This document shows positions 1 through 64,000 of a stretch of DNA of 64,000 bases, piece after piece. Each line of letters begins with the position of its first letter. Positions within the stretch are counted from its first letter, which is position 1. Source of the DNA: Bacteroidia bacterium (GTDB lineage: Bacteria > Bacteroidota > Bacteroidia > JADZBD01); the NCBI GenBank assembly GCA_020852255.1, contig JADZBD010000009.1, positions 1-64,000 of the forward strand. Reading direction: 5' to 3'. Position numbers and translations under genes: made by a program. Under the pieces are notes generated by a model. That model was not told where the DNA came from. It searched no databases and saw nothing but the letters and a program-made list of their open reading frames with translations.

Positions 1-29
1 ACGTCAGTTCGAGCCTGCCTGATTGACCA
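1..29 (+). tRNA. Possible 3' end of a tRNA cut by the window edge
   Basis: The first bases read like a T-arm (loop TTCGAGC closed by GTCAG and CTGCC, one mismatch) followed by an acceptor-like strand ending in CCA. The 5' half lies outside the window, so neither cloverleaf nor anticodon can be checked. A terminator follows at 86-115, which suits a stable RNA transcript. The T-stem mismatch and the uncertain discriminator base keep this tentative; it could be chance. Confidence 0.25.
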
Positions 30-76
30 TGTCAAGCAGGTCTGGCCCCTATCCGCCTTCGGCGGCATAGGCAGGC
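13..76. repeat. REP-like imperfect palindrome
   Basis: The outer arms GCCTGCCT (13-20) and AGGCAGGC (69-76) are exact reverse complements. Inside them CCTATCCGCC, TTC, GGCGGCATAGG forms a second near-perfect hairpin (48-70). Intergenic GC-rich palindromes of this kind are common as dispersed repeats in Bacteroidota genomes. Only one copy is visible here, so repeat status is inferred from shape. Confidence 0.4.
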
Positions 77-85
77 CCGCTACTT

Positions 86-115
86 AGCCCAAAGAGAAAT
101 CTTTGGGCTTTTTTG
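86..115 (+). terminator. Intrinsic terminator
   Basis: A perfect 9-bp stem AGCCCAAAG / CTTTGGGCT with a 6-nt loop is followed directly by a T run (110-114). It would end a transcript entering from the left, possibly a tRNA, and isolates the gene at 208. Confidence 0.75.
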
Positions 116-170
116 TTGAGCTCATATCAGAAGTATTATTTCTTAATACCCCAAAGGCAACCCTTCGTAA

Positions 171-184
171 AAAAGACGTCTTTT
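171..184. promoter_or_regulatory. 14-bp perfect palindrome, operator-like
   Basis: AAAAGACGTCTTTT is a perfect palindrome centred about 30 bp upstream of the ATG at 208. Its position fits a dimeric regulator site or a short mRNA hairpin. No regulator can be named. Confidence 0.3.
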
Positions 185-207
185 CTGCAACCAACCAACA
201 AATACAA

Positions 208-1683
208 ATGAAAAAAGCATTGGTTCGCATACTCACACTCCTCTTACCCTGCCTGTTCACTTCGCCAGCAAACGCCACCCACGTTGTTGGCGGCCAGATT
301 GAATATACCTGGCTTTCTGGTATGGACTATGAATTCCAGGTGACTTTCTACCGCGACTGTAATCCCGGAAATGCGTCTATGCCGCTCAGCACCACGCTTT
401 GTTTTTTCGACAAGGTTACCAATATCCAGTATTCTACCCTCACCCTGAATATTGTGAATGATGATACCCTTTCACTCGGCGATGCCTGCTATACTCCTAC
501 TGGTCTTTGTGTTGAAAGAGGCGTGTTCAAGGGAACGATTACTATGACGGCCAATCCTAACGGCTATTATATCATTTACTCTCTTTGTTGCAGAAATAAC
601 ATCATCACCAATATTTCAAATCCCGGCTCCGTGGGGATGACATGGTATGCCGAAATGCCTGATCCGGCACTGCAGAACAGTTCGCCGAAATTCGGCTCCT
701 ACCCGAATGCCTATCTGTGCAACAGCGTGAACAACCTTCAGGATTTGTCAGCCAACGATGTCAATGGTGATGTGCTTACCTACTCCATCGTTGATCCATG
801 GGACGATAACGGCTGCGTTGCAGCACCTTATCCGGTAGTGCCATATGCCCCCGGTTATTCTCTCGCTAATCTCCTTGGAGGCACCAGTACGCTTTCCATC
901 AATCCCACCACCGGCATGCTCAGCGCATACCCTGTGAACGCAGGTGTTTTTGTTATCTCAATACGCGTGGAAGAATACCGGAACAACGTGAAGATCGGGG
1001 AAATCAGACGCGATATGCAGTACTCGGTACTCAACTGCACCACCGGCAGTACTCCTGTACTTTCCCTCAACCAGCCAAACATAGTGGATACCATTATTGG
1101 CGGAAAAAATCATTGCTTCCAGGTTAAGCTGAACGCAATCAACGTATCTGGAGCAGATCTTCTCACACTCATCGGTGCTTCTCCTGAACTGGCATCTCCT
1201 TCCGAAAATCTTCCCACCGTTACCTTCGTTTACGATACCACCCGTACGCCCGATTCCATTATCGCCAATGTGTGTGTTAATGCTCCCTGCCACTCCATTC
1301 GCACGAACCCCTATTATGTAACATACTATGGAATTGATTCCTCCTGTGCCGGTATAGACACCGCGATGATATTGTATACCTTCTATGTCGTTCCGCCCGG
1401 GGATCTCGAAAATCCTCCCAATATTATTACTCCCAACGGTGATGCACTAAACGACTTTTTCTCACTCACAAAGGAAAACGATTTGTGCTTCGATCATTTC
1501 AATATTGATATTTATAACCGCTGGGGTAATCATATTTACGAATCAGAAGACTATGCCTTCCGGTGGGACGGAAAGACTAAGACGGGGAATAATGTCTCCA
1601 ATGGCGTTTATTATTATATCATCAATGCCGGCTTCATGGAGAATACATACCAATTCACTGGGTTTGTCCATGTAAATCAATAA
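208..1683 (+). CDS. T9SS type-B sorted surface protein (gliding-motility C-terminal domain)
   Basis: This is a 491-residue exported protein. Residues 1-23 form a signal peptide ending in PANA, followed by THVVGG. The middle is a Cys-rich beta-rich region of unknown function, including YRDC and CCRNN motifs. The last ~85 residues are a CHU_C/gliding-motility-associated domain: ITPNGD, then IYNRWGN, then NGVYYYII. This domain type directs export by the type IX secretion system and surface attachment. The frame is open further upstream to 103, but ATG 208 gives a clean signal peptide and follows a 14-bp palindrome (171-184). The protein at 8132 is a paralogue, sharing ATH(V/I)VGG, YRDC, CCRN and the VEEYRN/VEEWRN motif. 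Export and family are well supported; the ligand or role is unknown. Confidence 0.88.
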   Translation: MKKALVRILTLLLPCLFTSPANATHVVGGQIEYTWLSGMDYEFQVTFYRDCNPGNASMPLSTTLCFFDKVTNIQYSTLTLNIVNDDTLSLGDACYTPTGLCVERGVFKGTITMTANPNGYYIIYSLCCRNNIITNISNPGSVGMTWYAEMPDPALQNSSPKFGSYPNAYLCNSVNNLQDLSANDVNGDVLTYSIVDPWDDNGCVAAPYPVVPYAPGYSLANLLGGTSTLSINPTTGMLSAYPVNAGVFVISIRVEEYRNNVKIGEIRRDMQYSVLNCTTGSTPVLSLNQPNIVDTIIGGKNHCFQVKLNAINVSGADLLTLIGASPELASPSENLPTVTFVYDTTRTPDSIIANVCVNAPCHSIRTNPYYVTYYGIDSSCAGIDTAMILYTFYVVPPGDLENPPNIITPNGDALNDFFSLTKENDLCFDHFNIDIYNRWGNHIYESEDYAFRWDGKTKTGNNVSNGVYYYIINAGFMENTYQFTGFVHVNQ

Positions 1684-1726
1684 TTTCCCCTGCCCCTCAC
1701 AGCGCTCAGGGCTTAAACAGAATTCT

Positions 1727-1734
1727 TACCTTCG
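1727..1734 (+). promoter_or_regulatory. -7 promoter element for the histidine kinase
   Basis: TACCTTCG matches the Bacteroidota -7 consensus TAnnTTTG at 7 of 8 positions. It would start transcription near 1738, about 15 nt before the GTG at 1754. No clear -33 element is seen. Confidence 0.35.
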
Positions 1735-1753
1735 TGTAAGGAAAACCCCTGTT

Positions 1754-2719
1754 GTGTCCTCCCGTACCCTTTTTATTTTCTACATCCTTGTTGGCTACAT
1801 ACTGATTCAGTTGGGCTGGTGGGCCTGGTTACTAACCGACCTGAACCAGGAAATTTACCTTCTGAAGAATGAGGTTAACCTGCTCACTGCAGGATCTCCA
1901 TCTGAAACCATGAAGCAGGGAAATGAACTGCTGACCCGCCTCCATTCAAAACAACGTATGATCCTTGGGGAAGGACTGGTATTTCTGACTTTTCTTGCGG
2001 CAGGGATTGTGATTACCCGAAGGAGTATTCTTAAAGAAAGAAAACTTGCGGAACAACAGCGAAATTTCCTGCTCTCGGTAACTCATGAACTGCGTACCCC
2101 TATTGCATCCCTTAAACTGCAACTGGAAACCATTCAAAAAAGGGAATTGGATCAGCACAAGAAAAAAGAACTGCTGCAATCCTGTTTACATGATACAGAC
2201 CGGCTGAATGCCCTGGTTGAGAATATTCTAACAGCCACGGCCATTGACCAGAAGGAATTCTGCCTTCAAAGAAGGGAAGCTGATCTCTCTGCCTACCTGA
2301 ACGAATTAGTGGAAAAATCACTCCGTGCTCTTGCACCGTCTCAGTCGGTAACTATCCGGGTCGAGTCCGGGATCCGGTTCTCCTTTGACGAAATGGCCAT
2401 TGCGTCTATTGTGAATAACCTGCTGGAAAACGCAGTAAAATATTCTCCCCCTGAAGGGATCATCGTGATCACACTTAAAACTATTAACGGGGAGCCTGAA
2501 CTGAGTGTCAGTGATCAGGGCCCCGGAATACCTGACCCGGAAAAAGAGCGGATATTCGAGCGCTTCTACCGCGGCGGCAATGAAAATACGCGTAAGGCAC
2601 GGGGAACAGGCCTGGGTTTGTTCATTGTAAAGTTTCTGGTAATGCAGCATAACGGCAGTATACGCCTGATGGATAATTCACCGGCAGGCTGTATCTTTAC
2701 TGTACGTTTCAGAAAATGA
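1754..2719 (+). CDS. Membrane sensor histidine kinase
   Basis: This is a 321-residue inner-membrane two-component kinase. There are two transmembrane segments, ~residues 6-28 and ~70-88, flanking a short ~40-residue periplasmic loop. No HAMP domain fits in the short linker. The HisKA H-box SVTHELRTP carries the phosphoacceptor His111. The HATPase domain shows the N box (NNLLENAVKYSP), G1 (DQGPGIP), F box (IFERFYRG) and G2 (GTGLGLF). The start is GTG at 1754, placing the first helix at the N-terminus. No response regulator is adjacent, so this is an orphan kinase. Its stop codon overlaps the start of gpmI (ATGA at 2716-2719), implying one transcript and coupled translation. The signal sensed is unknown. 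Confidence 0.92.
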   Translation: MSSRTLFIFYILVGYILIQLGWWAWLLTDLNQEIYLLKNEVNLLTAGSPSETMKQGNELLTRLHSKQRMILGEGLVFLTFLAAGIVITRRSILKERKLAEQQRNFLLSVTHELRTPIASLKLQLETIQKRELDQHKKKELLQSCLHDTDRLNALVENILTATAIDQKEFCLQRREADLSAYLNELVEKSLRALAPSQSVTIRVESGIRFSFDEMAIASIVNNLLENAVKYSPPEGIIVITLKTINGEPELSVSDQGPGIPDPEKERIFERFYRGGNENTRKARGTGLGLFIVKFLVMQHNGSIRLMDNSPAGCIFTVRFRK

Positions 2720-4221
2720 AAAAAGCAACCCTTATAGTGCTTGACGGCTGGGGGAAAGGAGATGGTTCCCGCTCGGATGCAATAGCACATTCCAACGTTC
2801 CTTTTTTCCGGCATCTGATGAAATCATACCCCTCGTCTACATTGCTTACCTACGGTGAACACGTGGGACTACCGGACGGACAAATGGGTAATTCAGAGGT
2901 GGGTCATATGAATATCGGAGCTGGCAGAGTGGTTTATCAGGAACTGGCTAGGATTGATAAAGACATTCGCGACAAACACTTTTTTAAAAACCCTTTGCTT
3001 CTTTCCGCCTTCCGTCATGCTATAGAAAAAAAGAAAAACATACATCTGTTAGGACTTGTAAGTGACGGCGGAGTGCATTCACATATTCATCACCTGAAAG
3101 CCCTTTGTGACCTTGGAAAAGAACTCGCTGTTAATCAACTCTATATTCACGCGTTTACCGACGGCAGAGATACGGATCCAAGAAGCGGTCTGGGCTTTAT
3201 CTCTGACCTTGAAAATCACCTGAAAAAATCTGTTGGCACCATTGCTTCTGTTTGCGGAAGATATTACGCGATGGACCGTGATAAAAGATGGGAGCGGGTA
3301 AAAGCTGCTTACGACCTCCTTACTGCCGGCAAGGGTGATCTGTTCAACTCAGCTTCTGAAGGCATACAGGCTTCGTACGCTCATGAAGTAACGGATGAGT
3401 TTATCCGGCCAATTAAGATCAACGGAACGCCCTCCATTATGGAAGGTGATGTGGTCATTTGTTTTAATTTCCGCACCGACCGTTGCCGTGAAATTACCAC
3501 CGTACTCACACAGAAGGATATGCCGGAGCATGGTATGAGGACCCTACCGCTTCACTACACCACGTTTACCCGTTACGACGAATCGTTCCGCAACATTCAT
3601 GTTGTATATGAGAAGGAGAATCTAAGTCTTCCCCTGGGTGAGGTGCTTGCCAACAAGGGAAAAACCCAGCTTCGCATTGCGGAAACAGAAAAATATCCTC
3701 ACGTTACGTTCTTCTTCAACGGAGGAAGGGAAGAACCCTTTCCCGGTGAGAAACGGATCATGATTCCTTCACCGAAAGTAGCTACCTATGATCTGCAGCC
3801 CGAAATGTCGGCAAAGGAAGTTACGGATGCTGTTCTGAATGTGATGAGTGAAGGTAAAACAGATTTCATTTGTTTAAATTTTGCCAACCCGGATATGATC
3901 GGACACACCGGTGTATATTCTGCTGTACAAAAAGCACTTGAAACGGTGGATACCTGTCTTCAAAAAGTAGTGACTGCCGGAATGCAGGCTGGCTATTCCT
4001 TCATCGTACTCGCTGATCACGGGAACGCCGATTATATGATCAATGCTGACGGCACACCCAATACAGCGCATTCCATGAATCCGGTACCTTGCATATTAAT
4101 TGATGAACGCTACCAGTCTATTCAAAACGGGAAATTAGGAGATATCGCCCCTACCCTTCTTACGATGATGGGAATTCCTGTTCCGGCGGAGATGACCGGA
4201 AATGTTTTACTTGGTCGTTGA
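2716..4221 (+). CDS. gpmI: 2,3-bisphosphoglycerate-independent phosphoglycerate mutase
   Basis: This 501-residue cytosolic enzyme interconverts 3- and 2-phosphoglycerate in glycolysis and gluconeogenesis through a phosphoserine intermediate with two Mn2+ ions. Visible motifs are VLDGWG (residues 8-13, metal Asp10), the active-site segment GQMGNSEVGHMN with nucleophile Ser60, SDGGVHSH, TDGRDTDP, and the C-terminal metal site ADHGNAD. Length is normal for the family. The start overlaps the upstream kinase stop by four bases. The 3' end overlaps the convergent sortilin-like gene by 15 bp, with no terminator visible between them. Confidence 0.97.
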   Translation: MKKATLIVLDGWGKGDGSRSDAIAHSNVPFFRHLMKSYPSSTLLTYGEHVGLPDGQMGNSEVGHMNIGAGRVVYQELARIDKDIRDKHFFKNPLLLSAFRHAIEKKKNIHLLGLVSDGGVHSHIHHLKALCDLGKELAVNQLYIHAFTDGRDTDPRSGLGFISDLENHLKKSVGTIASVCGRYYAMDRDKRWERVKAAYDLLTAGKGDLFNSASEGIQASYAHEVTDEFIRPIKINGTPSIMEGDVVICFNFRTDRCREITTVLTQKDMPEHGMRTLPLHYTTFTRYDESFRNIHVVYEKENLSLPLGEVLANKGKTQLRIAETEKYPHVTFFFNGGREEPFPGEKRIMIPSPKVATYDLQPEMSAKEVTDAVLNVMSEGKTDFICLNFANPDMIGHTGVYSAVQKALETVDTCLQKVVTAGMQAGYSFIVLADHGNADYMINADGTPNTAHSMNPVPCILIDERYQSIQNGKLGDIAPTLLTMMGIPVPAEMTGNVLLGR

Positions 4222-7200
4222 CTGGGAATCCCACTCTTCTCTGCCCAGGATCACAATACCTTCCATCTTTCTTCCGGTAAGAAGGTCGTTAAAAGTCTTT
4301 ACATCGCTTTGAAAAATCTTCTCAGCCGCAGCCTTAGCATCTGCGTATTCCTTCTGCAGTGCAGCAAACCGGTCGTATTGCGAACGCGTTGGCTTACCTT
4401 CAAAAGACACCACCCCGTAATAGAGGTCCGAAATCTTCTCTCTCAGCTTCTCCTCTCCTGTAATATTTGTTCCCTCAATGGAGGCCACGAGGGTTTGATA
4501 CAGCGCGTCTACCTTCCGGATCAGTGCATCCGCAGCCGCTACTACTTTTTTGTCTGCCGTGGCATTTTTTCTCGAAGTGGCCACATCCTTTATTTTGTTC
4601 AGTTGTGAAGCCAAAAAAGCCAAATTCTCCTGCATTTCAAAAATCTCCTTCATCAATTTCTGCTGCGCTGCCCTGTCTTCCGCAGTATAATAGGATTGAG
4701 GGTCGTAACCAAGAGTTATCTTCTGTTCAATCTGTTTTTCCCCCTTGATCAGACGCACAGTGTATTCACCGGAAGGGATCAGCGGACCCGTAAACCCTGA
4801 AAAATCCAGTTTCACACCCTTCGCTACACGAGGCGGCTTCATCCGCATATCCCAGGATACAACGTTCAATCCTCGTCTCTTTGACCCCGGAACAGCGCCT
4901 ATTTTCTTACCCGAAGCATCGTAGAACTCAACACGTACATCCCCTTTCATTACACGATCTTTCAGGTAATAGCAGATGACCAATTCTTCGGAACTGTTGG
5001 ATCCTGCATACCCTCCGTTAGGGAATGCTGCGCCGTATTTCCCCGATGTAACAAAAGAGGGCCGCGTTGGCAGAAAAGACATTTCACTATTCAGTACTTC
5101 AGGCGTAATAGCCCTCAGTGGTGTGATATCATCAACAATAATGATTCCCCTTCCATGTGTAGCCAGAACCAGATCATGCGTTATGGGATGAATAACAATG
5201 TCTCGTACGGCTACCGGAGGAACATTAGCCTGAAAACGGATCCAGCTTTTACCCAGATCGCGTGACATAAACAATCCCAATTCCGTACCCAGGAACAGCA
5301 ACTCCCGGTTCACGGGATCCTGGCAAATCTTATGAGCAAAGCCGGTCAGATCTTTCGTGCTGATTGCGGCCCAGGTTTGTCCATCGTCAGCACTCATATA
5401 AACGTGGGTGCGCATATCCCCAAGGGCATGATTGTCGAATGTAACAAACACCCTATTCCGGTCAAAAGATGAAACCTCCACAGAGCTAACCCAGGCATTC
5501 ATCGGAAGTCCCTTGATGTTCGCCACACGGTTGGTCCATGTTTTACCACCATCATGCGTAACCTGAAGATTTCCGTCATCCGTTCCCACCCAGATTGTAT
5601 TCGGATCTCCCGGGGCCTCTTCAATGGTAAAAATTGTACAGTGATTCTCAGCTCCTGAATTATCAACAGATAAACCTCCCGAATTCTCCTGCAGCTGCTT
5701 TTTAGGATTGTTGGTGGTAAGATCCGGAGATATCCGTTCCCAGCTTTCGCCCTTATCCCGTGAGCGGTAAAGATACTGGGCACCAAAATAAATTACCCTT
5801 TTATCATTCGGTGAAGTAAGCACCGGTGTGTTCCAGTTACACCGGAGTTTTGGCTCCCCTGCCAGGGGAAAGGGGCGGATATCACGCGATTCATTCGTCT
5901 TCTTATTATATCTAACGATATATCCGCCCTGGGATTCTGCATAAACAATAGTATGATCTTCGCGGTCAGGCTGCACCCAGAATCCGTCTCCTCCCGCGCA
6001 GTTGGTCCAGTCCTTATTCTCGATTCCTCCTACACTTTGTGAAGGAGCAAACCAGGATCCGTTATCCTGTAAACCACCATATACATTGTAAGGAACCTGA
6101 TCATCCACGCTAACATGATAAAACTGGGACACAGGCAGGTTTTTGAACATCGTCCAGCTGTTTCCGCGATCCATTGACTGATAGACGCCGCCATCCGTTC
6201 CCAGTAAAAGGTGAGAATTATTATTTGGATTGATCCAGATCGCATGGTGATCTGAATGGACCCATCCGCCCTCAAAGGATGCCTCTTTGAACGACTCTCC
6301 TCCATCGGTAGAAATCGACAGATTAAGGGATGGCCGGTAGATGCGTTTCGGGTCCACCGGATCTACTGCAATCACTGAAAAATAGAATGGACGCCAGGTC
6401 ACATTCATCCCTGCACTCTTCTTGGTCCAGCTTTCCCCGCCATCCGTACTGGCATACAAAGCAGTGTTTTTCGATTCCGCAATAGCGTAGAGCTTATTTG
6501 TTTCCGTTGGAGAGACCGCCAGACAAATTCTTCCCAGTACCTGTCCGTCGAACCCATTCTGAATCCTCTTCCATGTTTTGCCCCCGTCCGTGCTTTTGAA
6601 GAGTCCGCTCCCCTTTCCGCCGGATGTAAAGGACCAGGGGGTGCGACGAAACTCCCACATGCTGGCATAAATCACATTCGGATTTTTAGGATCCACAATC
6701 ACGTCTGCACAACCTGTTCTCGTATCTGAGTAAAGTATTTTGTTCCAGGTTTTCCCTTTATCCGATGATTTATAAAGCCCCCGGTGTTTGCTGTCGCTCC
6801 ACAACGGACCCGGTGCCGCTACATACACGATCTCCGGGTTGGAAGGATCCAGAACAATTTTGCTGATATGTTCCGTGGAATCAAGTCCCGACTTTTTCCA
6901 GTTACTTCCACCATCATTGCTTACATACAATCCGGTTCCCACCGAAACACTATTACGCATATTGCTTTCCCCGGTACCCACCCAAATTGTTTCGGGATTT
7001 TTCTGGTCAATCAGGAGTGCGCCAACAGATTGACAATACTTGTCAAAAACCGGTTTAAATGTACTGCCGGCATTGGTAGTTTTCCATACGCCGCCGCCTG
7101 CCGTTCCAACATAAAACAACCTCGGATTTGTACTCACAACGTCTATGGCGGTAATTCGGCCGCTCATTTCCGCGCTTCCTATTTGTCGTGCCTGGTATGA

Positions 7201-7293
7201 ACCCAGCATTGCGGATGTCAGGTTTACCTGCGAATACATTATCCCGGACACCGCCCCGGCTACTATCAGAGTACTAATTAACTTTCTTGTCAT
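4207..7293 (-). CDS. Exported sortilin/VPS10-like BNR-repeat propeller protein
   Basis: This is a 1028-residue secreted or periplasmic protein. The signal peptide is residues 1-20 (ends GIMYSQ). Residues ~30-700 hold many Asp-box/BNR repeats of the form S.DGG.TW (for example STDGGKTWKR, SADDGQTW, SRDKGESW), building a ten-bladed-type propeller as in VPS10/sortilin. A beta-sandwich-like region and a helical, Lys/Ala-rich tail (~840-990) follow. Homologues are often labelled glycosyl hydrolase, but no catalytic evidence is seen here. A TTG codon lies two codons upstream (7299); ATG 7293 is preferred because it begins MTRKLIS directly. It lies 17 nt after the LolA-like gene and is probably co-transcribed. 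No T9SS sorting tail is visible. Confidence 0.85.
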   Translation of the reverse strand: MTRKLISTLIVAGAVSGIMYSQVNLTSAMLGSYQARQIGSAEMSGRITAIDVVSTNPRLFYVGTAGGGVWKTTNAGSTFKPVFDKYCQSVGALLIDQKNPETIWVGTGESNMRNSVSVGTGLYVSNDGGSNWKKSGLDSTEHISKIVLDPSNPEIVYVAAPGPLWSDSKHRGLYKSSDKGKTWNKILYSDTRTGCADVIVDPKNPNVIYASMWEFRRTPWSFTSGGKGSGLFKSTDGGKTWKRIQNGFDGQVLGRICLAVSPTETNKLYAIAESKNTALYASTDGGESWTKKSAGMNVTWRPFYFSVIAVDPVDPKRIYRPSLNLSISTDGGESFKEASFEGGWVHSDHHAIWINPNNNSHLLLGTDGGVYQSMDRGNSWTMFKNLPVSQFYHVSVDDQVPYNVYGGLQDNGSWFAPSQSVGGIENKDWTNCAGGDGFWVQPDREDHTIVYAESQGGYIVRYNKKTNESRDIRPFPLAGEPKLRCNWNTPVLTSPNDKRVIYFGAQYLYRSRDKGESWERISPDLTTNNPKKQLQENSGGLSVDNSGAENHCTIFTIEEAPGDPNTIWVGTDDGNLQVTHDGGKTWTNRVANIKGLPMNAWVSSVEVSSFDRNRVFVTFDNHALGDMRTHVYMSADDGQTWAAISTKDLTGFAHKICQDPVNRELLFLGTELGLFMSRDLGKSWIRFQANVPPVAVRDIVIHPITHDLVLATHGRGIIIVDDITPLRAITPEVLNSEMSFLPTRPSFVTSGKYGAAFPNGGYAGSNSSEELVICYYLKDRVMKGDVRVEFYDASGKKIGAVPGSKRRGLNVVSWDMRMKPPRVAKGVKLDFSGFTGPLIPSGEYTVRLIKGEKQIEQKITLGYDPQSYYTAEDRAAQQKLMKEIFEMQENLAFLASQLNKIKDVATSRKNATADKKVVAAADALIRKVDALYQTLVASIEGTNITGEEKLREKISDLYYGVVSFEGKPTRSQYDRFAALQKEYADAKAAAEKIFQSDVKTFNDLLTGRKMEGIVILGREEWDSQSTTK

Positions 7294-7310
7294 AAACAAT
7301 GGTTCCTTTA

Positions 7311-8039
7311 TTAATTGCCAACGGGCATCTTAAAATCTTCAGCGGGAAAACTCAGATTGAATTCTACTTTTTCGATCAGGGTTTGCCCCTGCAGTTTCCC
7401 ATCTGCATAGTTATCAATTGACATGGCCACCACCACCCCGCTCACTGTCTGAAAATCGCTGTACTGGGTTTCGCTCTCAATCTCCCTGTCCTCATACTTT
7501 GTCCGGGTAGTGGTCTTAATCAGGTACCATGATTGAGAATCAATGAAAAAATAGGTGACAGAACCACTGGCTTTGGTCAGCATTATTTTGAAGCACTCCA
7601 CCCCGTCCACATCCTCCTTGTCTAGCAGTTCTATCTTCCAGCCTTTTTCAATATAACACAGCAATTCTCCCCCGATACCACCGCTCTCCTGCTGACTTTG
7701 TACCTGCTCATCATTCATTTTTTCTGCCTTCTTCGAACCCTGAAAAGGGTTGATCATCCAGCCGGTCTTTGACGGTGCATCGTAGGCGGTAACCATTTTC
7801 AGTCCCTGCAGTGTTACATCCTGCCGGGTGCTGCCGTCTTTAAGTGTAATCATCACAAACGGGATTTCGAAACTCCCCCATTTCGATTTTCCTGTGGCCT
7901 TCATTGAAGAGAGGGCATTCCAGGCGTCCGCTCCTCCGATGGCTTTCAAGTGATTAGCAACGATCTCCGCAGCGGTTTGCCCTTTTAGTGTCATCAGGGG
8001 AAGGACAAGAATAAGCAGTATTATTTTGAATGTTCTCAT
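7311..8039 (-). CDS. LolA-like exported protein (outer-membrane lipoprotein-sorting fold)
   Basis: This is a 242-residue periplasmic protein. The signal peptide is residues 1-20 (ends LKGQ). The segment AAEIVANHLKAIGGADAWNA and the following half-barrel pattern (MKATGK, FVMITLKDG, INPFQGS, VDGVECFKI, YFFIDSQSWYLIKT) are typical of the Bacteroidota group annotated as outer-membrane lipoprotein-sorting protein. The fold is lipid-binding in LolA/LolB; direct lipoprotein traffic is not shown here. It has its own -7 element at 8056-8063 and leads the two-gene unit with the sortilin-like protein at 4207. Confidence 0.72.
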   Translation of the reverse strand: MRTFKIILLILVLPLMTLKGQTAAEIVANHLKAIGGADAWNALSSMKATGKSKWGSFEIPFVMITLKDGSTRQDVTLQGLKMVTAYDAPSKTGWMINPFQGSKKAEKMNDEQVQSQQESGGIGGELLCYIEKGWKIELLDKEDVDGVECFKIMLTKASGSVTYFFIDSQSWYLIKTTTRTKYEDREIESETQYSDFQTVSGVVVAMSIDNYADGKLQGQTLIEKVEFNLSFPAEDFKMPVGN

Positions 8040-8055
8040 ACGATCTCTTATTGTA

Positions 8056-8063
8056 CAAAAATA
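8056..8063 (-). promoter_or_regulatory. -7 promoter element for the LolA-like gene
   Basis: On the minus strand TATTTTTG is a perfect TAnnTTTG element. Transcription would start near 8052, leaving a leader of about 12 nt before the ATG at 8039. The -33 region is not recognisable. Confidence 0.5.
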
Positions 8064-8131
8064 GCATGCCCCGGCGATCCGGCCCTACCGCTCATCCTTC
8101 AATTAAAACCAAAAAACCTTGCCGGAAACCT

Positions 8132-9751
8132 TTATCCCCTCAGGATTTGAAAGAACCCGGGAAATACGCGACCATCGGATACGTACAAAATGAAATAATA
8201 AACCCCGTCGGAATGGTTCTTGCCGTTATAATCATTTTTATAATCCGGATTGTCGTACAGTTTATTGCCCCATCGGTTGTAGATCACCAGCCGGCTCCCC
8301 GGAAAATTCTCCAAATTCTGAAACTCCAGGTTTTCATTGAACTGGTCGCCGTTGGGTGTAATCACATTGGGTACAGGTATTTCGCAATCCAGATCGGTCA
8401 CATACACAGTGTCCGTAAACGTTTCCGTACAGATAGACTGATTGACTGTAAGAGTGACCACATAGGTACCTGCCTGTGTGAAGGTAACAAGAGCCGTTGT
8501 TCCGGTGGCGGTGGTGGGATTGGCATTGGGTCCGAAGTTCCAGGTAAACGTAGCGTTGTTAAGGAATAGTCCCTGCGCCGCAAATGCAAGGGCGCTATCA
8601 TTTTCACAATAAACCGTAGGCGGAATGAAACTTGGATCCAGCAATGGATAGATTGTAACGGTGGCATAGCCGGTATCCGCACAGGTGGATCCAGGGTTAC
8701 CAATCAGCATAACTGTGTAAGTTCCTGTATCGGAATAGGTCCAGGTGGGTGAAAATAATGAGGAAGTATCTCCCGTAGTGGTGGGATCACCAAAATTCCA
8801 GAAGTAAGATGTTGCCCCGGTGGAGTTATTCGCAAAATTGATTGTCATACTTGCACAGGTAGACACCTGTGGCGGTACAGAAGATACCACCAGTCCGGGG
8901 CAATTAAGCACATTGAACTGATAGTCTCTTTTATTCACACTCAGTAATTGTCCGTTGCGCCATTCTTCCACACAAACGGCCGCCACCCAGTTTCCGATCA
9001 GGTTCGGTGTACCCGACAAAACACCTGAATTTACATTAACGGTAAAAGCAGGACTCGAGGCAATGGGATAGGTGGCATTATAAGGCGGTTGCCAGGGTAC
9101 AAAATTATACGGTGGCGGTGCCGGAGGCTGCGGCATCGGATTCACCTGCGAGGCTCCGTCCCAGGGGTCACAAAACTTGTATGCGAGAGAGTCTCCATCC
9201 GGATCTGTAGCGCTGTGATTAAATAAAAAGGGCACATTGGTGCACATAAAAAGAGGCGGAAGGCTATCGTAGCGCGGAGAACTGTTACAGGTGGCAAGGG
9301 AAGGATCAGGAATGCTCACTGAGATTGAAGATCCGACCGTGAGCGGATTAATGATATTCAGAATTGTGCTGTTTCGGCAGCAACGCTGGTACACCAGTGT
9401 ATATCCACCGGTCAGCGGCGGAAGATTCACGGTGTCTCGGTAAACCGCTTCTTCCACGCAAACATTTGTCGGGGGAATAAAACAAGGGTTGTTTAATGTT
9501 AATGGCATTGTATCCGAACCGGTATACGGTATTAACACGTTCTGGATGAGTACTCCGTTGATGTCATAAATTCCAATGGAGGCAGGATTGTCGTAGGGCG
9601 CCTGTCCGTTATAACAATCGCGGTACACCTTTAGTGTAATCTCGTAATTATTATTGCCCAGGCAGGTATAGTAGATTTCTCCGCCCACAATATGCGTAGC
9701 GCAAAGGGGAACCGCAATAGCAGTGAAAAATATCAGGATCGCCCTTTTCAT
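8132..9751 (-). CDS. T9SS type-B surface protein with two PKD domains
   Basis: This is a 539-residue exported protein. The signal peptide ends PLCA before THIVGG. Residues ~20-290 are a paralogue of the protein at 208. Two PKD-like beta-sandwiches follow: around residues 300-370 (SYFWNFGDP) and 380-450 (FTWNFGP). The C-terminal ~85 residues are a CHU_C/gliding-motility sorting domain (VITPNGDQFNE, IYNRWGN, DGVYYFILY). It is the last gene of a three-gene minus-strand operon: its ATG overlaps the upstream stop (9748-9751, ATGA). It is likely secreted through T9SS and attached to the cell surface; a carbohydrate or protein ligand is possible but unproven. Confidence 0.88.
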   Translation of the reverse strand: MKRAILIFFTAIAVPLCATHIVGGEIYYTCLGNNNYEITLKVYRDCYNGQAPYDNPASIGIYDINGVLIQNVLIPYTGSDTMPLTLNNPCFIPPTNVCVEEAVYRDTVNLPPLTGGYTLVYQRCCRNSTILNIINPLTVGSSISVSIPDPSLATCNSSPRYDSLPPLFMCTNVPFLFNHSATDPDGDSLAYKFCDPWDGASQVNPMPQPPAPPPYNFVPWQPPYNATYPIASSPAFTVNVNSGVLSGTPNLIGNWVAAVCVEEWRNGQLLSVNKRDYQFNVLNCPGLVVSSVPPQVSTCASMTINFANNSTGATSYFWNFGDPTTTGDTSSLFSPTWTYSDTGTYTVMLIGNPGSTCADTGYATVTIYPLLDPSFIPPTVYCENDSALAFAAQGLFLNNATFTWNFGPNANPTTATGTTALVTFTQAGTYVVTLTVNQSICTETFTDTVYVTDLDCEIPVPNVITPNGDQFNENLEFQNLENFPGSRLVIYNRWGNKLYDNPDYKNDYNGKNHSDGVYYFILYVSDGRVFPGFFQILRG

Positions 9752-11634
9752 TTAGTTCCCAGTATCTGAACGAATCCGGGAAACACTCTTCCGTCTGCTA
9801 CGGTAAGTACGAAATAATAAACTCCGTCCGCATGACCTCCTCCATTCCAGTTGTTCAGGTAATCTGATTCATCGAGTACAATACTTCCCCACCGGTTGTA
9901 AACCACCAGATGGCTGTTTGGAAATTTATCCAGATTTTCGAAGACCAGCAGCTCATTATCGCCATCGTTATTGGGAGTAAACACGTTCGGAATACCGAGA
10001 ATACAATCCATGTCTACGATTACATCAACTGTTTGGGTACCCACCTCCCCGCAAAGGTCTGTAACAACAATATTGTACGTGCCATTGGCCGTGGGAATAA
10101 ACGTATTGGAAGACGCGGTTGGATTTGGAACCGTGTCCGGACCTGTAACCGTTGTCCATAGGTAGGAATAAGCAGGCGCACCTCCATTTACAAGGGCCGC
10201 CAGGGTTAATTCCTTCCCTTCGCAAACCGTTATGTCCGGAGTCACCACGTTTACCGGACCCGGAGGTAACACAGTAACAGTGACGGATTGCGGACTCACG
10301 TTGGAATTACAACTATCTGTAACCTGTAAAGTATATGTGGTGGTTGAAGAAGGCTGTACAGTAATCAGGGTAGTGGTTGCCCCGGTAGACCAGTTATAAG
10401 AATAAGGTTGTACCCCCCCGCTGACATTACTGAACAATGTAACCTGATTACCCGGACAAATGGTAGTATCATTCGGAAGGCTAAGCACCACCGGTGTAAC
10501 ATCGCCGATATACAATACGCCATTGGTCGCACCTGAAGTACAAGGACCCGAGGTAAGCGCGCTGATCAACAGTGTATCCAGCCCCTCTGTAATGTTATCC
10601 TGCGGGGCACTAAAACAAAGAACGATTGAATCTTGTCCCGGTGCGAAAATCAGCTGATTAGGAATTGCGGGCACGATATCCACGCCATTCACGGCGTTTC
10701 CTGAAAAAGTAAGTGTAATGGTATCCGGATTCTGAAGATTCGAGTTGCCCCGGTCGAACACGATACAGGCGGTGCCGCAACTTTCGAAGAGGGTTGAATC
10801 ATTGGGACCCCCGTAAGAGATATTCGTAGAAATGGTCACCTGTGAGGCGGAGAAGGAACCCGCTTTCAGGAACACTCCGGAATCATACGCACCGTCGCCG
10901 ATGTCGGCCACTACCAGTTTAATATGATATGTTTCACCACAAATGACAGGATACTGGGCCCGCATTGGTACTGTAAAACCGTCATAATTCACTGTTAGCC
11001 CGGGAGGTGTTTCATTATCAAAGTAATATTGCGGATACGAATTGAGGTTGACATTGTCAATCGTTACCGGCGTATTGGGAGGAGCTGGCGGCGCCGGAAT
11101 AAGTGCAATGTTCGTAGGAACCAGAGGAGTTGACACCCCGCTGAGAATAAATGCAAAAGCATCGTTAAAACCTGTATTCACCCACTCCATGTATTCTTCC
11201 GACCCGAACACATAATCAAACTTCACGGTATCCGCCATCGGAATAAAATCAAATTCGATCACGGCGGCGTCGTAGCTTCCGTTCATCGTATTATTAGTAA
11301 TGTTCTCCAGGTCCACATCACCGGGCGTGCTGTTAATCACGGTTGCCCATCCCGTATTATTGGGTCCCACCGCAGAATCGATATGCCCCGAGGTGAAAAC
11401 AATGCCCGAATCCAGCATCACATTTGAGCTCATTCCGTTAAAATATCCCACGGCCACCGTAGCCCCTGTATAGGTAATATTGAATGCCTGTATACCGGTT
11501 CCAAGTAATACGTTCTGCACCAGGTACTGGATGTTATCGTAAGGCGGCTGATTACTCACCACTAACTGCGACTGCCCGGCGAAGGGCAGCGAAACAATTG
11601 AAACCAGAAGAATGATCTTTCGAATGAAACCCAT
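9748..11634 (-). CDS. T9SS type-B surface protein with choice-of-anchor L domain
   Basis: This is a 628-residue exported protein with a signal peptide at 1-22. Residues ~30-265 form a choice-of-anchor L domain, recognisable by LVQNVLLGTG, GYFNG, FDFIPMADTV, VFGSEEYMEW and CGETYHIKLVVADIGDG. A Calx-beta-like sandwich (~270-375) and two Ig/PKD-like modules (~385-545) follow. The C-terminal CHU_C domain (FTPNNDGDNE, VYNRWGS, DGVYYFVL) directs T9SS export. It is the middle gene of the operon: it starts 11 nt after the paralogue at 11646 and overlaps the next gene by 4 nt. The domain family is known from Bacteroidota surface proteins but has no biochemical role I can assign. Confidence 0.87.
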   Translation of the reverse strand: MGFIRKIILLVSIVSLPFAGQSQLVVSNQPPYDNIQYLVQNVLLGTGIQAFNITYTGATVAVGYFNGMSSNVMLDSGIVFTSGHIDSAVGPNNTGWATVINSTPGDVDLENITNNTMNGSYDAAVIEFDFIPMADTVKFDYVFGSEEYMEWVNTGFNDAFAFILSGVSTPLVPTNIALIPAPPAPPNTPVTIDNVNLNSYPQYYFDNETPPGLTVNYDGFTVPMRAQYPVICGETYHIKLVVADIGDGAYDSGVFLKAGSFSASQVTISTNISYGGPNDSTLFESCGTACIVFDRGNSNLQNPDTITLTFSGNAVNGVDIVPAIPNQLIFAPGQDSIVLCFSAPQDNITEGLDTLLISALTSGPCTSGATNGVLYIGDVTPVVLSLPNDTTICPGNQVTLFSNVSGGVQPYSYNWSTGATTTLITVQPSSTTTYTLQVTDSCNSNVSPQSVTVTVLPPGPVNVVTPDITVCEGKELTLAALVNGGAPAYSYLWTTVTGPDTVPNPTASSNTFIPTANGTYNIVVTDLCGEVGTQTVDVIVDMDCILGIPNVFTPNNDGDNELLVFENLDKFPNSHLVVYNRWGSIVLDESDYLNNWNGGGHADGVYYFVLTVADGRVFPGFVQILGTK

Positions 11635-11645
11635 GTAATTAAGTT

Positions 11646-13637
11646 TTATCTAACCACAGAGACGTGTGTTATTTTTTCAAGCTTAATGTTATTCGGTCCT
11701 TTGATTTTAAACGTTGCTACATAGGTGTCCTCGGGAACAACAGACCCCTTATATGTTCCATCCCACCGGGTATCAATATGATTCGATTTGAAAACCAGTT
11801 CACCCCACCGGTTGAAGATGAGCATTTCATATTCCAGAACTGCTACTCCGATTCCTCCGTATGTTGCATTATGACCGTCGTTATTCGGGGTAAAGGCATT
11901 CGGCGCCCAGAAGTAGAAATCAGGATACACCGTCACATAATCATACACCGTATCCGTGCAGCCATAAGCATCCGTGATAATCAGCATTACCGTAAAGGTG
12001 TTGGTTTGATCATTGGGATAGGTATGGCTCGGACTAACTGCGGTTGAAGTGTTGCCATCGCCGAAATCCCAGAAATAAGACACGGCCGGCGTGGACGTGT
12101 TTGTAAAATCAATGGTATTCACGGTAGCATACCCATGCGTGAAGGAAGCTAAAGGCTGAGAGATATGGACGTTGATCGATTGCGTACTAACGTTACCGCA
12201 GGTGTCCGTAACAGTTACTGAATACGAGGTAGTGTTCATTGGTCCCGGATTCAGCGAAACCAGAGGAGTTGTTCCCAGGGAATGAGACCACTGGTAGGTA
12301 TAACCCGGCATACCACCAAGCACAAAGGCCTCCAGCGAAGTTGGATCTCCTGCACAAATGGTGTCATTGTATGCCTGCATGCCTAAAGAAATAGGTAAAA
12401 CATCTAATATAGTTACCACAATCGTATCCGGAGCTCCGTTGTTGCAGGGCCCCGCGGCAGGGATGATGAGTATGATGGTTTCCGGACCTTCATTATTGTT
12501 ATCGGGTGTGGGAGTAATCGTAATGGCGACTGAATCCTGACCGATCTGGAAGATGACATAGTTGGGAATATTCGCATAGTCGGTACCATTTCCTGCACTT
12601 CCCAGAATCTGGAACGACACCGTATCCTGTGTTATGGTTTGATTCCCCCTGTCGAAATAAATCACCAGTGAACCGCAACCCTCGTAAACCGTGCTATCAC
12701 TGCCCAGAATATTTCCGTTTGCAGAAGATGCGGAACCAACAACAACGCCCGAAGAAGAAAAACTCCCCGCTTCAAGAAACACTCCTGAATCGAGTATATG
12801 GTCGCCACCATCCGCTATTGCAATTTTGATATGATACGTTTGTCCGCAGATCACCTGCGATTCCGCAGTGAGCACCACGGTTTGTCCGTCATATTGGTGT
12901 GTGGTTTGAGCCGGTGAGGTCGGACAGTTGTAAGAAGGCGGGCAAACATTGGCCCATGATTGTGAATTCTGCGGATCATTACAAATGTAAAACGGTGAAT
13001 TCTGCGGATTGCAGTTCACATTGAACATGGTCACATATGTATTAGGAGGTGCGGGAGGAGACGGCACCAGTGCAATATTCTTGGCATTATTTGAAAAAGG
13101 TCCGTTGATGCCCGGACCAGATATAAAGAATCCGAATCCGTCATTAATGCCACCGGGCATGGAACTCACGTATTCCATATACTCTTCGCTTGCAAAGCAG
13201 TAACGGAAACGAACCGTATCGGACATGGGAATAAAATCGAACTCGAGTATGGTTGCATCATAACTCAGTGTAGGCGAAAAAACGATGTCGAGATCCGGAT
13301 CTCCGGGGAGATTATTTGACTGGGATGCACCTGTCTGGTTGTTTTGCCCCTGTGCATTAAAGATAGTTCCGCAGGAAAGTATCACACCAGAGTTAATGCC
13401 GATGTTTGAATTTTGTCCGTTAAAAAAACCAATGGTATTCGGTGCGCCGTTGAAGGTAACGTTCATGATCTGCACGCCGGATCCGGTAAGCACGTTTTGA
13501 ACCAGCCACGCCGGATTATTATTATTCGGCGGCGTATTGTTCACCGTAAGCTGTGCGGTAGCAAAGGAACAAGCAAGAATTCCAGCCAGGAAAGGAATCC
13601 TGTTCAATTTCCCGATGTGCTTTTCAGAATTATTCAT
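11646..13637 (-). CDS. T9SS type-B surface protein with choice-of-anchor L and PKD domains
   Basis: This is a 663-residue exported protein. The start chosen is ATG 13637, giving MNNSEKHIGK and then a hydrophobic signal ending FATAQ. An in-frame ATG at 13664 would add nine residues, but a promoter (13652-13683) lies across that extension. The choice-of-anchor L domain (~25-290) shows LVQNVLTGSG, FDFIPMSDTV, ASEEYMEY and CGQTYHIKIAIADGGD. A Calx-beta-like sandwich, an Ig-like module, a PKD domain (SYFWDFGDG) and a CHU_C tail (FTPNNDGHN, IFNRWGE, WDGTYKG) follow. It heads the operon 13637-8132 and is a tandem paralogue of the protein at 9748. Confidence 0.86.
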   Translation of the reverse strand: MNNSEKHIGKLNRIPFLAGILACSFATAQLTVNNTPPNNNNPAWLVQNVLTGSGVQIMNVTFNGAPNTIGFFNGQNSNIGINSGVILSCGTIFNAQGQNNQTGASQSNNLPGDPDLDIVFSPTLSYDATILEFDFIPMSDTVRFRYCFASEEYMEYVSSMPGGINDGFGFFISGPGINGPFSNNAKNIALVPSPPAPPNTYVTMFNVNCNPQNSPFYICNDPQNSQSWANVCPPSYNCPTSPAQTTHQYDGQTVVLTAESQVICGQTYHIKIAIADGGDHILDSGVFLEAGSFSSSGVVVGSASSANGNILGSDSTVYEGCGSLVIYFDRGNQTITQDTVSFQILGSAGNGTDYANIPNYVIFQIGQDSVAITITPTPDNNNEGPETIILIIPAAGPCNNGAPDTIVVTILDVLPISLGMQAYNDTICAGDPTSLEAFVLGGMPGYTYQWSHSLGTTPLVSLNPGPMNTTSYSVTVTDTCGNVSTQSINVHISQPLASFTHGYATVNTIDFTNTSTPAVSYFWDFGDGNTSTAVSPSHTYPNDQTNTFTVMLIITDAYGCTDTVYDYVTVYPDFYFWAPNAFTPNNDGHNATYGGIGVAVLEYEMLIFNRWGELVFKSNHIDTRWDGTYKGSVVPEDTYVATFKIKGPNNIKLEKITHVSVVR

Positions 13638-13651
13638 GAACTGATCTTCTA

Positions 13652-13683
13652 CAAATATACTCATACAGAGTGAATTAAACGAA
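13652..13683 (-). promoter_or_regulatory. -33/-7 promoter of the surface-protein operon
   Basis: On the minus strand TTCG (13683-13680), 20 bp, then TATATTTG (13659-13652) fits the Bacteroidota promoter, with a perfect -7 box. Transcription would begin near 13648, inside the longest frame, so translation should start at ATG 13637 with a leader of ~11 nt. Confidence 0.6.
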
Positions 13684-13736
13684 TTTTATCGGCCGAAATC
13701 CTTTGTTAATTGACGAATTTGCTGTATTCGCCGGCA

Positions 13737-13811
13737 TGTGTGCGGTTTTATACCATAAAGATATATTTGTTAAGGATTAAGTTGCACCGGGCTAATTTTA
13801 TCCCAACTTTG
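13737..13811 (+). promoter_or_regulatory. Promoter region of the M20 dipeptidase
   Basis: There are two candidates. TGTG, 21 bp, TATATTTG (13737-13769) has a perfect -7 box. GTTG, 19 bp, CAACTTTG (13781-13811) is one base off and lies closer to the ATG (13841). Which is used cannot be told from sequence. Confidence 0.4.
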
Positions 13812-13840
13812 CCCCATTGTCAAATATTTGAAATTATAAA

Positions 13841-15208
13841 ATGCAATACATTGAAATTCATAGAGATAGGTTCATTCAGGAGCTTATTGAACTCCTACGG
13901 ATACCCTCCATTAGTGCTGATCCTGCCTACAAGGAATCTGTAAGGGTTTGTGCTCTGAAGGTAAAGGAGTACATGGATGCCGCCGGGATTGAAAAAACGG
14001 AGATTTGCGAGACCGGGGGACATCCACTTGTTTACGGCGAAAAGATTCTTGATCCGAAACTTCCCACTGTTCTGATATACGGACATTACGACGTTCAGCC
14101 GCCGGATCCTGTGGAATTATGGAATTCACCGCCCTTTGAACCGCAGATTAAAGACGAAAAGATTTATGCACGCGGTTCAGCGGACGACAAGGGACAGTTC
14201 TTCATGCATTTGAAAGCCTTTGAGGTCATGTTGAACCAAGGCGGACTACCCTGCAATGTAAAGTTCATGATCGAGGGAGAGGAAGAAGTAGGTTCTGACA
14301 ACCTCGGACCTTTTTTGGAAAAGAACAAAGAGAAACTCAAGGCGGATGTGATCCTGATCTCCGATACGTCTATTATTGCCAATGATGTTCCTTCGATCAC
14401 CGTTGGACTTCGCGGTCTGAGTTATTTTCAGGTAGAAATAACGGGGCCGAACCGCGACCTGCATTCCGGGCTTTACGGAGGCGCAGTGGCAAACCCTGTG
14501 AATATTCTTTGCGAAATGATCGCGAAACTGAAGGATGAAAAAAATCGGATTACCATTCCCGGATTTTATGATGATGTGCGTGTATTAAGCGCGGAAGAGA
14601 GAAAAGAAATGGCCCGTGCGCCGTTTGATCTCAATGAATACAAGAAGCACCTCAACCTGAAAGATATTCACGGTGAGGAAGGGTTTTCTACTGCAGAGCG
14701 TACCAGTATTCGTCCCACCCTGGATGTGAATGGTATCTGGGGCGGTTATACAGGAGAAGGTGCAAAAACCGTAATTGCCTCCAAAGCTTTCGCCAAGATC
14801 TCCATGCGTCTTGTGCCGGATCAGGATCATGAAAAGATCACAGAACTTTTCTGCCGATATTTCCCTACGCTTGCCCCACCCTCAGTATCCGTGAAAGTGA
14901 TTCCGCATCACGGAGGAAATCCCGTGCTTACACCCACGGATTCTGCGGCGTACAAAGCGGCCAGCAAGGCGATGGAGAAAACCTTCGGTAATGTACCTGT
15001 GCCTGTACGTGGCGGCGGAAGTGTTCCCATTGTAGCACTTTTTAAGGATATTCTTGGTCTGGACAGCGTACTGATGGGCTTCGGACTGGACAGTGATGCT
15101 ATTCATTCCCCCAATGAACATTACGGAATTTTTAATTACCTTAAAGGTATTGAAACGATTCCCTGGTTTTTCCGTTATTATTCGGAATTGGCAGGCGAAA
15201 AGAAATAA
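13841..15208 (+). CDS. M20-family dipeptidase
   Basis: This 455-residue metallopeptidase belongs to the carnosinase/CNDP-like branch of M20 and cleaves short peptides using two Zn2+ or Mn2+ ions. The sequence shows GHYDVQP (His82, Asp84 as catalytic and metal region), RGSADDKGQ (bridging Asp115), EGEEEVGS (catalytic Glu148, metal Glu149) and the dimerisation-domain motif RDLHSGLYGG. A metal His lies in the C-terminal FGLDSDAIHSPNE motif. There is no signal peptide, so it is cytosolic. It starts a plus-strand group running to 17540: the next gene begins 14 nt after its stop. Exact substrate is unknown. Confidence 0.92.
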   Translation: MQYIEIHRDRFIQELIELLRIPSISADPAYKESVRVCALKVKEYMDAAGIEKTEICETGGHPLVYGEKILDPKLPTVLIYGHYDVQPPDPVELWNSPPFEPQIKDEKIYARGSADDKGQFFMHLKAFEVMLNQGGLPCNVKFMIEGEEEVGSDNLGPFLEKNKEKLKADVILISDTSIIANDVPSITVGLRGLSYFQVEITGPNRDLHSGLYGGAVANPVNILCEMIAKLKDEKNRITIPGFYDDVRVLSAEERKEMARAPFDLNEYKKHLNLKDIHGEEGFSTAERTSIRPTLDVNGIWGGYTGEGAKTVIASKAFAKISMRLVPDQDHEKITELFCRYFPTLAPPSVSVKVIPHHGGNPVLTPTDSAAYKAASKAMEKTFGNVPVPVRGGGSVPIVALFKDILGLDSVLMGFGLDSDAIHSPNEHYGIFNYLKGIETIPWFFRYYSELAGEKK

Positions 15209-15222
15209 CAGTCCATTATCGG

Positions 15223-17088
15223 ATGTTCAAACGAATCCTTTTTGTTTTAGCTGCTGCAGCGGTCTGCCTTCCGAACGGAGGATTTGCCCAGCAAACCATG
15301 CATAAACTGCAAGGGGTGGAAGTGCTTTTGCACGATACCCTTGAAAACGATCCCTTTCCCGGACTTGACAGCACTGTAGCGAATTATAAAGTGTTTTTTA
15401 CCGGGGAGGATCACACCTTTACTTCGAGCAACATCCTTCTTGAACTGAAAATGATGCGTTTCCTGCATAAAAAAGCCAGAATGCGTGTGCACCTTCTTGA
15501 ATTCGGCGCGAGTGTCGGGTGGTTAGTGAACAATTACGTTCAGACCGGCGACACTTCTTACCTGACAGCACTGAAAGATTATTCCTACAAAGATTTCCGT
15601 GCACTTTTCACAGGGCTGCGGGATTTCAATGCCAGGCAGGATTCTGCCAGCCGTATCCGTGTAGTAGGGCTGGACCTGGAATGGTCTTTCTCTACTTCCT
15701 GCAAGGTGCTTAGCCTGCTGCTCAATGACAGTGTAACTCCTGCATCTGAGATCGCACTCTCGGTGGAAACCATCAGGGGTCTGGCGGAGTATGTAACAAC
15801 GAACTATAACGGTCGCACAGCCTATGGCGGCGGAGGTTTTGGCAGCCTGTATTCAGGTAATTTCGACATCGAGAATGCCATGATGTCCGTTATGGAAAAC
15901 TACTACTCTAACCGCGATGCCTTCCAGAAGTGTATCAAAAAAGAACCGGAAACCTTCGAAAAAATCATGAATGGTATCCGGGAGTGGAAGAAATGGAAGG
16001 AATATGAAGAAAAACAGATGATCCAGGGAACATACTTCAGGGAGCAATACATGTATGACCGTTTTATGGAAGTATACAAGAATAATCCCGGGGTTTCATT
16101 CTACGGACAATTCGGACGTTGCCACGTGGCCCGCAATGTACAGTCGCAGTGGTGTAACTCGTATATGTTCAATGCTGTTGCCGGACGAATGAATACATCC
16201 ACGGATACTACGCTGCGGAACAAAGTGTTTACCATCGCTGTTTATTATCCCAACGCTCACCGGACCTCTTCCGGAAAATTCCTCTTCGGATTTGAGCCAA
16301 CACCGGAAGAGCAGGAGATCTCCCGTTATCTTGATTCAGACCGGCGTACGGGATTATTTCTTTATGAGGTAAGTGCTGACACCGCATTAAAACGGATCAT
16401 GACCGACAAATTCCAGTATTTACTGTTGAATTTCTCTCCGCACGATGACGACTCCGAGCGAAACAATACCGGAAAGTACAAACCCTATGAGCACAGTAAG
16501 ACGTACTATCACGCGGATGGTTTCATTACCTTCCACTACATGAACACATCCAGCTTGTTCACGTTTCTCAGCGAAAGTGGTTTCATAGCCGACAACAACA
16601 GAATTTCGCAGGCAGGAGGAGGCTTAACGATCTGTGAAAACGGTTATCAGGCAGCACAAATGCATTACACCTACTTTCTTCCGGTAGCGTTCCGCGACAC
16701 GGCCGGCACTTCAGGAAAAGTCAGTGGTTATCAGTTCATGTTCCGCACCGGAAGAGAAGTAGGTCCACGCAACTGGTTTCAGGCCTTCCCTTATCTGGGA
16801 ATTGGATTCGGAAATATGAAGCTTCATTTTTCCGATGAGAATGCACCTAACGGGATTTTCGGTTCCCCGAACAAAGAAAACTACCGGAATAACGCCTTCC
16901 TTATGGACGTGGGTGCTGATGTTCGTACCAACATTGGTTTTGTTTCTCTCGGAATCCGCGGAGGCTTCATGCTGGACACATCAGATAAAGTATGGAAATC
17001 CGGAGACGACGTAATCGCCAATGCACCTCGTACGGGGATGACAGGGCTCTATTATTCTTTTAACGTTTCCCTGTTTCTAAGCGAATGA
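15223..17088 (+). CDS. Exported erythromycin-esterase-like protein with barrel-like C-terminal domain
   Basis: This is a 621-residue protein with a signal peptide (ends GGFAQ, ~residue 23). Residues ~35-440 resemble the erythromycin esterase/ChaN-TIKI hydrolase superfamily: FFTGEDHTF (Glu62, His64), VHLLEFGAS (Glu93), VVGLDLEWS and GQFGRCHVAR (His301). These resemble the Glu/His set of Ere enzymes, although the first Glu-His spacing is one residue shorter. Residues ~440-621 change to alternating beta strands rich in Gly and aromatics (GYQFMFRTG, FPYLGIGFG, FVSLGIRGG, GLYYSFNVSL), like an outer-membrane barrel or part of one. An enzyme-barrel fusion is an inference. Macrolide resistance should not be assumed. 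Its stop overlaps the next start (17085-17088, ATGA). Confidence 0.7.
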   Translation: MFKRILFVLAAAAVCLPNGGFAQQTMHKLQGVEVLLHDTLENDPFPGLDSTVANYKVFFTGEDHTFTSSNILLELKMMRFLHKKARMRVHLLEFGASVGWLVNNYVQTGDTSYLTALKDYSYKDFRALFTGLRDFNARQDSASRIRVVGLDLEWSFSTSCKVLSLLLNDSVTPASEIALSVETIRGLAEYVTTNYNGRTAYGGGGFGSLYSGNFDIENAMMSVMENYYSNRDAFQKCIKKEPETFEKIMNGIREWKKWKEYEEKQMIQGTYFREQYMYDRFMEVYKNNPGVSFYGQFGRCHVARNVQSQWCNSYMFNAVAGRMNTSTDTTLRNKVFTIAVYYPNAHRTSSGKFLFGFEPTPEEQEISRYLDSDRRTGLFLYEVSADTALKRIMTDKFQYLLLNFSPHDDDSERNNTGKYKPYEHSKTYYHADGFITFHYMNTSSLFTFLSESGFIADNNRISQAGGGLTICENGYQAAQMHYTYFLPVAFRDTAGTSGKVSGYQFMFRTGREVGPRNWFQAFPYLGIGFGNMKLHFSDENAPNGIFGSPNKENYRNNAFLMDVGADVRTNIGFVSLGIRGGFMLDTSDKVWKSGDDVIANAPRTGMTGLYYSFNVSLFLSE

Positions 17089-17540
17089 ATGCAGTCCTCA
17101 AAGCCTGTGCTTACCTTCTTCCCCTGCTCTTCCTGGCAGGTTGTAAAGTGGCCCCCGTTTATATCAGCAAGATTGAAGGAAGCAAAATCATTAAACTGGA
17201 TAAAACCGGTGTGAAGGCTGAAGTATTTCTGAGGATTAAAAATCCAAATAGTATGGGATTTAAGATCCACCGGACCGCATTCGACTGTGAACTCAATGAC
17301 ATTCCGGTGGGAAAGGCTTATCTGAAAAAGAAAATAAGAGTAAAGGCGAATTCAGACGATGTTCACACCTTTGTGATAGAATCAGATTTTTCTAAGCTGG
17401 GATTAAAAGAACTTGCCCTGATCCTGAATCTGGCCACTGCAAAATCTGTGAAGGTTCATGTGAAAGGCAATGTCAAGGTGGGCAAGTTCCTTCTACGTAA
17501 GGAATTTCCCATTGATGTAACCCAAACAGTCAGCTTGTGA
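17085..17540 (+). CDS. LEA type-2 family lipoprotein
   Basis: This 151-residue lipoprotein has the lipobox LAGC (lipidated Cys20) after a hydrophobic signal. The rest matches the LEA14/water-stress (WHy) beta-sandwich pattern: FLRIKNPNSMGFKI, CELNDIPVGKAYLKKKIRV and the C-terminal HVKGNVKVG. Bacterial LEA2 lipoproteins are small envelope proteins of unclear role. It is translationally coupled to the esterase-like gene. Its stop codon abuts the stop codon of the opposing small gene, together making the palindrome TGTGATCACA (17536-17545). Confidence 0.8.
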   Translation: MNAVLKACAYLLPLLFLAGCKVAPVYISKIEGSKIIKLDKTGVKAEVFLRIKNPNSMGFKIHRTAFDCELNDIPVGKAYLKKKIRVKANSDDVHTFVIESDFSKLGLKELALILNLATAKSVKVHVKGNVKVGKFLLRKEFPIDVTQTVSL

Positions 17541-17669
17541 TCACATTTTATTCAGCTTCCTGACCGTAGAATTCGGCCGGCGCGAAGAACAGGATTCCAG
17601 TACGGTAAAAGTCAGGAAAGAAGCAGCAAGGAGGATTAGCAGGGTACGCAGGATAACAGATTTCTTCAT
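17541..17669 (-). CDS. Small single-span membrane peptide
   Basis: This 42-residue peptide begins [10 protein letters not shown] with one hydrophobic segment (~residues 5-26, rich in L/I/A/F), then ESCSSRR and a basic tail. Cys may be a lipidation site, but the preceding residues are not a good lipobox. A well-formed promoter (17686-17717) sits at the usual distance from ATG 17669, which argues that the gene is real despite its size. The frame extends upstream to 17771, but that extension crosses the promoter and the divergent gene. No function is known. Confidence 0.55.
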
Positions 17670-17685
17670 GAATACAGGTTTTGGG

Positions 17686-17717
17686 TAAAGGTAAATAAAT
17701 ACATTGACGAAGCTAAA
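17686..17717 (-). promoter_or_regulatory. Promoter of the 42-residue peptide gene
   Basis: On the minus strand TTTA, 20 bp, TACCTTTA matches TTTG/TAnnTTTG at 10 of 12 positions with ideal spacing. The start would be near 17682, leaving a ~13-nt leader. Confidence 0.5.
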
Positions 17718-17723
17718 CACCGA

Positions 17724-19775
17724 ATGACCAACGCACTCCAACACGAAACAAGCCCCTACCTGTTGCAGCACTCAGAAAATCCGGTGGACTGGCATCCGTG
17801 GAATGAACAAACCCTTGCACTTGCCAAAAAAGAGAACAAACTCATCCTGGTTAGCATAGGGTACTCTGCCTGCCACTGGTGTCATGTGATGGAGCGGGAA
17901 TGCTTTGAAGATCACGAAGTGGCGGAAGTAATGAATCGGTATTTCATCAATATTAAAGTTGACCGCGAGGAACGGCCGGATGTAGACCAGGTATACATGA
18001 CGGCGGTGCAGGTAGCCACGGGCAGCGGCGGATGGCCTTTGAACTGCTTCACCCTACCCGACGGGAGACCACTCTATGGAGGAACGTACTTCCCAAAGTC
18101 AAAGTGGCTGCAAACACTGGAACATCTCGCCGACCTCTGGATGCGTGACCCGTTAAGAGCTGCAGAATATGCAGGGCGACTAACAGAAGGAGTAAAGCAA
18201 TCTGAGCTGATTCTGCCGCCGGAACCGGGGACCCTGGCCAACCGTTCCTTTATTCATACCGCTGTCCGAAAATGGCAATCCCGGTTCGACACCCGGGAAG
18301 GTGGCCCGGATCATTCTCCCAAATTTCCCCTTCCCAACAACTATTCCTTTCTGCTTCGTTTCGGAAATTGCCCGAAAGAGAACGGTATCAGTAGCCAGGA
18401 CGGTGAACCGCCTGATCCAGCCCTAATCCTAAAACAGGTCAGGCTCACACTGGATAAAATGGCGAGGGGAGGGATTTACGATCAGATCGGAGGAGGATTT
18501 TGCCGTTACAGCACCGATGCGGTATGGAAAGTACCTCACTTCGAAAAAATGCTGTACGATAATGCACAACTCATTTCACTTTATGCGGAAGCCTTGCGTT
18601 TCTTTCCTGCAGAAGAATACGAAGAATTGCTCCACGAAACAATATCATTCTGTGAACGGGAGTTGCTCGATCCTTCCGGCGGGTATTATTCAGCGCTGGA
18701 TGCCGATTCAGAAGGAGTGGAGGGAAAGTATTATCTATGGAGCCGGGAAGAAGTGGAATCCCTTCTTGGACCGGACGCCGGGCTATGCATGGAATACTTC
18801 CATCTGGACCAAAGCGGGGCATGGGAAGGAGCCTATATACCACTTCGCGCCGGAACTCCTGAACAATTTGCAGCCGGGCACGGAATAAGCCCTGAACAGC
18901 TACGTCACCAACGAACCATTTGGAAAAACACGCTCCTGCACGCCCGTCAAAAAAGAATACGACCGGGTCTGGACGATAAAATCATTACCTCATGGAACGC
19001 AATGATGATACAGGGTTTGATCCGGGCGGGGGAGGTTACAGGAGATGCGAATTACATTTCCCGTGCCGTGCGCTGCGCCGGATTTCTCCGGCGTGAAATG
19101 CTGAAACCCAATGGCGGAATGTACCATACATGGAAAAATGGAACTGCCGCTGTGAACGCCTTTCTGGACGATTTGTCCTTTACCGCTCTGGCCTTTACCG
19201 AACTTTATGAATGTACGCTTGATGAAACCTGGCTGAACCTGGCGGGAAATCTGACAGAACATGCGCTTGGGCACTACAGCGATGAAAAGCAATGCTTTTT
19301 TTATTTCACGTCGGACGAGGACACGCCGCTCATTGTGCGAAAGACCGAAATCAACGACAATGTTATCCCCTCTTCCAATGCCGTCATGGGCGAAGCACTG
19401 CGGAAGCTTGCGATTCATCTTGGGAAACGGGAATGGGCAGACCGTGCGCTGAGAATGTACCTGGCCGTTCAGAAAGAATTTTCTGCTTACCCCCCCGGCT
19501 ACTCCTGCTGGATGATGCTCGGGCTAAGTCTGACAGGGGATTCCGCAGAGGTCAGCATTGTTGGAAACTCTGTTAATGACTTCCACCGGTTGCTTCGTAA
19601 AAGGCTTCCCCCTCACCTGATCTTTGCCGGTAGCCGGGGTTCTTCCACGCTGCCGCTGCTCATCGGCCGTCACAAGGAGGAGGAGACCCTGGTTTATGTA
19701 TGCAGGAATGCCTCATGCCGGGAACCTGTAAAAACGGCGGAAGATGCTCTTAGATTGCTTCAAGCGGATAATTAA
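17724..19775 (+). CDS. YyaL/SSP411-family thioredoxin-domain protein
   Basis: This 683-residue cytosolic protein has an N-terminal DUF255/Thioredoxin_7 domain (~1-165) with the CxxC motif ACHWCHVME (Cys50, Cys53) and family markers [18 protein letters not shown] and [11 protein letters not shown]. Residues ~190-650 form the alpha/alpha toroid of six-hairpin-glycosidase type ([43 protein letters not shown]). The family (SSP411, YyaL) is widespread and conserved; a redox or sugar-epimerase-like role is suspected but unproven. Length is normal. The following gene starts inside its last 32 bases. Confidence 0.92.
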
Positions 19776-20742
19776 CCTTGCAGGCCTGGTTCTGATTCCA
19801 TCGCTTTCCCTTTCCGCGCAACTGATTGACCATAAACCCTTCTGGATAGAAACCACACCTTACCGTTTCAATCCAGATGTTATCGCCCAGCAAAAAATCC
19901 ACCGGGTGGTGGTTAGTATGCAGGAAAAACTCGACGATTTCCCCATTGAAAACAAGGGGCTCCATGATATTTACGAATTCGACAAGCTGGGACTGGTCAC
20001 CCGATTCATTCATCTGACCATTCGTTCCCGCGAGCTGGTAGAAATCAAAGTGCCGGCCGTGTACAATAGCCGTGGCCGCAAGATCAAGGCGGCCACTACC
20101 CGTGATGAATACGTCTATACCTTCGATACCACGTTTACCTGGTTCCGCTACGATGAGCACCGGCGTTTGATCATGCGCCGTACCCACCAGGGAGATTATT
20201 TCTTTACCTGGTACTACGATTACAATCAGAATGGCTTCCTTTCAAGACAAACCTATTGCAGGGAAACAAGCAAAAATCCGGATATACAGCAGTTTGAACT
20301 GGGTGTTCAGACCATCATATCAACAGAGTCCTTCGATTATATCTTTCAAACGGCCAGCCAATTGCGGAAAGCCTTTCTGAATGATGAAGGAAAGGAATAC
20401 CGCAGTGCTATCATCAACTTCTCCAAATTTTTTGTGGAAGAGAACCACTCTTACACGGTTGGGTTCGTTAAGTACTACAATCTATACACATTCAACGAGC
20501 AGGGGCTGCCGGCGGAGTCAAAAACCTCCACGAATGCCAACGGTGACATCAGTTTCCGGACATTATATGAATACGACCAAAACGGCGTGTTGTCGGGAGA
20601 GAAACGATTCAGGGATACCGTTCATACGAACAATGTAACCTGGCTGTATACGGAACAGTCACCGCTGGTAAAAGCGCGTCTTGATCGTGACCTTGAAAAG
20701 AAAAAAATAGGGATAGTGAAATTCTCCTACGAATTCTACTGA
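19744..20742 (+). CDS. Exported protein of unknown function with YD-like repeats
   Basis: This 332-residue protein has a signal peptide (residues 1-25, ends SLSAQ). The mature part contains several short segments of the type [36 protein letters not shown] and YEYDQNGVL. These resemble degenerate RHS/YD beta-hairpin repeats or the MORN-like text repeats seen in Bacteroidota exported proteins. No enzyme motif is seen. The start overlaps the 3' end of the upstream gene by 32 nt and is supported by the signal peptide. The 3' end overlaps convergent lptB by 7 bp. Function unknown. Confidence 0.72.
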
Positions 20743-21482
20743 CCTTCCTGATTCGCCGGTTTCCGCAGTTCAAAATTCTGGCCCAGGTAAACGCGGCGAA
20801 CCTGCTCATCTCCCGCCAGCTCCTCAGCCGTTCCTGCCTTGAGTATGCTTCCTTCAAAAAGCAGGTACGCGCGGTCTGTGATCGAGAGCGTCTCATGCAC
20901 GTTATGGTCTGTGATAAGTATTCCGATGTTTCTCCTCTTAAGTCCGGCAACCACTTGCTGAATATCCTCCACTGCTATCGGATCAACGCCGGCGAAAGGT
21001 TCATCCAGCAAAATGAATTTAGGGTCTACTGCCAGACATCGCGCGATTTCGGTCCGTCTCCGCTCTCCTCCCGACAAGCGATCCCCGATATTTTTCCGTA
21101 TGTGCTGTAATCCGAATTCGTTCAGCAGCGATTCAAGTTTCCCTTGCTGGGCTGATTTGGGAAGAGCAGTCATTTCAAGAATCGCCCGTATATTATCCTC
21201 AACACTTAACTTACGGAAAACACTTGCTTCCTGTGGAAGATATCCAAGCCCGAGTTGTGCCCGTTTGTACATCGGCTCGTCCGTAATCTCGCGATCATCC
21301 AGAAAAACCGAACCGCTGTTCGGTTTGATCATTCCTACAATCATATAAAAGGAAGTTGTTTTTCCAGCACCGTTCGGTCCCAATAGCCCTACAATCTCAC
21401 CTTGCTTCACTTCAAAAGAAACTCCCTTAACCACCGTTCGGGATTTATAGCGCTTGACAATATTTTCTGCTCTAAGTCTCAT
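20736..21482 (-). CDS. lptB: LPS export ABC transporter ATP-binding protein LptB
   Basis: This 248-residue cytosolic ATPase drives the LptB2FG complex, which extracts LPS from the inner membrane for transport to the cell surface. It shows Walker [10 protein letters not shown] (residues 35-43), the Q-loop at PQEAS, the signature LSGGERRR (136-143), Walker B ILLDEP with Glu161, the D-loop and the switch His in ITDHN. The pattern [18 protein letters not shown] and [14 protein letters not shown] distinguishes LptB from LivG-type ATPases. It lies 2 nt downstream of the DUF5686 gene. lptF/G are not in the window. Confidence 0.93.
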
Positions 21483-21484
21483 CC

Positions 21485-24013
21485 CTAGAAAATAAACTGC
21501 ATCGCTCCCCGTATACCAAACACCGGTACGCGACTTTTCGAACTGGATTCATACCGGGTCCGGTACCCGTCATCCACATAACTCAGACGCCAGAGCGCGT
21601 CAAACCGGAAGATCTTGAAGACGTTCTCCACCCCTGCACTTACTTCATAATAAGGGCCATTGTTCAGCTGGTTAAGTGTTGCAGGAAATTCAAAAACATT
21701 CAGATTTTTGGAACTTACCTCTCCGATCAGTGCTTTTACGGTAAATACCTCCCGCCATTTCAGCTTCCGGAGCAGGGGAACCTTATTGAAAAGGAATCCT
21801 CCCATGTGATGGAACATCTGAACTGTCAGGTAGCGATCCGATGCAAATTCATAATAGTTCATCATATTGAATGCGTACGTATCATACACATACGTTTCAT
21901 TTCCGCCATGCAGTTCCAGCAGAGGGTAAGGAACTTTTCCAAATACCTGACCTCCTTCAACGATATAATCCACATAGCCAAAGGGATTGATGTAAAAGCG
22001 ATCGGTGACGTTCACCACCAGCTTTTGATATTCGTAGTCACCGTTCATCACTCCCTTTATTCCAAATGAAGCCGCCACGGACAGCACCGGGTATTTAGTG
22101 CCGGTACTGGTACGCAGAAACGTACCCTCCAGGTATTTTTCATCGTATGCAAAGCGGGTACGAATTCTGATCTCGGAAGTAGTGATGCCGCTGAGCGTAT
22201 CACGGGTAAAATTGTCATTGAAGGCAATATATTTCATCGTTCCCAGGGGAGTCATATTCCGGTTCACGAGGTATAGCTTATTATTCCATCCGTCGAAAGG
22301 CTCGTATTCCCAGGTCAGCATACCCTGCTGCACGCGCGTCATGTTCGTAAGAGGGGTCCTGCGAAAAAGGGATGAGATGATGTTATCCGGTGTAAACGCA
22401 TTCCAGCTTTGCCCCAGAACCTCATAATCATCCTTGTAATTCAGATAAACAATTTGCCGCGGGTTCTTTGTAATGAAACTTTTAAACTCTGCATTGTACT
22501 TAAATTTTTCGTCATCAAATCCATAGGCCGCGAAGCCGTTGATCTCCACCCAGCGCGAGAAGTCGTTACTCGTTCTCCCACCCACCCTTAACCGCAAGCC
22601 TTCAATACTGTTAAAACTGAGAATTTTATAGTACGGACCGAGTTCAACAGGGCCCTTTACCCAGTAGCCTCCCACGGCCGTCACCAAAATCGTTTCCCAG
22701 GATTTATAAATAGGCAGGCTCTGGATGGTGTCCACCATGTGATAGATCTGCTGCTCATTTTTTGAAAGAGAATCATGCCTGGCGTTCTTCCAGTATTCCT
22801 CCGTTTTCTCCGCTGCATCCTTCTCTACAAAAAGATTTTCACCAAAAGTCCAGAAGTCATCCGGCCTGGGCTGATCCAGGATAAAATTCTTATAGGAAGT
22901 TGTTTTTCGCCCGTAAAATCCTGTTTTCTTTTCACGGATCGCAAAATCCACGATGATCCTGTCCTTGACCAGCATCCATCTTCCGGAAGGAGCCTTTCCG
23001 TATTCCTGAATGAAGCTTAGTGTATTTACATAGTTCAGGTTCACGTCATCGGGCAGCGACATCTCCACGCGTTTAAGAGCAAAGGCAGTATCGGCTATCC
23101 ACATGTTACCATTGAACACACATTCCTGCTTCCTTCTCTGTTTAAACTGAATATGATAACACCTGACGCCATCAATGTATACTGAATCGATCAGGTAATA
23201 TTTATAAAAGAGTATTCCGTTTTCGGAGATCGGAGAAACGAATGTTTTGGCAAACACCTCAAAATTATTGTCATAGAGATTTACATTCTGATACATATCT
23301 CCCATGAACTGTGTCACGCTCTCCTCGTTCTGCAAACCGGAAATGCGGCTGGCTTTGATCACCTCTTTTTTCTTACGTGGTGATTTCTGGTAATAATAAT
23401 CCGAAAGCGATTCGGAAATGAATAGTGGTAAGTAAGGCTTCTCCTTGGCGTTGGTACTGTCAATATAATCGAAGATGAACTTTACCGGCTTTAACGCCTT
23501 TTTGTCTTTATATTCCTTCGGAATATTGTTCAGGTCAAACTCCACTTTATTATACACCTCGTATTCGTACGCCTCCAGTGCGTCTTTATCGTTCTTTTCT
23601 TTGTTCGCCCATACTTTCCTCAGAATCTTGTGAGCGGGATTCTCACCTGGCGTGATGTTAACGGCATCAAACGTTTTTACATCACTTTTCAATTCAATGT
23701 TAATCACCTGTGATTGTCCTCTTTTCACTGCCACCGCGTAACGCACATACCCGATATAGGATACCACCAAAGAGTCTACCGGAACTGAGGCTGAAATAGA
23801 ATATTTCCCGTCAAAGTCTGTGGTGGTCGACAGCTTGGTCTTCCGGAAAACCACATTCACAAAAGGCAGCCCTTCCCGCGTTTCGGCATCCACCACCTTT
23901 CCGGTCACCTTGGTTACCTGAGCTGCCAAACCCATCGGAAGACAACTTAGAATAATTGCAATATATCTGAATTTCAGCACTTTATGTATCAAGTGGAAGG
24001 GCTTACATCCCAT
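21485..24013 (-). CDS. DUF5686 outer-membrane protein with carboxypeptidase-like regulatory domain
   Basis: This is an 842-residue outer-membrane protein. The signal segment is ~16-32 (ends GLAAQ), and a CarboxypepD_reg-like beta-sandwich follows (~36-110: [33 protein letters not shown]). The remaining ~700 residues are the DUF5686 region: a soluble part, then many amphipathic strands with a terminal aromatic residue (GAMQFIF), typical of an outer-membrane barrel. The start is ATG 24013; a TTG one codon upstream is also in frame. It sits between tatC and lptB, so an envelope role is plausible. No substrate is known for the family. Confidence 0.85.
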
Positions 24014-24117
24014 CAAAAATCAAACCATTAAAATAGACAATACCGTACGAACAGGCAATACTGTTACATCCCCTTTTTCAGCAATTATCAAGAATCGGGG
24101 GGGTATTTGAGTTAGAA

Positions 24118-24930
24118 TCATCCGGCTTTCCTCTGCTTGTTTTCCACGTATCGTGAAACGAAGATCGAAATCTCATAGAGACAATAGAGAGGGATGGCGA
24201 CCATCACCTGGGAGGAAATGTCGGGTGAAGGGGTGATAAACGCGGAAATAATCAGGATTACCACGAGGGCATGCCTCCGGTATCGTCGCATAAAAGCCGG
24301 ACCGAGGAGCCCGATGCTGGTAAGAAAATAAACCACAATGGGAAGTTCGAACACAATGCCCGTTGCAAAAGTGAGGTTGGTGATGGTGGAGATATAGGAA
24401 TCCATGGTTATCTCATTTCCGATGAGCGGCGAAACCTGGTAATTCCCGAGAAAGAGAATGGTCAGAGGAGCAATTATAAAATAACTAAAAAGCACACCGG
24501 TGAAAAATAAGAACGAGGCATAAAAGACAAAACCCCTGACATACTGAATCTCCCTGTCCTTCAATGCCGGTTTAACGAATCGCCAGATCTCCCAAAGAAG
24601 GTAGGGAAAGCCAAGTACCAGTCCGGCAAGGAATGATATCCACATGTGGGAGAAGAACTGTCCCGACATATTGATATTCTTGAGTGAGAAGGCAAACTCT
24701 CCGACACACAGTTCATCGCCTTTCCCTGCCCAATGTGAAAACTTACAGATGGCGCGATAGGTAACAAAACTTTCCTCACTGGGTCCGAGAATAACCTTAT
24801 CGAAGAGAATCTGCGGATACAGAAACGCCACCACCGCCAGCATCATGATTACCACTACTGAGCGAACCAGATGCCATCGCAGGGCTTCCAGGTGCTGGAG
24901 GAAAGACATTTCCTTTTTTGGTTCGCTCAT
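24118..24930 (-). CDS. tatC: Sec-independent protein translocase subunit TatC
   Basis: This 270-residue integral membrane protein is the twin-arginine signal receptor of the Tat system, which exports folded proteins. The N-terminal FLQHLEALRWHLVRS is the typical TatC start, and the conserved FWRFVKPAL-like motif appears as IWRFVKPALKDRE. Six hydrophobic segments can be counted. ITPSPDISSQ near the end is the conserved sixth-helix region. No tatA is adjacent. It has a perfect -7 element only 7 bases from its ATG, implying a very short leader. About 104 bases separate it from the DUF5686 gene, with no terminator seen. Confidence 0.95.
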   Translation of the reverse strand: MSEPKKEMSFLQHLEALRWHLVRSVVVIMMLAVVAFLYPQILFDKVILGPSEESFVTYRAICKFSHWAGKGDELCVGEFAFSLKNINMSGQFFSHMWISFLAGLVLGFPYLLWEIWRFVKPALKDREIQYVRGFVFYASFLFFTGVLFSYFIIAPLTILFLGNYQVSPLIGNEITMDSYISTITNLTFATGIVFELPIVVYFLTSIGLLGPAFMRRYRRHALVVILIISAFITPSPDISSQVMVAIPLYCLYEISIFVSRYVENKQRKAG

Positions 24931-24937
24931 GGGAGAG

Positions 24938-24945
24938 CAAATATA
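24938..24945 (-). promoter_or_regulatory. -7 promoter element of tatC
   Basis: TATATTTG on the minus strand is a perfect -7 box ending 7 bases before the ATG at 24930, so the mRNA leader would be only a few nucleotides. No convincing -33 box is seen. Confidence 0.5.
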
Positions 24946-24990
24946 AGATGAAGTTCGGAGGGGGACAGCCTTCGGGTCTCCTTAATTGAT

Positions 24991-24998
24991 TAAATTTG
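24991..24998 (+). promoter_or_regulatory. -7 promoter element of the TMTC-like gene
   Basis: TAAATTTG is a perfect -7 box ending 4 bases before the ATG at 25003. If used, transcription would begin at or next to the start codon (leaderless mRNA). It diverges from the tatC promoter 46 bp away. Confidence 0.5.
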
Positions 24999-25002
24999 AA
25001 CG

Positions 25003-27075
25003 ATGCACAAGTCGGTCTATTTCTCTTTGGGATGGGTTCTTGCACTCGGCATGCTTTTTACGGCCTATTCGGGTCATTTTGAGAATCCTTTCCACTTCGA
25101 CGACGATCACACCATTGTTTCAAACACCGCTATTCGTGACCCCGGCAACATTCCGTCGTTTTTCACCGATGCAACTACCACCAGTTCGCTGCCTGCAAAC
25201 CAGGGATACAGGCCCCTGTTGACAGCACTCAATACCGTAGATTATACCATTCAGGAGAAGGTTAAGCAAGCGAGCATTGCCGATTCCACTTCCTCGGCGG
25301 CTACCTTGGAAAGGATGTTGTCGCCGGGATGGGCATCCAAGCCGGTCAGTTACCGGCAGCAGAACATCAATCCTTTCTTCTTTCACCTGCATATTTTTTT
25401 AAGCTTCATTCTGCTGGGCATCCTGATGTATTTTTTTCTGAAATATATTTTTGATGCGGCCCTCCCCCACTCGCTGAACCGCTGGGCTGCTCTCGCCGGA
25501 ACAACTTTCTACTGGGTTCACACCGCGAACGCAGAAACCATGAATTACATCATTGCACGGTCGGATAGTGCAAGTACCACGGCCCTGATGGCTTCGCTGG
25601 TTTTCTTCCTCTGCTTTAAAAAGCCCTGGAACCTGGCTCTATCTCTCCTGCTTTTTATCCTGGCCGTATTTATCAAGGAACCATCGGTGACAGGAGTTGC
25701 TCTTTTGCCCTTGCTGCTCTTTTTTTTCAGAGAAGATCATTCCCTTCCCGACATTTTAACTGCCAAAGGAATCAAATCGCTCGGCCGGCCTTTGCTTTCC
25801 ACACTTGCGTACGGATTGATAGCTTTGCTTTTCGTTCTGCTCAGCCGCAGGTATACTCCCCCCGGGTGGAATGCGGGAGATCCTGGCTTTTTTTCTTATG
25901 TAGGTGTACAGCCGGCGGTAATGCTTCACTATTTCAAAAACTTTATCTGGCCATCAGAGCTTAGCGCGGACACCGACTGGACGGCGGTGTTCAGCTGGAA
26001 AGATCCGCGCATTTATACCGGATTGGCTTTTATAGCCGTGATGTTTTATCTGGCCTGGCATTTTTCCAAAGAAAGGGTAACCCGCCCGATCACTTACGGT
26101 ATCCTGTGGTTTTTCATTGCCTTGCTGCCGACCAGCCTTGTGCCCTTAGGAGAGGTAATGAATGACCACCGGGTATTCTTCCCGTACATCGGACTGGTTT
26201 TGTCTCTCACCTGGTTCATTGCGCTGCATTTCTACAAGCGAAAGGAACAGATGATTTCCACCGGACCACGGGCGGCTCTGCTTCTTTCCCTTGCCTTGAT
26301 TTATGGTGCCCACCTGGCCGGCACCAGGCAACGCGCAGCGGTTTGGTCATCGGCCGAAACTTTATGGAAAGACGTCACCGAGAAAAGTCCCGGAAACGGC
26401 AGAGGCTGGATGAATTACGGAAATACCCTGATGGCACGAGGCGATTACGAAGGGGCATGGCAACAATATGTGAAAGCATCTGAAATACTGCCTTACTATT
26501 CGTACCTCAAAATCAATATGGGAGTACTGAAGGGTTTTACCGGATTTGCACAGGAGGCGGAAGGGTATTTCCTCGATGCGCTGCGTCTGGACATGAATAA
26601 CCCGGAATGTTACTATTACTATGCTCAGTTCCTGATGCTACAGGATCGCATAGCGGACGCCCTTCGTTTCAACGAGAAGGGTCTGAAAGTAAGTCCGCAG
26701 CATACTAATCTGCTCCAGCAACAGCAACAACTCACGATCATGAACACCCTGCAGCAGGATTCCCGGCTTGATAAAGCGATCAAAGATGCCGCCGCTTCTC
26801 CGGGTATCGATACCTATCTTGCACTCAGCTATGAGTTCTATATGGCAGGAAAATACGAGCAAAGCATCAGGGCGGCGGAAGAGGCGCTGAAATTTGATGC
26901 AGACTCGGATCGCGCCTGGAATAACATCTGTTCAGGGTATAATGCGCTTAAAGACTGGGGGAAAGCCATTGCTGCCGGCAAGAAGGCGCTCGAACTTAAT
27001 CCGGACAACCCATATGCCCGTAATAATTTAGCCCTTGCCCTTGCCGCAAAAGACAGCACGGTTAAGAAGCCCTGA
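25003..27075 (+). CDS. TMTC-like multi-pass membrane protein with TPR repeats
   Basis: This is a 690-residue inner-membrane protein. Residues ~1-450 contain about ten hydrophobic helices. The first periplasmic loop carries FHFDDDHTIV and the later segment NQGYRPLLT, the acidic and arginine motifs of GT-C/TMTC-type O-mannosyltransferase-like proteins. Residues ~455-690 are tetratricopeptide repeats (GWMNYGNTLMARGDYEGAW, AWNNICSGYNALKDWGKAI, NPDNPYARNNLALAL). By analogy the TPRs may present protein substrates for glycosylation; this is inference. The N-terminus begins directly with the first helix, which supports the start even though the promoter leaves no leader. Confidence 0.82.
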   Translation: MHKSVYFSLGWVLALGMLFTAYSGHFENPFHFDDDHTIVSNTAIRDPGNIPSFFTDATTTSSLPANQGYRPLLTALNTVDYTIQEKVKQASIADSTSSAATLERMLSPGWASKPVSYRQQNINPFFFHLHIFLSFILLGILMYFFLKYIFDAALPHSLNRWAALAGTTFYWVHTANAETMNYIIARSDSASTTALMASLVFFLCFKKPWNLALSLLLFILAVFIKEPSVTGVALLPLLLFFFREDHSLPDILTAKGIKSLGRPLLSTLAYGLIALLFVLLSRRYTPPGWNAGDPGFFSYVGVQPAVMLHYFKNFIWPSELSADTDWTAVFSWKDPRIYTGLAFIAVMFYLAWHFSKERVTRPITYGILWFFIALLPTSLVPLGEVMNDHRVFFPYIGLVLSLTWFIALHFYKRKEQMISTGPRAALLLSLALIYGAHLAGTRQRAAVWSSAETLWKDVTEKSPGNGRGWMNYGNTLMARGDYEGAWQQYVKASEILPYYSYLKINMGVLKGFTGFAQEAEGYFLDALRLDMNNPECYYYYAQFLMLQDRIADALRFNEKGLKVSPQHTNLLQQQQQLTIMNTLQQDSRLDKAIKDAAASPGIDTYLALSYEFYMAGKYEQSIRAAEEALKFDADSDRAWNNICSGYNALKDWGKAIAAGKKALELNPDNPYARNNLALALAAKDSTVKKP

Positions 27076-27091
27076 GGCCGTCGTTTTTTCT

Positions 27092-27099
27092 TAAATTCG
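27092..27099 (+). promoter_or_regulatory. Possible -7 element for the M1 peptidase
   Basis: TAAATTCG matches TAnnTTTG at 7 of 8 positions and would give a ~13-nt leader to the ATG at 27117. No -33 box is evident. Confidence 0.3.
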
Positions 27100-27116
27100 C
27101 AACGAATCAAGCAATT

Positions 27117-30100
27117 ATGAGGACCCTCTTTCTTTCCTTTCTCACCTTTATCATACCGGTTGTTGTCTGCGCCCAGTCCGGCTCTTCCTTCCGGTCCGCT
27201 TCCAACCCTCACTATTGGAAAAACAGAAAGCCGTTTGAAGGTTACTGGCAACAGGATATACATTACAATATAGACGCCCGGGTGGACGAGCAAACAGATG
27301 TTATTGAAGGGAAACTCATTTTAACCTACTGGAACAATTCGCCCGATGAACTGAAATCGGTTTATTTTCACCTGTATCAGAATGCCTTTACCCGCGGCTC
27401 CTATTACGAATCCCTTAACAAGGGAAATAATATTCAGCCAAAATTCGGAGTATATGAGGACAAAGGACTCGGCACAGAGATAAAGCGGCTGGAGTCAGAA
27501 GGTAAAGCACTCAACAGCAAACTTGACAATACAATTCTGAAAGTGGAATTGCCCCGAACGCTGGCATCCGGTGATTCCATCGTTATTGAGGTGGATTTCA
27601 ATACCTATTTTCAGAACAACACGGCCATGCGCCGCCGCATGAAAATGTTCAACGCCTACGGGTATAAGCATTATGATGGCGTGCACTGGTATCCGCGCGT
27701 GTGTGTGTATGACCGCAAACTGGGCTGGGATCTCGAGCAGCACCTTGAAAAAGAATTCTATGGTGATTTCGGGAGTTATGATGTAAGCCTGGATCTGGCA
27801 AATAATTTTGTATTGGACGCCACCGGTGTTTTACAGAATCCCGACGAAGTGCTGCCAAAGTCATTACGGGATTCACTTGATATCAAACGATTCGCCAACA
27901 AACCCATGTACTCACCACCTTCCGTGATTACAAAATACAAACCCGGAATAAGGAAAGTCTGGAAATTTAAAGCAGTGAACGTGCATGATTTTGCCTGGAC
28001 CGCCGACCCTACCTACCGGATAGGCGAAGCCGACTGGATGGGAATAAAAATTATCGCTCTCTGCCAGGAGCCGCACGCATCGCGCTGGCAAAATGCCGCC
28101 TCCTTTACTGCTGATGTGATCAGAATATATTCCACTGACTTTGGCATGTATGTTTATCCGAAAATGATCGTAGCAGACGCGCGCGACGGAATGGAGTATC
28201 CCATGTTAACGCTGGACGGCGGCGAGGATCCGGGGTACCGTGACCTGATTGCCCATGAGGTGGGACATAACTGGTTCTTTGGTATGATCGGAACAAACGA
28301 AACCTACCGTGCCGCACTGGATGAAGGTTTCACCCAGTTTCTTACCTGCTGGGCTATGGAAAAGATTGACGGCCTTTACCGGGTTCAAAACCTTCCAAAA
28401 AACAAATACGTTCAGCGGCACCGTAAACCCGATCTTATTCGCAACAGTGAGGTTTACGCCGGATACCTTTTTGACTTCGAATACCGGGATGAAGTAGTTC
28501 TGAACACCCAGTCATCCATGTTTGGAACAGCCATGCGCCACGGAGGCGGATATCGCCAGGTGTACACGAAAACCGCTACTATGCTCTATAATCTGCAGTA
28601 TGTGCTCGGTGATGAACTGTTCCTGAAAGCGATGCAGAATTATTTCGATGACTGGAAAATATGCCACCCGTACTGGGAGGATTTCAAAGCTTCCGTAACA
28701 CGCACTGCCGGAACAGACCTCAGCTGGTTCTTCGACCAGTGGTTTGACACGCCAAAGACCCTTGATTACGGCATTACTTCCCTTAAGAAAGGAAAAGAGA
28801 AAGGCGAATATCAGATCACTTTCGTAAGAAAAGGGGATATGCAAATGCCCATTGATTTTGCAGTAGTGCTGGACAACGACAGCCTTGTGCATTTCCATAT
28901 CCCAAACACTGACTTTATCAAAGAAACCAAGGCCCTGGTACTCCCGAAATGGTACGGATGGATGAGAATTAACCCGGAATATACGGCCACCATCAAAGTG
29001 ACCGGAAAAGTGAAGGATGTACTGATTGATCCCACTCATCGTTTAGCAGACATCTGGATGCTGGACAACAGCAAGAAGTTTCCACTGAGTTATATGTCAG
29101 ATTCCAGAATATATAACATGCCGGACTGGAAATCGTATGAACTCCGCTCCCGGCCTGAAATATGGTACAACGGCTTCGATGGTGTAAAGGCCGGTTTGCA
29201 TTTCAACGGATCCTATATGGGACGCTATCGAAAGTTTGAATCTACCATCTGGTTCAATACCCAGTTCGGTCAGATGACGTTCGACAGTACCGTACACGAG
29301 AACGATTTTGACAACATATCCTTCCGATTTCATTACAGCACCCCAACGGAAAAAATATCTAAAAACTCTTCTGCCTCCTTCACTATCCATCTCCTCGACG
29401 GGCTCAATATGTACCAGGCAGGCTTTGTAAAGAAAGATAGGAAAAATGTAAATACGTATTATGCCTCCTATAAATCGATGATCCGCTACGCTGAATCCGA
29501 TCTGACCTACCTGCTGAACAAGGAATGGCTTCCAAATATGCTGAATAATACGGTTACCCTTGGTATGGAACATCCCTACGATTACACAGGAGGTAACGGA
29601 ACTATTCATCTCAGTTTGCGTTCTTCCACACTCATGAGTGATTTCAATTCGGCTGCTGCTAACCTAACGGTGATGAACCGAAACAAGCTGGGGAAAAAAA
29701 TCAATCTCAACACGCGGGTTGCCGTACGTTATAGTACCGGCACACAGGCCCCCGAATCGGAATTGTATCTTGCCGGCGCTTCACCGGAGGAGATGATGGA
29801 CAATAAATTCACACGCTCCATCGGCTTCTTCCCTTCTGAGTGGGCCGGTTACGGTGGGGATCTGAATCATTTTCATCACGGCGGCGGACTTAACCTCAGG
29901 GGATACGCGGGGTATCTTGCTCCCGAAGAAACAGGAAACGGTGGGGTGGTTCACTCCTACCGCGGCCATTCAGGCGCTTCGGTAAACGCAGAGCTGGAAT
30001 TTGACAATCTTTTCCGGGGTAAGGGCATTCCGAAATTCTTTCGCCGGAAATTGGGAAGATGGAAATTTGCCAATGCCATGCGTAATACTTTCCGGATCAA

Positions 30101-30347
30101 CACGTATCTTTTTGGTGACGCCGGTGTGATCTCTTACTCCGCTCCCGGAGAAAACCTGATGCTCACTGACCTGCGTGCAGATGCAGGCCTTGGAATTGCT
30201 CTTACAATCAAGAAGTGGGCTTTTCTGGAAACAGTTGATCCGTTAACGATCCGGTTCGACATGCCTCTATTTCTTAATCGTATCCCTTATACAGAAACCG
30301 ACTACTTCGCGTTCCGGTGGGTGCTGGGCGTGAACAGGGCTTTTTAA
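27117..30347 (+). CDS. M1-family metallopeptidase with barrel-like C-terminal extension
   Basis: This is a 1076-residue exported protein with a signal peptide at 1-20 (ends VVCAQ). Residues ~35-600 form an M1 aminopeptidase-type zinc peptidase: exopeptidase-like motif GMEYPMLTL, HEVGHNWFFG (ligands His380, His384; catalytic Glu381) and the third ligand Glu403 in ALDEGFTQ, giving exact HExxH-x18-E spacing. Residues ~660-1076 are strand-rich (GLHFNGSYMGRY, FRFHYSTP, GGGLNLRGYAGY, DAGLGIAL, FRWVLGVNRAF) and end in Phe. They resemble an Omp85/surface-antigen-like barrel. An outer-membrane anchored peptidase is therefore likely but inferred. A 248-residue TPR gene starts 11 nt downstream. Confidence 0.88.
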   Translation: MRTLFLSFLTFIIPVVVCAQSGSSFRSASNPHYWKNRKPFEGYWQQDIHYNIDARVDEQTDVIEGKLILTYWNNSPDELKSVYFHLYQNAFTRGSYYESLNKGNNIQPKFGVYEDKGLGTEIKRLESEGKALNSKLDNTILKVELPRTLASGDSIVIEVDFNTYFQNNTAMRRRMKMFNAYGYKHYDGVHWYPRVCVYDRKLGWDLEQHLEKEFYGDFGSYDVSLDLANNFVLDATGVLQNPDEVLPKSLRDSLDIKRFANKPMYSPPSVITKYKPGIRKVWKFKAVNVHDFAWTADPTYRIGEADWMGIKIIALCQEPHASRWQNAASFTADVIRIYSTDFGMYVYPKMIVADARDGMEYPMLTLDGGEDPGYRDLIAHEVGHNWFFGMIGTNETYRAALDEGFTQFLTCWAMEKIDGLYRVQNLPKNKYVQRHRKPDLIRNSEVYAGYLFDFEYRDEVVLNTQSSMFGTAMRHGGGYRQVYTKTATMLYNLQYVLGDELFLKAMQNYFDDWKICHPYWEDFKASVTRTAGTDLSWFFDQWFDTPKTLDYGITSLKKGKEKGEYQITFVRKGDMQMPIDFAVVLDNDSLVHFHIPNTDFIKETKALVLPKWYGWMRINPEYTATIKVTGKVKDVLIDPTHRLADIWMLDNSKKFPLSYMSDSRIYNMPDWKSYELRSRPEIWYNGFDGVKAGLHFNGSYMGRYRKFESTIWFNTQFGQMTFDSTVHENDFDNISFRFHYSTPTEKISKNSSASFTIHLLDGLNMYQAGFVKKDRKNVNTYYASYKSMIRYAESDLTYLLNKEWLPNMLNNTVTLGMEHPYDYTGGNGTIHLSLRSSTLMSDFNSAAANLTVMNRNKLGKKINLNTRVAVRYSTGTQAPESELYLAGASPEEMMDNKFTRSIGFFPSEWAGYGGDLNHFHHGGGLNLRGYAGYLAPEETGNGGVVHSYRGHSGASVNAELEFDNLFRGKGIPKFFRRKLGRWKFANAMRNTFRINTYLFGDAGVISYSAPGENLMLTDLRADAGLGIALTIKKWAFLETVDPLTIRFDMPLFLNRIPYTETDYFAFRWVLGVNRAF

Positions 30348-30358
30348 AACAAATACAC

Positions 30359-31105
30359 ATGAAAACCATTTCCCTGTTTCTTCTGATTCCCGTGTGGATG
30401 TTCAGTCAAACGAATGAAGAATTGTATAAACAAGGCCTTGATCACCGGAAAAACTACCGCGTCAAGGAGGGATATGATATTTTCTCCAGACTCATGAAGT
30501 CCGATTCGTCCAACAGCAATTACCTGGCATACGGAAGCTATTTCTATTCGAAAACAGGGATTGTACAGAAAACAGATGAAGAGAAGATCAAATACTACAA
30601 AAAGGCGGAATACCTTGCCAAAAAAGCCATCGCCCTGGATGAAAAGAACCCGGAAGCACATTATGCCTACGCCATGGCACTGGGTCGTATAAATGAAAAT
30701 GCAAGTTCGTCTGAAAAGATCAAAAATTCAAAACTGATCCGCAAAGAAGTTGACCGTACATTGGAACTGAATCCCAAGCATGCCGGAGCCTATCATATAC
30801 TGGGCCGCTGGCACAGAACGATTGCAGGTTTCAGCTCTATTGAAAAGGGAATGATCAATGCCTTTTTCGGAGGGGTTCCGCCCGGAGCAACATATGATGA
30901 TGCGGCAAAAGCCTTCCAGAATGCCATTGTCCATGAACCTGATTACATTCTACATGCCTATGAACTGGGGGTAACCTATAAGGAGATGAAGAAAAAAGAA
31001 TTCGCCAGGGCTATCCTCGAGAAAGCACAAAAAATGCCATTGAGGAATGAGGAGGACAAAGAAACCAAGGCAAAAGTAGACGCGCTACTCAAAGAGCTCA
31101 AATGA
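30359..31105 (+). CDS. Exported TPR-repeat protein
   Basis: This 248-residue periplasmic protein has a short signal peptide (MKTISLFLLIPVWMFSQ). Helical repeats follow: the segments KAEYLAKKAIALDEKNPEAH, VDRTLELNPKHAGAYHILGR and AFQNAIVHEPDYILHAYELG are tetratricopeptide-like and match the regulator-of-microtubule-dynamics-type TPR pattern. The ATG at 30359 is chosen because an upstream in-frame ATG at 30317 lies inside the peptidase gene and would hide the signal peptide. Probably co-transcribed with the M1 peptidase. Its 3' end overlaps the flippase gene by 21 bp. Confidence 0.8.
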   Translation: MKTISLFLLIPVWMFSQTNEELYKQGLDHRKNYRVKEGYDIFSRLMKSDSSNSNYLAYGSYFYSKTGIVQKTDEEKIKYYKKAEYLAKKAIALDEKNPEAHYAYAMALGRINENASSSEKIKNSKLIRKEVDRTLELNPKHAGAYHILGRWHRTIAGFSSIEKGMINAFFGGVPPGATYDDAAKAFQNAIVHEPDYILHAYELGVTYKEMKKKEFARAILEKAQKMPLRNEEDKETKAKVDALLKELK

Positions 31106-32587
31106 TCCTGCCTTTTTTCGAAGGATATCCACCAATTTTTTCAGCTCCGGAACCACTCCACTGAACCACAGGACCGGAAGATACACCGCGCTGACTACAA
31201 CAGATCTCAGTGCCATATCAATGTATTTATTTTCCATTTCCGGTATCAGGTAATTGACCCCAAGAGCGGCTGCCAGCGCGAACAAAACTACCGGGACAAA
31301 TTTTCCCAGGGGCTGGAGACCGAAGCCTGCCCAAATGATCACATACTTCATAATATTATAAAAAGAGAAAGTAGTTGCCGTGGCGATCGCAGCGCCCGTT
31401 ATACCGAATCGCGGGATCAGTACATAATTCAACACCAGTGTTAAAATCACCATTCCCAGCACCAGCAGGCTGCCGGTAATATAATACCGGGAATAGAAAA
31501 TGATGGAATTATTAAGCCCGGTCATCATATTGAAAAAGGCTGATCCTGCCATGATAATTACCACCGTTTCTCCGCCGGTGTATTTTTCTCCGATCAGTTG
31601 CAACAGTGCATGGATGTTCACCACCACTCCGAGCAGCAGTAATCCTCCAATAGCGCTCAGGAGTCGCGCTGATTTGTAATAAACGCCCCGTACCAGCGTC
31701 ATATCTCCATGATGCAGCGCATGTGATACTTTCGAATCAGCGATTTTTGACAAGGCATTCGAGGGAACTTCCACGATGGTGCCTATCGTAGCCGCAATCG
31801 TATACACTGCCACTTCCTCCAGCGGGATGCCACCGCTGAGATCCGAGCCAACCATTACTACATCTACCTGCCGGAGTGAACGGCTTGCCAGGGTAGCTAA
31901 AGCAATAACAAATGTAAAGTTCCTGATTTCCTTCCAGTTTTGCTTCCTCATGTAGGCCCAGTCGATTTTTCCGGAAATTCTGTCTTCCTTCCTCAGGTAA
32001 ACAAAAAGGATCAGGAACTGAATCGCATACATGAACGAAAAAAGTACTATGAAGGTGTGAAAGTCGATCCAATGCAGAAAATACATTCCCAGAATCACCA
32101 CCTGATATAACCGGCCAAAAATTTCATCCAGAAATGCCGGCACTGTACTTTTAAAAATGATGAATGCGTATGCGTTCATCATACTTATCAGACCCGCAAA
32201 CAAGGTCATTGGGAAAATATACATGAAATACTCAACAAACAGAGGTGACTTGCTGTATCCTTCAAAGAGTTCATGCCGGAAAATAAACAACCCAGATGCA
32301 AAAAGCATGAAACTGGCAAGTATCGTCAGGAATATCAGGTTTATAAAACCGTAATTCCCCGTTTCACGGTTGCGAAACTGCGGAAAGAAACGGATCACCA
32401 CGCCGTTCAGTCCCAAAGGAAATATTGTACCGAAAATGATGGAAACAGAAAACAGCATACGCGTAAGTCCAAGCTCTTCCGGCGTCAGGAATCTTGGCTG
32501 GAGGATCAGGATATTCACGAACCCCACCATCACGCCGAGGTAGGCGAAAGCGGTGTTGAATAATCCCTGTTTTTGTATAGAACTCAC
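31085..32587 (-). CDS. Wzx-like polysaccharide flippase
   Basis: This 500-residue inner-membrane protein with about 12-14 hydrophobic helices belongs to the MOP/MATE-like oligosaccharide flippase family. It would flip lipid-linked glycan units across the inner membrane. Family-like features are the N-terminal GLFNTAFAYLGVMVGFVNIL, QPRFLTPEELGLTR in the first loop, and FGITGAAIATATTFSFYN near the C-terminus. It starts at GTG 32587, 13 nt after the FkbM methyltransferase, and ends the three-gene unit 34054-31085. The glycan moved is unknown. Confidence 0.87.
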   Translation of the reverse strand: MSSIQKQGLFNTAFAYLGVMVGFVNILILQPRFLTPEELGLTRMLFSVSIIFGTIFPLGLNGVVIRFFPQFRNRETGNYGFINLIFLTILASFMLFASGLFIFRHELFEGYSKSPLFVEYFMYIFPMTLFAGLISMMNAYAFIIFKSTVPAFLDEIFGRLYQVVILGMYFLHWIDFHTFIVLFSFMYAIQFLILFVYLRKEDRISGKIDWAYMRKQNWKEIRNFTFVIALATLASRSLRQVDVVMVGSDLSGGIPLEEVAVYTIAATIGTIVEVPSNALSKIADSKVSHALHHGDMTLVRGVYYKSARLLSAIGGLLLLGVVVNIHALLQLIGEKYTGGETVVIIMAGSAFFNMMTGLNNSIIFYSRYYITGSLLVLGMVILTLVLNYVLIPRFGITGAAIATATTFSFYNIMKYVIIWAGFGLQPLGKFVPVVLFALAAALGVNYLIPEMENKYIDMALRSVVVSAVYLPVLWFSGVVPELKKLVDILRKKAGSFELFE

Positions 32588-32600
32588 GTTAGTATAACGA

Positions 32601-33371
32601 TCAGACCCGAATGATATTTTTAAAGCGGGATGAGCGGTCAGGGTGCATGAAGATCAGGTCTCCCTCATAATGGGTGGCCTCGCCCTGCATGAGCGGGTGC
32701 AGACAATCCTGCTTTGAGCCAAACACCCTGTAACCCAATTCCTGAAAAAAACCGATCATCTTTGTGCGGTTCGTTCCGGAAGTTTCAAGCTGTACCACCG
32801 GATGGAATTTGCGAAGCACGTCGGTAAGGAGGGGGATAATATGCTCCTCGTAGCCTTCCACATCACATTTAATAAAATCCAGCCGCTGAAGCGATCCGAA
32901 CAGATCCATTGGGTGTTTCATCGTAGCTTTAAAAACCATTGTTTGCCCATCCTTTTCACCTTCCTTCAGAACATGCGTTAGTCCGTGCCGGAAATTCCGG
33001 TGTCCGGAAGGAATACCCATTTCGATTTCCCTGCCTGATTCCTCGCCGAGGGCGAAGGGAAGAATTTCCACATTCGTGCGGAAACCCACATTTCTCAAGA
33101 GTACCTCGCGGAACAGTGCCACAGGCTCCACCGCCCAAACCTTACCGGAGCTTCCCACACGATCAGAGAACAACACGGTATAATACCCCAGATTCGCCCC
33201 TATGTCAATCACATGATCCCCTTCCGATACCAGATGATCCACAAGATAATGATTAAAAAACGCGGGCTGCCCTTTTAGCCATCCGTGTTTCAACAGAAAG
33301 AAGAACGTTTTGCTGACCACGCGCAGGTAACGGGCGGGACCCAACAGACCATAAAGGCCGCGCTTGATCAT
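32601..33371 (-). CDS. FkbM-family methyltransferase
   Basis: This 256-residue SAM-dependent methyltransferase is of the FkbM type often found in surface-glycan loci, where it O-methylates sugars. The SAM-binding motif I is VIDIGANLGYYTVLFSD, followed by acidic VWAVEPV. The FkbM hallmark DFIKCDVEGYE lies near residue 165, and IMPxxxxL-like HIIPLLTD follows. ATG 33371 overlaps the stop of the upstream reductase (33368-33371). The substrate is unknown; the neighbours suggest a sugar. Confidence 0.9.
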   Translation of the reverse strand: MIKRGLYGLLGPARYLRVVSKTFFFLLKHGWLKGQPAFFNHYLVDHLVSEGDHVIDIGANLGYYTVLFSDRVGSSGKVWAVEPVALFREVLLRNVGFRTNVEILPFALGEESGREIEMGIPSGHRNFRHGLTHVLKEGEKDGQTMVFKATMKHPMDLFGSLQRLDFIKCDVEGYEEHIIPLLTDVLRKFHPVVQLETSGTNRTKMIGFFQELGYRVFGSKQDCLHPLMQGEATHYEGDLIFMHPDRSSRFKNIIRV

Positions 33372-34054
33372 CTGCCGCTTATGTATTTAGTTAAAATCGT
33401 TCTGTTCAGGTCCGTTCTCCCGAAATAGGACTTGAATCGTGCATCGGTACGGATATAAGAATTATCAACACTCACACAGCCGCCGGTATCTGCCAGCGCA
33501 TAATCGCCCTTTTTGTTCATGAGTTCCTCCAGCAGGCGTACGATCTCTGTAACCTTAGTCTGGTTATCAAAACAAATGTTGATGATATGATTATGTACCG
33601 ATTTGTCTTCGATTAGTACCTCCCCAATTTCCGCAATATCCTCAACCGACGCCAGGTGGCGGCACGCATTTGCCTGGAGAACGAAATGTCTGCCGCTCCG
33701 GATCGCATCGTATAAAAAATTAATAAGCGTATGCGGATTGTTTGTTTTCCCCACAAGTATAGGCAGTCGCAGGATCAGGAACCGCCCGGCGTGAGAACGA
33801 ATATATTCTTCAATTCTTTTTTTATGCTTCACGTAGGGAGACAATGCCTGTTCCGGATCAAGTACACTGGTTGTGCTGAAATATACGAAGAGGAAAGGTT
33901 TTTGAACGCATTCTTTCACCAGATCGAATTCCCGCTCGAAAGCCGGGGTCTCCCTGAGCATGGAATTCGATACACCGGACGCAAAAATCAGCACATTTTC
34001 ACTTTGGGCGTATCTGCTGAAAGCTCCGGCTAAAAGTCCACTTCCTATGATCAT
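33368..34054 (-). CDS. NAD(P)-dependent sugar-nucleotide epimerase/reductase-like protein
   Basis: This 228-residue short Rossmann-fold protein begins MIIGSGLLAGAF, a compact dinucleotide-binding turn, followed by FASGVSNS. A family-typical strand reads FVYFSTTSVLD, and YVKHKKRIEEYIR supplies the YxxxK catalytic pair. It is shorter than full epimerases (~300) but resembles the small NAD-dependent epimerase/dehydratase proteins of glycan clusters. It is the first gene of the minus-strand unit and shares a promoter region with the divergent glycosyltransferase at 34110. The exact reaction is not assignable. Confidence 0.78.
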   Translation of the reverse strand: MIIGSGLLAGAFSRYAQSENVLIFASGVSNSMLRETPAFEREFDLVKECVQKPFLFVYFSTTSVLDPEQALSPYVKHKKRIEEYIRSHAGRFLILRLPILVGKTNNPHTLINFLYDAIRSGRHFVLQANACRHLASVEDIAEIGEVLIEDKSVHNHIINICFDNQTKVTEIVRLLEELMNKKGDYALADTGGCVSVDNSYIRTDARFKSYFGRTDLNRTILTKYISGR

Positions 34055-34088
34055 TTGGTCTGGATTCCCTGTAAAAGTAATACTTTTG
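34054..34088 (+). promoter_or_regulatory. Promoter of the GT4 glycosyltransferase
   Basis: TTTG (34054-34057), 23 bp, TACTTTTG (34081-34088) matches both boxes fully, at the long end of allowed spacing. The start would be near 34093, which excludes upstream ATG codons and supports TTG 34110. The -33 box abuts the start codon of the divergent gene at 34054. Confidence 0.5.
34072..34079 (-). promoter_or_regulatory. -7 element of the divergent reductase gene
   Basis: TACTTTTA on the minus strand (7 of 8) would start transcription near 34068, leaving a ~13-nt leader to ATG 34054. It is one base away from the plus-strand -7 box. The two form the palindrome AAAAGTA-A-TACTTTT (34073-34087). Confidence 0.4.
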
Positions 34089-34109
34089 TTCTCTCACCCT
34101 CCTATCCCA

Positions 34110-35156
34110 TTGAAGAATAGGCTGATATATATCTTTCCCATTTCCATCTCCTTTATCAGGAATGATCGCGTTTTGCTGGAGAAGCATTTTGAAATAATAC
34201 CCTTCTCCTTTCAGCCGGTGGTCAAGTTCCTGACTCCGTTTGTACTGGTTCATCAATTCTTCTTTCTGCTTTGCAATATCAGGAAAACGGATGCTTTGGT
34301 ATGCTGGTTTGCCGGGTATCATAGCTACTTTCCCTCCCTTATTGGAAAGTGGTTCAAAAAGCCTGTACTGATTATTGCCGGCGGAGCGGACTGCGTTAAT
34401 TTTCCCGGCATTCATTACGGTAATTTTCAAAATGCCGGGATGCGTGCATTTACACGGGCTTCTTATCGCAAAGTTTCACACATCGCACCCGTTCATGAAT
34501 GGCTGATACAAAATCACTACACCTACGATCCACAGGTACCATCCGGACAAGGGTATGAATTGGTGTATCCCGGCGCCACCACAGCACATACAGTAATAAA
34601 GTTCGGGTACGACGGCGATAAATTCAAGCCCTGCGGTGAACGGCAACCCAACTCTTTTCTTACTGTTTCCCAAATGAATGCCAGTAACTTTTACCGAAAG
34701 GGCATTGATCTCTATTTCTCCATGGCACGGAAATTTCCGCACTGTACCTTTACCCTGGTGGGAAATAAAGAGGGAATGAATTATCCCGGATTACCGGAAA
34801 ATGTAAAAATTCTTCCATTTGTTGAATACGATAAATTACCGGAAGTATATTCGTCTCACGAATTCTACTACCAGGTTTCCATGTGTGAAGGATTTCCGAG
34901 TGCTCCCTGCGAGGCTATGCTTTGCGGATGCATTCCTATTGTCTCGAACGTAGCCGCATTACCCGAGATTGCAGGTGATACCGGCTTTATATTAACCCAC
35001 CGGGACGAGCAGGAACTGGAAAAACTTTTCCATAAAGCACTTGCATCGGATAAAATCTCTTTGAGTAAAAAGGCCCGGGAACGGATTCTGCATCTATATC
35101 CTCCATCCGAACGCCAGAAACTGATCACGCTGATAAAAGACCTTATCAGGATCTAA
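34110..35156 (+). CDS. GT4-family glycosyltransferase
   Basis: This 348-residue enzyme would transfer a sugar from a nucleotide donor in surface-polysaccharide synthesis. The N-domain shows the short strand RLIYIFPIS and the helix IRNDRVLLEKHFE. The C-terminal GT-B half has the group-1 EX7E motif CEGFPSAPCE (Glu260, Glu268) followed by GCIPIVSN. A TTG start at 34110 is preferred: a matching promoter lies at 34054-34088 and the resulting N-terminus fits the family. In-frame ATGs at 33960 and 34047 lie upstream of the predicted transcription start and inside the divergent gene's region. It is the only plus-strand gene in the glycan block. The acceptor is unknown. Confidence 0.82.
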   Translation: MKNRLIYIFPISISFIRNDRVLLEKHFEIIPFSFQPVVKFLTPFVLVHQFFFLLCNIRKTDALVCWFAGYHSYFPSLIGKWFKKPVLIIAGGADCVNFPGIHYGNFQNAGMRAFTRASYRKVSHIAPVHEWLIQNHYTYDPQVPSGQGYELVYPGATTAHTVIKFGYDGDKFKPCGERQPNSFLTVSQMNASNFYRKGIDLYFSMARKFPHCTFTLVGNKEGMNYPGLPENVKILPFVEYDKLPEVYSSHEFYYQVSMCEGFPSAPCEAMLCGCIPIVSNVAALPEIAGDTGFILTHRDEQELEKLFHKALASDKISLSKKARERILHLYPPSERQKLITLIKDLIRI

Positions 35157-35926
35157 CTCATCTTCTGGTGCATTCTTACAGTGTAATTCACCCGGGAAAG
35201 CAAAGGATACACTCCCTCTTTCCGGAAATACTCATCCACTGCCTCTCTCGCACCCTTCCAGTGTCCGTAATCGTCGAGCAGAAGAATTCCGCTTTTTGCA
35301 AGAAGGGGATACAGGTGTTTCATTTCATGCGCCGTGGACTCATACCAATCCGTATCCAGCCTGAGAAGAGAAATACCTGAAGGCCTCTGCGCCGGAATAG
35401 TATCTTCTACTTTACCCTTTACAAAGACCAGATTCTCCTCCGGATATCCTGTAGAAATCAAATTCGTTTTAACCTCCTCCATCGGACTATAGCACCATAC
35501 ATTCTTTTCTGCCCCTTTCTCCTGTGAATCCAGTAAAGCTCCCGCATCCGCTCCACGAAAGTCAACATCTCTGGCTGTGGGTTCCGACATGCCTTCATAG
35601 GTGTCATACAGCCAGAGTTTGCGGTGCGACTGTCCTTCCTGCAGGAGTACAAGTGCCATCATCATGGCGCTTCCTCCCTTCCATACACCGCATTCCACCA
35701 TATCCCCGGGGATATTGTTCCGGCAAACATACTGTGTTGCTGAATAAAGCGCATAGAGTGCATCCGGTCTTGTATACGTCAGCGCAGTGCATTTTTTAAA
35801 AAAATTTCTGAATGCCGGTTCTGCAATGTCCGCCGGCAAACCGTCCGGATCTGACCCCTCCCGCTTCGTAAGTGTGTAACCACGCGATTCAAGGAACCTT
35901 ACTATGCCCTTTTTAAATAGACTCAT
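35153..35926 (-). CDS. TylF/MycF-like O-methyltransferase
   Basis: This 257-residue SAM- and metal-dependent O-methyltransferase resembles macrocin O-methyltransferase TylF. Markers are GDMVECGVWKGGSAMMMA, LWLYDTYEGMSEPT, a metal-binding LLRLDTDWYEST and ILLDDYGHWKGAREAVDEYF with the conserved DD. These enzymes methylate sugar hydroxyls, matching the surrounding glycosyltransferases. Its start overlaps the stop of the methyltransferase upstream (35923-35926), and its 3' end overlaps the convergent GT4 gene by 4 bp. Confidence 0.9.
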   Translation of the reverse strand: MSLFKKGIVRFLESRGYTLTKREGSDPDGLPADIAEPAFRNFFKKCTALTYTRPDALYALYSATQYVCRNNIPGDMVECGVWKGGSAMMMALVLLQEGQSHRKLWLYDTYEGMSEPTARDVDFRGADAGALLDSQEKGAEKNVWCYSPMEEVKTNLISTGYPEENLVFVKGKVEDTIPAQRPSGISLLRLDTDWYESTAHEMKHLYPLLAKSGILLLDDYGHWKGAREAVDEYFRKEGVYPLLSRVNYTVRMHQKMS

Positions 35927-36747
35927 GATTGATTCAGCATTGATGCCTGAATAGTAATCGTAAATTCTTTATCAGGAACAGCCGGGTAAACGCGGGAGAA
36001 TGACTTTACAGGGCGATTAATATAAATAGCACAAAGCGTATTGGAGACGTGGTAAATGTTGTTTCTTTTCTCTGCCGGTGCCCCATCCAGTATACCTGCA
36101 AAAACATTCCAGTCAATATGCTCATACTGAATCGCATAATCATGCCAGACGATGATTGAAGTATCATCTTTAAGCAACCTAAAAACTTTTTCAGTATCGT
36201 TCCTGACCGCTTCATACCGGTGATCACCATCTACAAAAATGAGATCGAATTTCCTGTTGAGCGAATTAAAATCGAAAGTCATTGAATTTCCCTCCACATG
36301 CTTTACATTGGGAAGATCTCTGGAAAAAAAACGCTGCACTTTCGTGAATGGTTCACCCCAGCCAATGGAATGCATTTCTTTGTCGGAAAGACTCAGGGAC
36401 CAGCACTCTTTAGCCACCTCCGCTACATTTGAGATACTTTCTCCCCTCCAGGTACCGATCTCAAGGTACGCGCAGTCTCTGAATCCGGAAGCGAGTTGCT
36501 TCAACAGGGCCATATCAATGGGCAGAGAGGTGCCGTAGAGGTGGGTGAAATGATGCACCTCTTGCCGGAATCCGGGAAACAAATCAGTCAGGCTGATCTC
36601 CTTCAGCCCATTTTCCATTCCGTATCTTTTTGTTACATAGTCTTTACGGTCCGCCGAGGAGATCCCGTGGTACAAAGCCTTCAGGATCACAGACGGGCGG
36701 GTGAACAGGTACTTTAGAAATGGACCAACAAGCTTCCTTCTTTGCAT
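35923..36747 (-). CDS. Class I SAM-dependent methyltransferase (Methyltransf_24 type)
   Basis: This 274-residue Rossmann methyltransferase has motif I as AYLEIGTWRGESISNVA and the acidic strand LIFVDGDHRYEAVRNDTEK, a hallmark of the Methyltransf_24 group. SIIVWHDYA follows. It has no signal or membrane helix. It lies 33 nt after the GT4 gene at 36781, with a near-match -7 sequence CATCTTTG just upstream that could act as an internal promoter. A sugar-modifying role is inferred from the neighbours. Confidence 0.85.
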   Translation of the reverse strand: MQRRKLVGPFLKYLFTRPSVILKALYHGISSADRKDYVTKRYGMENGLKEISLTDLFPGFRQEVHHFTHLYGTSLPIDMALLKQLASGFRDCAYLEIGTWRGESISNVAEVAKECWSLSLSDKEMHSIGWGEPFTKVQRFFSRDLPNVKHVEGNSMTFDFNSLNRKFDLIFVDGDHRYEAVRNDTEKVFRLLKDDTSIIVWHDYAIQYEHIDWNVFAGILDGAPAEKRNNIYHVSNTLCAIYINRPVKSFSRVYPAVPDKEFTITIQASMLNQS

Positions 36748-36780
36748 AACTTACCGCAAAGATGGGAAAAAGAGAGGATA

Positions 36781-38076
36781 TTACAGCTTCTCCAGAACCA
36801 TGGCGAAGGCTTTCGCCCCGTTTCTTCTCGAGAACCGGGAAATATCATTGGACATTCGCATGCTCAGAACTCCTGACTTATATTCACTGAAATACTTCTG
36901 TACCATAGCGATCATCCCCTCTAAGTCCTTGAAATCATGAACGGATCCGGCAAGGCACTCACGGATAATCTCCGCTGAGTCACCGTCCGGATTTCCGATG
37001 CAAACAACAGGGCGCTTTGCGGCGAGGTATTCGAACAATTTACCCGGAATAATTCCGAGAACATTGGGAGTGTCATTCAGTGGAAGAAGAAGCACAGGAC
37101 TTGACATCAAAAAAGGGACAATCTCTGAGTGTGGCAGGTAATCTATTCGCTCCACAAAATCCCACAGGCCCTCCCCTTTTAGTGATTCAAAAACACTGTA
37201 ATCAGTTTTTCCAACCAGGCGAATCTTCAGATGATGCTTCAGCTCCGGCTCAACTTTTAACACTTCTGCAAGAGCCTTCCAGAAAACAACAGGATTCCGG
37301 TCTTTATTCAAGGCACCAATGTGATGAAACGCAAATTCCTTTTTTACTTCAGGGCATGAGACATTGAAATCCTCCTCATCATATCCATTGGCGATCACTT
37401 CAACCGATCTGTTGGATAATTTCCTGAAATCACCGGCCCAATGCCGGCTCACTGTAACGATTTTATCTGCATGCTGCAATACTTCCTGTTCTAACCGGCG
37501 GTGCCTGGCATCAGCCGCAGCACTCAGCATCAGCTGATCATAGAAATCAATATTTGTCCAGGGATCCCGGAAATCAGCGATCCAGGGAATGCCAAATTTT
37601 CTCTTTAATCCCAGGGCAATAAGGTGCATACTATGGGGTGGTCCTGTGGAGATTATTGCATCCACTTTGTTCTTTTGCAGCCAATCTGAAAGAAACTCAA
37701 TAGATGGTTTTATCCAAAATCTTCTTGCGTCAGGGATGAAATAATTCCCTCTTATCCAAACGGCCAGCTTCTGCATCGGGCCCGGCTTTTTTCCTTCGGA
37801 AATGAAACCGGCACTCACTTTTTCACTTTTCTTCCGCCCTGTCATCCGTTTATAAAGGTCGTAGGGTTCCCAGGGTTTTGTTCTCAAGACCAGGGTTTCC
37901 GGTCTTACGTCCTTCTGCAGAGACAAGTCAGTTGCCGGATACTCCGCATCCTTAGATGTATAAATTACCGGATCCCATCCAAATTCAGGAAGATACTTGG
38001 AAAACTTCAGCCAGCGTTGTACGCCGGCCCCTCCTGCAGGCGGCCAGTAATAAGTAAGTATGAGAACACGTCGCAT
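36781..38076 (-). CDS. GT4-family glycosyltransferase
   Basis: This 431-residue GT-B enzyme has the typical opening VLILTYYWPPAGGAGVQRWL, with the Gly-rich donor loop. Mid-protein motifs are STGPPHSMHLIALGLK, IADFRDPWTN and VTVSRHWAGDF. The C-domain has PVLLLPLNDTPNVLGIIPGKLFEYLAAKRPV, in which IPGKLFEYLA replaces the usual EX7E segment, as in the WcaI/capsular type. It lies in the minus-strand series led by YfhO (33 nt downstream) and probably acts on surface glycan. Confidence 0.9.
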   Translation of the reverse strand: MRRVLILTYYWPPAGGAGVQRWLKFSKYLPEFGWDPVIYTSKDAEYPATDLSLQKDVRPETLVLRTKPWEPYDLYKRMTGRKKSEKVSAGFISEGKKPGPMQKLAVWIRGNYFIPDARRFWIKPSIEFLSDWLQKNKVDAIISTGPPHSMHLIALGLKRKFGIPWIADFRDPWTNIDFYDQLMLSAAADARHRRLEQEVLQHADKIVTVSRHWAGDFRKLSNRSVEVIANGYDEEDFNVSCPEVKKEFAFHHIGALNKDRNPVVFWKALAEVLKVEPELKHHLKIRLVGKTDYSVFESLKGEGLWDFVERIDYLPHSEIVPFLMSSPVLLLPLNDTPNVLGIIPGKLFEYLAAKRPVVCIGNPDGDSAEIIRECLAGSVHDFKDLEGMIAMVQKYFSEYKSGVLSMRMSNDISRFSRRNGAKAFAMVLEKL

Positions 38077-38109
38077 GGGAACTAATAACAGAGGAGGAAC
38101 CGCCGTACC

Positions 38110-40656
38110 TTATGATTGATTTGCAGCGCGCTTTCTCCACGCCAGAAAGCCCACACCGCCGAACATGAGCAGCATCAGCACTGAACTAATCATCGAAATA
38201 TTCTCTCCAAGGTGATACGATTCAGGTTCAAATTTCCATTCCACTTTGTGTTCCCCTTTGGGAATCATCAGGCCACGCAGAATATAATTCACACAAAAAT
38301 ATTCTACCGGCTTTCCATCTATGTAGGCATTCCATCCGGAGGGATAATAAATCTCCGAAAACACTGCCAATCCATCCTGTGAGGAACGGGTCTGGTAAAC
38401 AAGCCGCTCCGGGTGATAAGATACCAGGCGGATTCCTGCCATACTATCCGGAGTAATCGACGCCGGCAGTGATGCTTTATATTTCTGATCAATGATTGCC
38501 GTAATCGCGGGCTGAAATTCACGCAGAGCGAGAATTTCCGAATCAGGATTTGCGACCAGCTTATATTCATCTACAAACCAGGCAGGACCCAAAAATTCGG
38601 GATTAGCAATCGCCTCCGGCTCCCCTGTTTGTCCCTGCATGATAAAATATTTCGTGTTCAACATATTGAACACCCACCGATTTCCTCTTGCCAGATGAAA
38701 GTCAATCACATCCTGATACCGCTTTAATTTAGCACCGTGATAACCCGAAAGAGAATTGTGGAAAAAACAGGTGGCAGCATCCTGATCCAGCCGGGCCATT
38801 TGATTAAAAACCCTGTAATGGCCCGTATCCTGCATAATCTGCAAATCGGCCGCGTGCGGGCGCTCGGGCCCAAAAACGTTTTCAATTTCCCCTTCCTTCA
38901 TCGGCTTTTTCTTCTCAAAGGATGTCTCTCTGAAATACCGCATATTCACTGCACCCATGTCTACCAGTGTGAGGAGTGCGATACCTACACCCACGGCGTA
39001 TCCTGGAATTTTTTTGCGGGAGTAAAAGAAGATCAGAGCGCCGGCGAGAATAATGAAAATAAAACTACGGCCGGCATCGCTTTTCACAATATTTTCTCTC
39101 AGCTCTTCCACGTTCGGCCAGATGCTGGTAAAATACCCCATCAGTTCCTCCGGCTTCTTATCCGGATAGTATCTGGAGTACTGCGCTACCATATCCTCCA
39201 CTTCATTTTCCTTTGAAAGATCTGTAAAGGAAGAAGGCGACAGCCATACCAGCAGGGAAATACCTCCTGTTACAGCCAGTGAAATATAAAACGCCTTCAT
39301 GGCATTCACGGGAACGGACGTCAGTTTCTGTCTCAGCACATCGGGTTCCTTCATCAGCCTGTCCAGTGCGAGAGCTGCTAAGATGGGTGTTACCAGTTCA
39401 GCTACCACCAGCATACTTGACACCGCCCTGAATTTGTTATATGCCGGAAAATACTCCAGAAAAAATTCAGTGAGCCCCATAAAATGACGACCCCATGCCA
39501 ACATAATGCTGAGCAGTGCACCGGCTATCATAGCCCATTTCAATGCACCTTCTGTAAGGAAAATCCCAAGCACAAACAGAAAGACAACAATTGCACCCAC
39601 ATACACGGGACCTGAAGTGAACGAAACCGGTCCGAAATAACCTCCCATATTACCGGCAGCCTCCCTCTTTTGCTTTTCTCCCGGATCGTCTGCACCATCA
39701 ATATATTTTTCCACTGCTCCTTTGTGCTCCATTTGCATTGGCACGGAAGATCCCCCCTTAAAATTCGGGATCAGCAAGGTCATCGTTTCACCTTTCCCGT
39801 AGCTCCATGCCAGTGCGTATTCTGCATCCAGACCGCCGGTATCATCCGGCTTTTTTGTTCCATCCGGGTTGATCGTAAGATCCGACTTGCCGCGAATGGT
39901 ATACTTTGAGTAATCTAACGTAGTCATCAGCAAACCGGCATTGACCCCCACCGCCAGCAAAGCGGCCAGTGCCAATCCTCCGGAAGCTTTAACGAAATCC
40001 AGGATCTTTTTATCACGAACAGCTTCTATGAAATAACAAACGGCAAGTACCAATACCAAAATAAACAGGTAGTATGCCATCTGCAGGTGATTGGATTTAA
40101 TTTCAAGCGCGATAAACAAAGCAGACAATGACATGCCTGCGAGTAATTTTCCACGATAGGTCATTATAACACCCGCCAGAACCGGAGCAAAATAGGCGAT
40201 GGCATGCGCTTTTGAATTATGACCCGCTTCCAGAAGAATGAAGAAATAGGAAGAAAATGCAAAGGCGATACTCCCGAAAATGGCCGCATACCGGTTCACT
40301 CCCAGAACCATCATGAGAATATAAAATCCCAACATGGAAAGAAAAACATTGTAGATAGGATGTGGCAGCAATTTGGTGGTAAGCTTGTCAACATATCCCA
40401 CTATATTGGAAGGAAAATCCACATGGATCTGGTAGGTAGGCATTCCCCCGAAAGCTGTTTCCGTCCACAGAATATTTTCACCTTTGTTGCGGTGTTCCAT
40501 CAGCTCACGCGCCATCCCACGGTAATGGACTACATCACCCTGTACCAGATTCATTCCTTTAAAAGTTACATCCTTGAAAAAGACTGCCGCAAGAAGATAA
40601 AAGATGAGGAGGATGGCCGCGTGGGGCAGGTACTGCTTAAGGTTCAGTTCTTTCAT
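38110..40656 (-). CDS. YfhO-family polytopic membrane protein
   Basis: This is an 848-residue inner-membrane protein with about a dozen helices, then a ~200-residue soluble C-terminal domain and a final helix. Markers of the YfhO family are DVVHYRGMARELMEHR near the N-terminus and, in the C-terminal part, MLNTKYFIMQ and FSEIYYPSGWNAYIDGKPVEYFCVN. B. subtilis YfhO participates in glycosylating lipoteichoic acid; the family resembles GT-C enzymes. Start 40656 is preferred over an in-frame start at 40683, because a perfect -7 box at 40681-40688 lies across the longer version. It heads the minus-strand glycan unit. Confidence 0.88.
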   Translation of the reverse strand: MKELNLKQYLPHAAILLIFYLLAAVFFKDVTFKGMNLVQGDVVHYRGMARELMEHRNKGENILWTETAFGGMPTYQIHVDFPSNIVGYVDKLTTKLLPHPIYNVFLSMLGFYILMMVLGVNRYAAIFGSIAFAFSSYFFILLEAGHNSKAHAIAYFAPVLAGVIMTYRGKLLAGMSLSALFIALEIKSNHLQMAYYLFILVLVLAVCYFIEAVRDKKILDFVKASGGLALAALLAVGVNAGLLMTTLDYSKYTIRGKSDLTINPDGTKKPDDTGGLDAEYALAWSYGKGETMTLLIPNFKGGSSVPMQMEHKGAVEKYIDGADDPGEKQKREAAGNMGGYFGPVSFTSGPVYVGAIVVFLFVLGIFLTEGALKWAMIAGALLSIMLAWGRHFMGLTEFFLEYFPAYNKFRAVSSMLVVAELVTPILAALALDRLMKEPDVLRQKLTSVPVNAMKAFYISLAVTGGISLLVWLSPSSFTDLSKENEVEDMVAQYSRYYPDKKPEELMGYFTSIWPNVEELRENIVKSDAGRSFIFIILAGALIFFYSRKKIPGYAVGVGIALLTLVDMGAVNMRYFRETSFEKKKPMKEGEIENVFGPERPHAADLQIMQDTGHYRVFNQMARLDQDAATCFFHNSLSGYHGAKLKRYQDVIDFHLARGNRWVFNMLNTKYFIMQGQTGEPEAIANPEFLGPAWFVDEYKLVANPDSEILALREFQPAITAIIDQKYKASLPASITPDSMAGIRLVSYHPERLVYQTRSSQDGLAVFSEIYYPSGWNAYIDGKPVEYFCVNYILRGLMIPKGEHKVEWKFEPESYHLGENISMISSVLMLLMFGGVGFLAWRKRAANQS

Positions 40657-40680
40657 GTGTAAATCCCTAAAAATCAGGAA

Positions 40681-40688
40681 CAAAAATA
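40681..40688 (-). promoter_or_regulatory. -7 promoter element of the YfhO gene
   Basis: TATTTTTG on the minus strand is a perfect -7 box. Transcription would begin near 40677 with a ~20-nt leader, supporting ATG 40656. No -33 box is obvious. Confidence 0.5.
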
Positions 40689-40697
40689 GGAAAAATC

Positions 40698-40925
40698 TTA
40701 GTCTTTGATCTCCTCATAATCGATATACTCGCCTTCGCGGACATCTTTGGTCTTCTTCGGCTCCGAAGAATGAATGCGAGTCTCCCCTTCCTTATTCTCT
40801 CTGGGGGGGTGATGATGCGTATGAAAAGTAAATGTATTGGGGCGGGATGAGCTGGTATCTTTTCTAAAAATCCGGAACAGGATCCAGATCACAAGCACGG
40901 TAAAAAAAATTTCTGAGATTGTCAT
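40698..40925 (-). CDS. DUF4834-family small membrane protein
   Basis: This 75-residue protein has one N-terminal helix (ISEIFFTVLVIWILFRIF), a polar His/Pro-rich linker and the conserved acidic ending VREGEYIDYEEIKD that marks DUF4834. The family is small, single-span and found in Bacteroidota; its role is unknown. ATG 40925 overlaps the stop of the upstream surface protein (40922-40925), so translation is likely coupled. The frame is open further upstream, but only the short form fits the family. Confidence 0.8.
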   Translation of the reverse strand: MTISEIFFTVLVIWILFRIFRKDTSSSRPNTFTFHTHHHPPRENKEGETRIHSSEPKKTKDVREGEYIDYEEIKD

Positions 40926-43447
40926 CGGATAACCGTTACCGTGCCCAGCCGGGCTTTCATTTTCTTCTTTCCTCCCGTACGTTGGAGGCGCCAAATATAC
41001 ACTCCTTCCTGAACCAGTTCACCGCTTTCCATACGTCCGTCCCATGCCTTGCTGCCCGGATCGTCGGTTTCCCAAATCACATGACCCCAGCGATCAAAAA
41101 TCTGCAGCTTTTCATAAAAGCAACCTACCGGTCCTTCCACCTTCCAGGTCTCATTGAAGGCATCGCCGTTAGGGGTGAAGGCATTGGGCACATACACACT
41201 GGAAGCTTCGATCAGGTCGAAATCCACCATAGATCTTGCGGTATCCGCACAGGCAGTATAGGGATTAACAATCAGGGTCACCAGGTAAGTTCCGAAGGCC
41301 GGGTATCCGTGGACCGGGTTCTGAGTTCCGCTGGAATCTCCATCGCCGAACACCCATAACTGACTGATCACATTTCCGGATTCGTTGGTAAACAATACAG
41401 CAGATTCGCAGGGTACGCCTGCCGAAGTGAATACAGCCTGGGATGCAGTAATCACCGTAAGCGTGACGAGACCGGTATCAATACACCCGTAACTGTTGGC
41501 ACCGGTAACGGTATAGGTAGTAGTTGTTGTTGGAAAGGCCATCACATTGGCCCCGGTATTCGACGAAAGTGTACTGGCAGGATTCCAAGAATAATTCTGT
41601 CCGCCTACGGCTGTGAGTGCCGTACTGTCGCCCAGGCAAAGGTTAGGATTTCCGGTTGCTGTTATTGCAGGAACGGGATTAATCACCACGGTAACAGTGC
41701 CTGTTCCCGTGCATCCGTTCATATCTGTTCCCACCACTGTATAGGTAGTAGTAACTGTGGGAGCTGCAATCACGTTTTGTCCAGTAGCGGCACTGAGGGA
41801 GGCAGCGGGTGTCCATACAAATCCGGCACCTCCTCCTCCGCTCAGGGGTACCGTAAGTCCCGGACAAATGGCCGTATCGCCCGACGCAGTGATTTGAGCC
41901 GGCGGATGAACTGTTATTGTGATGTATGCAGTATCGGTGCCGCACACATCCGTTCCTATCACCGTATACGTGGTGGTGCTGAGCGGAGTGGCTGCAACAG
42001 AAGTTCCGGTAGTGGCACTCAAACTGCTGGCCGGACTCCACACATAGCTGGCGGCACCGCTGGCGTTTAGAATGGCGGCCACATTCGGGCATACGTCAGG
42101 AGTGGTAGTGGAAACAGACACCATCGGTTGGCCGGATACTGTTACCACTATGGAATCGGTATCACTGCCGCACACATTGTTCACGATCACCCAGTAAGTG
42201 CCTCCTGTACTAACGGTAACGGACGCCGTAGTTGCACCCGTACTCCACTGGTAAGTAGAATTGCAGACATTTCCTGCGGATATATTAAAGGGAGTAAGGG
42301 GACAAGGTGCAATGGTATCATTCCCAATATTTATAAAATTACCCACCTGCTGGGTCATACTGAAGGGTACAAAGTTGGGAAGCCCCGAGCGGCAGGTTGT
42401 TCCCCCGTTGAGAGCAAATCCATTCGCCACATAATTACATCCCACTCCTACCGTATTCGGATTGTTAATTACATCCAGGTTAGACGCGCCGTTATTGGCC
42501 ACGTAAAGGCGGCCATCGGGAGCCGACTGGATCATTCCGTACAGATACACATTCCATCCCGGAAGGGTGGCCAGCTGAGTAGTTGTTTGTGTGGGAAGAT
42601 CAATCTGCACAACAAAATTGCCGGTCCAGACAGTTGAGAAATACAATTCATCATCATTGGGTGAGAAATCTATTCCGTAAACCGTATTGCTGTAAAGGCT
42701 TGCAAGAGGCAACAGGTTTACCATATTGGTTACCTGACCTGTTGTGCTGTTAAAATCAAATAGTTCAAACAGTGGCCCAAATGTATTTGCCACTGCCAGT
42801 TTCTGACCATTATGGGATGCTTTGATGGGACCTATCATATGGTTATTGGCATGAAAACCGCCCACATTCGAAGTAACAGCAGGGCCCAGTCCGGAAGAGG
42901 AGAGCAGAAAAGTTTTGAAAGCGTTGGAATTCAACTCATGCGTAATAATCCAGATGTCAGTTCCGTTTGAATGAAGAACGGCCGTTATCTTTTCACCGCA
43001 AGGCTGGTGAACAAGAATGTTTTTTTGTGCTATAACAACATCTCCGCTTCCTCCGTTAAGGCACATATCCACCACAGTATAGCGAAGATCACCTGTGCCG
43101 GAATGATCTGCCACGTGGAAAATGTAATACTTCGAACAGTCCAGCGGTTTCTTAACGATCAGGACCTGGGTAGAAGAGGATCCGCCCAAAAGTCCGTTCC
43201 CGTTTGGCATCACGGCATTCGTTGCATCCCAAACGGTTGTACCATCAGTATAGAAAAGAAGATTCCCCTGGTTATCACAAACACTTGCTGTTGCTTCCAG
43301 CACATTATTCATGGATGATGTTATCGGTACAGGATTTCCTCCATTAAAATCCATTCCGGCCATATCGCCGAACACCCACACATTGTTCTGCTGTCCGTAC
43401 AGAACCGAAGAAATAAGGAACACCGCTATCGCTATTCGACGTAACAT
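40922..43447 (-). CDS. T9SS type-B surface protein with propeller and Ig-like repeats
   Basis: This 841-residue exported protein has the signal peptide MLRRIAIAVFLISSVLYGQQ. Residues ~22-360 look like a WD40/YVTN-type propeller (NVWVFGDMAGMDFNGG, GNLLFYTDGTTVWDA, IDFSPNDDELYFST), a type seen in many Bacteroidota T9SS cargo proteins. Ig/PKD-like modules follow, including three ~75-residue repeats (41455-42130) and a PKD domain (QLWVFGDGDS). The C-terminal CHU_C domain has NAFTPNGDAFNE, IFDRWGH and AWDGRMESG. ATG 43447 is preferred to 43459 because of the promoter at 43464-43495. It is coupled to the DUF4834 gene. Confidence 0.87.
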   Translation of the reverse strand: MLRRIAIAVFLISSVLYGQQNNVWVFGDMAGMDFNGGNPVPITSSMNNVLEATASVCDNQGNLLFYTDGTTVWDATNAVMPNGNGLLGGSSSTQVLIVKKPLDCSKYYIFHVADHSGTGDLRYTVVDMCLNGGSGDVVIAQKNILVHQPCGEKITAVLHSNGTDIWIITHELNSNAFKTFLLSSSGLGPAVTSNVGGFHANNHMIGPIKASHNGQKLAVANTFGPLFELFDFNSTTGQVTNMVNLLPLASLYSNTVYGIDFSPNDDELYFSTVWTGNFVVQIDLPTQTTTQLATLPGWNVYLYGMIQSAPDGRLYVANNGASNLDVINNPNTVGVGCNYVANGFALNGGTTCRSGLPNFVPFSMTQQVGNFINIGNDTIAPCPLTPFNISAGNVCNSTYQWSTGATTASVTVSTGGTYWVIVNNVCGSDTDSIVVTVSGQPMVSVSTTTPDVCPNVAAILNASGAASYVWSPASSLSATTGTSVAATPLSTTTYTVIGTDVCGTDTAYITITVHPPAQITASGDTAICPGLTVPLSGGGGAGFVWTPAASLSAATGQNVIAAPTVTTTYTVVGTDMNGCTGTGTVTVVINPVPAITATGNPNLCLGDSTALTAVGGQNYSWNPASTLSSNTGANVMAFPTTTTTYTVTGANSYGCIDTGLVTLTVITASQAVFTSAGVPCESAVLFTNESGNVISQLWVFGDGDSSGTQNPVHGYPAFGTYLVTLIVNPYTACADTARSMVDFDLIEASSVYVPNAFTPNGDAFNETWKVEGPVGCFYEKLQIFDRWGHVIWETDDPGSKAWDGRMESGELVQEGVYIWRLQRTGGKKKMKARLGTVTVIR
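41455..42130 (-). repeat. Three ~75-residue Ig-like repeats inside the surface protein
   Basis: Three tandem copies share the pattern (Y/F)xWxPAxxLSxxTGxxVxAxPxxTTTYTVxG. They read YVWSPASSLSATTGTSV, FVWTPAASLSAATGQNV and YSWNPASTLSSNTGANV. They are diverged at the DNA level, as expected for old domain duplications rather than recent slippage. Confidence 0.65.
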
Positions 43448-43463
43448 TTTGAAATCCAACCTT

Positions 43464-43495
43464 TAAAGTTACAAAATCGGTTCAGGTGCGCCAAA
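43464..43495 (-). promoter_or_regulatory. -33/-7 promoter of the propeller surface-protein gene
   Basis: On the minus strand TTTG, 20 bp, TAACTTTA is one mismatch from the full consensus. The start would be near 43460, giving a 13-nt leader to ATG 43447. Longer inverted sequences (CAACCTTT at 43457, AAAGGTTG at 43557, with CGGTTCA/TGAACCG inside) flank it. Confidence 0.55.
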
Positions 43496-43596
43496 AGAGC
43501 CTTACAAATCACAGATTTTCAGGAGGTTGTCTTTTATAAGACGGATGAATGAACCGAAAGGTTGCGTAAGGTGAAAACCGGCAGGCTATTAAAAAA

Positions 43597-43791
43597 TTAC
43601 TTTTTACCGGTAAGAAACAGAAAGACCGCTCCAAAAAAAATACCGCTTCCTCCAATGATCATCAGTAAGGTTGCGGCGGGCCAATGCATCAGTTTAAAAA
43701 CCAGGCCTGCCCCTAATCCCAGCAATCCGATGAACATTACTTTCTTGTAAAGACCCGAAGACGGGGGGGTATTTGGTTTGTCTACTAACAT
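43597..43791 (-). CDS. GldL-like two-helix mini membrane protein
   Basis: This 64-residue protein has two transmembrane segments (~19-34 and ~40-59). The signature FKLMHWPAATLLMIIGGSG closely resembles the first helix pair of GldL, the T9SS/gliding motor subunit, which has a similar FKxMHWPxA motif followed by a second helix. It lacks GldL's long cytoplasmic coiled-coil. Small GldL_N-type proteins exist elsewhere in Bacteroidota. Whether it interacts with the GldLM motor or is an unrelated small protein sharing the fold is not known. It lies 71 nt after carB on the same strand. Confidence 0.65.
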   Translation of the reverse strand: MLVDKPNTPPSSGLYKKVMFIGLLGLGAGLVFKLMHWPAATLLMIIGGSGIFFGAVFLFLTGKK

Positions 43792-43862
43792 GCTCTATCT
43801 CATCAACTTTACGATCGCATTTTTTTCAAATCTTCAGATGGCCGCATTAATGATACGACAAA

Positions 43863-46679
43863 TTATCTGCTCAGATATAAATTCCTTTCCCCATAAACCT
43901 TCTGGAAAAATTCATCGTTGAGGTCATCGATAAAATAGATAGCCTCACCGGTAGATTTCATCTCCGGTCCCAGCTCTTTGTTCACATCCTGGAATTTATC
44001 AAAGCTGAAAACCGGCACCTTGATGGCGTAACCGTGCTTTTTGGGATTAAATTTAAAGTCACTCAGCTTTTTAGCTCCCAGCATGAGCTTCGTGGCATAA
44101 TTCACATAAGGCTCATCGTATGCTTTGGCGATAAAGGGAACTGTTCGGGAGGCACGCGGATTCGCTTCAATCACATAGACCACTTCATCTTTGACTGCAA
44201 ACTGAATATTGATCAGTCCTTTCACCTGCATAGCCCGGGCAATTTTTTGTGTGTAATCTTCTATTTGCTTAATCACTTTCGCACTCAGATCAAAAGGGGG
44301 TAAAACTGCATTGGAATCTCCGCTGTGTATGCCAGCCGGCTCGATGTGCTCCATGATTCCGATGATGTATGAATTGTCGCCATCGCAGATGGCATCCGCC
44401 TCTGCTTCAATTGCTTTTTCAAGGAAATGATCCAGGAGTACCTTATTGCCGGGGATATCGCGCAGAAGGTTCACCACATGCTGTTCCAGCTCCTGTTCGT
44501 TGATAACGATCTTCATGCTTTGTCCTCCCAACACATAGCTTGGTCGCACAAGCAGTGGAAATCCCAGTTCCCTCGATAAGCTCACCGCCTGATCCGCATC
44601 TTCGATTACTCCGAACTTAGGGTAAGGTATTTCAAGGTCACGCAACAGAGAGGAAAAGCTCCCACGGTCCTCGGCGAGGTCCAGAGATTTGAAACTGGTT
44701 CCAATGATTTTGATCCCGTATTTGTCCAGCTTTTCGGCCAGTTTCAAGGCCGTTTGTCCGCCGAGTTGAACAATCACACCTTCCGGTTTCTCATGCTGAA
44801 TGATGTCGTAAATGTGTTCCCAGAAAACCGGTTCAAAGTAAAGTTTGTCCGCAATATCGAAATCAGTAGAAACCGTCTCCGGATTGCAGTTGATCATGAT
44901 AGTTTCATAGCCGCATTCTTTAGCCGCCAGCACCCCGTGCACACACGAATAATCGAACTCAATGCCTTGCCCGATTCTGTTGGGTCCTGATCCGAGTACA
45001 ACAACCTTTTTTTTCGAAGAGGCAACGGACTCGTTTTCGTCCTCAAAAGTGGAATAGTAGTAAGGAGTACGCGCTTCGAACTCTGCCGCGCAGGTATCCA
45101 CCAGTTTATAAACACGGTTGATCTCCATCTCCTTTCTGCGCTTGTGCACCTGACTTTCAAGGCAACGAAGCAAATGCGCGATCTGCCGGTCGGCATATCC
45201 TTTCTTCTTTGCCTCCAGCATTAGCTGTCTGGGAATATTCTCCAGATTATGCTTTTCGATTTCTCTCTCCAGCATTACCAATTCCTCTATCTGATTAAGG
45301 AACCAGGGATCTATTTTGGTCAGTTTATGAATCGTTTTCTGGGAGATACCGATTTTAAATGCATCATAAATGTGGAACAGTCTGTTCCAGCTTGGGTTGG
45401 CCAGGCTCTCCAGAACAGCCTCTTGCTTTGCGCTCTCCTTTCCATCTGCACCAAGACCGTTTCGTTTAATCTCCAGGCTCTGGCAAGCCTTCTGCAGGGC
45501 CTCCTGGAAGCTCCGCCCGATCCCCATTGCTTCACCGACGGACTTCATTTGCAATCCGAGGTGCCGGTCAGCTCCTTTGAACTTATCAAAATTCCAGCGC
45601 GGGACTTTCACAATTACATAATCCAGCGTTGGTTCGAAAAACGCGGAAGTAGATCCGGTAATCTGGTTCTTCAACTCGTCCAGATTATATCCAATCGCCA
45701 GTTTTGCCGAGATCTTCGCGATGGGATAACCGGTAGCCTTTGATGCCAGGGCAGAAGAACGCGATACCCGCGGATTGATTTCAATAACAATTATTTCATC
45801 CTCATTTTGTGGATTGACCGAAAACTGAATATTGCAGCCCCCGGCGAAGTGCCCAATTCCATTCATGCACCGGATGGCGAGATCACGCATTTTCTGGTAA
45901 CACGTATCGCTAAGAGTCATCGCCGGCGCAACGGTTACACTGTCACCCGTGTGAATCCCCATGGGATCAAAATTCTCGATGGAACAAATAATAATCACAT
46001 TACCCAGGTTATCCCTCAGCAGTTCCAGCTCATACTCTTTCCATCCCATTACACTTTGCTCCACAAGCACCTCGTGGATGGGAGATGCATGCAGCCCCCG
46101 CGTTAGCGCGGCATCAAAATCTTCCTTCCTGTTTACAAAACCCCCACCTGTTCCACCCAGCGTAAAACTGGGCCGAATCACCAGAGGGAAACCGATCTCC
46201 TGGGCAATCTCTTTGCCTTCCAGAAAAGAAGATGCAGTACGCCCCTTGCAAACACCCGCGCCAAGTTCCAGCATCCGCAGACGAAATTTTTCCCTGTCCT
46301 CCGTTGTATGAATAGCATCCGTATTCACTCCCACCATTTTCACTCCGTATTTCTTCCACACACCTGCCTTTTCGCAGTCGATGGCCAGATTCAGTGCCGT
46401 TTGCCCTCCCATGGTAGGAAGCACTGCGTCGATCCTATGCTTCTCCAGGATCTCAATAATTGATTTCCGTGTGAGTGGTTTGAGATAAATATTATCCGCC
46501 GTGACTTTATCTGTCATGATAGTGGCCGGATTGGAGTTGATGAGGGTCACCTCAATGCCCTCTTCCTTCAATGAACGGGCGGCCTGACTTCCCGAATAAT
46601 CAAATTCGCAAGCCTGGCCGATAATAATAGGACCTGACCCGATAATCAGGACGGAGTTGATGGATGTATCCTTTGGCAT
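43863..46679 (-). CDS. carB: Carbamoyl-phosphate synthase large subunit lacking the MGS domain
   Basis: This 938-residue enzyme makes carbamoyl phosphate for pyrimidine and arginine synthesis with CarA, which is not in the window. It has two homologous ATP-grasp halves: the first starts SVLIIGSGPIIIGQACEFDY, the second GSGPNRIGQGIEFDYSC. ATP-site segments include IRPSFTLGGTGGG, VRPSYVLGGQSMKI and EINPRVSRSSAL/EANPRASRTVPF. It ends just after GPEMKSTGEAIYF, so the C-terminal ~130-residue methylglyoxal-synthase-like regulatory domain of E. coli CarB is absent. This is the usual short form in Bacteroidota, so UMP/ornithine control at that site is probably missing. A 6-bp hairpin lies in its leader. 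Confidence 0.96.
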   Translation of the reverse strand: MPKDTSINSVLIIGSGPIIIGQACEFDYSGSQAARSLKEEGIEVTLINSNPATIMTDKVTADNIYLKPLTRKSIIEILEKHRIDAVLPTMGGQTALNLAIDCEKAGVWKKYGVKMVGVNTDAIHTTEDREKFRLRMLELGAGVCKGRTASSFLEGKEIAQEIGFPLVIRPSFTLGGTGGGFVNRKEDFDAALTRGLHASPIHEVLVEQSVMGWKEYELELLRDNLGNVIIICSIENFDPMGIHTGDSVTVAPAMTLSDTCYQKMRDLAIRCMNGIGHFAGGCNIQFSVNPQNEDEIIVIEINPRVSRSSALASKATGYPIAKISAKLAIGYNLDELKNQITGSTSAFFEPTLDYVIVKVPRWNFDKFKGADRHLGLQMKSVGEAMGIGRSFQEALQKACQSLEIKRNGLGADGKESAKQEAVLESLANPSWNRLFHIYDAFKIGISQKTIHKLTKIDPWFLNQIEELVMLEREIEKHNLENIPRQLMLEAKKKGYADRQIAHLLRCLESQVHKRRKEMEINRVYKLVDTCAAEFEARTPYYYSTFEDENESVASSKKKVVVLGSGPNRIGQGIEFDYSCVHGVLAAKECGYETIMINCNPETVSTDFDIADKLYFEPVFWEHIYDIIQHEKPEGVIVQLGGQTALKLAEKLDKYGIKIIGTSFKSLDLAEDRGSFSSLLRDLEIPYPKFGVIEDADQAVSLSRELGFPLLVRPSYVLGGQSMKIVINEQELEQHVVNLLRDIPGNKVLLDHFLEKAIEAEADAICDGDNSYIIGIMEHIEPAGIHSGDSNAVLPPFDLSAKVIKQIEDYTQKIARAMQVKGLINIQFAVKDEVVYVIEANPRASRTVPFIAKAYDEPYVNYATKLMLGAKKLSDFKFNPKKHGYAIKVPVFSFDKFQDVNKELGPEMKSTGEAIYFIDDLNDEFFQKVYGERNLYLSR

Positions 46680-46693
46680 AGGTAAAGGGCCCT

Positions 46694-46710
46694 TCCGGCA
46701 GAACGCCGGA
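46694..46710 (-). promoter_or_regulatory. Small hairpin in the carB leader
   Basis: A 6-bp stem TCCGGC / GCCGGA with a 5-nt loop lies ~15 nt upstream of the carB ATG. A weak -7-like TAATTTCG (46731-46724, minus strand) would put it inside the mRNA leader. There is no T run, so it is not a terminator. Confidence 0.3.
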
Positions 46711-46786
46711 TTTCCGGACCGCCCGAAATTACCTAAAATCAGCCCCGGGAAAAGAGAAGTTTTTTAACAAGATGTACACCATTCTC

Positions 46787-46818
46787 ATTGCGTGGGAACG
46801 CAGGATTATCTACTTTTA
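46787..46818 (+). promoter_or_regulatory. Promoter of the lipoprotein gene at 46835
   Basis: ATTG, 20 bp, TACTTTTA matches 10 of 12 consensus positions with ideal spacing. The start would be near 46822, leaving a 13-nt leader. Confidence 0.5.
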
Positions 46819-46834
46819 GCCAAATACAAAACTC

Positions 46835-47545
46835 ATGAAAAACACTCTTTTTGCTCTAGCCATTGGCAGTCTTTCGCTCTTCACTACCTCCTGCGGAGGT
46901 GACAACACTACCCCAGACACTCCGGTCGCTGACTCGGTTGCTACCGGGGATCAGGATCTTCCTGCCGGAGATGATCACGGTAAACGTTATGGGTTGAAAA
47001 GCGGAATGGTCGAATATGAATTCAGCGGAAATTACAAAGGGAAGGAAACGCTTTACTTTGAAGACTGGGGCTGGGAGGAAATGAAAGTCAATGAGTCAGA
47101 AATGAGCATAATGGGCATCACCCAAAAAATGCACTCCTTCTCAATGATCGACGAAGAGTGGATCTACAACTATGATAACATCAGCAAACAAGGCACCCGC
47201 ATGAAAAACAACCTGCTGGATGAACTCACCGAGGAACAGCGCAAGGACCTTGCAGAAGTGGGGATGAAGATGATGAAACAGATGGGTGGAGAAAAGGTTG
47301 GGAAAGAAGACGTGCTCGGGAAGGAATGTGAAGTGTGGGAAATAAAGAATCTGGGAAGCAAAGTTTGGGTGTGGAATAACATTGTATTAAAAACCACTAT
47401 GAAAATGGCGGGTGTGGAATACGCCAGTACGGCTGTAAAAATTGAAGAGAACGCGGATGTATCTGATAATATTCGCTTTCCGGATGGTGTAGATCGTGAA
47501 ACATTCAAGGAAATGACTAACCCCCTGAAGGAAATCAAAAAGTAA
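46835..47545 (+). CDS. Lipoprotein of unknown function
   Basis: This 236-residue lipoprotein has signal sequence MKNTLFALAIGSLSLFTTSC, with the lipidated Cys at position 20 followed by GGDN. A low-complexity Asp/Thr/Pro linker follows, then a compact beta-rich domain with MVEYEFSGNYKGKETLYFED, WIYNYD, DVLGKECEVWEI and KVWVWNNIVLKTTM. This pattern resembles DUF4412-type periplasmic proteins. The gene is monocistronic: it has its own promoter and a strong terminator shared with rpmH. Role unknown. Confidence 0.8.
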   Translation: MKNTLFALAIGSLSLFTTSCGGDNTTPDTPVADSVATGDQDLPAGDDHGKRYGLKSGMVEYEFSGNYKGKETLYFEDWGWEEMKVNESEMSIMGITQKMHSFSMIDEEWIYNYDNISKQGTRMKNNLLDELTEEQRKDLAEVGMKMMKQMGGEKVGKEDVLGKECEVWEIKNLGSKVWVWNNIVLKTTMKMAGVEYASTAVKIEENADVSDNIRFPDGVDRETFKEMTNPLKEIKK

Positions 47546-47567
47546 ACGGCATCTGATGCAAAAAAAA

Positions 47568-47602
47568 GAAAGCCATTCGCCGCAACGAATGGCTTTCTTT
47601 TT
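47568..47602. terminator. Bidirectional intrinsic terminator
   Basis: A perfect 12-bp stem (GAAAGCCATTCG / CGAATGGCTTTC, 6-nt loop) is followed by TTTTT on the plus strand. It is preceded by a run of A (47560-47567), which reads as T on the minus strand. It ends both the lipoprotein gene (plus) and rpmH (minus). It is the clearest terminator in the window. Confidence 0.9.
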
Positions 47603-47613
47603 ATGATTTATGT

Positions 47614-47772
47614 TTAACGCTTATGCTTAGGCTCGCTGGAAACAGTAAGTTTTTTCCGGCCTTTTTTCCTGCGGCTGGCCAACACACGCCGGCCATTGGC
47701 AGTAGACATACGCTTTCGGAAACCATGCTTGTTGGTTCTCTTTCTCCTTGAGGGTTGGAATGTGCGTTTCAT
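47614..47772 (-). CDS. rpmH: 50S ribosomal protein L34
   Basis: This 52-residue, highly basic protein is encoded from ATG 47772 to TAA 47614. It opens [12 protein letters not shown], followed by HGFRKRMST and [15 protein letters not shown], the invariant L34 signature. It has a short SSEPKHKR tail typical of Bacteroidota. L34 is a small structural protein of the large ribosomal subunit. It has its own promoter (47813-47843) and ends at a strong shared terminator. In many bacteria it lies next to rnpA/dnaA; here it stands alone, as commonly seen in Bacteroidota. Confidence 0.96.
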
Positions 47773-47812
47773 TGAATCTGATCTTTAAATAATTACCCCT
47801 TATTAAGGCCTG

Positions 47813-47843
47813 CAAAGATAGAAAGGATTCACGAACCTGCAAG
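47813..47843 (-). promoter_or_regulatory. Promoter of rpmH
   Basis: On the minus strand CTTG, 19 bp, TATCTTTG has a perfect -7 box. It overlaps the 3' end of the methyltransferase gene and leaves a ~37-nt leader before the rpmH ATG. Confidence 0.55.
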
Positions 47844-48500
47844 AATGGGGGTAGAAGACAGAATAATCACTGATACATTGATTTTCAGACCTTTACGAAC
47901 AACCGGGATGACCTTTATTATCCGGTTCATGTCCATTTTTTCAAGCGCTGAGTGTAAATCTCCTGCCAATTCCCGGCCGGGTTCAGACAAGATCACGGTA
48001 GACTGCGGCAACACAGAACGGAGCAAGTGGAAGAATGAAGGAAAAAAACGACGTTCATACGCCACATCGCTTGCCAGGATCACATCCGCTACCGGCAGTT
48101 CCTCCTGCCGCATCCAGTCTGCTGGCTGAAATACCGCATCGCCAAGGTTATTCCGCTCCCAGTTTACCCGGGCAAAGAGCAAAGGCTCCGGAAGAAGATC
48201 TGAAAAGATAACTTTCCGTGCACCCAGCTTGCCCGCCACTATTCCAGGCAACCCCAGTCCGCATCCGATCTCGAGAACTTTCTTTCCATTAACGATGGTT
48301 GGATTTGCCTGAAGCACCTCCGATAATGCGATCGCAGAATGCCAGAGTTCCGCCCAATAAGGAATTTCCCGCTCTTCTCCCCGAACTGTCACAAAATTGT
48401 CAAGGATAGCATCCGGATCGCTCGGGATAAGCATATTCAGCTTATGCTTACCGGCCTTTATCTCCTCCGCAACAACATCGTACCCGTTCAGCCTTTCCAT
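47829..48500 (-). CDS. METTL21-like class I methyltransferase
   Basis: This 223-residue SAM-dependent methyltransferase belongs to the Methyltransf_16 group, whose members often methylate lysines of proteins. Markers are IPYWAELWHSAIALSE before the Rossmann core, motif I KKVLEIGCGLGLPGIVAG, the acidic KVIFSDLLPEP, and DVILASDVAYERRFF. ATG 48500 is chosen; the frame stays open to 48776, but that would overlap the divergent ABC gene, and a perfect -7 box lies just upstream of 48500. The target protein is unknown. Confidence 0.82.
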   Translation of the reverse strand: MERLNGYDVVAEEIKAGKHKLNMLIPSDPDAILDNFVTVRGEEREIPYWAELWHSAIALSEVLQANPTIVNGKKVLEIGCGLGLPGIVAGKLGARKVIFSDLLPEPLLFARVNWERNNLGDAVFQPADWMRQEELPVADVILASDVAYERRFFPSFFHLLRSVLPQSTVILSEPGRELAGDLHSALEKMDMNRIIKVIPVVRKGLKINVSVIILSSTPILAGS

Positions 48501-48504
48501 TTCA

Positions 48505-48512
48505 CAAATATA
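48505..48512 (-). promoter_or_regulatory. -7 element of the METTL21-like gene
   Basis: TATATTTG on the minus strand is a perfect -7 box ending 4 bases before the ATG at 48500, so the message would be leaderless or nearly so. Confidence 0.5.
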
Positions 48513-48528
48513 CCACACATTAAAACGA

Positions 48529-48536
48529 TACCTTTG
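48529..48536 (+). promoter_or_regulatory. -7 element of the ABC exporter gene
   Basis: TACCTTTG is a perfect -7 box ending 7 bases before the ATG at 48544. It lies only 16 bp from the divergent -7 box at 48505-48512, so the two promoters' -33 regions overlap the other's core. Confidence 0.5.
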
Positions 48537-48543
48537 TCTGCTC

Positions 48544-50334
48544 ATGGCCAAAAAGGACCGCTGGTCGGAACAGGAACGTATGCCGAAGGCTCGCGTTACG
48601 GGTGCCAATCTGAAAAAGGCATTCCGGATCTGGAAGTATTTTCTTCCGTACCGCTGGAAATATTTTCTGGGACTTTTTTTTCTATTACTCACCAGTGCCA
48701 CGGCACTTCTGTTTCCTAAGCTGCTGGGTAAACTGGTAGAATCCGGCACCCTCCGCGATCTGGAAGCCATCAACAATGCCGCAGGTTTACTATTTCTGCT
48801 GTTGGTAGCTCAATCCGTTTTTTCCTTCTTCCGGGTTTATCTTTTCGTGCAGGTGGTTGAAAATTCTCTGGCCGATTTACGAACAGAACTATATTCCCAC
48901 CTGGTGAGACTGCCGATGGCTTTTTTTTCACAGCAGCGTGTAGGAGAACTGAATTCGAGAATTTCTTCAGATGTATCCTCGCTTACAGAAACCTTTACCA
49001 CGTCCATTGCCGAATTTATCCGGCAAATCATTCTTATTGCCGGAGGTGTGATCTTTCTGGCTTTCATTTCACTTAAGCTCACGCTTATCATGTTGTCCGT
49101 TGTTCCGGTAGTGGCCCTGCTGGCGATTTTCTTCGGACGGATCATTCGCCGGATCTCCCGCCAGACCCAGGACCGCCTTGCAGAAAGCAACACGATCGTG
49201 GAGGAAACCCTTCAGGGAATTGCAAGCGTAAAAGCTTTTACAAACGAGCTCTTCGAAATCAGACGGTACCGCGAAAGCATGTTTGAAGTGGTAAATAATG
49301 CAATGAAAGGAGCTGTGGCGCGTGGTCTTTTTGCATCCTTCATTATTTTGTGCTTGTTCGGCGCCATTGTGGTAGTTATCTGGGCGGCAATGCAGGAAGT
49401 GCAGGCCGGGCTTGACATACATAAGGTTTTTGAATTTATCCTCTATTCTGTTTTTATCGGTGCATCTATTGGCGGTATAGCTGAACTGTATGCATCCATA
49501 CAACGGGCGATCGGAGCCACAGAAAGGATATTTGAGATTCTGGACGAAAAAGCAGAAGGAGACGATACCAGCAACGAGAGAACAGAATCAAAGATAAAAG
49601 GGGAAGTGATCTTTGAACACGTTGCGTTTGCTTATCCTTCGAGAAAAGAAGTTCCGGTATTAAAAGATATTTCAATGACAGCTCATCTGGGGGCAACCAT
49701 TGCTATTGTAGGACCCAGCGGATCAGGAAAATCGACCCTGGTTCAGTTACTGATGCGCTTTTATAAGCCGGACGGAGGGCGCATTCTTATTGATGGTAAA
49801 AATTCGCTTGATTACGATCTGTACACGCTGAGGGGCAACATGGCTGTTGTTCCACAAGATGTGTTGCTGTTCGGGGGAACTATTCGAGAAAATATATCTT
49901 ACGGAAAGCCAAAGGCAAGTGATGAAGAGATCCGGCAAGCCGCCATCAAAGCCAATGCGCTGGAATTCATCGAGAGTTTTCCGGATAAATTTAAAACGGT
50001 TGTAGGAGAGCGGGGTATTAAGTTATCTGGAGGGCAAAGGCAGCGCATCGCTATCGCCCGGGCCGTACTACGCGATCCGGGCATTCTCATTCTGGATGAG
50101 GCTACCTCCTCCCTGGACTCTGAATCCGAACGGCTTGTACAAGAGGCCCTGGACAAACTCATGGAGGGAAGAACCTCCTTTGTGATTGCCCACCGGCTTT
50201 CCACAATCCGTAAGGCGGATCTCATTCTGGTACTCGACAAAGGTGTGATCCGTGAAAGCGGAACACATGAGGAACTGATGAAACTGGAAAACGGCTTGTA
50301 CCGCAGTCTGAGTTCACTTCAGTTTGATGTCTGA
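48544..50334 (+). CDS. MsbA-like ABC exporter (fused permease and ATPase)
   Basis: This 596-residue half-transporter works as a homodimer in the inner membrane. Residues ~35-320 hold six helices of an ABC_membrane domain (WKYFLPYRWKYFLGLFFLLL at the first). The ATPase domain has Walker A GPSGSGKSTL, signature LSGGQRQRIAIARA, Walker B ILILDEATSSLD and the switch His in VIAHRLSTI. Such proteins export lipids or drugs; MsbA itself flips lipid A, but this assignment is only by family. Start 48544 gives MAKKDRW and fits homologues; an upstream ATG at 48397 would overlap the divergent methyltransferase. Confidence 0.93.
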   Translation: MAKKDRWSEQERMPKARVTGANLKKAFRIWKYFLPYRWKYFLGLFFLLLTSATALLFPKLLGKLVESGTLRDLEAINNAAGLLFLLLVAQSVFSFFRVYLFVQVVENSLADLRTELYSHLVRLPMAFFSQQRVGELNSRISSDVSSLTETFTTSIAEFIRQIILIAGGVIFLAFISLKLTLIMLSVVPVVALLAIFFGRIIRRISRQTQDRLAESNTIVEETLQGIASVKAFTNELFEIRRYRESMFEVVNNAMKGAVARGLFASFIILCLFGAIVVVIWAAMQEVQAGLDIHKVFEFILYSVFIGASIGGIAELYASIQRAIGATERIFEILDEKAEGDDTSNERTESKIKGEVIFEHVAFAYPSRKEVPVLKDISMTAHLGATIAIVGPSGSGKSTLVQLLMRFYKPDGGRILIDGKNSLDYDLYTLRGNMAVVPQDVLLFGGTIRENISYGKPKASDEEIRQAAIKANALEFIESFPDKFKTVVGERGIKLSGGQRQRIAIARAVLRDPGILILDEATSSLDSESERLVQEALDKLMEGRTSFVIAHRLSTIRKADLILVLDKGVIRESGTHEELMKLENGLYRSLSSLQFDV

Positions 50335-50452
50335 GTCTCTCCTCAGCCGGCAGCAGTAGCGTTACAGCCACCCTGTACCGGAGTCTGCCTGAAAACTTTA
50401 AGCACTTATTCACAATGGCCGGTCCGGCATTATTTATTTAACCGCGGCTCTC

Positions 50453-50460
50453 TATTTTCG
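50453..50460 (+). promoter_or_regulatory. Possible -7 element of pyc
   Basis: TATTTTCG (7 of 8) would give transcription from about 50464 and a ~17-nt leader. The 146-bp gap before pyc also has a GC-rich palindrome GCCGGTCCGGC but no terminator. Confidence 0.35.
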
Positions 50461-50480
50461 CTGCAAATTTTTCAGGGATC

Positions 50481-53400
50481 ATGCGTATAAAAAAAGTACT
50501 TGTCGCCAACCGCGGCGAGATTGCTATCCGGGTATTCCGCGCCTGCTTTGAGCTGGGACTTAAAACGGTTGCCATCTACACCTATGAGGATCGTTATTCC
50601 CAGCACCGTTACAAGGCAGATGAAGCTTACCAGCTGGGAAAGGATGAGGAAGCCATCAAACCCTATCTGGCCATAGAAGATATTATCCATCTGGCAAAAG
50701 AAAAAGGAGTTGATGCAATACATCCCGGTTATGGTTTTCTTTCTGAAAACGCGGAATTTGTGCGCCGGTGCGTGGAGAACGGGATAATTTTTATTGGGCC
50801 GGATGCAGGAGTCATGCAGGCACTGGGCGATAAAATTTCCGCGAAGAAAATTGCGAAGGAAATTGGTATACCCGTGATTGAAAGTTCCGTCAAAGACCTC
50901 CATACACTTGCTGAAGCCCAAAAGGAAGCATCACGCATCGGGTATCCGTTGATGCTGAAGGCCGCCGCCGGTGGCGGAGGGCGCGGCATGCGCCTTCTTC
51001 GCAAACCGGAAGATCTGGAAAATGCATTCGGGGAAGCGCAACGAGAGGCCCTGAACGCTTTCGGGGATCAAACAGTCTTCCTTGAAAAATTCGTTGAAAA
51101 CCCCAAACATGTTGAAGTACAGGTTGTAGCGGATAACCATGGGAATATGGTACACCTTTACGAACGGGATTGTTCCGTTCAGCGGCGATATCAGAAAGTA
51201 GTAGAGGTGGCTCCATCCTTTGGTTTGCCGGATAAAGCCAGGGCCGAAATGCATGAATTTGCTTTACGGATTTGCCGCGCCGTAAATTATAATAACGTGG
51301 GTACCGTTGAGTTCCTTCTTGACGGGTCTGACCGGATCTATTTTATAGAGGTGAATCCCCGGATTCAGGTGGAACACACCGTTACTGAAATGGTAACCGG
51401 AATTGATCTCATTAAAACGCAAATTTTTGTAGCAGGCGGATACCGGCTTAGTGACAAGCAGATTAAGATCAGCTCACAGGATGCTATTCACACAAACGGA
51501 TATGCCGTACAGTGCAGGGTAACTACAGAAGATCCGGAGAATGATTTTAAGCCGGACTACGGAACTGTTATCACGTACCGCAGCCCGGGAGGATTTGGTA
51601 TCCGTTTGGATGCAGGAAGTGTATATCAGGGTGCTGTGATCTCTCCGTTCTTTGATTCCATGCTGGTGAAGATATCCGCCTGGTCAAGAACACTCGACGG
51701 GGCATGCAGGAAAATGCACCGGGCGCTGCAGGAGTTCCGCATTCGCGGTGTTAAGACCAATATACCATTCCTCGAGAACCTCATCAATCATAAAGTATTT
51801 CACGACGGAAAAGCCACAGTCGGCTTCATTGAGGAATACCGGAATGAATTGTTTGTATTCCAGAAAAGGATGGACCGCGCCACCCGCCTGGTTCGTTTCC
51901 TGGGAGATGTGATTGTAAACGGAAACCCGGATGTAAAAGGGGCAGTAAAGGAAAAGAAATTTCCCAAACCGGTTATTCCCGCTTTTGACCATTACGCCTC
52001 TTATACAGATGGAACCAAGCAGCTCCTGACCCGTCTCGGACCAGAAAAATTTGCTGAGTGGCTCAAAAAGGAAGAAAAGATCCACTTCACGGACACCACC
52101 ATGCGCGATGCGCACCAATCGCTTCTTGCGACGCGAATGCGGACCTATGATATGCTCCGTGTTGCAGAAAGCTTCTCCAGAAATCATCCTCAGGTCTTCT
52201 CCATGGAAGTTTGGGGAGGCGCCACCTTTGACGTGTGCATGCGTTTTCTTCATGAGAATCCCTGGCGCAGACTACAAGAACTCCGGAAAGCCGTACCGAA
52301 CATACTTCTGCAGATGCTTCTTCGTGGTTCGAATGCTGTAGGCTATACATCCTACCCTGATAATCTTGTAGAAAAATTCGTAGCCAAATCCTCCGAATAC
52401 GGTATTGATGTTTTCCGCATTTTCGATTCACTCAACTGGCTGAAAGCAATGGAACCATCCATTAAAGCTGTGAGAACACACACCGGTGGCATTGCAGAAG
52501 TGGCCATGTGCTACACCGGAGATATCCTTGATCCATCCCGGACAAAATATTCGCTGGATTATTATTTACGCCTGGCAAAAGATATCGAGAACTCCGGAGC
52601 ACATATACTCGCAATCAAAGACATGGCCGGACTGCTTAAACCTTACGCAGCCTATGAACTTGTAACAGCACTCAAGAGTACTGTGAATATCCCCATCCAT
52701 CTCCACACACACGATACCTCATCTCTGCAGTCCGCAACGTATATGAAGGCGATAGAAGCAGGGGTAGACGTGGTGGATGTAGCCCTGGGAGGGCTTTCGG
52801 GTCTTACTTCGCAGCCTAATTTCAATTCAGTGGTGGAGATGATGAATTTTCATAAAAGGGAAAATCGCTTTGATATGGCATCACTGAATCAGTTTTCTAA
52901 TTATTGGGAAGACGTACGAGCATACTACTATCCATTTGAGTCCGGACTCAAGGCAGGAACAGCGGAAGTATTTTATCATGAAATGCCGGGCGGGCAATAC
53001 TCCAATCTGGTTCAGCAGGCAGAAGCTCTGGGAGTGGGAAGTAAATTTGAGGAAATAAAGAAAACCTATCATGATGTGAACCTGCTGTTTGGCGACATTG
53101 TAAAGGTAACCCCTAGCTCAAAAGTGGTCGGAGACATGACTCTTTATATGATCTCTAACGGACTAACTGCAAAGGATATACAGGATAGGGGTGACACATT
53201 GTCCTTTCCGGAGTCCGTACAGGGATTTTTCATGGGAAATATCGGGCAACCGCCCGGAGGATTTCCTGAAAAATTGCAACAACAGGTATTAAAAGATAAG
53301 AAACCGATCGAAGGAAAAGCAGATCCGGTAGACATTGATAAAGAATTCAGTGAGTTCCGGCAGAAATTTAAAGCCGGAGAACTAGGACGGCCGCTCGACA

Positions 53401-53927
53401 TTACAGATTTTCTCTCCTATAAAATGTATCCAAAAGTATTTGAAAACACCTTCCGGATCTGGTCTGAGTATGGCTTTGTTTCGCGCATTCCTACCCGGAA
53501 CTTCTTCTACGGAATGGAATTGAATGAAGAAACAATTATTGAATTTGCTCCCGGGAAATCTATCATTGTACGGTTATTGTCCGTAGGGCCGGCTAAGGAA
53601 AACGGCATGCGTACTATATTTTTCAAGGTAAACGGACAAACCCGGAATATCGAGGTGACCGATCGGTCATTGAACATAAAAAAGGAGGAGCACCTTAAAG
53701 CGGAAGCCGGTAACCTGAAACAGATCGGGGCACCGCTTCAGGGAATGCTTTCAAAAGTATTCGTAAAAAAGGGTCAAAAGGTAAAAAGAAACCAACCGTT
53801 GTTTGTTATCGAAGCAATGAAAATGGAAACAACCGTTACGGCCACTGCCGAGTCTGAAATCAAGGACACTTTCCTGAAGGAGGGTGCTCGTGTTAACGCA
53901 GATGATCTTGTTGTGCAGTTGAATTAG
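50481..53927 (+). CDS. pyc: Pyruvate carboxylase
   Basis: This 1148-residue biotin enzyme carboxylates pyruvate to oxaloacetate, refilling the TCA cycle and feeding gluconeogenesis. Domain order is normal. Biotin carboxylase (~1-455) shows KVLVANRGEIAIRVFRAC, MLKAAAGGGGRGMR and FIEVNPRIQVEHTVTE. The carboxyltransferase (~525-1000) shows FTDTTMRDAHQSLLATRMRT, the metal-binding HLHTHDTS and MPGGQYSNL. The C-terminal biotin carrier domain has EAMKMETT with the biotinylated Lys1114. It is a single-chain form, monocistronic. The 3' end is 13 bp from the convergent sensor gene. Confidence 0.98.
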   Translation: MRIKKVLVANRGEIAIRVFRACFELGLKTVAIYTYEDRYSQHRYKADEAYQLGKDEEAIKPYLAIEDIIHLAKEKGVDAIHPGYGFLSENAEFVRRCVENGIIFIGPDAGVMQALGDKISAKKIAKEIGIPVIESSVKDLHTLAEAQKEASRIGYPLMLKAAAGGGGRGMRLLRKPEDLENAFGEAQREALNAFGDQTVFLEKFVENPKHVEVQVVADNHGNMVHLYERDCSVQRRYQKVVEVAPSFGLPDKARAEMHEFALRICRAVNYNNVGTVEFLLDGSDRIYFIEVNPRIQVEHTVTEMVTGIDLIKTQIFVAGGYRLSDKQIKISSQDAIHTNGYAVQCRVTTEDPENDFKPDYGTVITYRSPGGFGIRLDAGSVYQGAVISPFFDSMLVKISAWSRTLDGACRKMHRALQEFRIRGVKTNIPFLENLINHKVFHDGKATVGFIEEYRNELFVFQKRMDRATRLVRFLGDVIVNGNPDVKGAVKEKKFPKPVIPAFDHYASYTDGTKQLLTRLGPEKFAEWLKKEEKIHFTDTTMRDAHQSLLATRMRTYDMLRVAESFSRNHPQVFSMEVWGGATFDVCMRFLHENPWRRLQELRKAVPNILLQMLLRGSNAVGYTSYPDNLVEKFVAKSSEYGIDVFRIFDSLNWLKAMEPSIKAVRTHTGGIAEVAMCYTGDILDPSRTKYSLDYYLRLAKDIENSGAHILAIKDMAGLLKPYAAYELVTALKSTVNIPIHLHTHDTSSLQSATYMKAIEAGVDVVDVALGGLSGLTSQPNFNSVVEMMNFHKRENRFDMASLNQFSNYWEDVRAYYYPFESGLKAGTAEVFYHEMPGGQYSNLVQQAEALGVGSKFEEIKKTYHDVNLLFGDIVKVTPSSKVVGDMTLYMISNGLTAKDIQDRGDTLSFPESVQGFFMGNIGQPPGGFPEKLQQQVLKDKKPIEGKADPVDIDKEFSEFRQKFKAGELGRPLDITDFLSYKMYPKVFENTFRIWSEYGFVSRIPTRNFFYGMELNEETIIEFAPGKSIIVRLLSVGPAKENGMRTIFFKVNGQTRNIEVTDRSLNIKKEEHLKAEAGNLKQIGAPLQGMLSKVFVKKGQKVKRNQPLFVIEAMKMETTVTATAESEIKDTFLKEGARVNADDLVVQLN

Positions 53928-53940
53928 TGGTGCAACGGAT

Positions 53941-56900
53941 CTACAATTTTACCCCGATGACCAGCACGTCATCCACCTGTTCGTGCTCCTTCCCAATCCA
54001 CTCGCTGAAGGCCGCTTCCAGACCTGCAATCTGCTCCGGCATACTTTTCCCGGAAACGGCCAACAAGAGTTCCTTAAACTTTGTATAAAGAAACTTCTTT
54101 CCCCTCGGGCCTCCGAACTGATCAGGGAATCCGTCGGAAAACAGATAAAACTGATCTCCCTGCTCATAAGTCAGTTCCTGATTTCGGAACGGTTTCAGTT
54201 CATGCCCGTAGATACCGATTGGTTGCTTATCCGACTTAAATTCCTGCAGCTTTCCGTCACGGATAAAGTAAAGGGGATTGTTCGCTCCTGCAAATGACAG
54301 TTTTCTTTTTCTTTCATCAATGCATGCCAGCATCATGTCCATCCCATCCTTGCTCTCACTGTCTGCCCCACCCTGTTTCAAGGCATTGATCAGCTTATCC
54401 CTTAAAGCATTCAAAATTTCTCCCGGCTCTGCTTCAGGATTTTCATTGATCACCTCGTTTAGCAAAGAGGTTCCGATAATACTCATGAACGCTCCCGGTA
54501 CTCCGTGACCTGTACAATCGCAGGCAGCGATGTAGATACGGCTTTGCTGACGACTAAACCAATAGAAATCTCCGCTTACCACATCTCTTGGCTTGAACAT
54601 AATAAAATACTCCGGCAGTGCCGCCCGCATCTCATTTTCCAGAGGAAGAATTGCCTCCTGTATCCTTTTTGCATAATTAATACTATCCTTGATATCCTTA
54701 AACGCAACAGATAGCTGCTCATTCGCAGATTTAAGCTGCACGGTTCGCTGTGTTACACGTTCTTCCAGTATCTTTTTTTCTGCCTCCAGCCGCCGCGTAC
54801 GCCAGCGAATGAACATGATCACAGCTGAGAGCGAGATAATAGCAAGGAGAGTATAAAACCACCAGGTCTTATAAAAAGGAGGGGTAATGATAAACGTAAA
54901 GGCGGTTTCGTCCAGCGACCAGAATCCATCACTATTCTGGGCCTTCACATGAAAGGTATACTCCCCCGGCTGAATATTGGTATATACCGCCTCCGTTTTT
55001 GTACTGAGCGGGGACCATCCCGCCTCTGAGCCCTCGAGGTAATAAGTATATTGAACATTATCTGTTGTTAAAGCCTGGAAATTAAAGGTAAGGTGATTCT
55101 TGTCGTAAGATAATTCCGGCCGCTCAGGAAATCCTGTGCTTTCGCTTATCTCAATTCCTAATTTCTCCCACTGTACAGGCTCATAAAATAACTTTATCCC
55201 GGTCAAAACCACCAACGGCGGCTTATCATTGATATAGTCAAATTCAGGATTGTAACGGATAAGGCCGTTGGTTGTTCCGAACCAAAGCTTCCGGCTCTTG
55301 TCGAGCATAAATGTATTGGGATTGATCTCCGTACTCTTCATCCCATCGTTCTCCGAAAAATATTTTATGCTATTAACCGAAAGATCCTCCCCCAAAGAAA
55401 TTCTGTTCACACCTTTATCTGTTCCCACCCATATCCTGTCCTTCTCATCTACGATCAGCGTATAGATGACATCGGAACACAATCCCTCCCGTGTGGATAG
55501 TGAGCGAAAGGACTTCCCGTTATAAATGGCAATTCCTTTATTTGCAGTCCCAACGATAATGTTCCCTTTTTTATCCTCACAAATCGTATACACCGTATTG
55601 TCGGGCAAACCTTCTGCTTCTGTAAATACCGTGCATTTCTTACCATCATATTTCACCAGACCTCCCTGATAGGTGCCGATCCAGAGATTATTCTTCGAAT
55701 CCTTTATCACGGTATAGGTTTCCTCTACAGGCAGACCATTACGCGAATCAAGAAATTCAAACTTGCCATTCGTATAATGCATAACTCCCGTGCCATAAAG
55801 GGAAATCCACACACCTCCCATTCCGTCTGAGATCAGCCCTGAAACAGTTTTCAGGCTTTTCCCGTCGCCCACCTGGTCATAGGTTCGGTCCACAACGTAT
55901 CTGGAACCCGATTTTTTCAGAACATATAATGAAGGCGTGGAAGATTCCAGTCCCACCCACAGCTCGCCGTTAGGTGCCTCATACAATGCAAGAATAATAG
56001 ATTGAGTGAGGTCCGGTATGTAATCAACTTTCTGAATAATATCATTCGTCATGATGTTGAGTCCGCCCCCGCTTGTACCGATAAATGTAACCCCGCTCGC
56101 ATTTTGAAAGAGGGCTGTCACCTTTGGGTTCGAAAGGCCTTCCTTGTCAGAAAAAGCGATAAAGGCTTCATTTTTGAAAAGTCCCACGCCGTTGGAAGTT
56201 CCCATCCAGACATTTCCTTCGTAATCCGTATTGATGGCATAAACCGAATTCGCGGGTAGTCCATTTGTTTCGTTATAGATTTTATAACGACCATTAAAAT
56301 ATTTAACCAGCCCATGCTCCGAAGCGATCCAGATATTTCCTCTTTCGTCCTCGGCAATCATTGAAATCAGATCGTTACCAATCTCAGGAATTATCGCTGT
56401 TTTGATTTCCCCGTGCTCCATGTACTGGGGCATAGAACCGGCGGTTCCTATCCAGAGTTTACCCCTTTTATCAGAGAAAAGGGAGATCACGGTATTGTGC
56501 ATCAGGCCGTCTTTCTGATCATAGACCTGAAAATTCTTGTGGTCGTATCGGATAAGTCCCCGCTTCCGTGTTCCGAACCAAAGCATCCCCTGCTGATCTT
56601 CCACAACAGCGAATAAGGTATCCGTCGGGATTCCGTGGCTCTCCTTCGTATAATTTACAAATGCGGTGCCGTTAAATGAAAATATTCCGCCACCCCGCGT
56701 AGCCATCCATATCACACCATTACGGTCGCAGATAATATTATAGACGCTGGTATTAGTTAATCCGTCCTTCTCTCCGTAAGATGCGAACTTCTCCCCGTCG
56801 AACCGGGAAATACCTGAGCCGTAGCAGGCCGCCCAGATATTACCCTTATTATCTTCGGTCAGATAGGTTACATCGTTTCCTGCCAACCCATTCTTTATGG

Positions 56901-57123
56901 TATAATTCTGAAACGTACGACCATCGAACCGGCTGATCCCTCCTTGCGTAGCAAACCAAACATATCCTCTTGAATCCGTTAGGATGTGGTTTACGACTGA
57001 ATTGGCAAGCCCATGTTTGGGACTGTACAATTTAATATTATACTGTTGCGCCAACGCCGGAAGCGACAGCAACAACATGGCGAAAAGAAAACGGCGAATG
57101 TGAATGTTGGTCCTAAAAAGCAT
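53941..57123 (-). CDS. Two-component-type propeller sensor with SpoIIE phosphatase output
   Basis: This is a 1060-residue inner-membrane sensor. After a signal segment (ends PALAQ, ~26), residues ~30-660 form about fourteen Reg_prop propeller repeats (SRGYVWFATQGGISRFDG, KGNIWAACYGSGISRFDG and so on). Next come a Y_Y_Y domain (~660-745), one transmembrane helix (~751-772), a coiled coil (~775-830) and a PP2C-type SpoIIE phosphatase (~840-1060) with DFYWFS, CDCTGHGVPGAFMS and the final DDVLVIGV metal Asp. Unlike hybrid two-component sensors it has no HisKA or receiver domain. It probably dephosphorylates an unseen anti-sigma antagonist. A perfect hairpin overlaps its start codon. Confidence 0.92.
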   Translation of the reverse strand: MLFRTNIHIRRFLFAMLLLSLPALAQQYNIKLYSPKHGLANSVVNHILTDSRGYVWFATQGGISRFDGRTFQNYTIKNGLAGNDVTYLTEDNKGNIWAACYGSGISRFDGEKFASYGEKDGLTNTSVYNIICDRNGVIWMATRGGGIFSFNGTAFVNYTKESHGIPTDTLFAVVEDQQGMLWFGTRKRGLIRYDHKNFQVYDQKDGLMHNTVISLFSDKRGKLWIGTAGSMPQYMEHGEIKTAIIPEIGNDLISMIAEDERGNIWIASEHGLVKYFNGRYKIYNETNGLPANSVYAINTDYEGNVWMGTSNGVGLFKNEAFIAFSDKEGLSNPKVTALFQNASGVTFIGTSGGGLNIMTNDIIQKVDYIPDLTQSIILALYEAPNGELWVGLESSTPSLYVLKKSGSRYVVDRTYDQVGDGKSLKTVSGLISDGMGGVWISLYGTGVMHYTNGKFEFLDSRNGLPVEETYTVIKDSKNNLWIGTYQGGLVKYDGKKCTVFTEAEGLPDNTVYTICEDKKGNIIVGTANKGIAIYNGKSFRSLSTREGLCSDVIYTLIVDEKDRIWVGTDKGVNRISLGEDLSVNSIKYFSENDGMKSTEINPNTFMLDKSRKLWFGTTNGLIRYNPEFDYINDKPPLVVLTGIKLFYEPVQWEKLGIEISESTGFPERPELSYDKNHLTFNFQALTTDNVQYTYYLEGSEAGWSPLSTKTEAVYTNIQPGEYTFHVKAQNSDGFWSLDETAFTFIITPPFYKTWWFYTLLAIISLSAVIMFIRWRTRRLEAEKKILEERVTQRTVQLKSANEQLSVAFKDIKDSINYAKRIQEAILPLENEMRAALPEYFIMFKPRDVVSGDFYWFSRQQSRIYIAACDCTGHGVPGAFMSIIGTSLLNEVINENPEAEPGEILNALRDKLINALKQGGADSESKDGMDMMLACIDERKRKLSFAGANNPLYFIRDGKLQEFKSDKQPIGIYGHELKPFRNQELTYEQGDQFYLFSDGFPDQFGGPRGKKFLYTKFKELLLAVSGKSMPEQIAGLEAAFSEWIGKEHEQVDDVLVIGVKL

Positions 57124-57158
57124 TTACCCCTGAATCGCTCATGTGATTCAGGGGTAAA
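57123..57158 (-). promoter_or_regulatory. 14-bp perfect hairpin over the sensor start codon
   Basis: TTTACCCCTGAATC (57123-57136) and GATTCAGGGGTAAA (57145-57158) are perfect inverted copies with an 8-nt loop. On the minus strand the hairpin ends at the A of the ATG (57123), and CTTTTTA follows a few bases later. It could act as a terminator for the adhesin upstream, as a block on the sensor start codon, or both. Confidence 0.55.
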
Positions 57159-57183
57159 TTTACGGCTTAAATTGGTTTTCTAA

Positions 57184-60100
57184 CTATTGGATTACCAGCT
57201 TCTTATGAACGGTTGCGTCGCCGGAGCGAACGGTTATATTATACAATCCATGGGCAAACCGGCGGAAATCATAGGTCATAGTCAAGGTGCCGGCCTCCAA
57301 CTTATTGCTAAAAATTAACTGCCCAACGCTGTTAAACACCTCAATCTGCAGATCCGGCAGCGACTGGCTCAGCTGCAGGTTCACCCAACCATCGCTCGGG
57401 TTTGGCACAAGAGCAATGCTGTTGAGCAACAGGTATTCCAGAATAGCATTCGGATTATAGGGCAGATTTTTGATATTCGACTTCGTGTTATTGATTGCTG
57501 CCAGCGGAGAAACATTCGGATTGTTTCTCTGGCTTGGGTTACAAACCACACCCCATTCTACGCCGAGCACATATCGAACAGTGGTGATGGTGTTGGGCGG
57601 GAAGTTATCTGTATACACATAATTGGCTCCGGGAACAGAGTCATATAATTGCAATGCACCGGTGCCGGTTGTATCGCGGTAAATATAGTATTGCAGAACA
57701 GTTGCACCCTCGTAAGGTACCCAGTTGAGGTTGATTACTCCTCCAACTCCGATGTTTGCCTGAAGGAATATTGTCCGGTGATGACCGCCAATCTCACTTT
57801 CATTTCCGCACGCATCAATGGCCGCAATCTTGTAACGATAGTTGGTTGAATTGGGGTCTGCGGGCGGAGCGAGATACACCGAGTCCTTGTACACGCTGTA
57901 ATCGGCGTATGCGACTGAACCAATATGCACAAAACTGCTTGAAATTTCGCGGTAGATACGGAAGGAGTCAATCTGCGTGGAAACCGGCTTATCCCATGCC
58001 ACCTGGTTGTAATTTGACAGGGAATCTACCGTAGCCAGGCAGATGTATGCCGGCTGTACGGTATCAATCACAATAGCATGCATAGAGGTCTGACCGGTAC
58101 CGCATCCGTTGGTTGGTGTAACGGTTATGCTGCCGGGAGATGCGCCTGTCTGGAAATCAACAGTTATACTATTGGTGTTGTTTCCGCTGACAATCGTTGC
58201 ACCCGAAGGCAAGGTCCAGGAATAACCCGTAGCGTTTGCTACCGGGGGTATTGTATACACAACACCTGTTTGCATAGGACAAATCTGAATGGAGCTGTCG
58301 CCTACAATCGTTCCTGCCGCGTCCGGAAGCGGGTTGACGGTAAGTGCAAATGAATCTACTGAAAGTCCGTTGCCGCAGGCATTGGTACCTTGTACGGTAA
58401 TGTATCCACTCACAGCCAGCACGGAGAAATCTACCGTGATGGCGTTCGTATTATTACCGGAAACAATCGAAGCACCGCCCGGCAGAGTCCAGTTATATCC
58501 TGTAGCATAATTAATATTTGGTACTGAATAGACTACCGCTGTTAGTCCCTGACACACGGTATCCGGACCCGTAATCGTGCCTGCAGTATCAGGCAAAGGA
58601 TTCACCGTAACGGCCAAACTCGAAACCGTTCCTGAACCACAGGCATTGGTTCCATTTACCATGATGGTACCCGAACTGGCAGTTGGAGAAACACTCACAA
58701 CGATCGCATTGGTATTGTTCCCATTGATAATAGTAAACCCGGCAGGCAGTACCCAGTTATACCCTGTGGCATTCGTAATGGATGAAACAAAATATATTTC
58801 ACTATTATCTCCGGCGCATACCGTTGCACTTCCCACAACTGAGGTCGCCGCAACAGGAAGTGGGTTCACGGTGATGCCCAGTTGCGCACCTGTTCCGTTT
58901 CCGCATCCGTTCACTCCGTTCACTCCCACGTTACCTGAAGAAGATCCCGGTGCGAAGTGTACCACAATCGCGTTGGTGTTATTACCTGAAAGGATAACAG
59001 CTCCGGAAGGAACAGTCCAGTTATACGAGGAAGTATTCCCTAAAATCGTTATGGAATACGAAGCAGTGTCACCTTCACATACAGTTGCAGGGCCCGTTAT
59101 GACTCCTGCCGCATCGGGAAGCGGATTCACGGTAAGCACATATCCATTAGCTGAGGAACCCGATCCACAAGCATTAGTGCCCACCACATCTACTGTTCCC
59201 GAAACGGCGTTTGCCGCAAAACTGACGGTGATATTCGGTGTGTTGTTTCCGGCAGTGATGGTTGCACCCGTGGGAAGTGTCCAGTTATAACCTGTGGAAT
59301 TGTTAATAGGTGGCACAGAAAAGTTCACTCCCGTCTGACCAGCGCAAACGCTGGAAGGGCCTGTGATCACGCCGGTATTGGCAGGAAGCGGATTAACGGT
59401 AATCAATTGGAATCCTGTAGGACCATTACCGCAGGAATTACTTCCGATAACCGTAATGTTTCCACTGGTGGTAGATGTTCCGAAATTCACAACAATATTC
59501 GAGGTGCCCTGTCCGGACACGATGATAGCACCGGCTGGAACAGTCCAGGTAGTTGTAGTGGCATTTGAGATAGGTGAAACGGAATAGTTAACACTGGTTT
59601 GTCCTGCACACACGGTGGTGGAACCGCTGATTGCGCCCGGTGTTCCCGGTATGGCAGTGATGGTAATATATCCTGCACGTACTTCCAGGTCGGTGGCGAG
59701 CGTATTATCGGTCACCTGCAGAGATACCTGGTAGGTACCAGGAGCTGTGTAGGCGATGCTGGGAGGGTTCTGACCGTTAAACGAGGAAGGAGAACCACCG
59801 GTAAAGGTCCATTGCCATTGTGTGATAGTTGTTGACTGTGCTGTGGAAAGATCCGTGAACGTTACATTGGCTGTACTGCCACAGAAATTGGTCTGGTTGG
59901 CGGTAAAATCCGCGTTGAGCGGACAATTCACTCTCTTCACCGTAATAAAATCATCACTGTTCGGACAAGGAGAATTCGCAATCCTCCAGCGGAATACAGC
60001 CGTATCACCCAGATTTGTGAAATTATTTACGGATGTATTGTAAAGTGATGGATTAGAAATTGTAATTGCCGGATTGTTCGTTGAAATTCTGGTCCAGGTT

Positions 60101-63100
60101 CCTGCCCCTGAAGTTGGATTGTTTCCTGCCAGGGTGGTTGCGTTGGTACAGATCTGCTGATCAGGTCCTGCGGTAGAAACAGTTGGCGGTGCATTAACAG
60201 TTACAGTGAAGGTATCAACAAACAGGTTATTGTTGTTGGCATTGTCATTCACCGTTACAATGATAAGTGCCGAACCATATTGGTTTGTGGCAGGAGTATA
60301 GGAAAGCGAACCGGTAGTGTTCGGGCTGGTATAAGTAACGGAAATGTTTCCGTTAGGCACCAGTGTCTGATTATTGGAAACGGCCGTGATCGTGATGGTT
60401 TGTACAATCGCGGGATCTCCGTCATCCACTCCACTGAAATTAACCGTCTGCAAGCCTGCGTTCTGGCAAATAGCAGACTGGTTTGCAATGGGATTCATTG
60501 TAGGGGGATAATTATCCGTGGTGAAGGATGCGCAATAGACTCCGGTTTGCAGGTAGTTTGCCTTGCAATCTGCTCCGTCATCGTTATATTCATAAACACA
60601 AATCGTGTACGCTGTATTGGAAGTAAGCCCTGTAATATTCACCGAGGCCATATTGCTATTGAGTACAACATAATTTCCTCCTCCAAGGTCGTCACCGGAA
60701 CCGTAAGCCGGATTGGGTACAAACCCGACCCCGTCGTTAGGCGCAACAACTGATACGCTGGACTGCCGGATCACCATTAAGCGCTTGGAGCCGTTTCCGG
60801 GATTGGATACGGTGAAAGTAACACCGGTTTGAGACAAGTTAGTGAAAGTGCCTCCACTGGAAGCCTGAGTGGGTTCAGAAGCCAGCGGATCACCATTATT
60901 GTTATATAATCCAATAAAGGTGGAACCATTTCCAACGATCACATCCGCTTTGCCGTCGCAACCGATGTCGTTGGCCGCCAGGTACATTGAGTTAGTGCCG
61001 GTAGTTGTTACGTCCTGCCTCGCCGCAAATGTAAAGTTGCCTGTTTGTTCAAACACCGAGAAAGAAGTGGAAGCAGAATATCCGACAATAACATCCGGAC
61101 GGTTGTCACCGTCCAAATCACCGAAAATGGCTTTACTTGGTGTACCGGACAAAGTTGTCAGATTGTATGCCGTAAAGAGTCCGCTGGTGATATTTCCGCT
61201 GGTATTGTTATTATCGTAAATCCGCACCGCGTTGGTTGTCTGAGCGATCAATGCATCAGGTTTCCCGTCGTTATCGCAATCGGTCCAGGTGATGGAACTT
61301 CCGTTTCCGGTAGTTGCAACCGTTACCGCCGCTGCGAAGGTGATATTCCCAACTGTTGAGGTGCTACGCATGCAGACAAAGCTGGATGCAGCATTGTTCA
61401 CTGCCGAAAGATCCACTTTTCCATCTCCGTCTATATCCGCGGTGGCTACATGCCGGGGGGAAGAGAAGCCGGAGTAATCCACCCGGTCTCCGAACATAAA
61501 ATACCCGGGAGAAGAGGTATTCCCGAATATGGACACCTGGCTTCCGGAAGCATACCCCACCACAAGATCAGGGCGGCCATCGTTATCGAAATCACCAATA
61601 GCAACACTTGTTGGATTATTAGGCAGTGTTGGTAAATTCAAGCGTGTTGTGATGGAAATATTACCGGTGGTGGAAGAATTTCTGAAGATCGCTATTTCGT
61701 TGGAAGTACTATTCACACACAAAACATCCAGCTTGCCATCTCCGTCTATATCACCTGTTGTGATAAACATAGGTCCATGTCCATTAGTAAATGGTCCCAC
61801 CCACTGGGTTTGCTGGGCAGCAAAAGAAAGAGCGTTATTGGTGCTGGTATTTCTGCGGTATCCAATGAAGTCGGACGTACCATCCATAGCCCATAAAAGA
61901 TCTGATTTCCCATCCTTATCCAGATCCACGGTATGCACACCACTCGTGGCATATGTTGTGGTGTTCGTTACATTTTCCGAAAAATCTCCTCCAGCAATAA
62001 CTCCGTTACACGCATCAGACACAATAAAGCTATTTCTGGAATAACCGGTCATCATATTGACGGTTACCGAAACCGGTGAAATCTGGTTGGAAGTAACCGG
62101 AACCAGCGCTGTAATAGTAGTGGCAGTGGATGAAAGAACGGTTGCTTTTTCCACCCCGAAATACACCTCATTACTCGTAGGTGTGGCACTGAAGTTTGTT
62201 CCTGTGAGTGTAACCACCGTTCCAACAGGACCATTCACCGGAGAAATGCCGGTGATTGTTGGAACAGGTGCTGTGGTCGTCTGCACGTCGCCTGTTAAAT
62301 AGGTTGCAGTGAGGTAATTGTTATTTGTTCCGTTGTACTCAAACACCGAAATATTATACCATGTACCCGGGGCAAGGTTTGTGATATTAACGGAGTTGCC
62401 TGATCCGTTGTAAACAACATAATAAGATGCAACCGAACTGCCGCTTTGAAAGGAGGAATTCCCAGTGTAGCCGATAAAGTCGATCGGTTCGTCCATTCCG
62501 CTTCCCGAATAAACCCACCCTGAGGCAGAAAGAAACCCGGATGCAGCGGTGCTGACCGAATTGGTAAGAACGCCATTCAGAGCAGTACCCACGCTGGAAG
62601 AATTACGGCAGGTAGTGGTGGCCGTATATCCGTCATCCAGATGCCAGAGTCCAGCCAGGTATGCATACGCCGTATTGAGTGAAATTTTCTGATACGACCG
62701 TAAGGTGCTTGCGCTAAGTGCCGTGCTCCAAATCCGTACTTCATCAATGATTCCCTGGAAGTAATTACCCTGCGGCGTTGTGCCGGTAGACGCTTCGCAT
62801 CCAATGAACAGGTTATTTGTATATGTATATGTAATAGTATAATACGCACCCGCATCATTCATTCCACGCTGAGCACCATCAACATACAGTTTGGTGTAAC
62901 GACCATCGAAGGTAAACGCAAAATGATGGCTTCCTGCAGAAAGCATAGAGATGTCAGCAGCAACAACTACTAAACCGTTCGATGTAGTGACATAGGCATA
63001 CACATACGTTGATGAAAAATATAAGGTATATCCGCCATTCTCCAGTGTGCTTACCGCACCCCATCCAGCAGCTGGATTCGACCAATTGATTCTGGCCACA

Positions 63101-64000
63101 TGACATTCTACAGACAGCTGCCCGGTAGGGCGGGTGCTGGCATGATAGGGTATGCTCACATAATCATTTGTTCCATCAAAATAAACTGCAGTGCGGTGAC
63201 GGACAGGTTTGGCAAGAACAACACGACTCGATCCGGTTCCGTTGATCCATGATGCGTTAATTGAATTTGTGGACGGTGTCAGGACTAATCCGCTACCGAT
63301 ATTTGGAAGTGTGCCTACAGTAGTGGCATTGCCGGTGAGGGAGCTGCTGGTCAGGTAATTCGTTGTATTATTAAAATTTCCCGCTCCCCCGTTAAATTCC
63401 CATACCGTTACTGCGTAAGTAGTATTAGGAGTAAGACCTGAAATACGTACGGCATTTCCTGAGCCATTATAAACAACATAGGTGCCGGTAGAAACCGTTT
63501 GCCCGCTACCATAGGTAGTACTCGCTGTGTAGATTGTCCGGTCGGTTGGCGCATCCGTGTTGGTTGTTCCCGCTTTGATCGTGACCAGTGAGTAGGTACC
63601 ACCGCCACTGGTGGGCTTTTCCCAGTTTACAGTGAATGCGCTCTCAGCGTAATCATTGATATACATGAAGCTGGAAATACTGGTGGGTTGCTGGGCCATG
63701 GTTGTAAAATTTCCATAGGCGGAACCGTAATAATTATTTGCCCCATTGAGCCCATTATACGTTGTAACAAAGAAGGTATAATCTGTGGAATAATTCATAC
63801 ACGAAGCGGTTACGCTGGTACCCGCAAGTTCCTTCACAACGTAAGGATACGGACTGGTGGTACCCAGGGAACTTCCCGAACCAAAGCAGGAGCTAGAGGA
63901 GTAATCATTTCCATCCACCGGAAAACCGGTGTACGAAGTAGATTGACGCAATGCACCCAGATGATAGGTTCCGTTCCCTGCTGTCCAGGAAAGTGTGGTG
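57184..64000 (-). CDS. Giant multidomain T9SS type-A surface adhesin (5' end outside window)
   Basis: The frame is open to the window edge, so the N-terminus and signal peptide are missing; over 2270 residues are visible. In protein order: fibronectin-III-like segments ending in the recurrent VVYNGSGNxVxIxxLxPxTxY; a concanavalin/laminin-G-like domain (~63190-62680: AVYFDGTNDYVSIPYH); an IPT/TIG domain (ITGISPVNGPVGTVVTLTGT); seven FG-GAP/VCBS repeats with calcium-binding DxDxDGxxD motifs (~61950-60890); a PKD domain (FTDLSTAQSTTITQWQW); six PKD-like repeats of ~88 residues (59655-58050); an Fn3-like region; and a C-terminal T9SS type-A sorting domain (LVPNPSDGWVNLQLSQS to HKKLVIQ). It is a surface-anchored or secreted adhesin or scaffold. 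Confidence 0.88.
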   Translation of the reverse strand, partial: TTLSWTAGNGTYHLGALRQSTSYTGFPVDGNDYSSSSCFGSGSSLGTTSPYPYVVKELAGTSVTASCMNYSTDYTFFVTTYNGLNGANNYYGSAYGNFTTMAQQPTSISSFMYINDYAESAFTVNWEKPTSGGGTYSLVTIKAGTTNTDAPTDRTIYTASTTYGSGQTVSTGTYVVYNGSGNAVRISGLTPNTTYAVTVWEFNGGAGNFNNTTNYLTSSSLTGNATTVGTLPNIGSGLVLTPSTNSINASWINGTGSSRVVLAKPVRHRTAVYFDGTNDYVSIPYHASTRPTGQLSVECHVARINWSNPAAGWGAVSTLENGGYTLYFSSTYVYAYVTTSNGLVVVAADISMLSAGSHHFAFTFDGRYTKLYVDGAQRGMNDAGAYYTITYTYTNNLFIGCEASTGTTPQGNYFQGIIDEVRIWSTALSASTLRSYQKISLNTAYAYLAGLWHLDDGYTATTTCRNSSSVGTALNGVLTNSVSTAASGFLSASGWVYSGSGMDEPIDFIGYTGNSSFQSGSSVASYYVVYNGSGNSVNITNLAPGTWYNISVFEYNGTNNNYLTATYLTGDVQTTTAPVPTITGISPVNGPVGTVVTLTGTNFSATPTSNEVYFGVEKATVLSSTATTITALVPVTSNQISPVSVTVNMMTGYSRNSFIVSDACNGVIAGGDFSENVTNTTTYATSGVHTVDLDKDGKSDLLWAMDGTSDFIGYRRNTSTNNALSFAAQQTQWVGPFTNGHGPMFITTGDIDGDGKLDVLCVNSTSNEIAIFRNSSTTGNISITTRLNLPTLPNNPTSVAIGDFDNDGRPDLVVGYASGSQVSIFGNTSSPGYFMFGDRVDYSGFSSPRHVATADIDGDGKVDLSAVNNAASSFVCMRSTSTVGNITFAAAVTVATTGNGSSITWTDCDNDGKPDALIAQTTNAVRIYDNNNTSGNITSGLFTAYNLTTLSGTPSKAIFGDLDGDNRPDVIVGYSASTSFSVFEQTGNFTFAARQDVTTTGTNSMYLAANDIGCDGKADVIVGNGSTFIGLYNNNGDPLASEPTQASSGGTFTNLSQTGVTFTVSNPGNGSKRLMVIRQSSVSVVAPNDGVGFVPNPAYGSGDDLGGGNYVVLNSNMASVNITGLTSNTAYTICVYEYNDDGADCKANYLQTGVYCASFTTDNYPPTMNPIANQSAICQNAGLQTVNFSGVDDGDPAIVQTITITAVSNNQTLVPNGNISVTYTSPNTTGSLSYTPATNQYGSALIIVTVNDNANNNNLFVDTFTVTVNAPPTVSTAGPDQQICTNATTLAGNNPTSGAGTWTRISTNNPAITISNPSLYNTSVNNFTNLGDTAVFRWRIANSPCPNSDDFITVKRVNCPLNADFTANQTNFCGSTANVTFTDLSTAQSTTITQWQWTFTGGSPSSFNGQNPPSIAYTAPGTYQVSLQVTDNTLATDLEVRAGYITITAIPGTPGAISGSTTVCAGQTSVNYSVSPISNATTTTWTVPAGAIIVSGQGTSNIVVNFGTSTTSGNITVIGSNSCGNGPTGFQLITVNPLPANTGVITGPSSVCAGQTGVNFSVPPINNSTGYNWTLPTGATITAGNNTPNITVSFAANAVSGTVDVVGTNACGSGSSANGYVLTVNPLPDAAGVITGPATVCEGDTASYSITILGNTSSYNWTVPSGAVILSGNNTNAIVVHFAPGSSSGNVGVNGVNGCGNGTGAQLGITVNPLPVAATSVVGSATVCAGDNSEIYFVSSITNATGYNWVLPAGFTIINGNNTNAIVVSVSPTASSGTIMVNGTNACGSGTVSSLAVTVNPLPDTAGTITGPDTVCQGLTAVVYSVPNINYATGYNWTLPGGASIVSGNNTNAITVDFSVLAVSGYITVQGTNACGNGLSVDSFALTVNPLPDAAGTIVGDSSIQICPMQTGVVYTIPPVANATGYSWTLPSGATIVSGNNTNSITVDFQTGASPGSITVTPTNGCGTGQTSMHAIVIDTVQPAYICLATVDSLSNYNQVAWDKPVSTQIDSFRIYREISSSFVHIGSVAYADYSVYKDSVYLAPPADPNSTNYRYKIAAIDACGNESEIGGHHRTIFLQANIGVGGVINLNWVPYEGATVLQYYIYRDTTGTGALQLYDSVPGANYVYTDNFPPNTITTVRYVLGVEWGVVCNPSQRNNPNVSPLAAINNTKSNIKNLPYNPNAILEYLLLNSIALVPNPSDGWVNLQLSQSLPDLQIEVFNSVGQLIFSNKLEAGTLTMTYDFRRFAHGLYNITVRSGDATVHKKLVIQ
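58050..59655 (-). repeat. Six tandem PKD-like repeats of about 88 residues
   Basis: Six consecutive modules share G(x)I(S/T)G(x)xxVCxGxT, (Y/W)xWTxPxGAxIxxGNNTxxIxVxF and xxGTNxCGxG, joined by the linker TVNPLP. DNA copies are diverged but recognisable (the strings GGTAACAGTAA.. vary), so this is domain duplication in the coding sequence, not a CRISPR or satellite. Confidence 0.8.

Follow-up and report, generated by a model that had tools for sequence, protein, structure and literature searches.

The window analysed here, a 64,000-nucleotide stretch of Bacteroidia DNA, encodes at 15223-17088 on the forward strand an exported protein of 621 amino acids in which a predicted hydrolase of the erythromycin esterase (Ere) fold is followed by a C-terminal outer-membrane β-barrel, as judged from the open reading frame, Pfam, AF2 modelling and Foldseek. 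On the structural model, this two-domain layout is almost certainly real, and it is conserved in a family sampled at some 80 Bacteroidota loci. Taking the layout, a periplasm-facing orientation and hydrolase activity jointly, and leaving the substrate aside, we lean towards the combined reading, which draws on analogy with the characterised esterase EreC.

The reading frame runs uninterrupted between the coordinates given, and all features described below lie on the forward strand unless stated otherwise. An earlier note on this DNA had called the protein exported, and a signal peptide is indeed present at residues 1-22 (15223-15288), with cleavage, placed by eye, expected after GFA and before Q23, a residue at least 90% conserved across the family. 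The protein is the sole full match within its own 3.28-Mb genome. A scan for promoters and terminators returned sites no more numerous than in shuffled sequence.

Of 395 genomes of the class that were searched, 36 gave matches. Two-part proteins of about 610-700 amino acids were present in about 15 other genomes, while further genomes encoded stand-alone enzymes of about 365-430 amino acids or stand-alone barrels. A pattern built from this one protein retrieved no relatives; an alignment-based pattern, scanned over one genome per species for 84,980 species, found 82. Eighty of these were retained, almost all of them carrying a Bacteroidota label. The two parts therefore co-occur in relatives, the outcome of the survey that the earlier note had proposed. 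One member (L095) comes from a record titled Sphingomonadales bacterium and branches inside the Bacteroidota family; the label of this MAG is probably wrong. Separately, three other Bacteroidota proteins of about 575 amino acids (L138, L140 and L146) have a long N-terminal extension that puts their Ere motif, GENSH, at around residue 235.

The domain assigned to the Ere/TIKI superfamily occupies approximately residues 30-410 (15310-16452). It matches Pfam PF05139 (Erythro_esteras) at E=1.2e-6, scoring 28.9 bits against a curated cut-off of 26.4, and 12 of the 17 members of alignment A1 match the same family at E<=1. Searched against PDB chains, the family profile retrieved Bacillus Ere-type proteins (E=4.5e-12 for 2qgm, and 4.7e-11) and EreC (6xcq, E=1.8e-4), in each case over the region containing the GE motif and E93. 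AF2 gave no usable model from the single sequence (pLDDT 32.5); built from the 80-homologue alignment A2, the model reached a mean pLDDT of 87.6. With this model, ranks 1-6 of a Foldseek search of the PDB were taken by 2rad, 3b55, EreC and 2qgm (E from 1e-12 to 4e-11, probability 1.00), the EreC entry 6xcs scoring E=2.1e-12 at probability 1.00. A profile-profile comparison also joined the domain to Ere-like proteins that stand alone in Bacteroidota (E=1.5e-49). The N-terminal domain is thus modelled as an Ere-like fold, in keeping with the placement in the Ere/ChaN/TIKI superfamily first made from motifs, and a fold unrelated to Ere or TIKI is not what the prediction returned.

In EreC, the catalytic set comprises E47, H50, E78, H289 and R261, the last acting as transition-state stabiliser (PMC7979712). 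All five positions are filled by near-invariant residues in the window protein: E62 and H64 of the GEDH motif (residues 61-64; 15403-15414) correspond to E47 and H50, E93 (15499-15501) to E78, R273 of an R273-E274 pair (16039-16044) to R261, and H301 of C300-H301 (16120-16125) to H289. The EreC spacings are reproduced, at 31 residues for both E62-E93 and E47-E78 and 28 for both R273-H301 and R261-H289, R273 and H301 being equated with the EreC residues by spacing and fold and not by superposition. Across the 80 rows of A2, G61, E62, H64, N70, E93, D151, E153, R273, E274, R299, C300, H301 and C311 are near-invariant, with R273 and C311 (16153-16155) present in 80/80; E62, H64, E93, R273, E274 and H301 are kept by all active copies that cover them. 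Because the scan pattern included ...G[QS]FGRCH, conservation around H301 was partly selected for, while E62, H64, E93, R273, E274 and C311 lie outside the pattern. The window copy departs from the family at position 154, with W where 73 of the 80 have R. The GEDH, Glu93 and His301 pattern picked out in the earlier note thus stands. C300 and its likely disulfide partner C311 are retained by five alignable inactive copies (see below), even where H301 is gone; they probably form a structural disulfide, which would fit an oxidising compartment.

By analogy with EreC, we consider the window copy to be quite probably an active hydrolase. After Sec export and insertion of the C-terminal eight-stranded barrel into the outer membrane, the barrel would hold the hydrolase at the periplasmic side. 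H64, oriented by E62, would activate a water molecule held by E93 and H301, and R273 would stabilise the tetrahedral intermediate, so that a carboxylic ester or lactone could be cleaved without a metal.

The first-motif histidine lies at E+2, as against E+3 in EreC (E47...H50), and the one-residue shift that had been remarked on is real relative to EreC. It is not odd, however, since most of the stand-alone Bacteroidota relatives examined carry GExH and since RRSP, a TIKI-type endopeptidase, has the same spacing (Glu-3900/His-3902; PMC6254334). This spacing also lies behind the alternative that survives best, in which the layout is as described and the enzyme is a TIKI-type endopeptidase trimming envelope proteins or peptides, not an esterase. 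The superfamily does include both esterases and peptidases, and RRSP presents a comparable set (E3900/H3902, E3930, H4030; PMC6254334). Yet sequence and best fold matches both point to the Ere branch, the 621-amino-acid protein has no Pfam match to the TIKI/TraB or ChaN families up to E=1, and the spacing does not discriminate, being shared with the stand-alone Bacteroidota Ere-like proteins. We judge a peptidase to be improbable, if the most credible of the competing accounts.

Turning to the C-terminal part, AF2 placed eight strands within residues 427-620 (16501-17082), the first at 427-440 and the last at 608-620. Hydrophobicity alternates along these strands with a score of 0.90, compared with 0.39 +/- 0.10 in shuffles (0/5000 as high), and Foldseek returned OmpA first (E=2.7e-7), then Ail, OmpW, OmpX, NspA and other outer-membrane barrels, which bears out the switch to alternating barrel strands that had been proposed from about residue 440. 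Mean inter-strand lengths in the family are, in order, 20.8, 2.4, 3.9, 7.9, 16.4, 2.4 and 23.6. The long loops (~21/4/16/24) accordingly lie opposite both termini and the turns (~2/8/2) on the side of the termini; eight amphipathic strands with short turns on one side and long loops on the other are what an eight-stranded barrel has. Periplasmic turns of outer-membrane barrels are usually short. As the short turns share a side with the N-terminus, the modelled topology makes it likely that the enzyme domain faces the periplasm.

The opposite arrangement, surface display with the barrel as an autotransporter-like anchor, has in its favour the order of the parts, N-terminal passenger and C-terminal barrel, and the presence of the esterase autotransporter EstA (3kvn) among the weak fold matches (E=1.3e-3). 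Autotransporters combine a surface passenger with a 12-strand translocator, whereas eight strands are modelled here. The best matches are eight-stranded barrels of the OmpA, OmpX and Ail types, the N-terminus is borne on the short-turn side, and eight-stranded barrels are too narrow for a passenger. We therefore regard surface display as unlikely and retain the periplasm-facing orientation.

The barrel is an independent module, since it is found alone and behind other N-terminal parts: as stand-alone proteins of about 220-290 amino acids (L031-L033, L144 and L149), behind MORN_2 repeats (L025) and, on contig C15 of the window's own genome (G000; L157:2234-3502), in a 422-amino-acid protein with a different, repeat-like N-terminal part.

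In 34 loci, a second family member lies directly upstream of the active gene, most commonly overlapping it by 4 bases. These partners also bear barrels, and GExH is present in 0 of the 30 complete ones. Barrel-bearing partners without the motif are seen at L069, L087, L091, L093-L095, L098, L099, L101-L114, L116, L117, L119-L123 and L126 (for example L116:2551-4785). On the tree, the five alignable partners group together as one clade (support 100/98), next to the active genes of the paired lineage; their E62 and H64 are gone, as are most instances of E93 and H301. In profile comparisons, partners that have diverged further can still be matched to most of the family's length (E=1.3e-25 and 4.3e-24), and their assignment to the same duplicate is based on where they lie and in what order. 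All this is most simply read as a single ancient duplication, long retained. A search of the window's own 3.28-Mb genome found no upstream inactive partner.

A paralogue long kept without catalytic residues would imply that the Ere/barrel fold has a non-catalytic use in the family. It also lends some weight to the notion that the protein is in general a ligand binder or scaffold, much as ChaN of the same superfamily binds haem. For the active copies we find this quite unlikely, as they retain every catalytic residue wherever it is covered, with no exception; a hydrolase remains the preferred reading for them.

In the window, the gene order is an M20-family peptidase (13841-15208; 14-base gap to the enzyme gene), the enzyme gene, a LEA_2-domain lipoprotein with a LAGC lipobox (17085-17540; ATGA overlap) and a DUF255/DsbH-like protein, the first and third identified by reading frame and Pfam. 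The coupling to an LEA-like lipoprotein put forward in the earlier note is real as far as the overlap goes, but the adjacency is not conserved and carries little functional weight. LEA_2 relatives occur in 94 of 198 class genomes, and M20 stands directly beside LEA_2, with no enzyme gene between, in six genomes (G001, G006, G019, G021, G059 and G158). Genomes with this arrangement include one that belongs to the same family as the window genome, and in some the DsbH-like gene follows; among the examined M20-LEA_2 neighbours (13841-17540, L161, L162, L165-L167 and L169-L171) only the window genome has the enzyme between them. The enzyme gene was therefore either gained in the window genome or lost elsewhere. 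Two genomes with both enzyme and LEA_2 genes (G190 and G191) have them on different contigs. We thus rejected LEA_2 as a clue to function: the link is incidental. No homologue of the window's M20, LEA_2, DsbH-like or 332-amino-acid proteins was found among 855 ORFs from the neighbourhoods of the 80 loci. The last of these (19744-20742) looks exported, overlaps the end of the DsbH-like gene, has no convincing Pfam match, and has a homologue in the same position in L172. On the other side, the reverse strand carries three consecutive large genes (8132-13664), of which the second (9748-11634) has a type IX secretion signal of the CHU_C kind at its end.

Across the family, though not in the region of the tree that contains the window's copy, a CDP-alcohol phosphatidyltransferase gene (pssA, phosphatidylserine synthase) lies directly downstream of the enzyme in 40 of the 80 loci (for example L077:6112-6840). 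Four representative downstream genes match the pssA model TIGR00473, three above its cut-off. The pssA-adjacent loci all fall within one half of the family tree, and the adjacency appears old because it is found on several deep branches with otherwise differing surroundings; it may be inherited synteny. The window genome has its pssA on another contig, and other family neighbours include unrelated housekeeping genes. A separate observation concerns the Crocinitomix-type loci (L060, L064, L066, L073, L079, L080, L085 and L088), in which a PspA/IM30 gene, connected with membrane stress, lies upstream, itself preceded by a CesT/YbjN-like gene.

Since half of the sampled loci sit beside pssA, we tentatively suggest that the enzyme cleaves an acyl ester in some envelope lipid on the inner side of the outer membrane, a guess taken from gene neighbourhood that is possible and somewhat on the unlikely side. 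More speculative still is a scheme in which the Ere-type hydrolase and, in one clade, its dead barrel-bearing tandem paralogue, encoded beside pssA, would jointly remodel or survey phospholipids there. The same surroundings weigh against detoxification of antibiotics or lactones by a periplasm-held macrolide esterase. The Ere fold and the complete EreC catalytic set would suit such an enzyme, but the protein scores 20.5 bits against the NCBIfam EreB cut-off of 750, and the family is old, diverse within one phylum and flanked by pssA and housekeeping genes, not resistance genes; we hold this to be very unlikely. That the C-terminal part is a soluble β-sandwich is scarcely credible: no Pfam barrel family matches it, but the confident AF2 strands, the alternation test and the outer-membrane barrels heading the fold matches all predict a transmembrane-type barrel of eight strands.

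The proposed layout would give the Ere/TIKI superfamily a branch anchored in the outer membrane, and it suggests a connection, open to experiment, between this chemistry and the metabolism of envelope lipids in Bacteroidota. The tandem of active and inactive copies would be a clean natural case for the role of a membrane-tethered pseudoenzyme. Moreover, Bacteroidota proteins named 'erythromycin esterase' need not be resistance enzymes.

A literature search found no description of the Ere-barrel layout in the open-access papers searched; a study of graspetides mentions an Ere homologue, unexplained and without this layout, at other loci (PMC8939145). The family resembles EreC and other Ere esterases, including the Bacillus Ere-type proteins 2rad, 3b55 and 2qgm, in its predicted N-terminal fold, its E/H/E/R/H positions and PF05139. 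It differs from these solved proteins in having the barrel, an R-C-H motif with an invariant cysteine pair, and the first-motif histidine at E+2, compared with E+3 in EreC. With RRSP, a TIKI-superfamily endopeptidase, it shares the set of two histidines and two glutamates and the E-x-H spacing (PMC6254334); unlike TIKI/TraB proteins, it groups with Ere by sequence and carries a barrel in place of the domains appended to TIKI endopeptidases. The barrel is like OmpA, OmpX, Ail and OmpW in size and topology, but unlike them follows an enzyme and matches no Pfam barrel family. The autotransporter esterase EstA, finally, illustrates the same principle of an enzyme domain anchored in the outer membrane, although its catalytic fold is unrelated and its barrel is of the larger autotransporter type.
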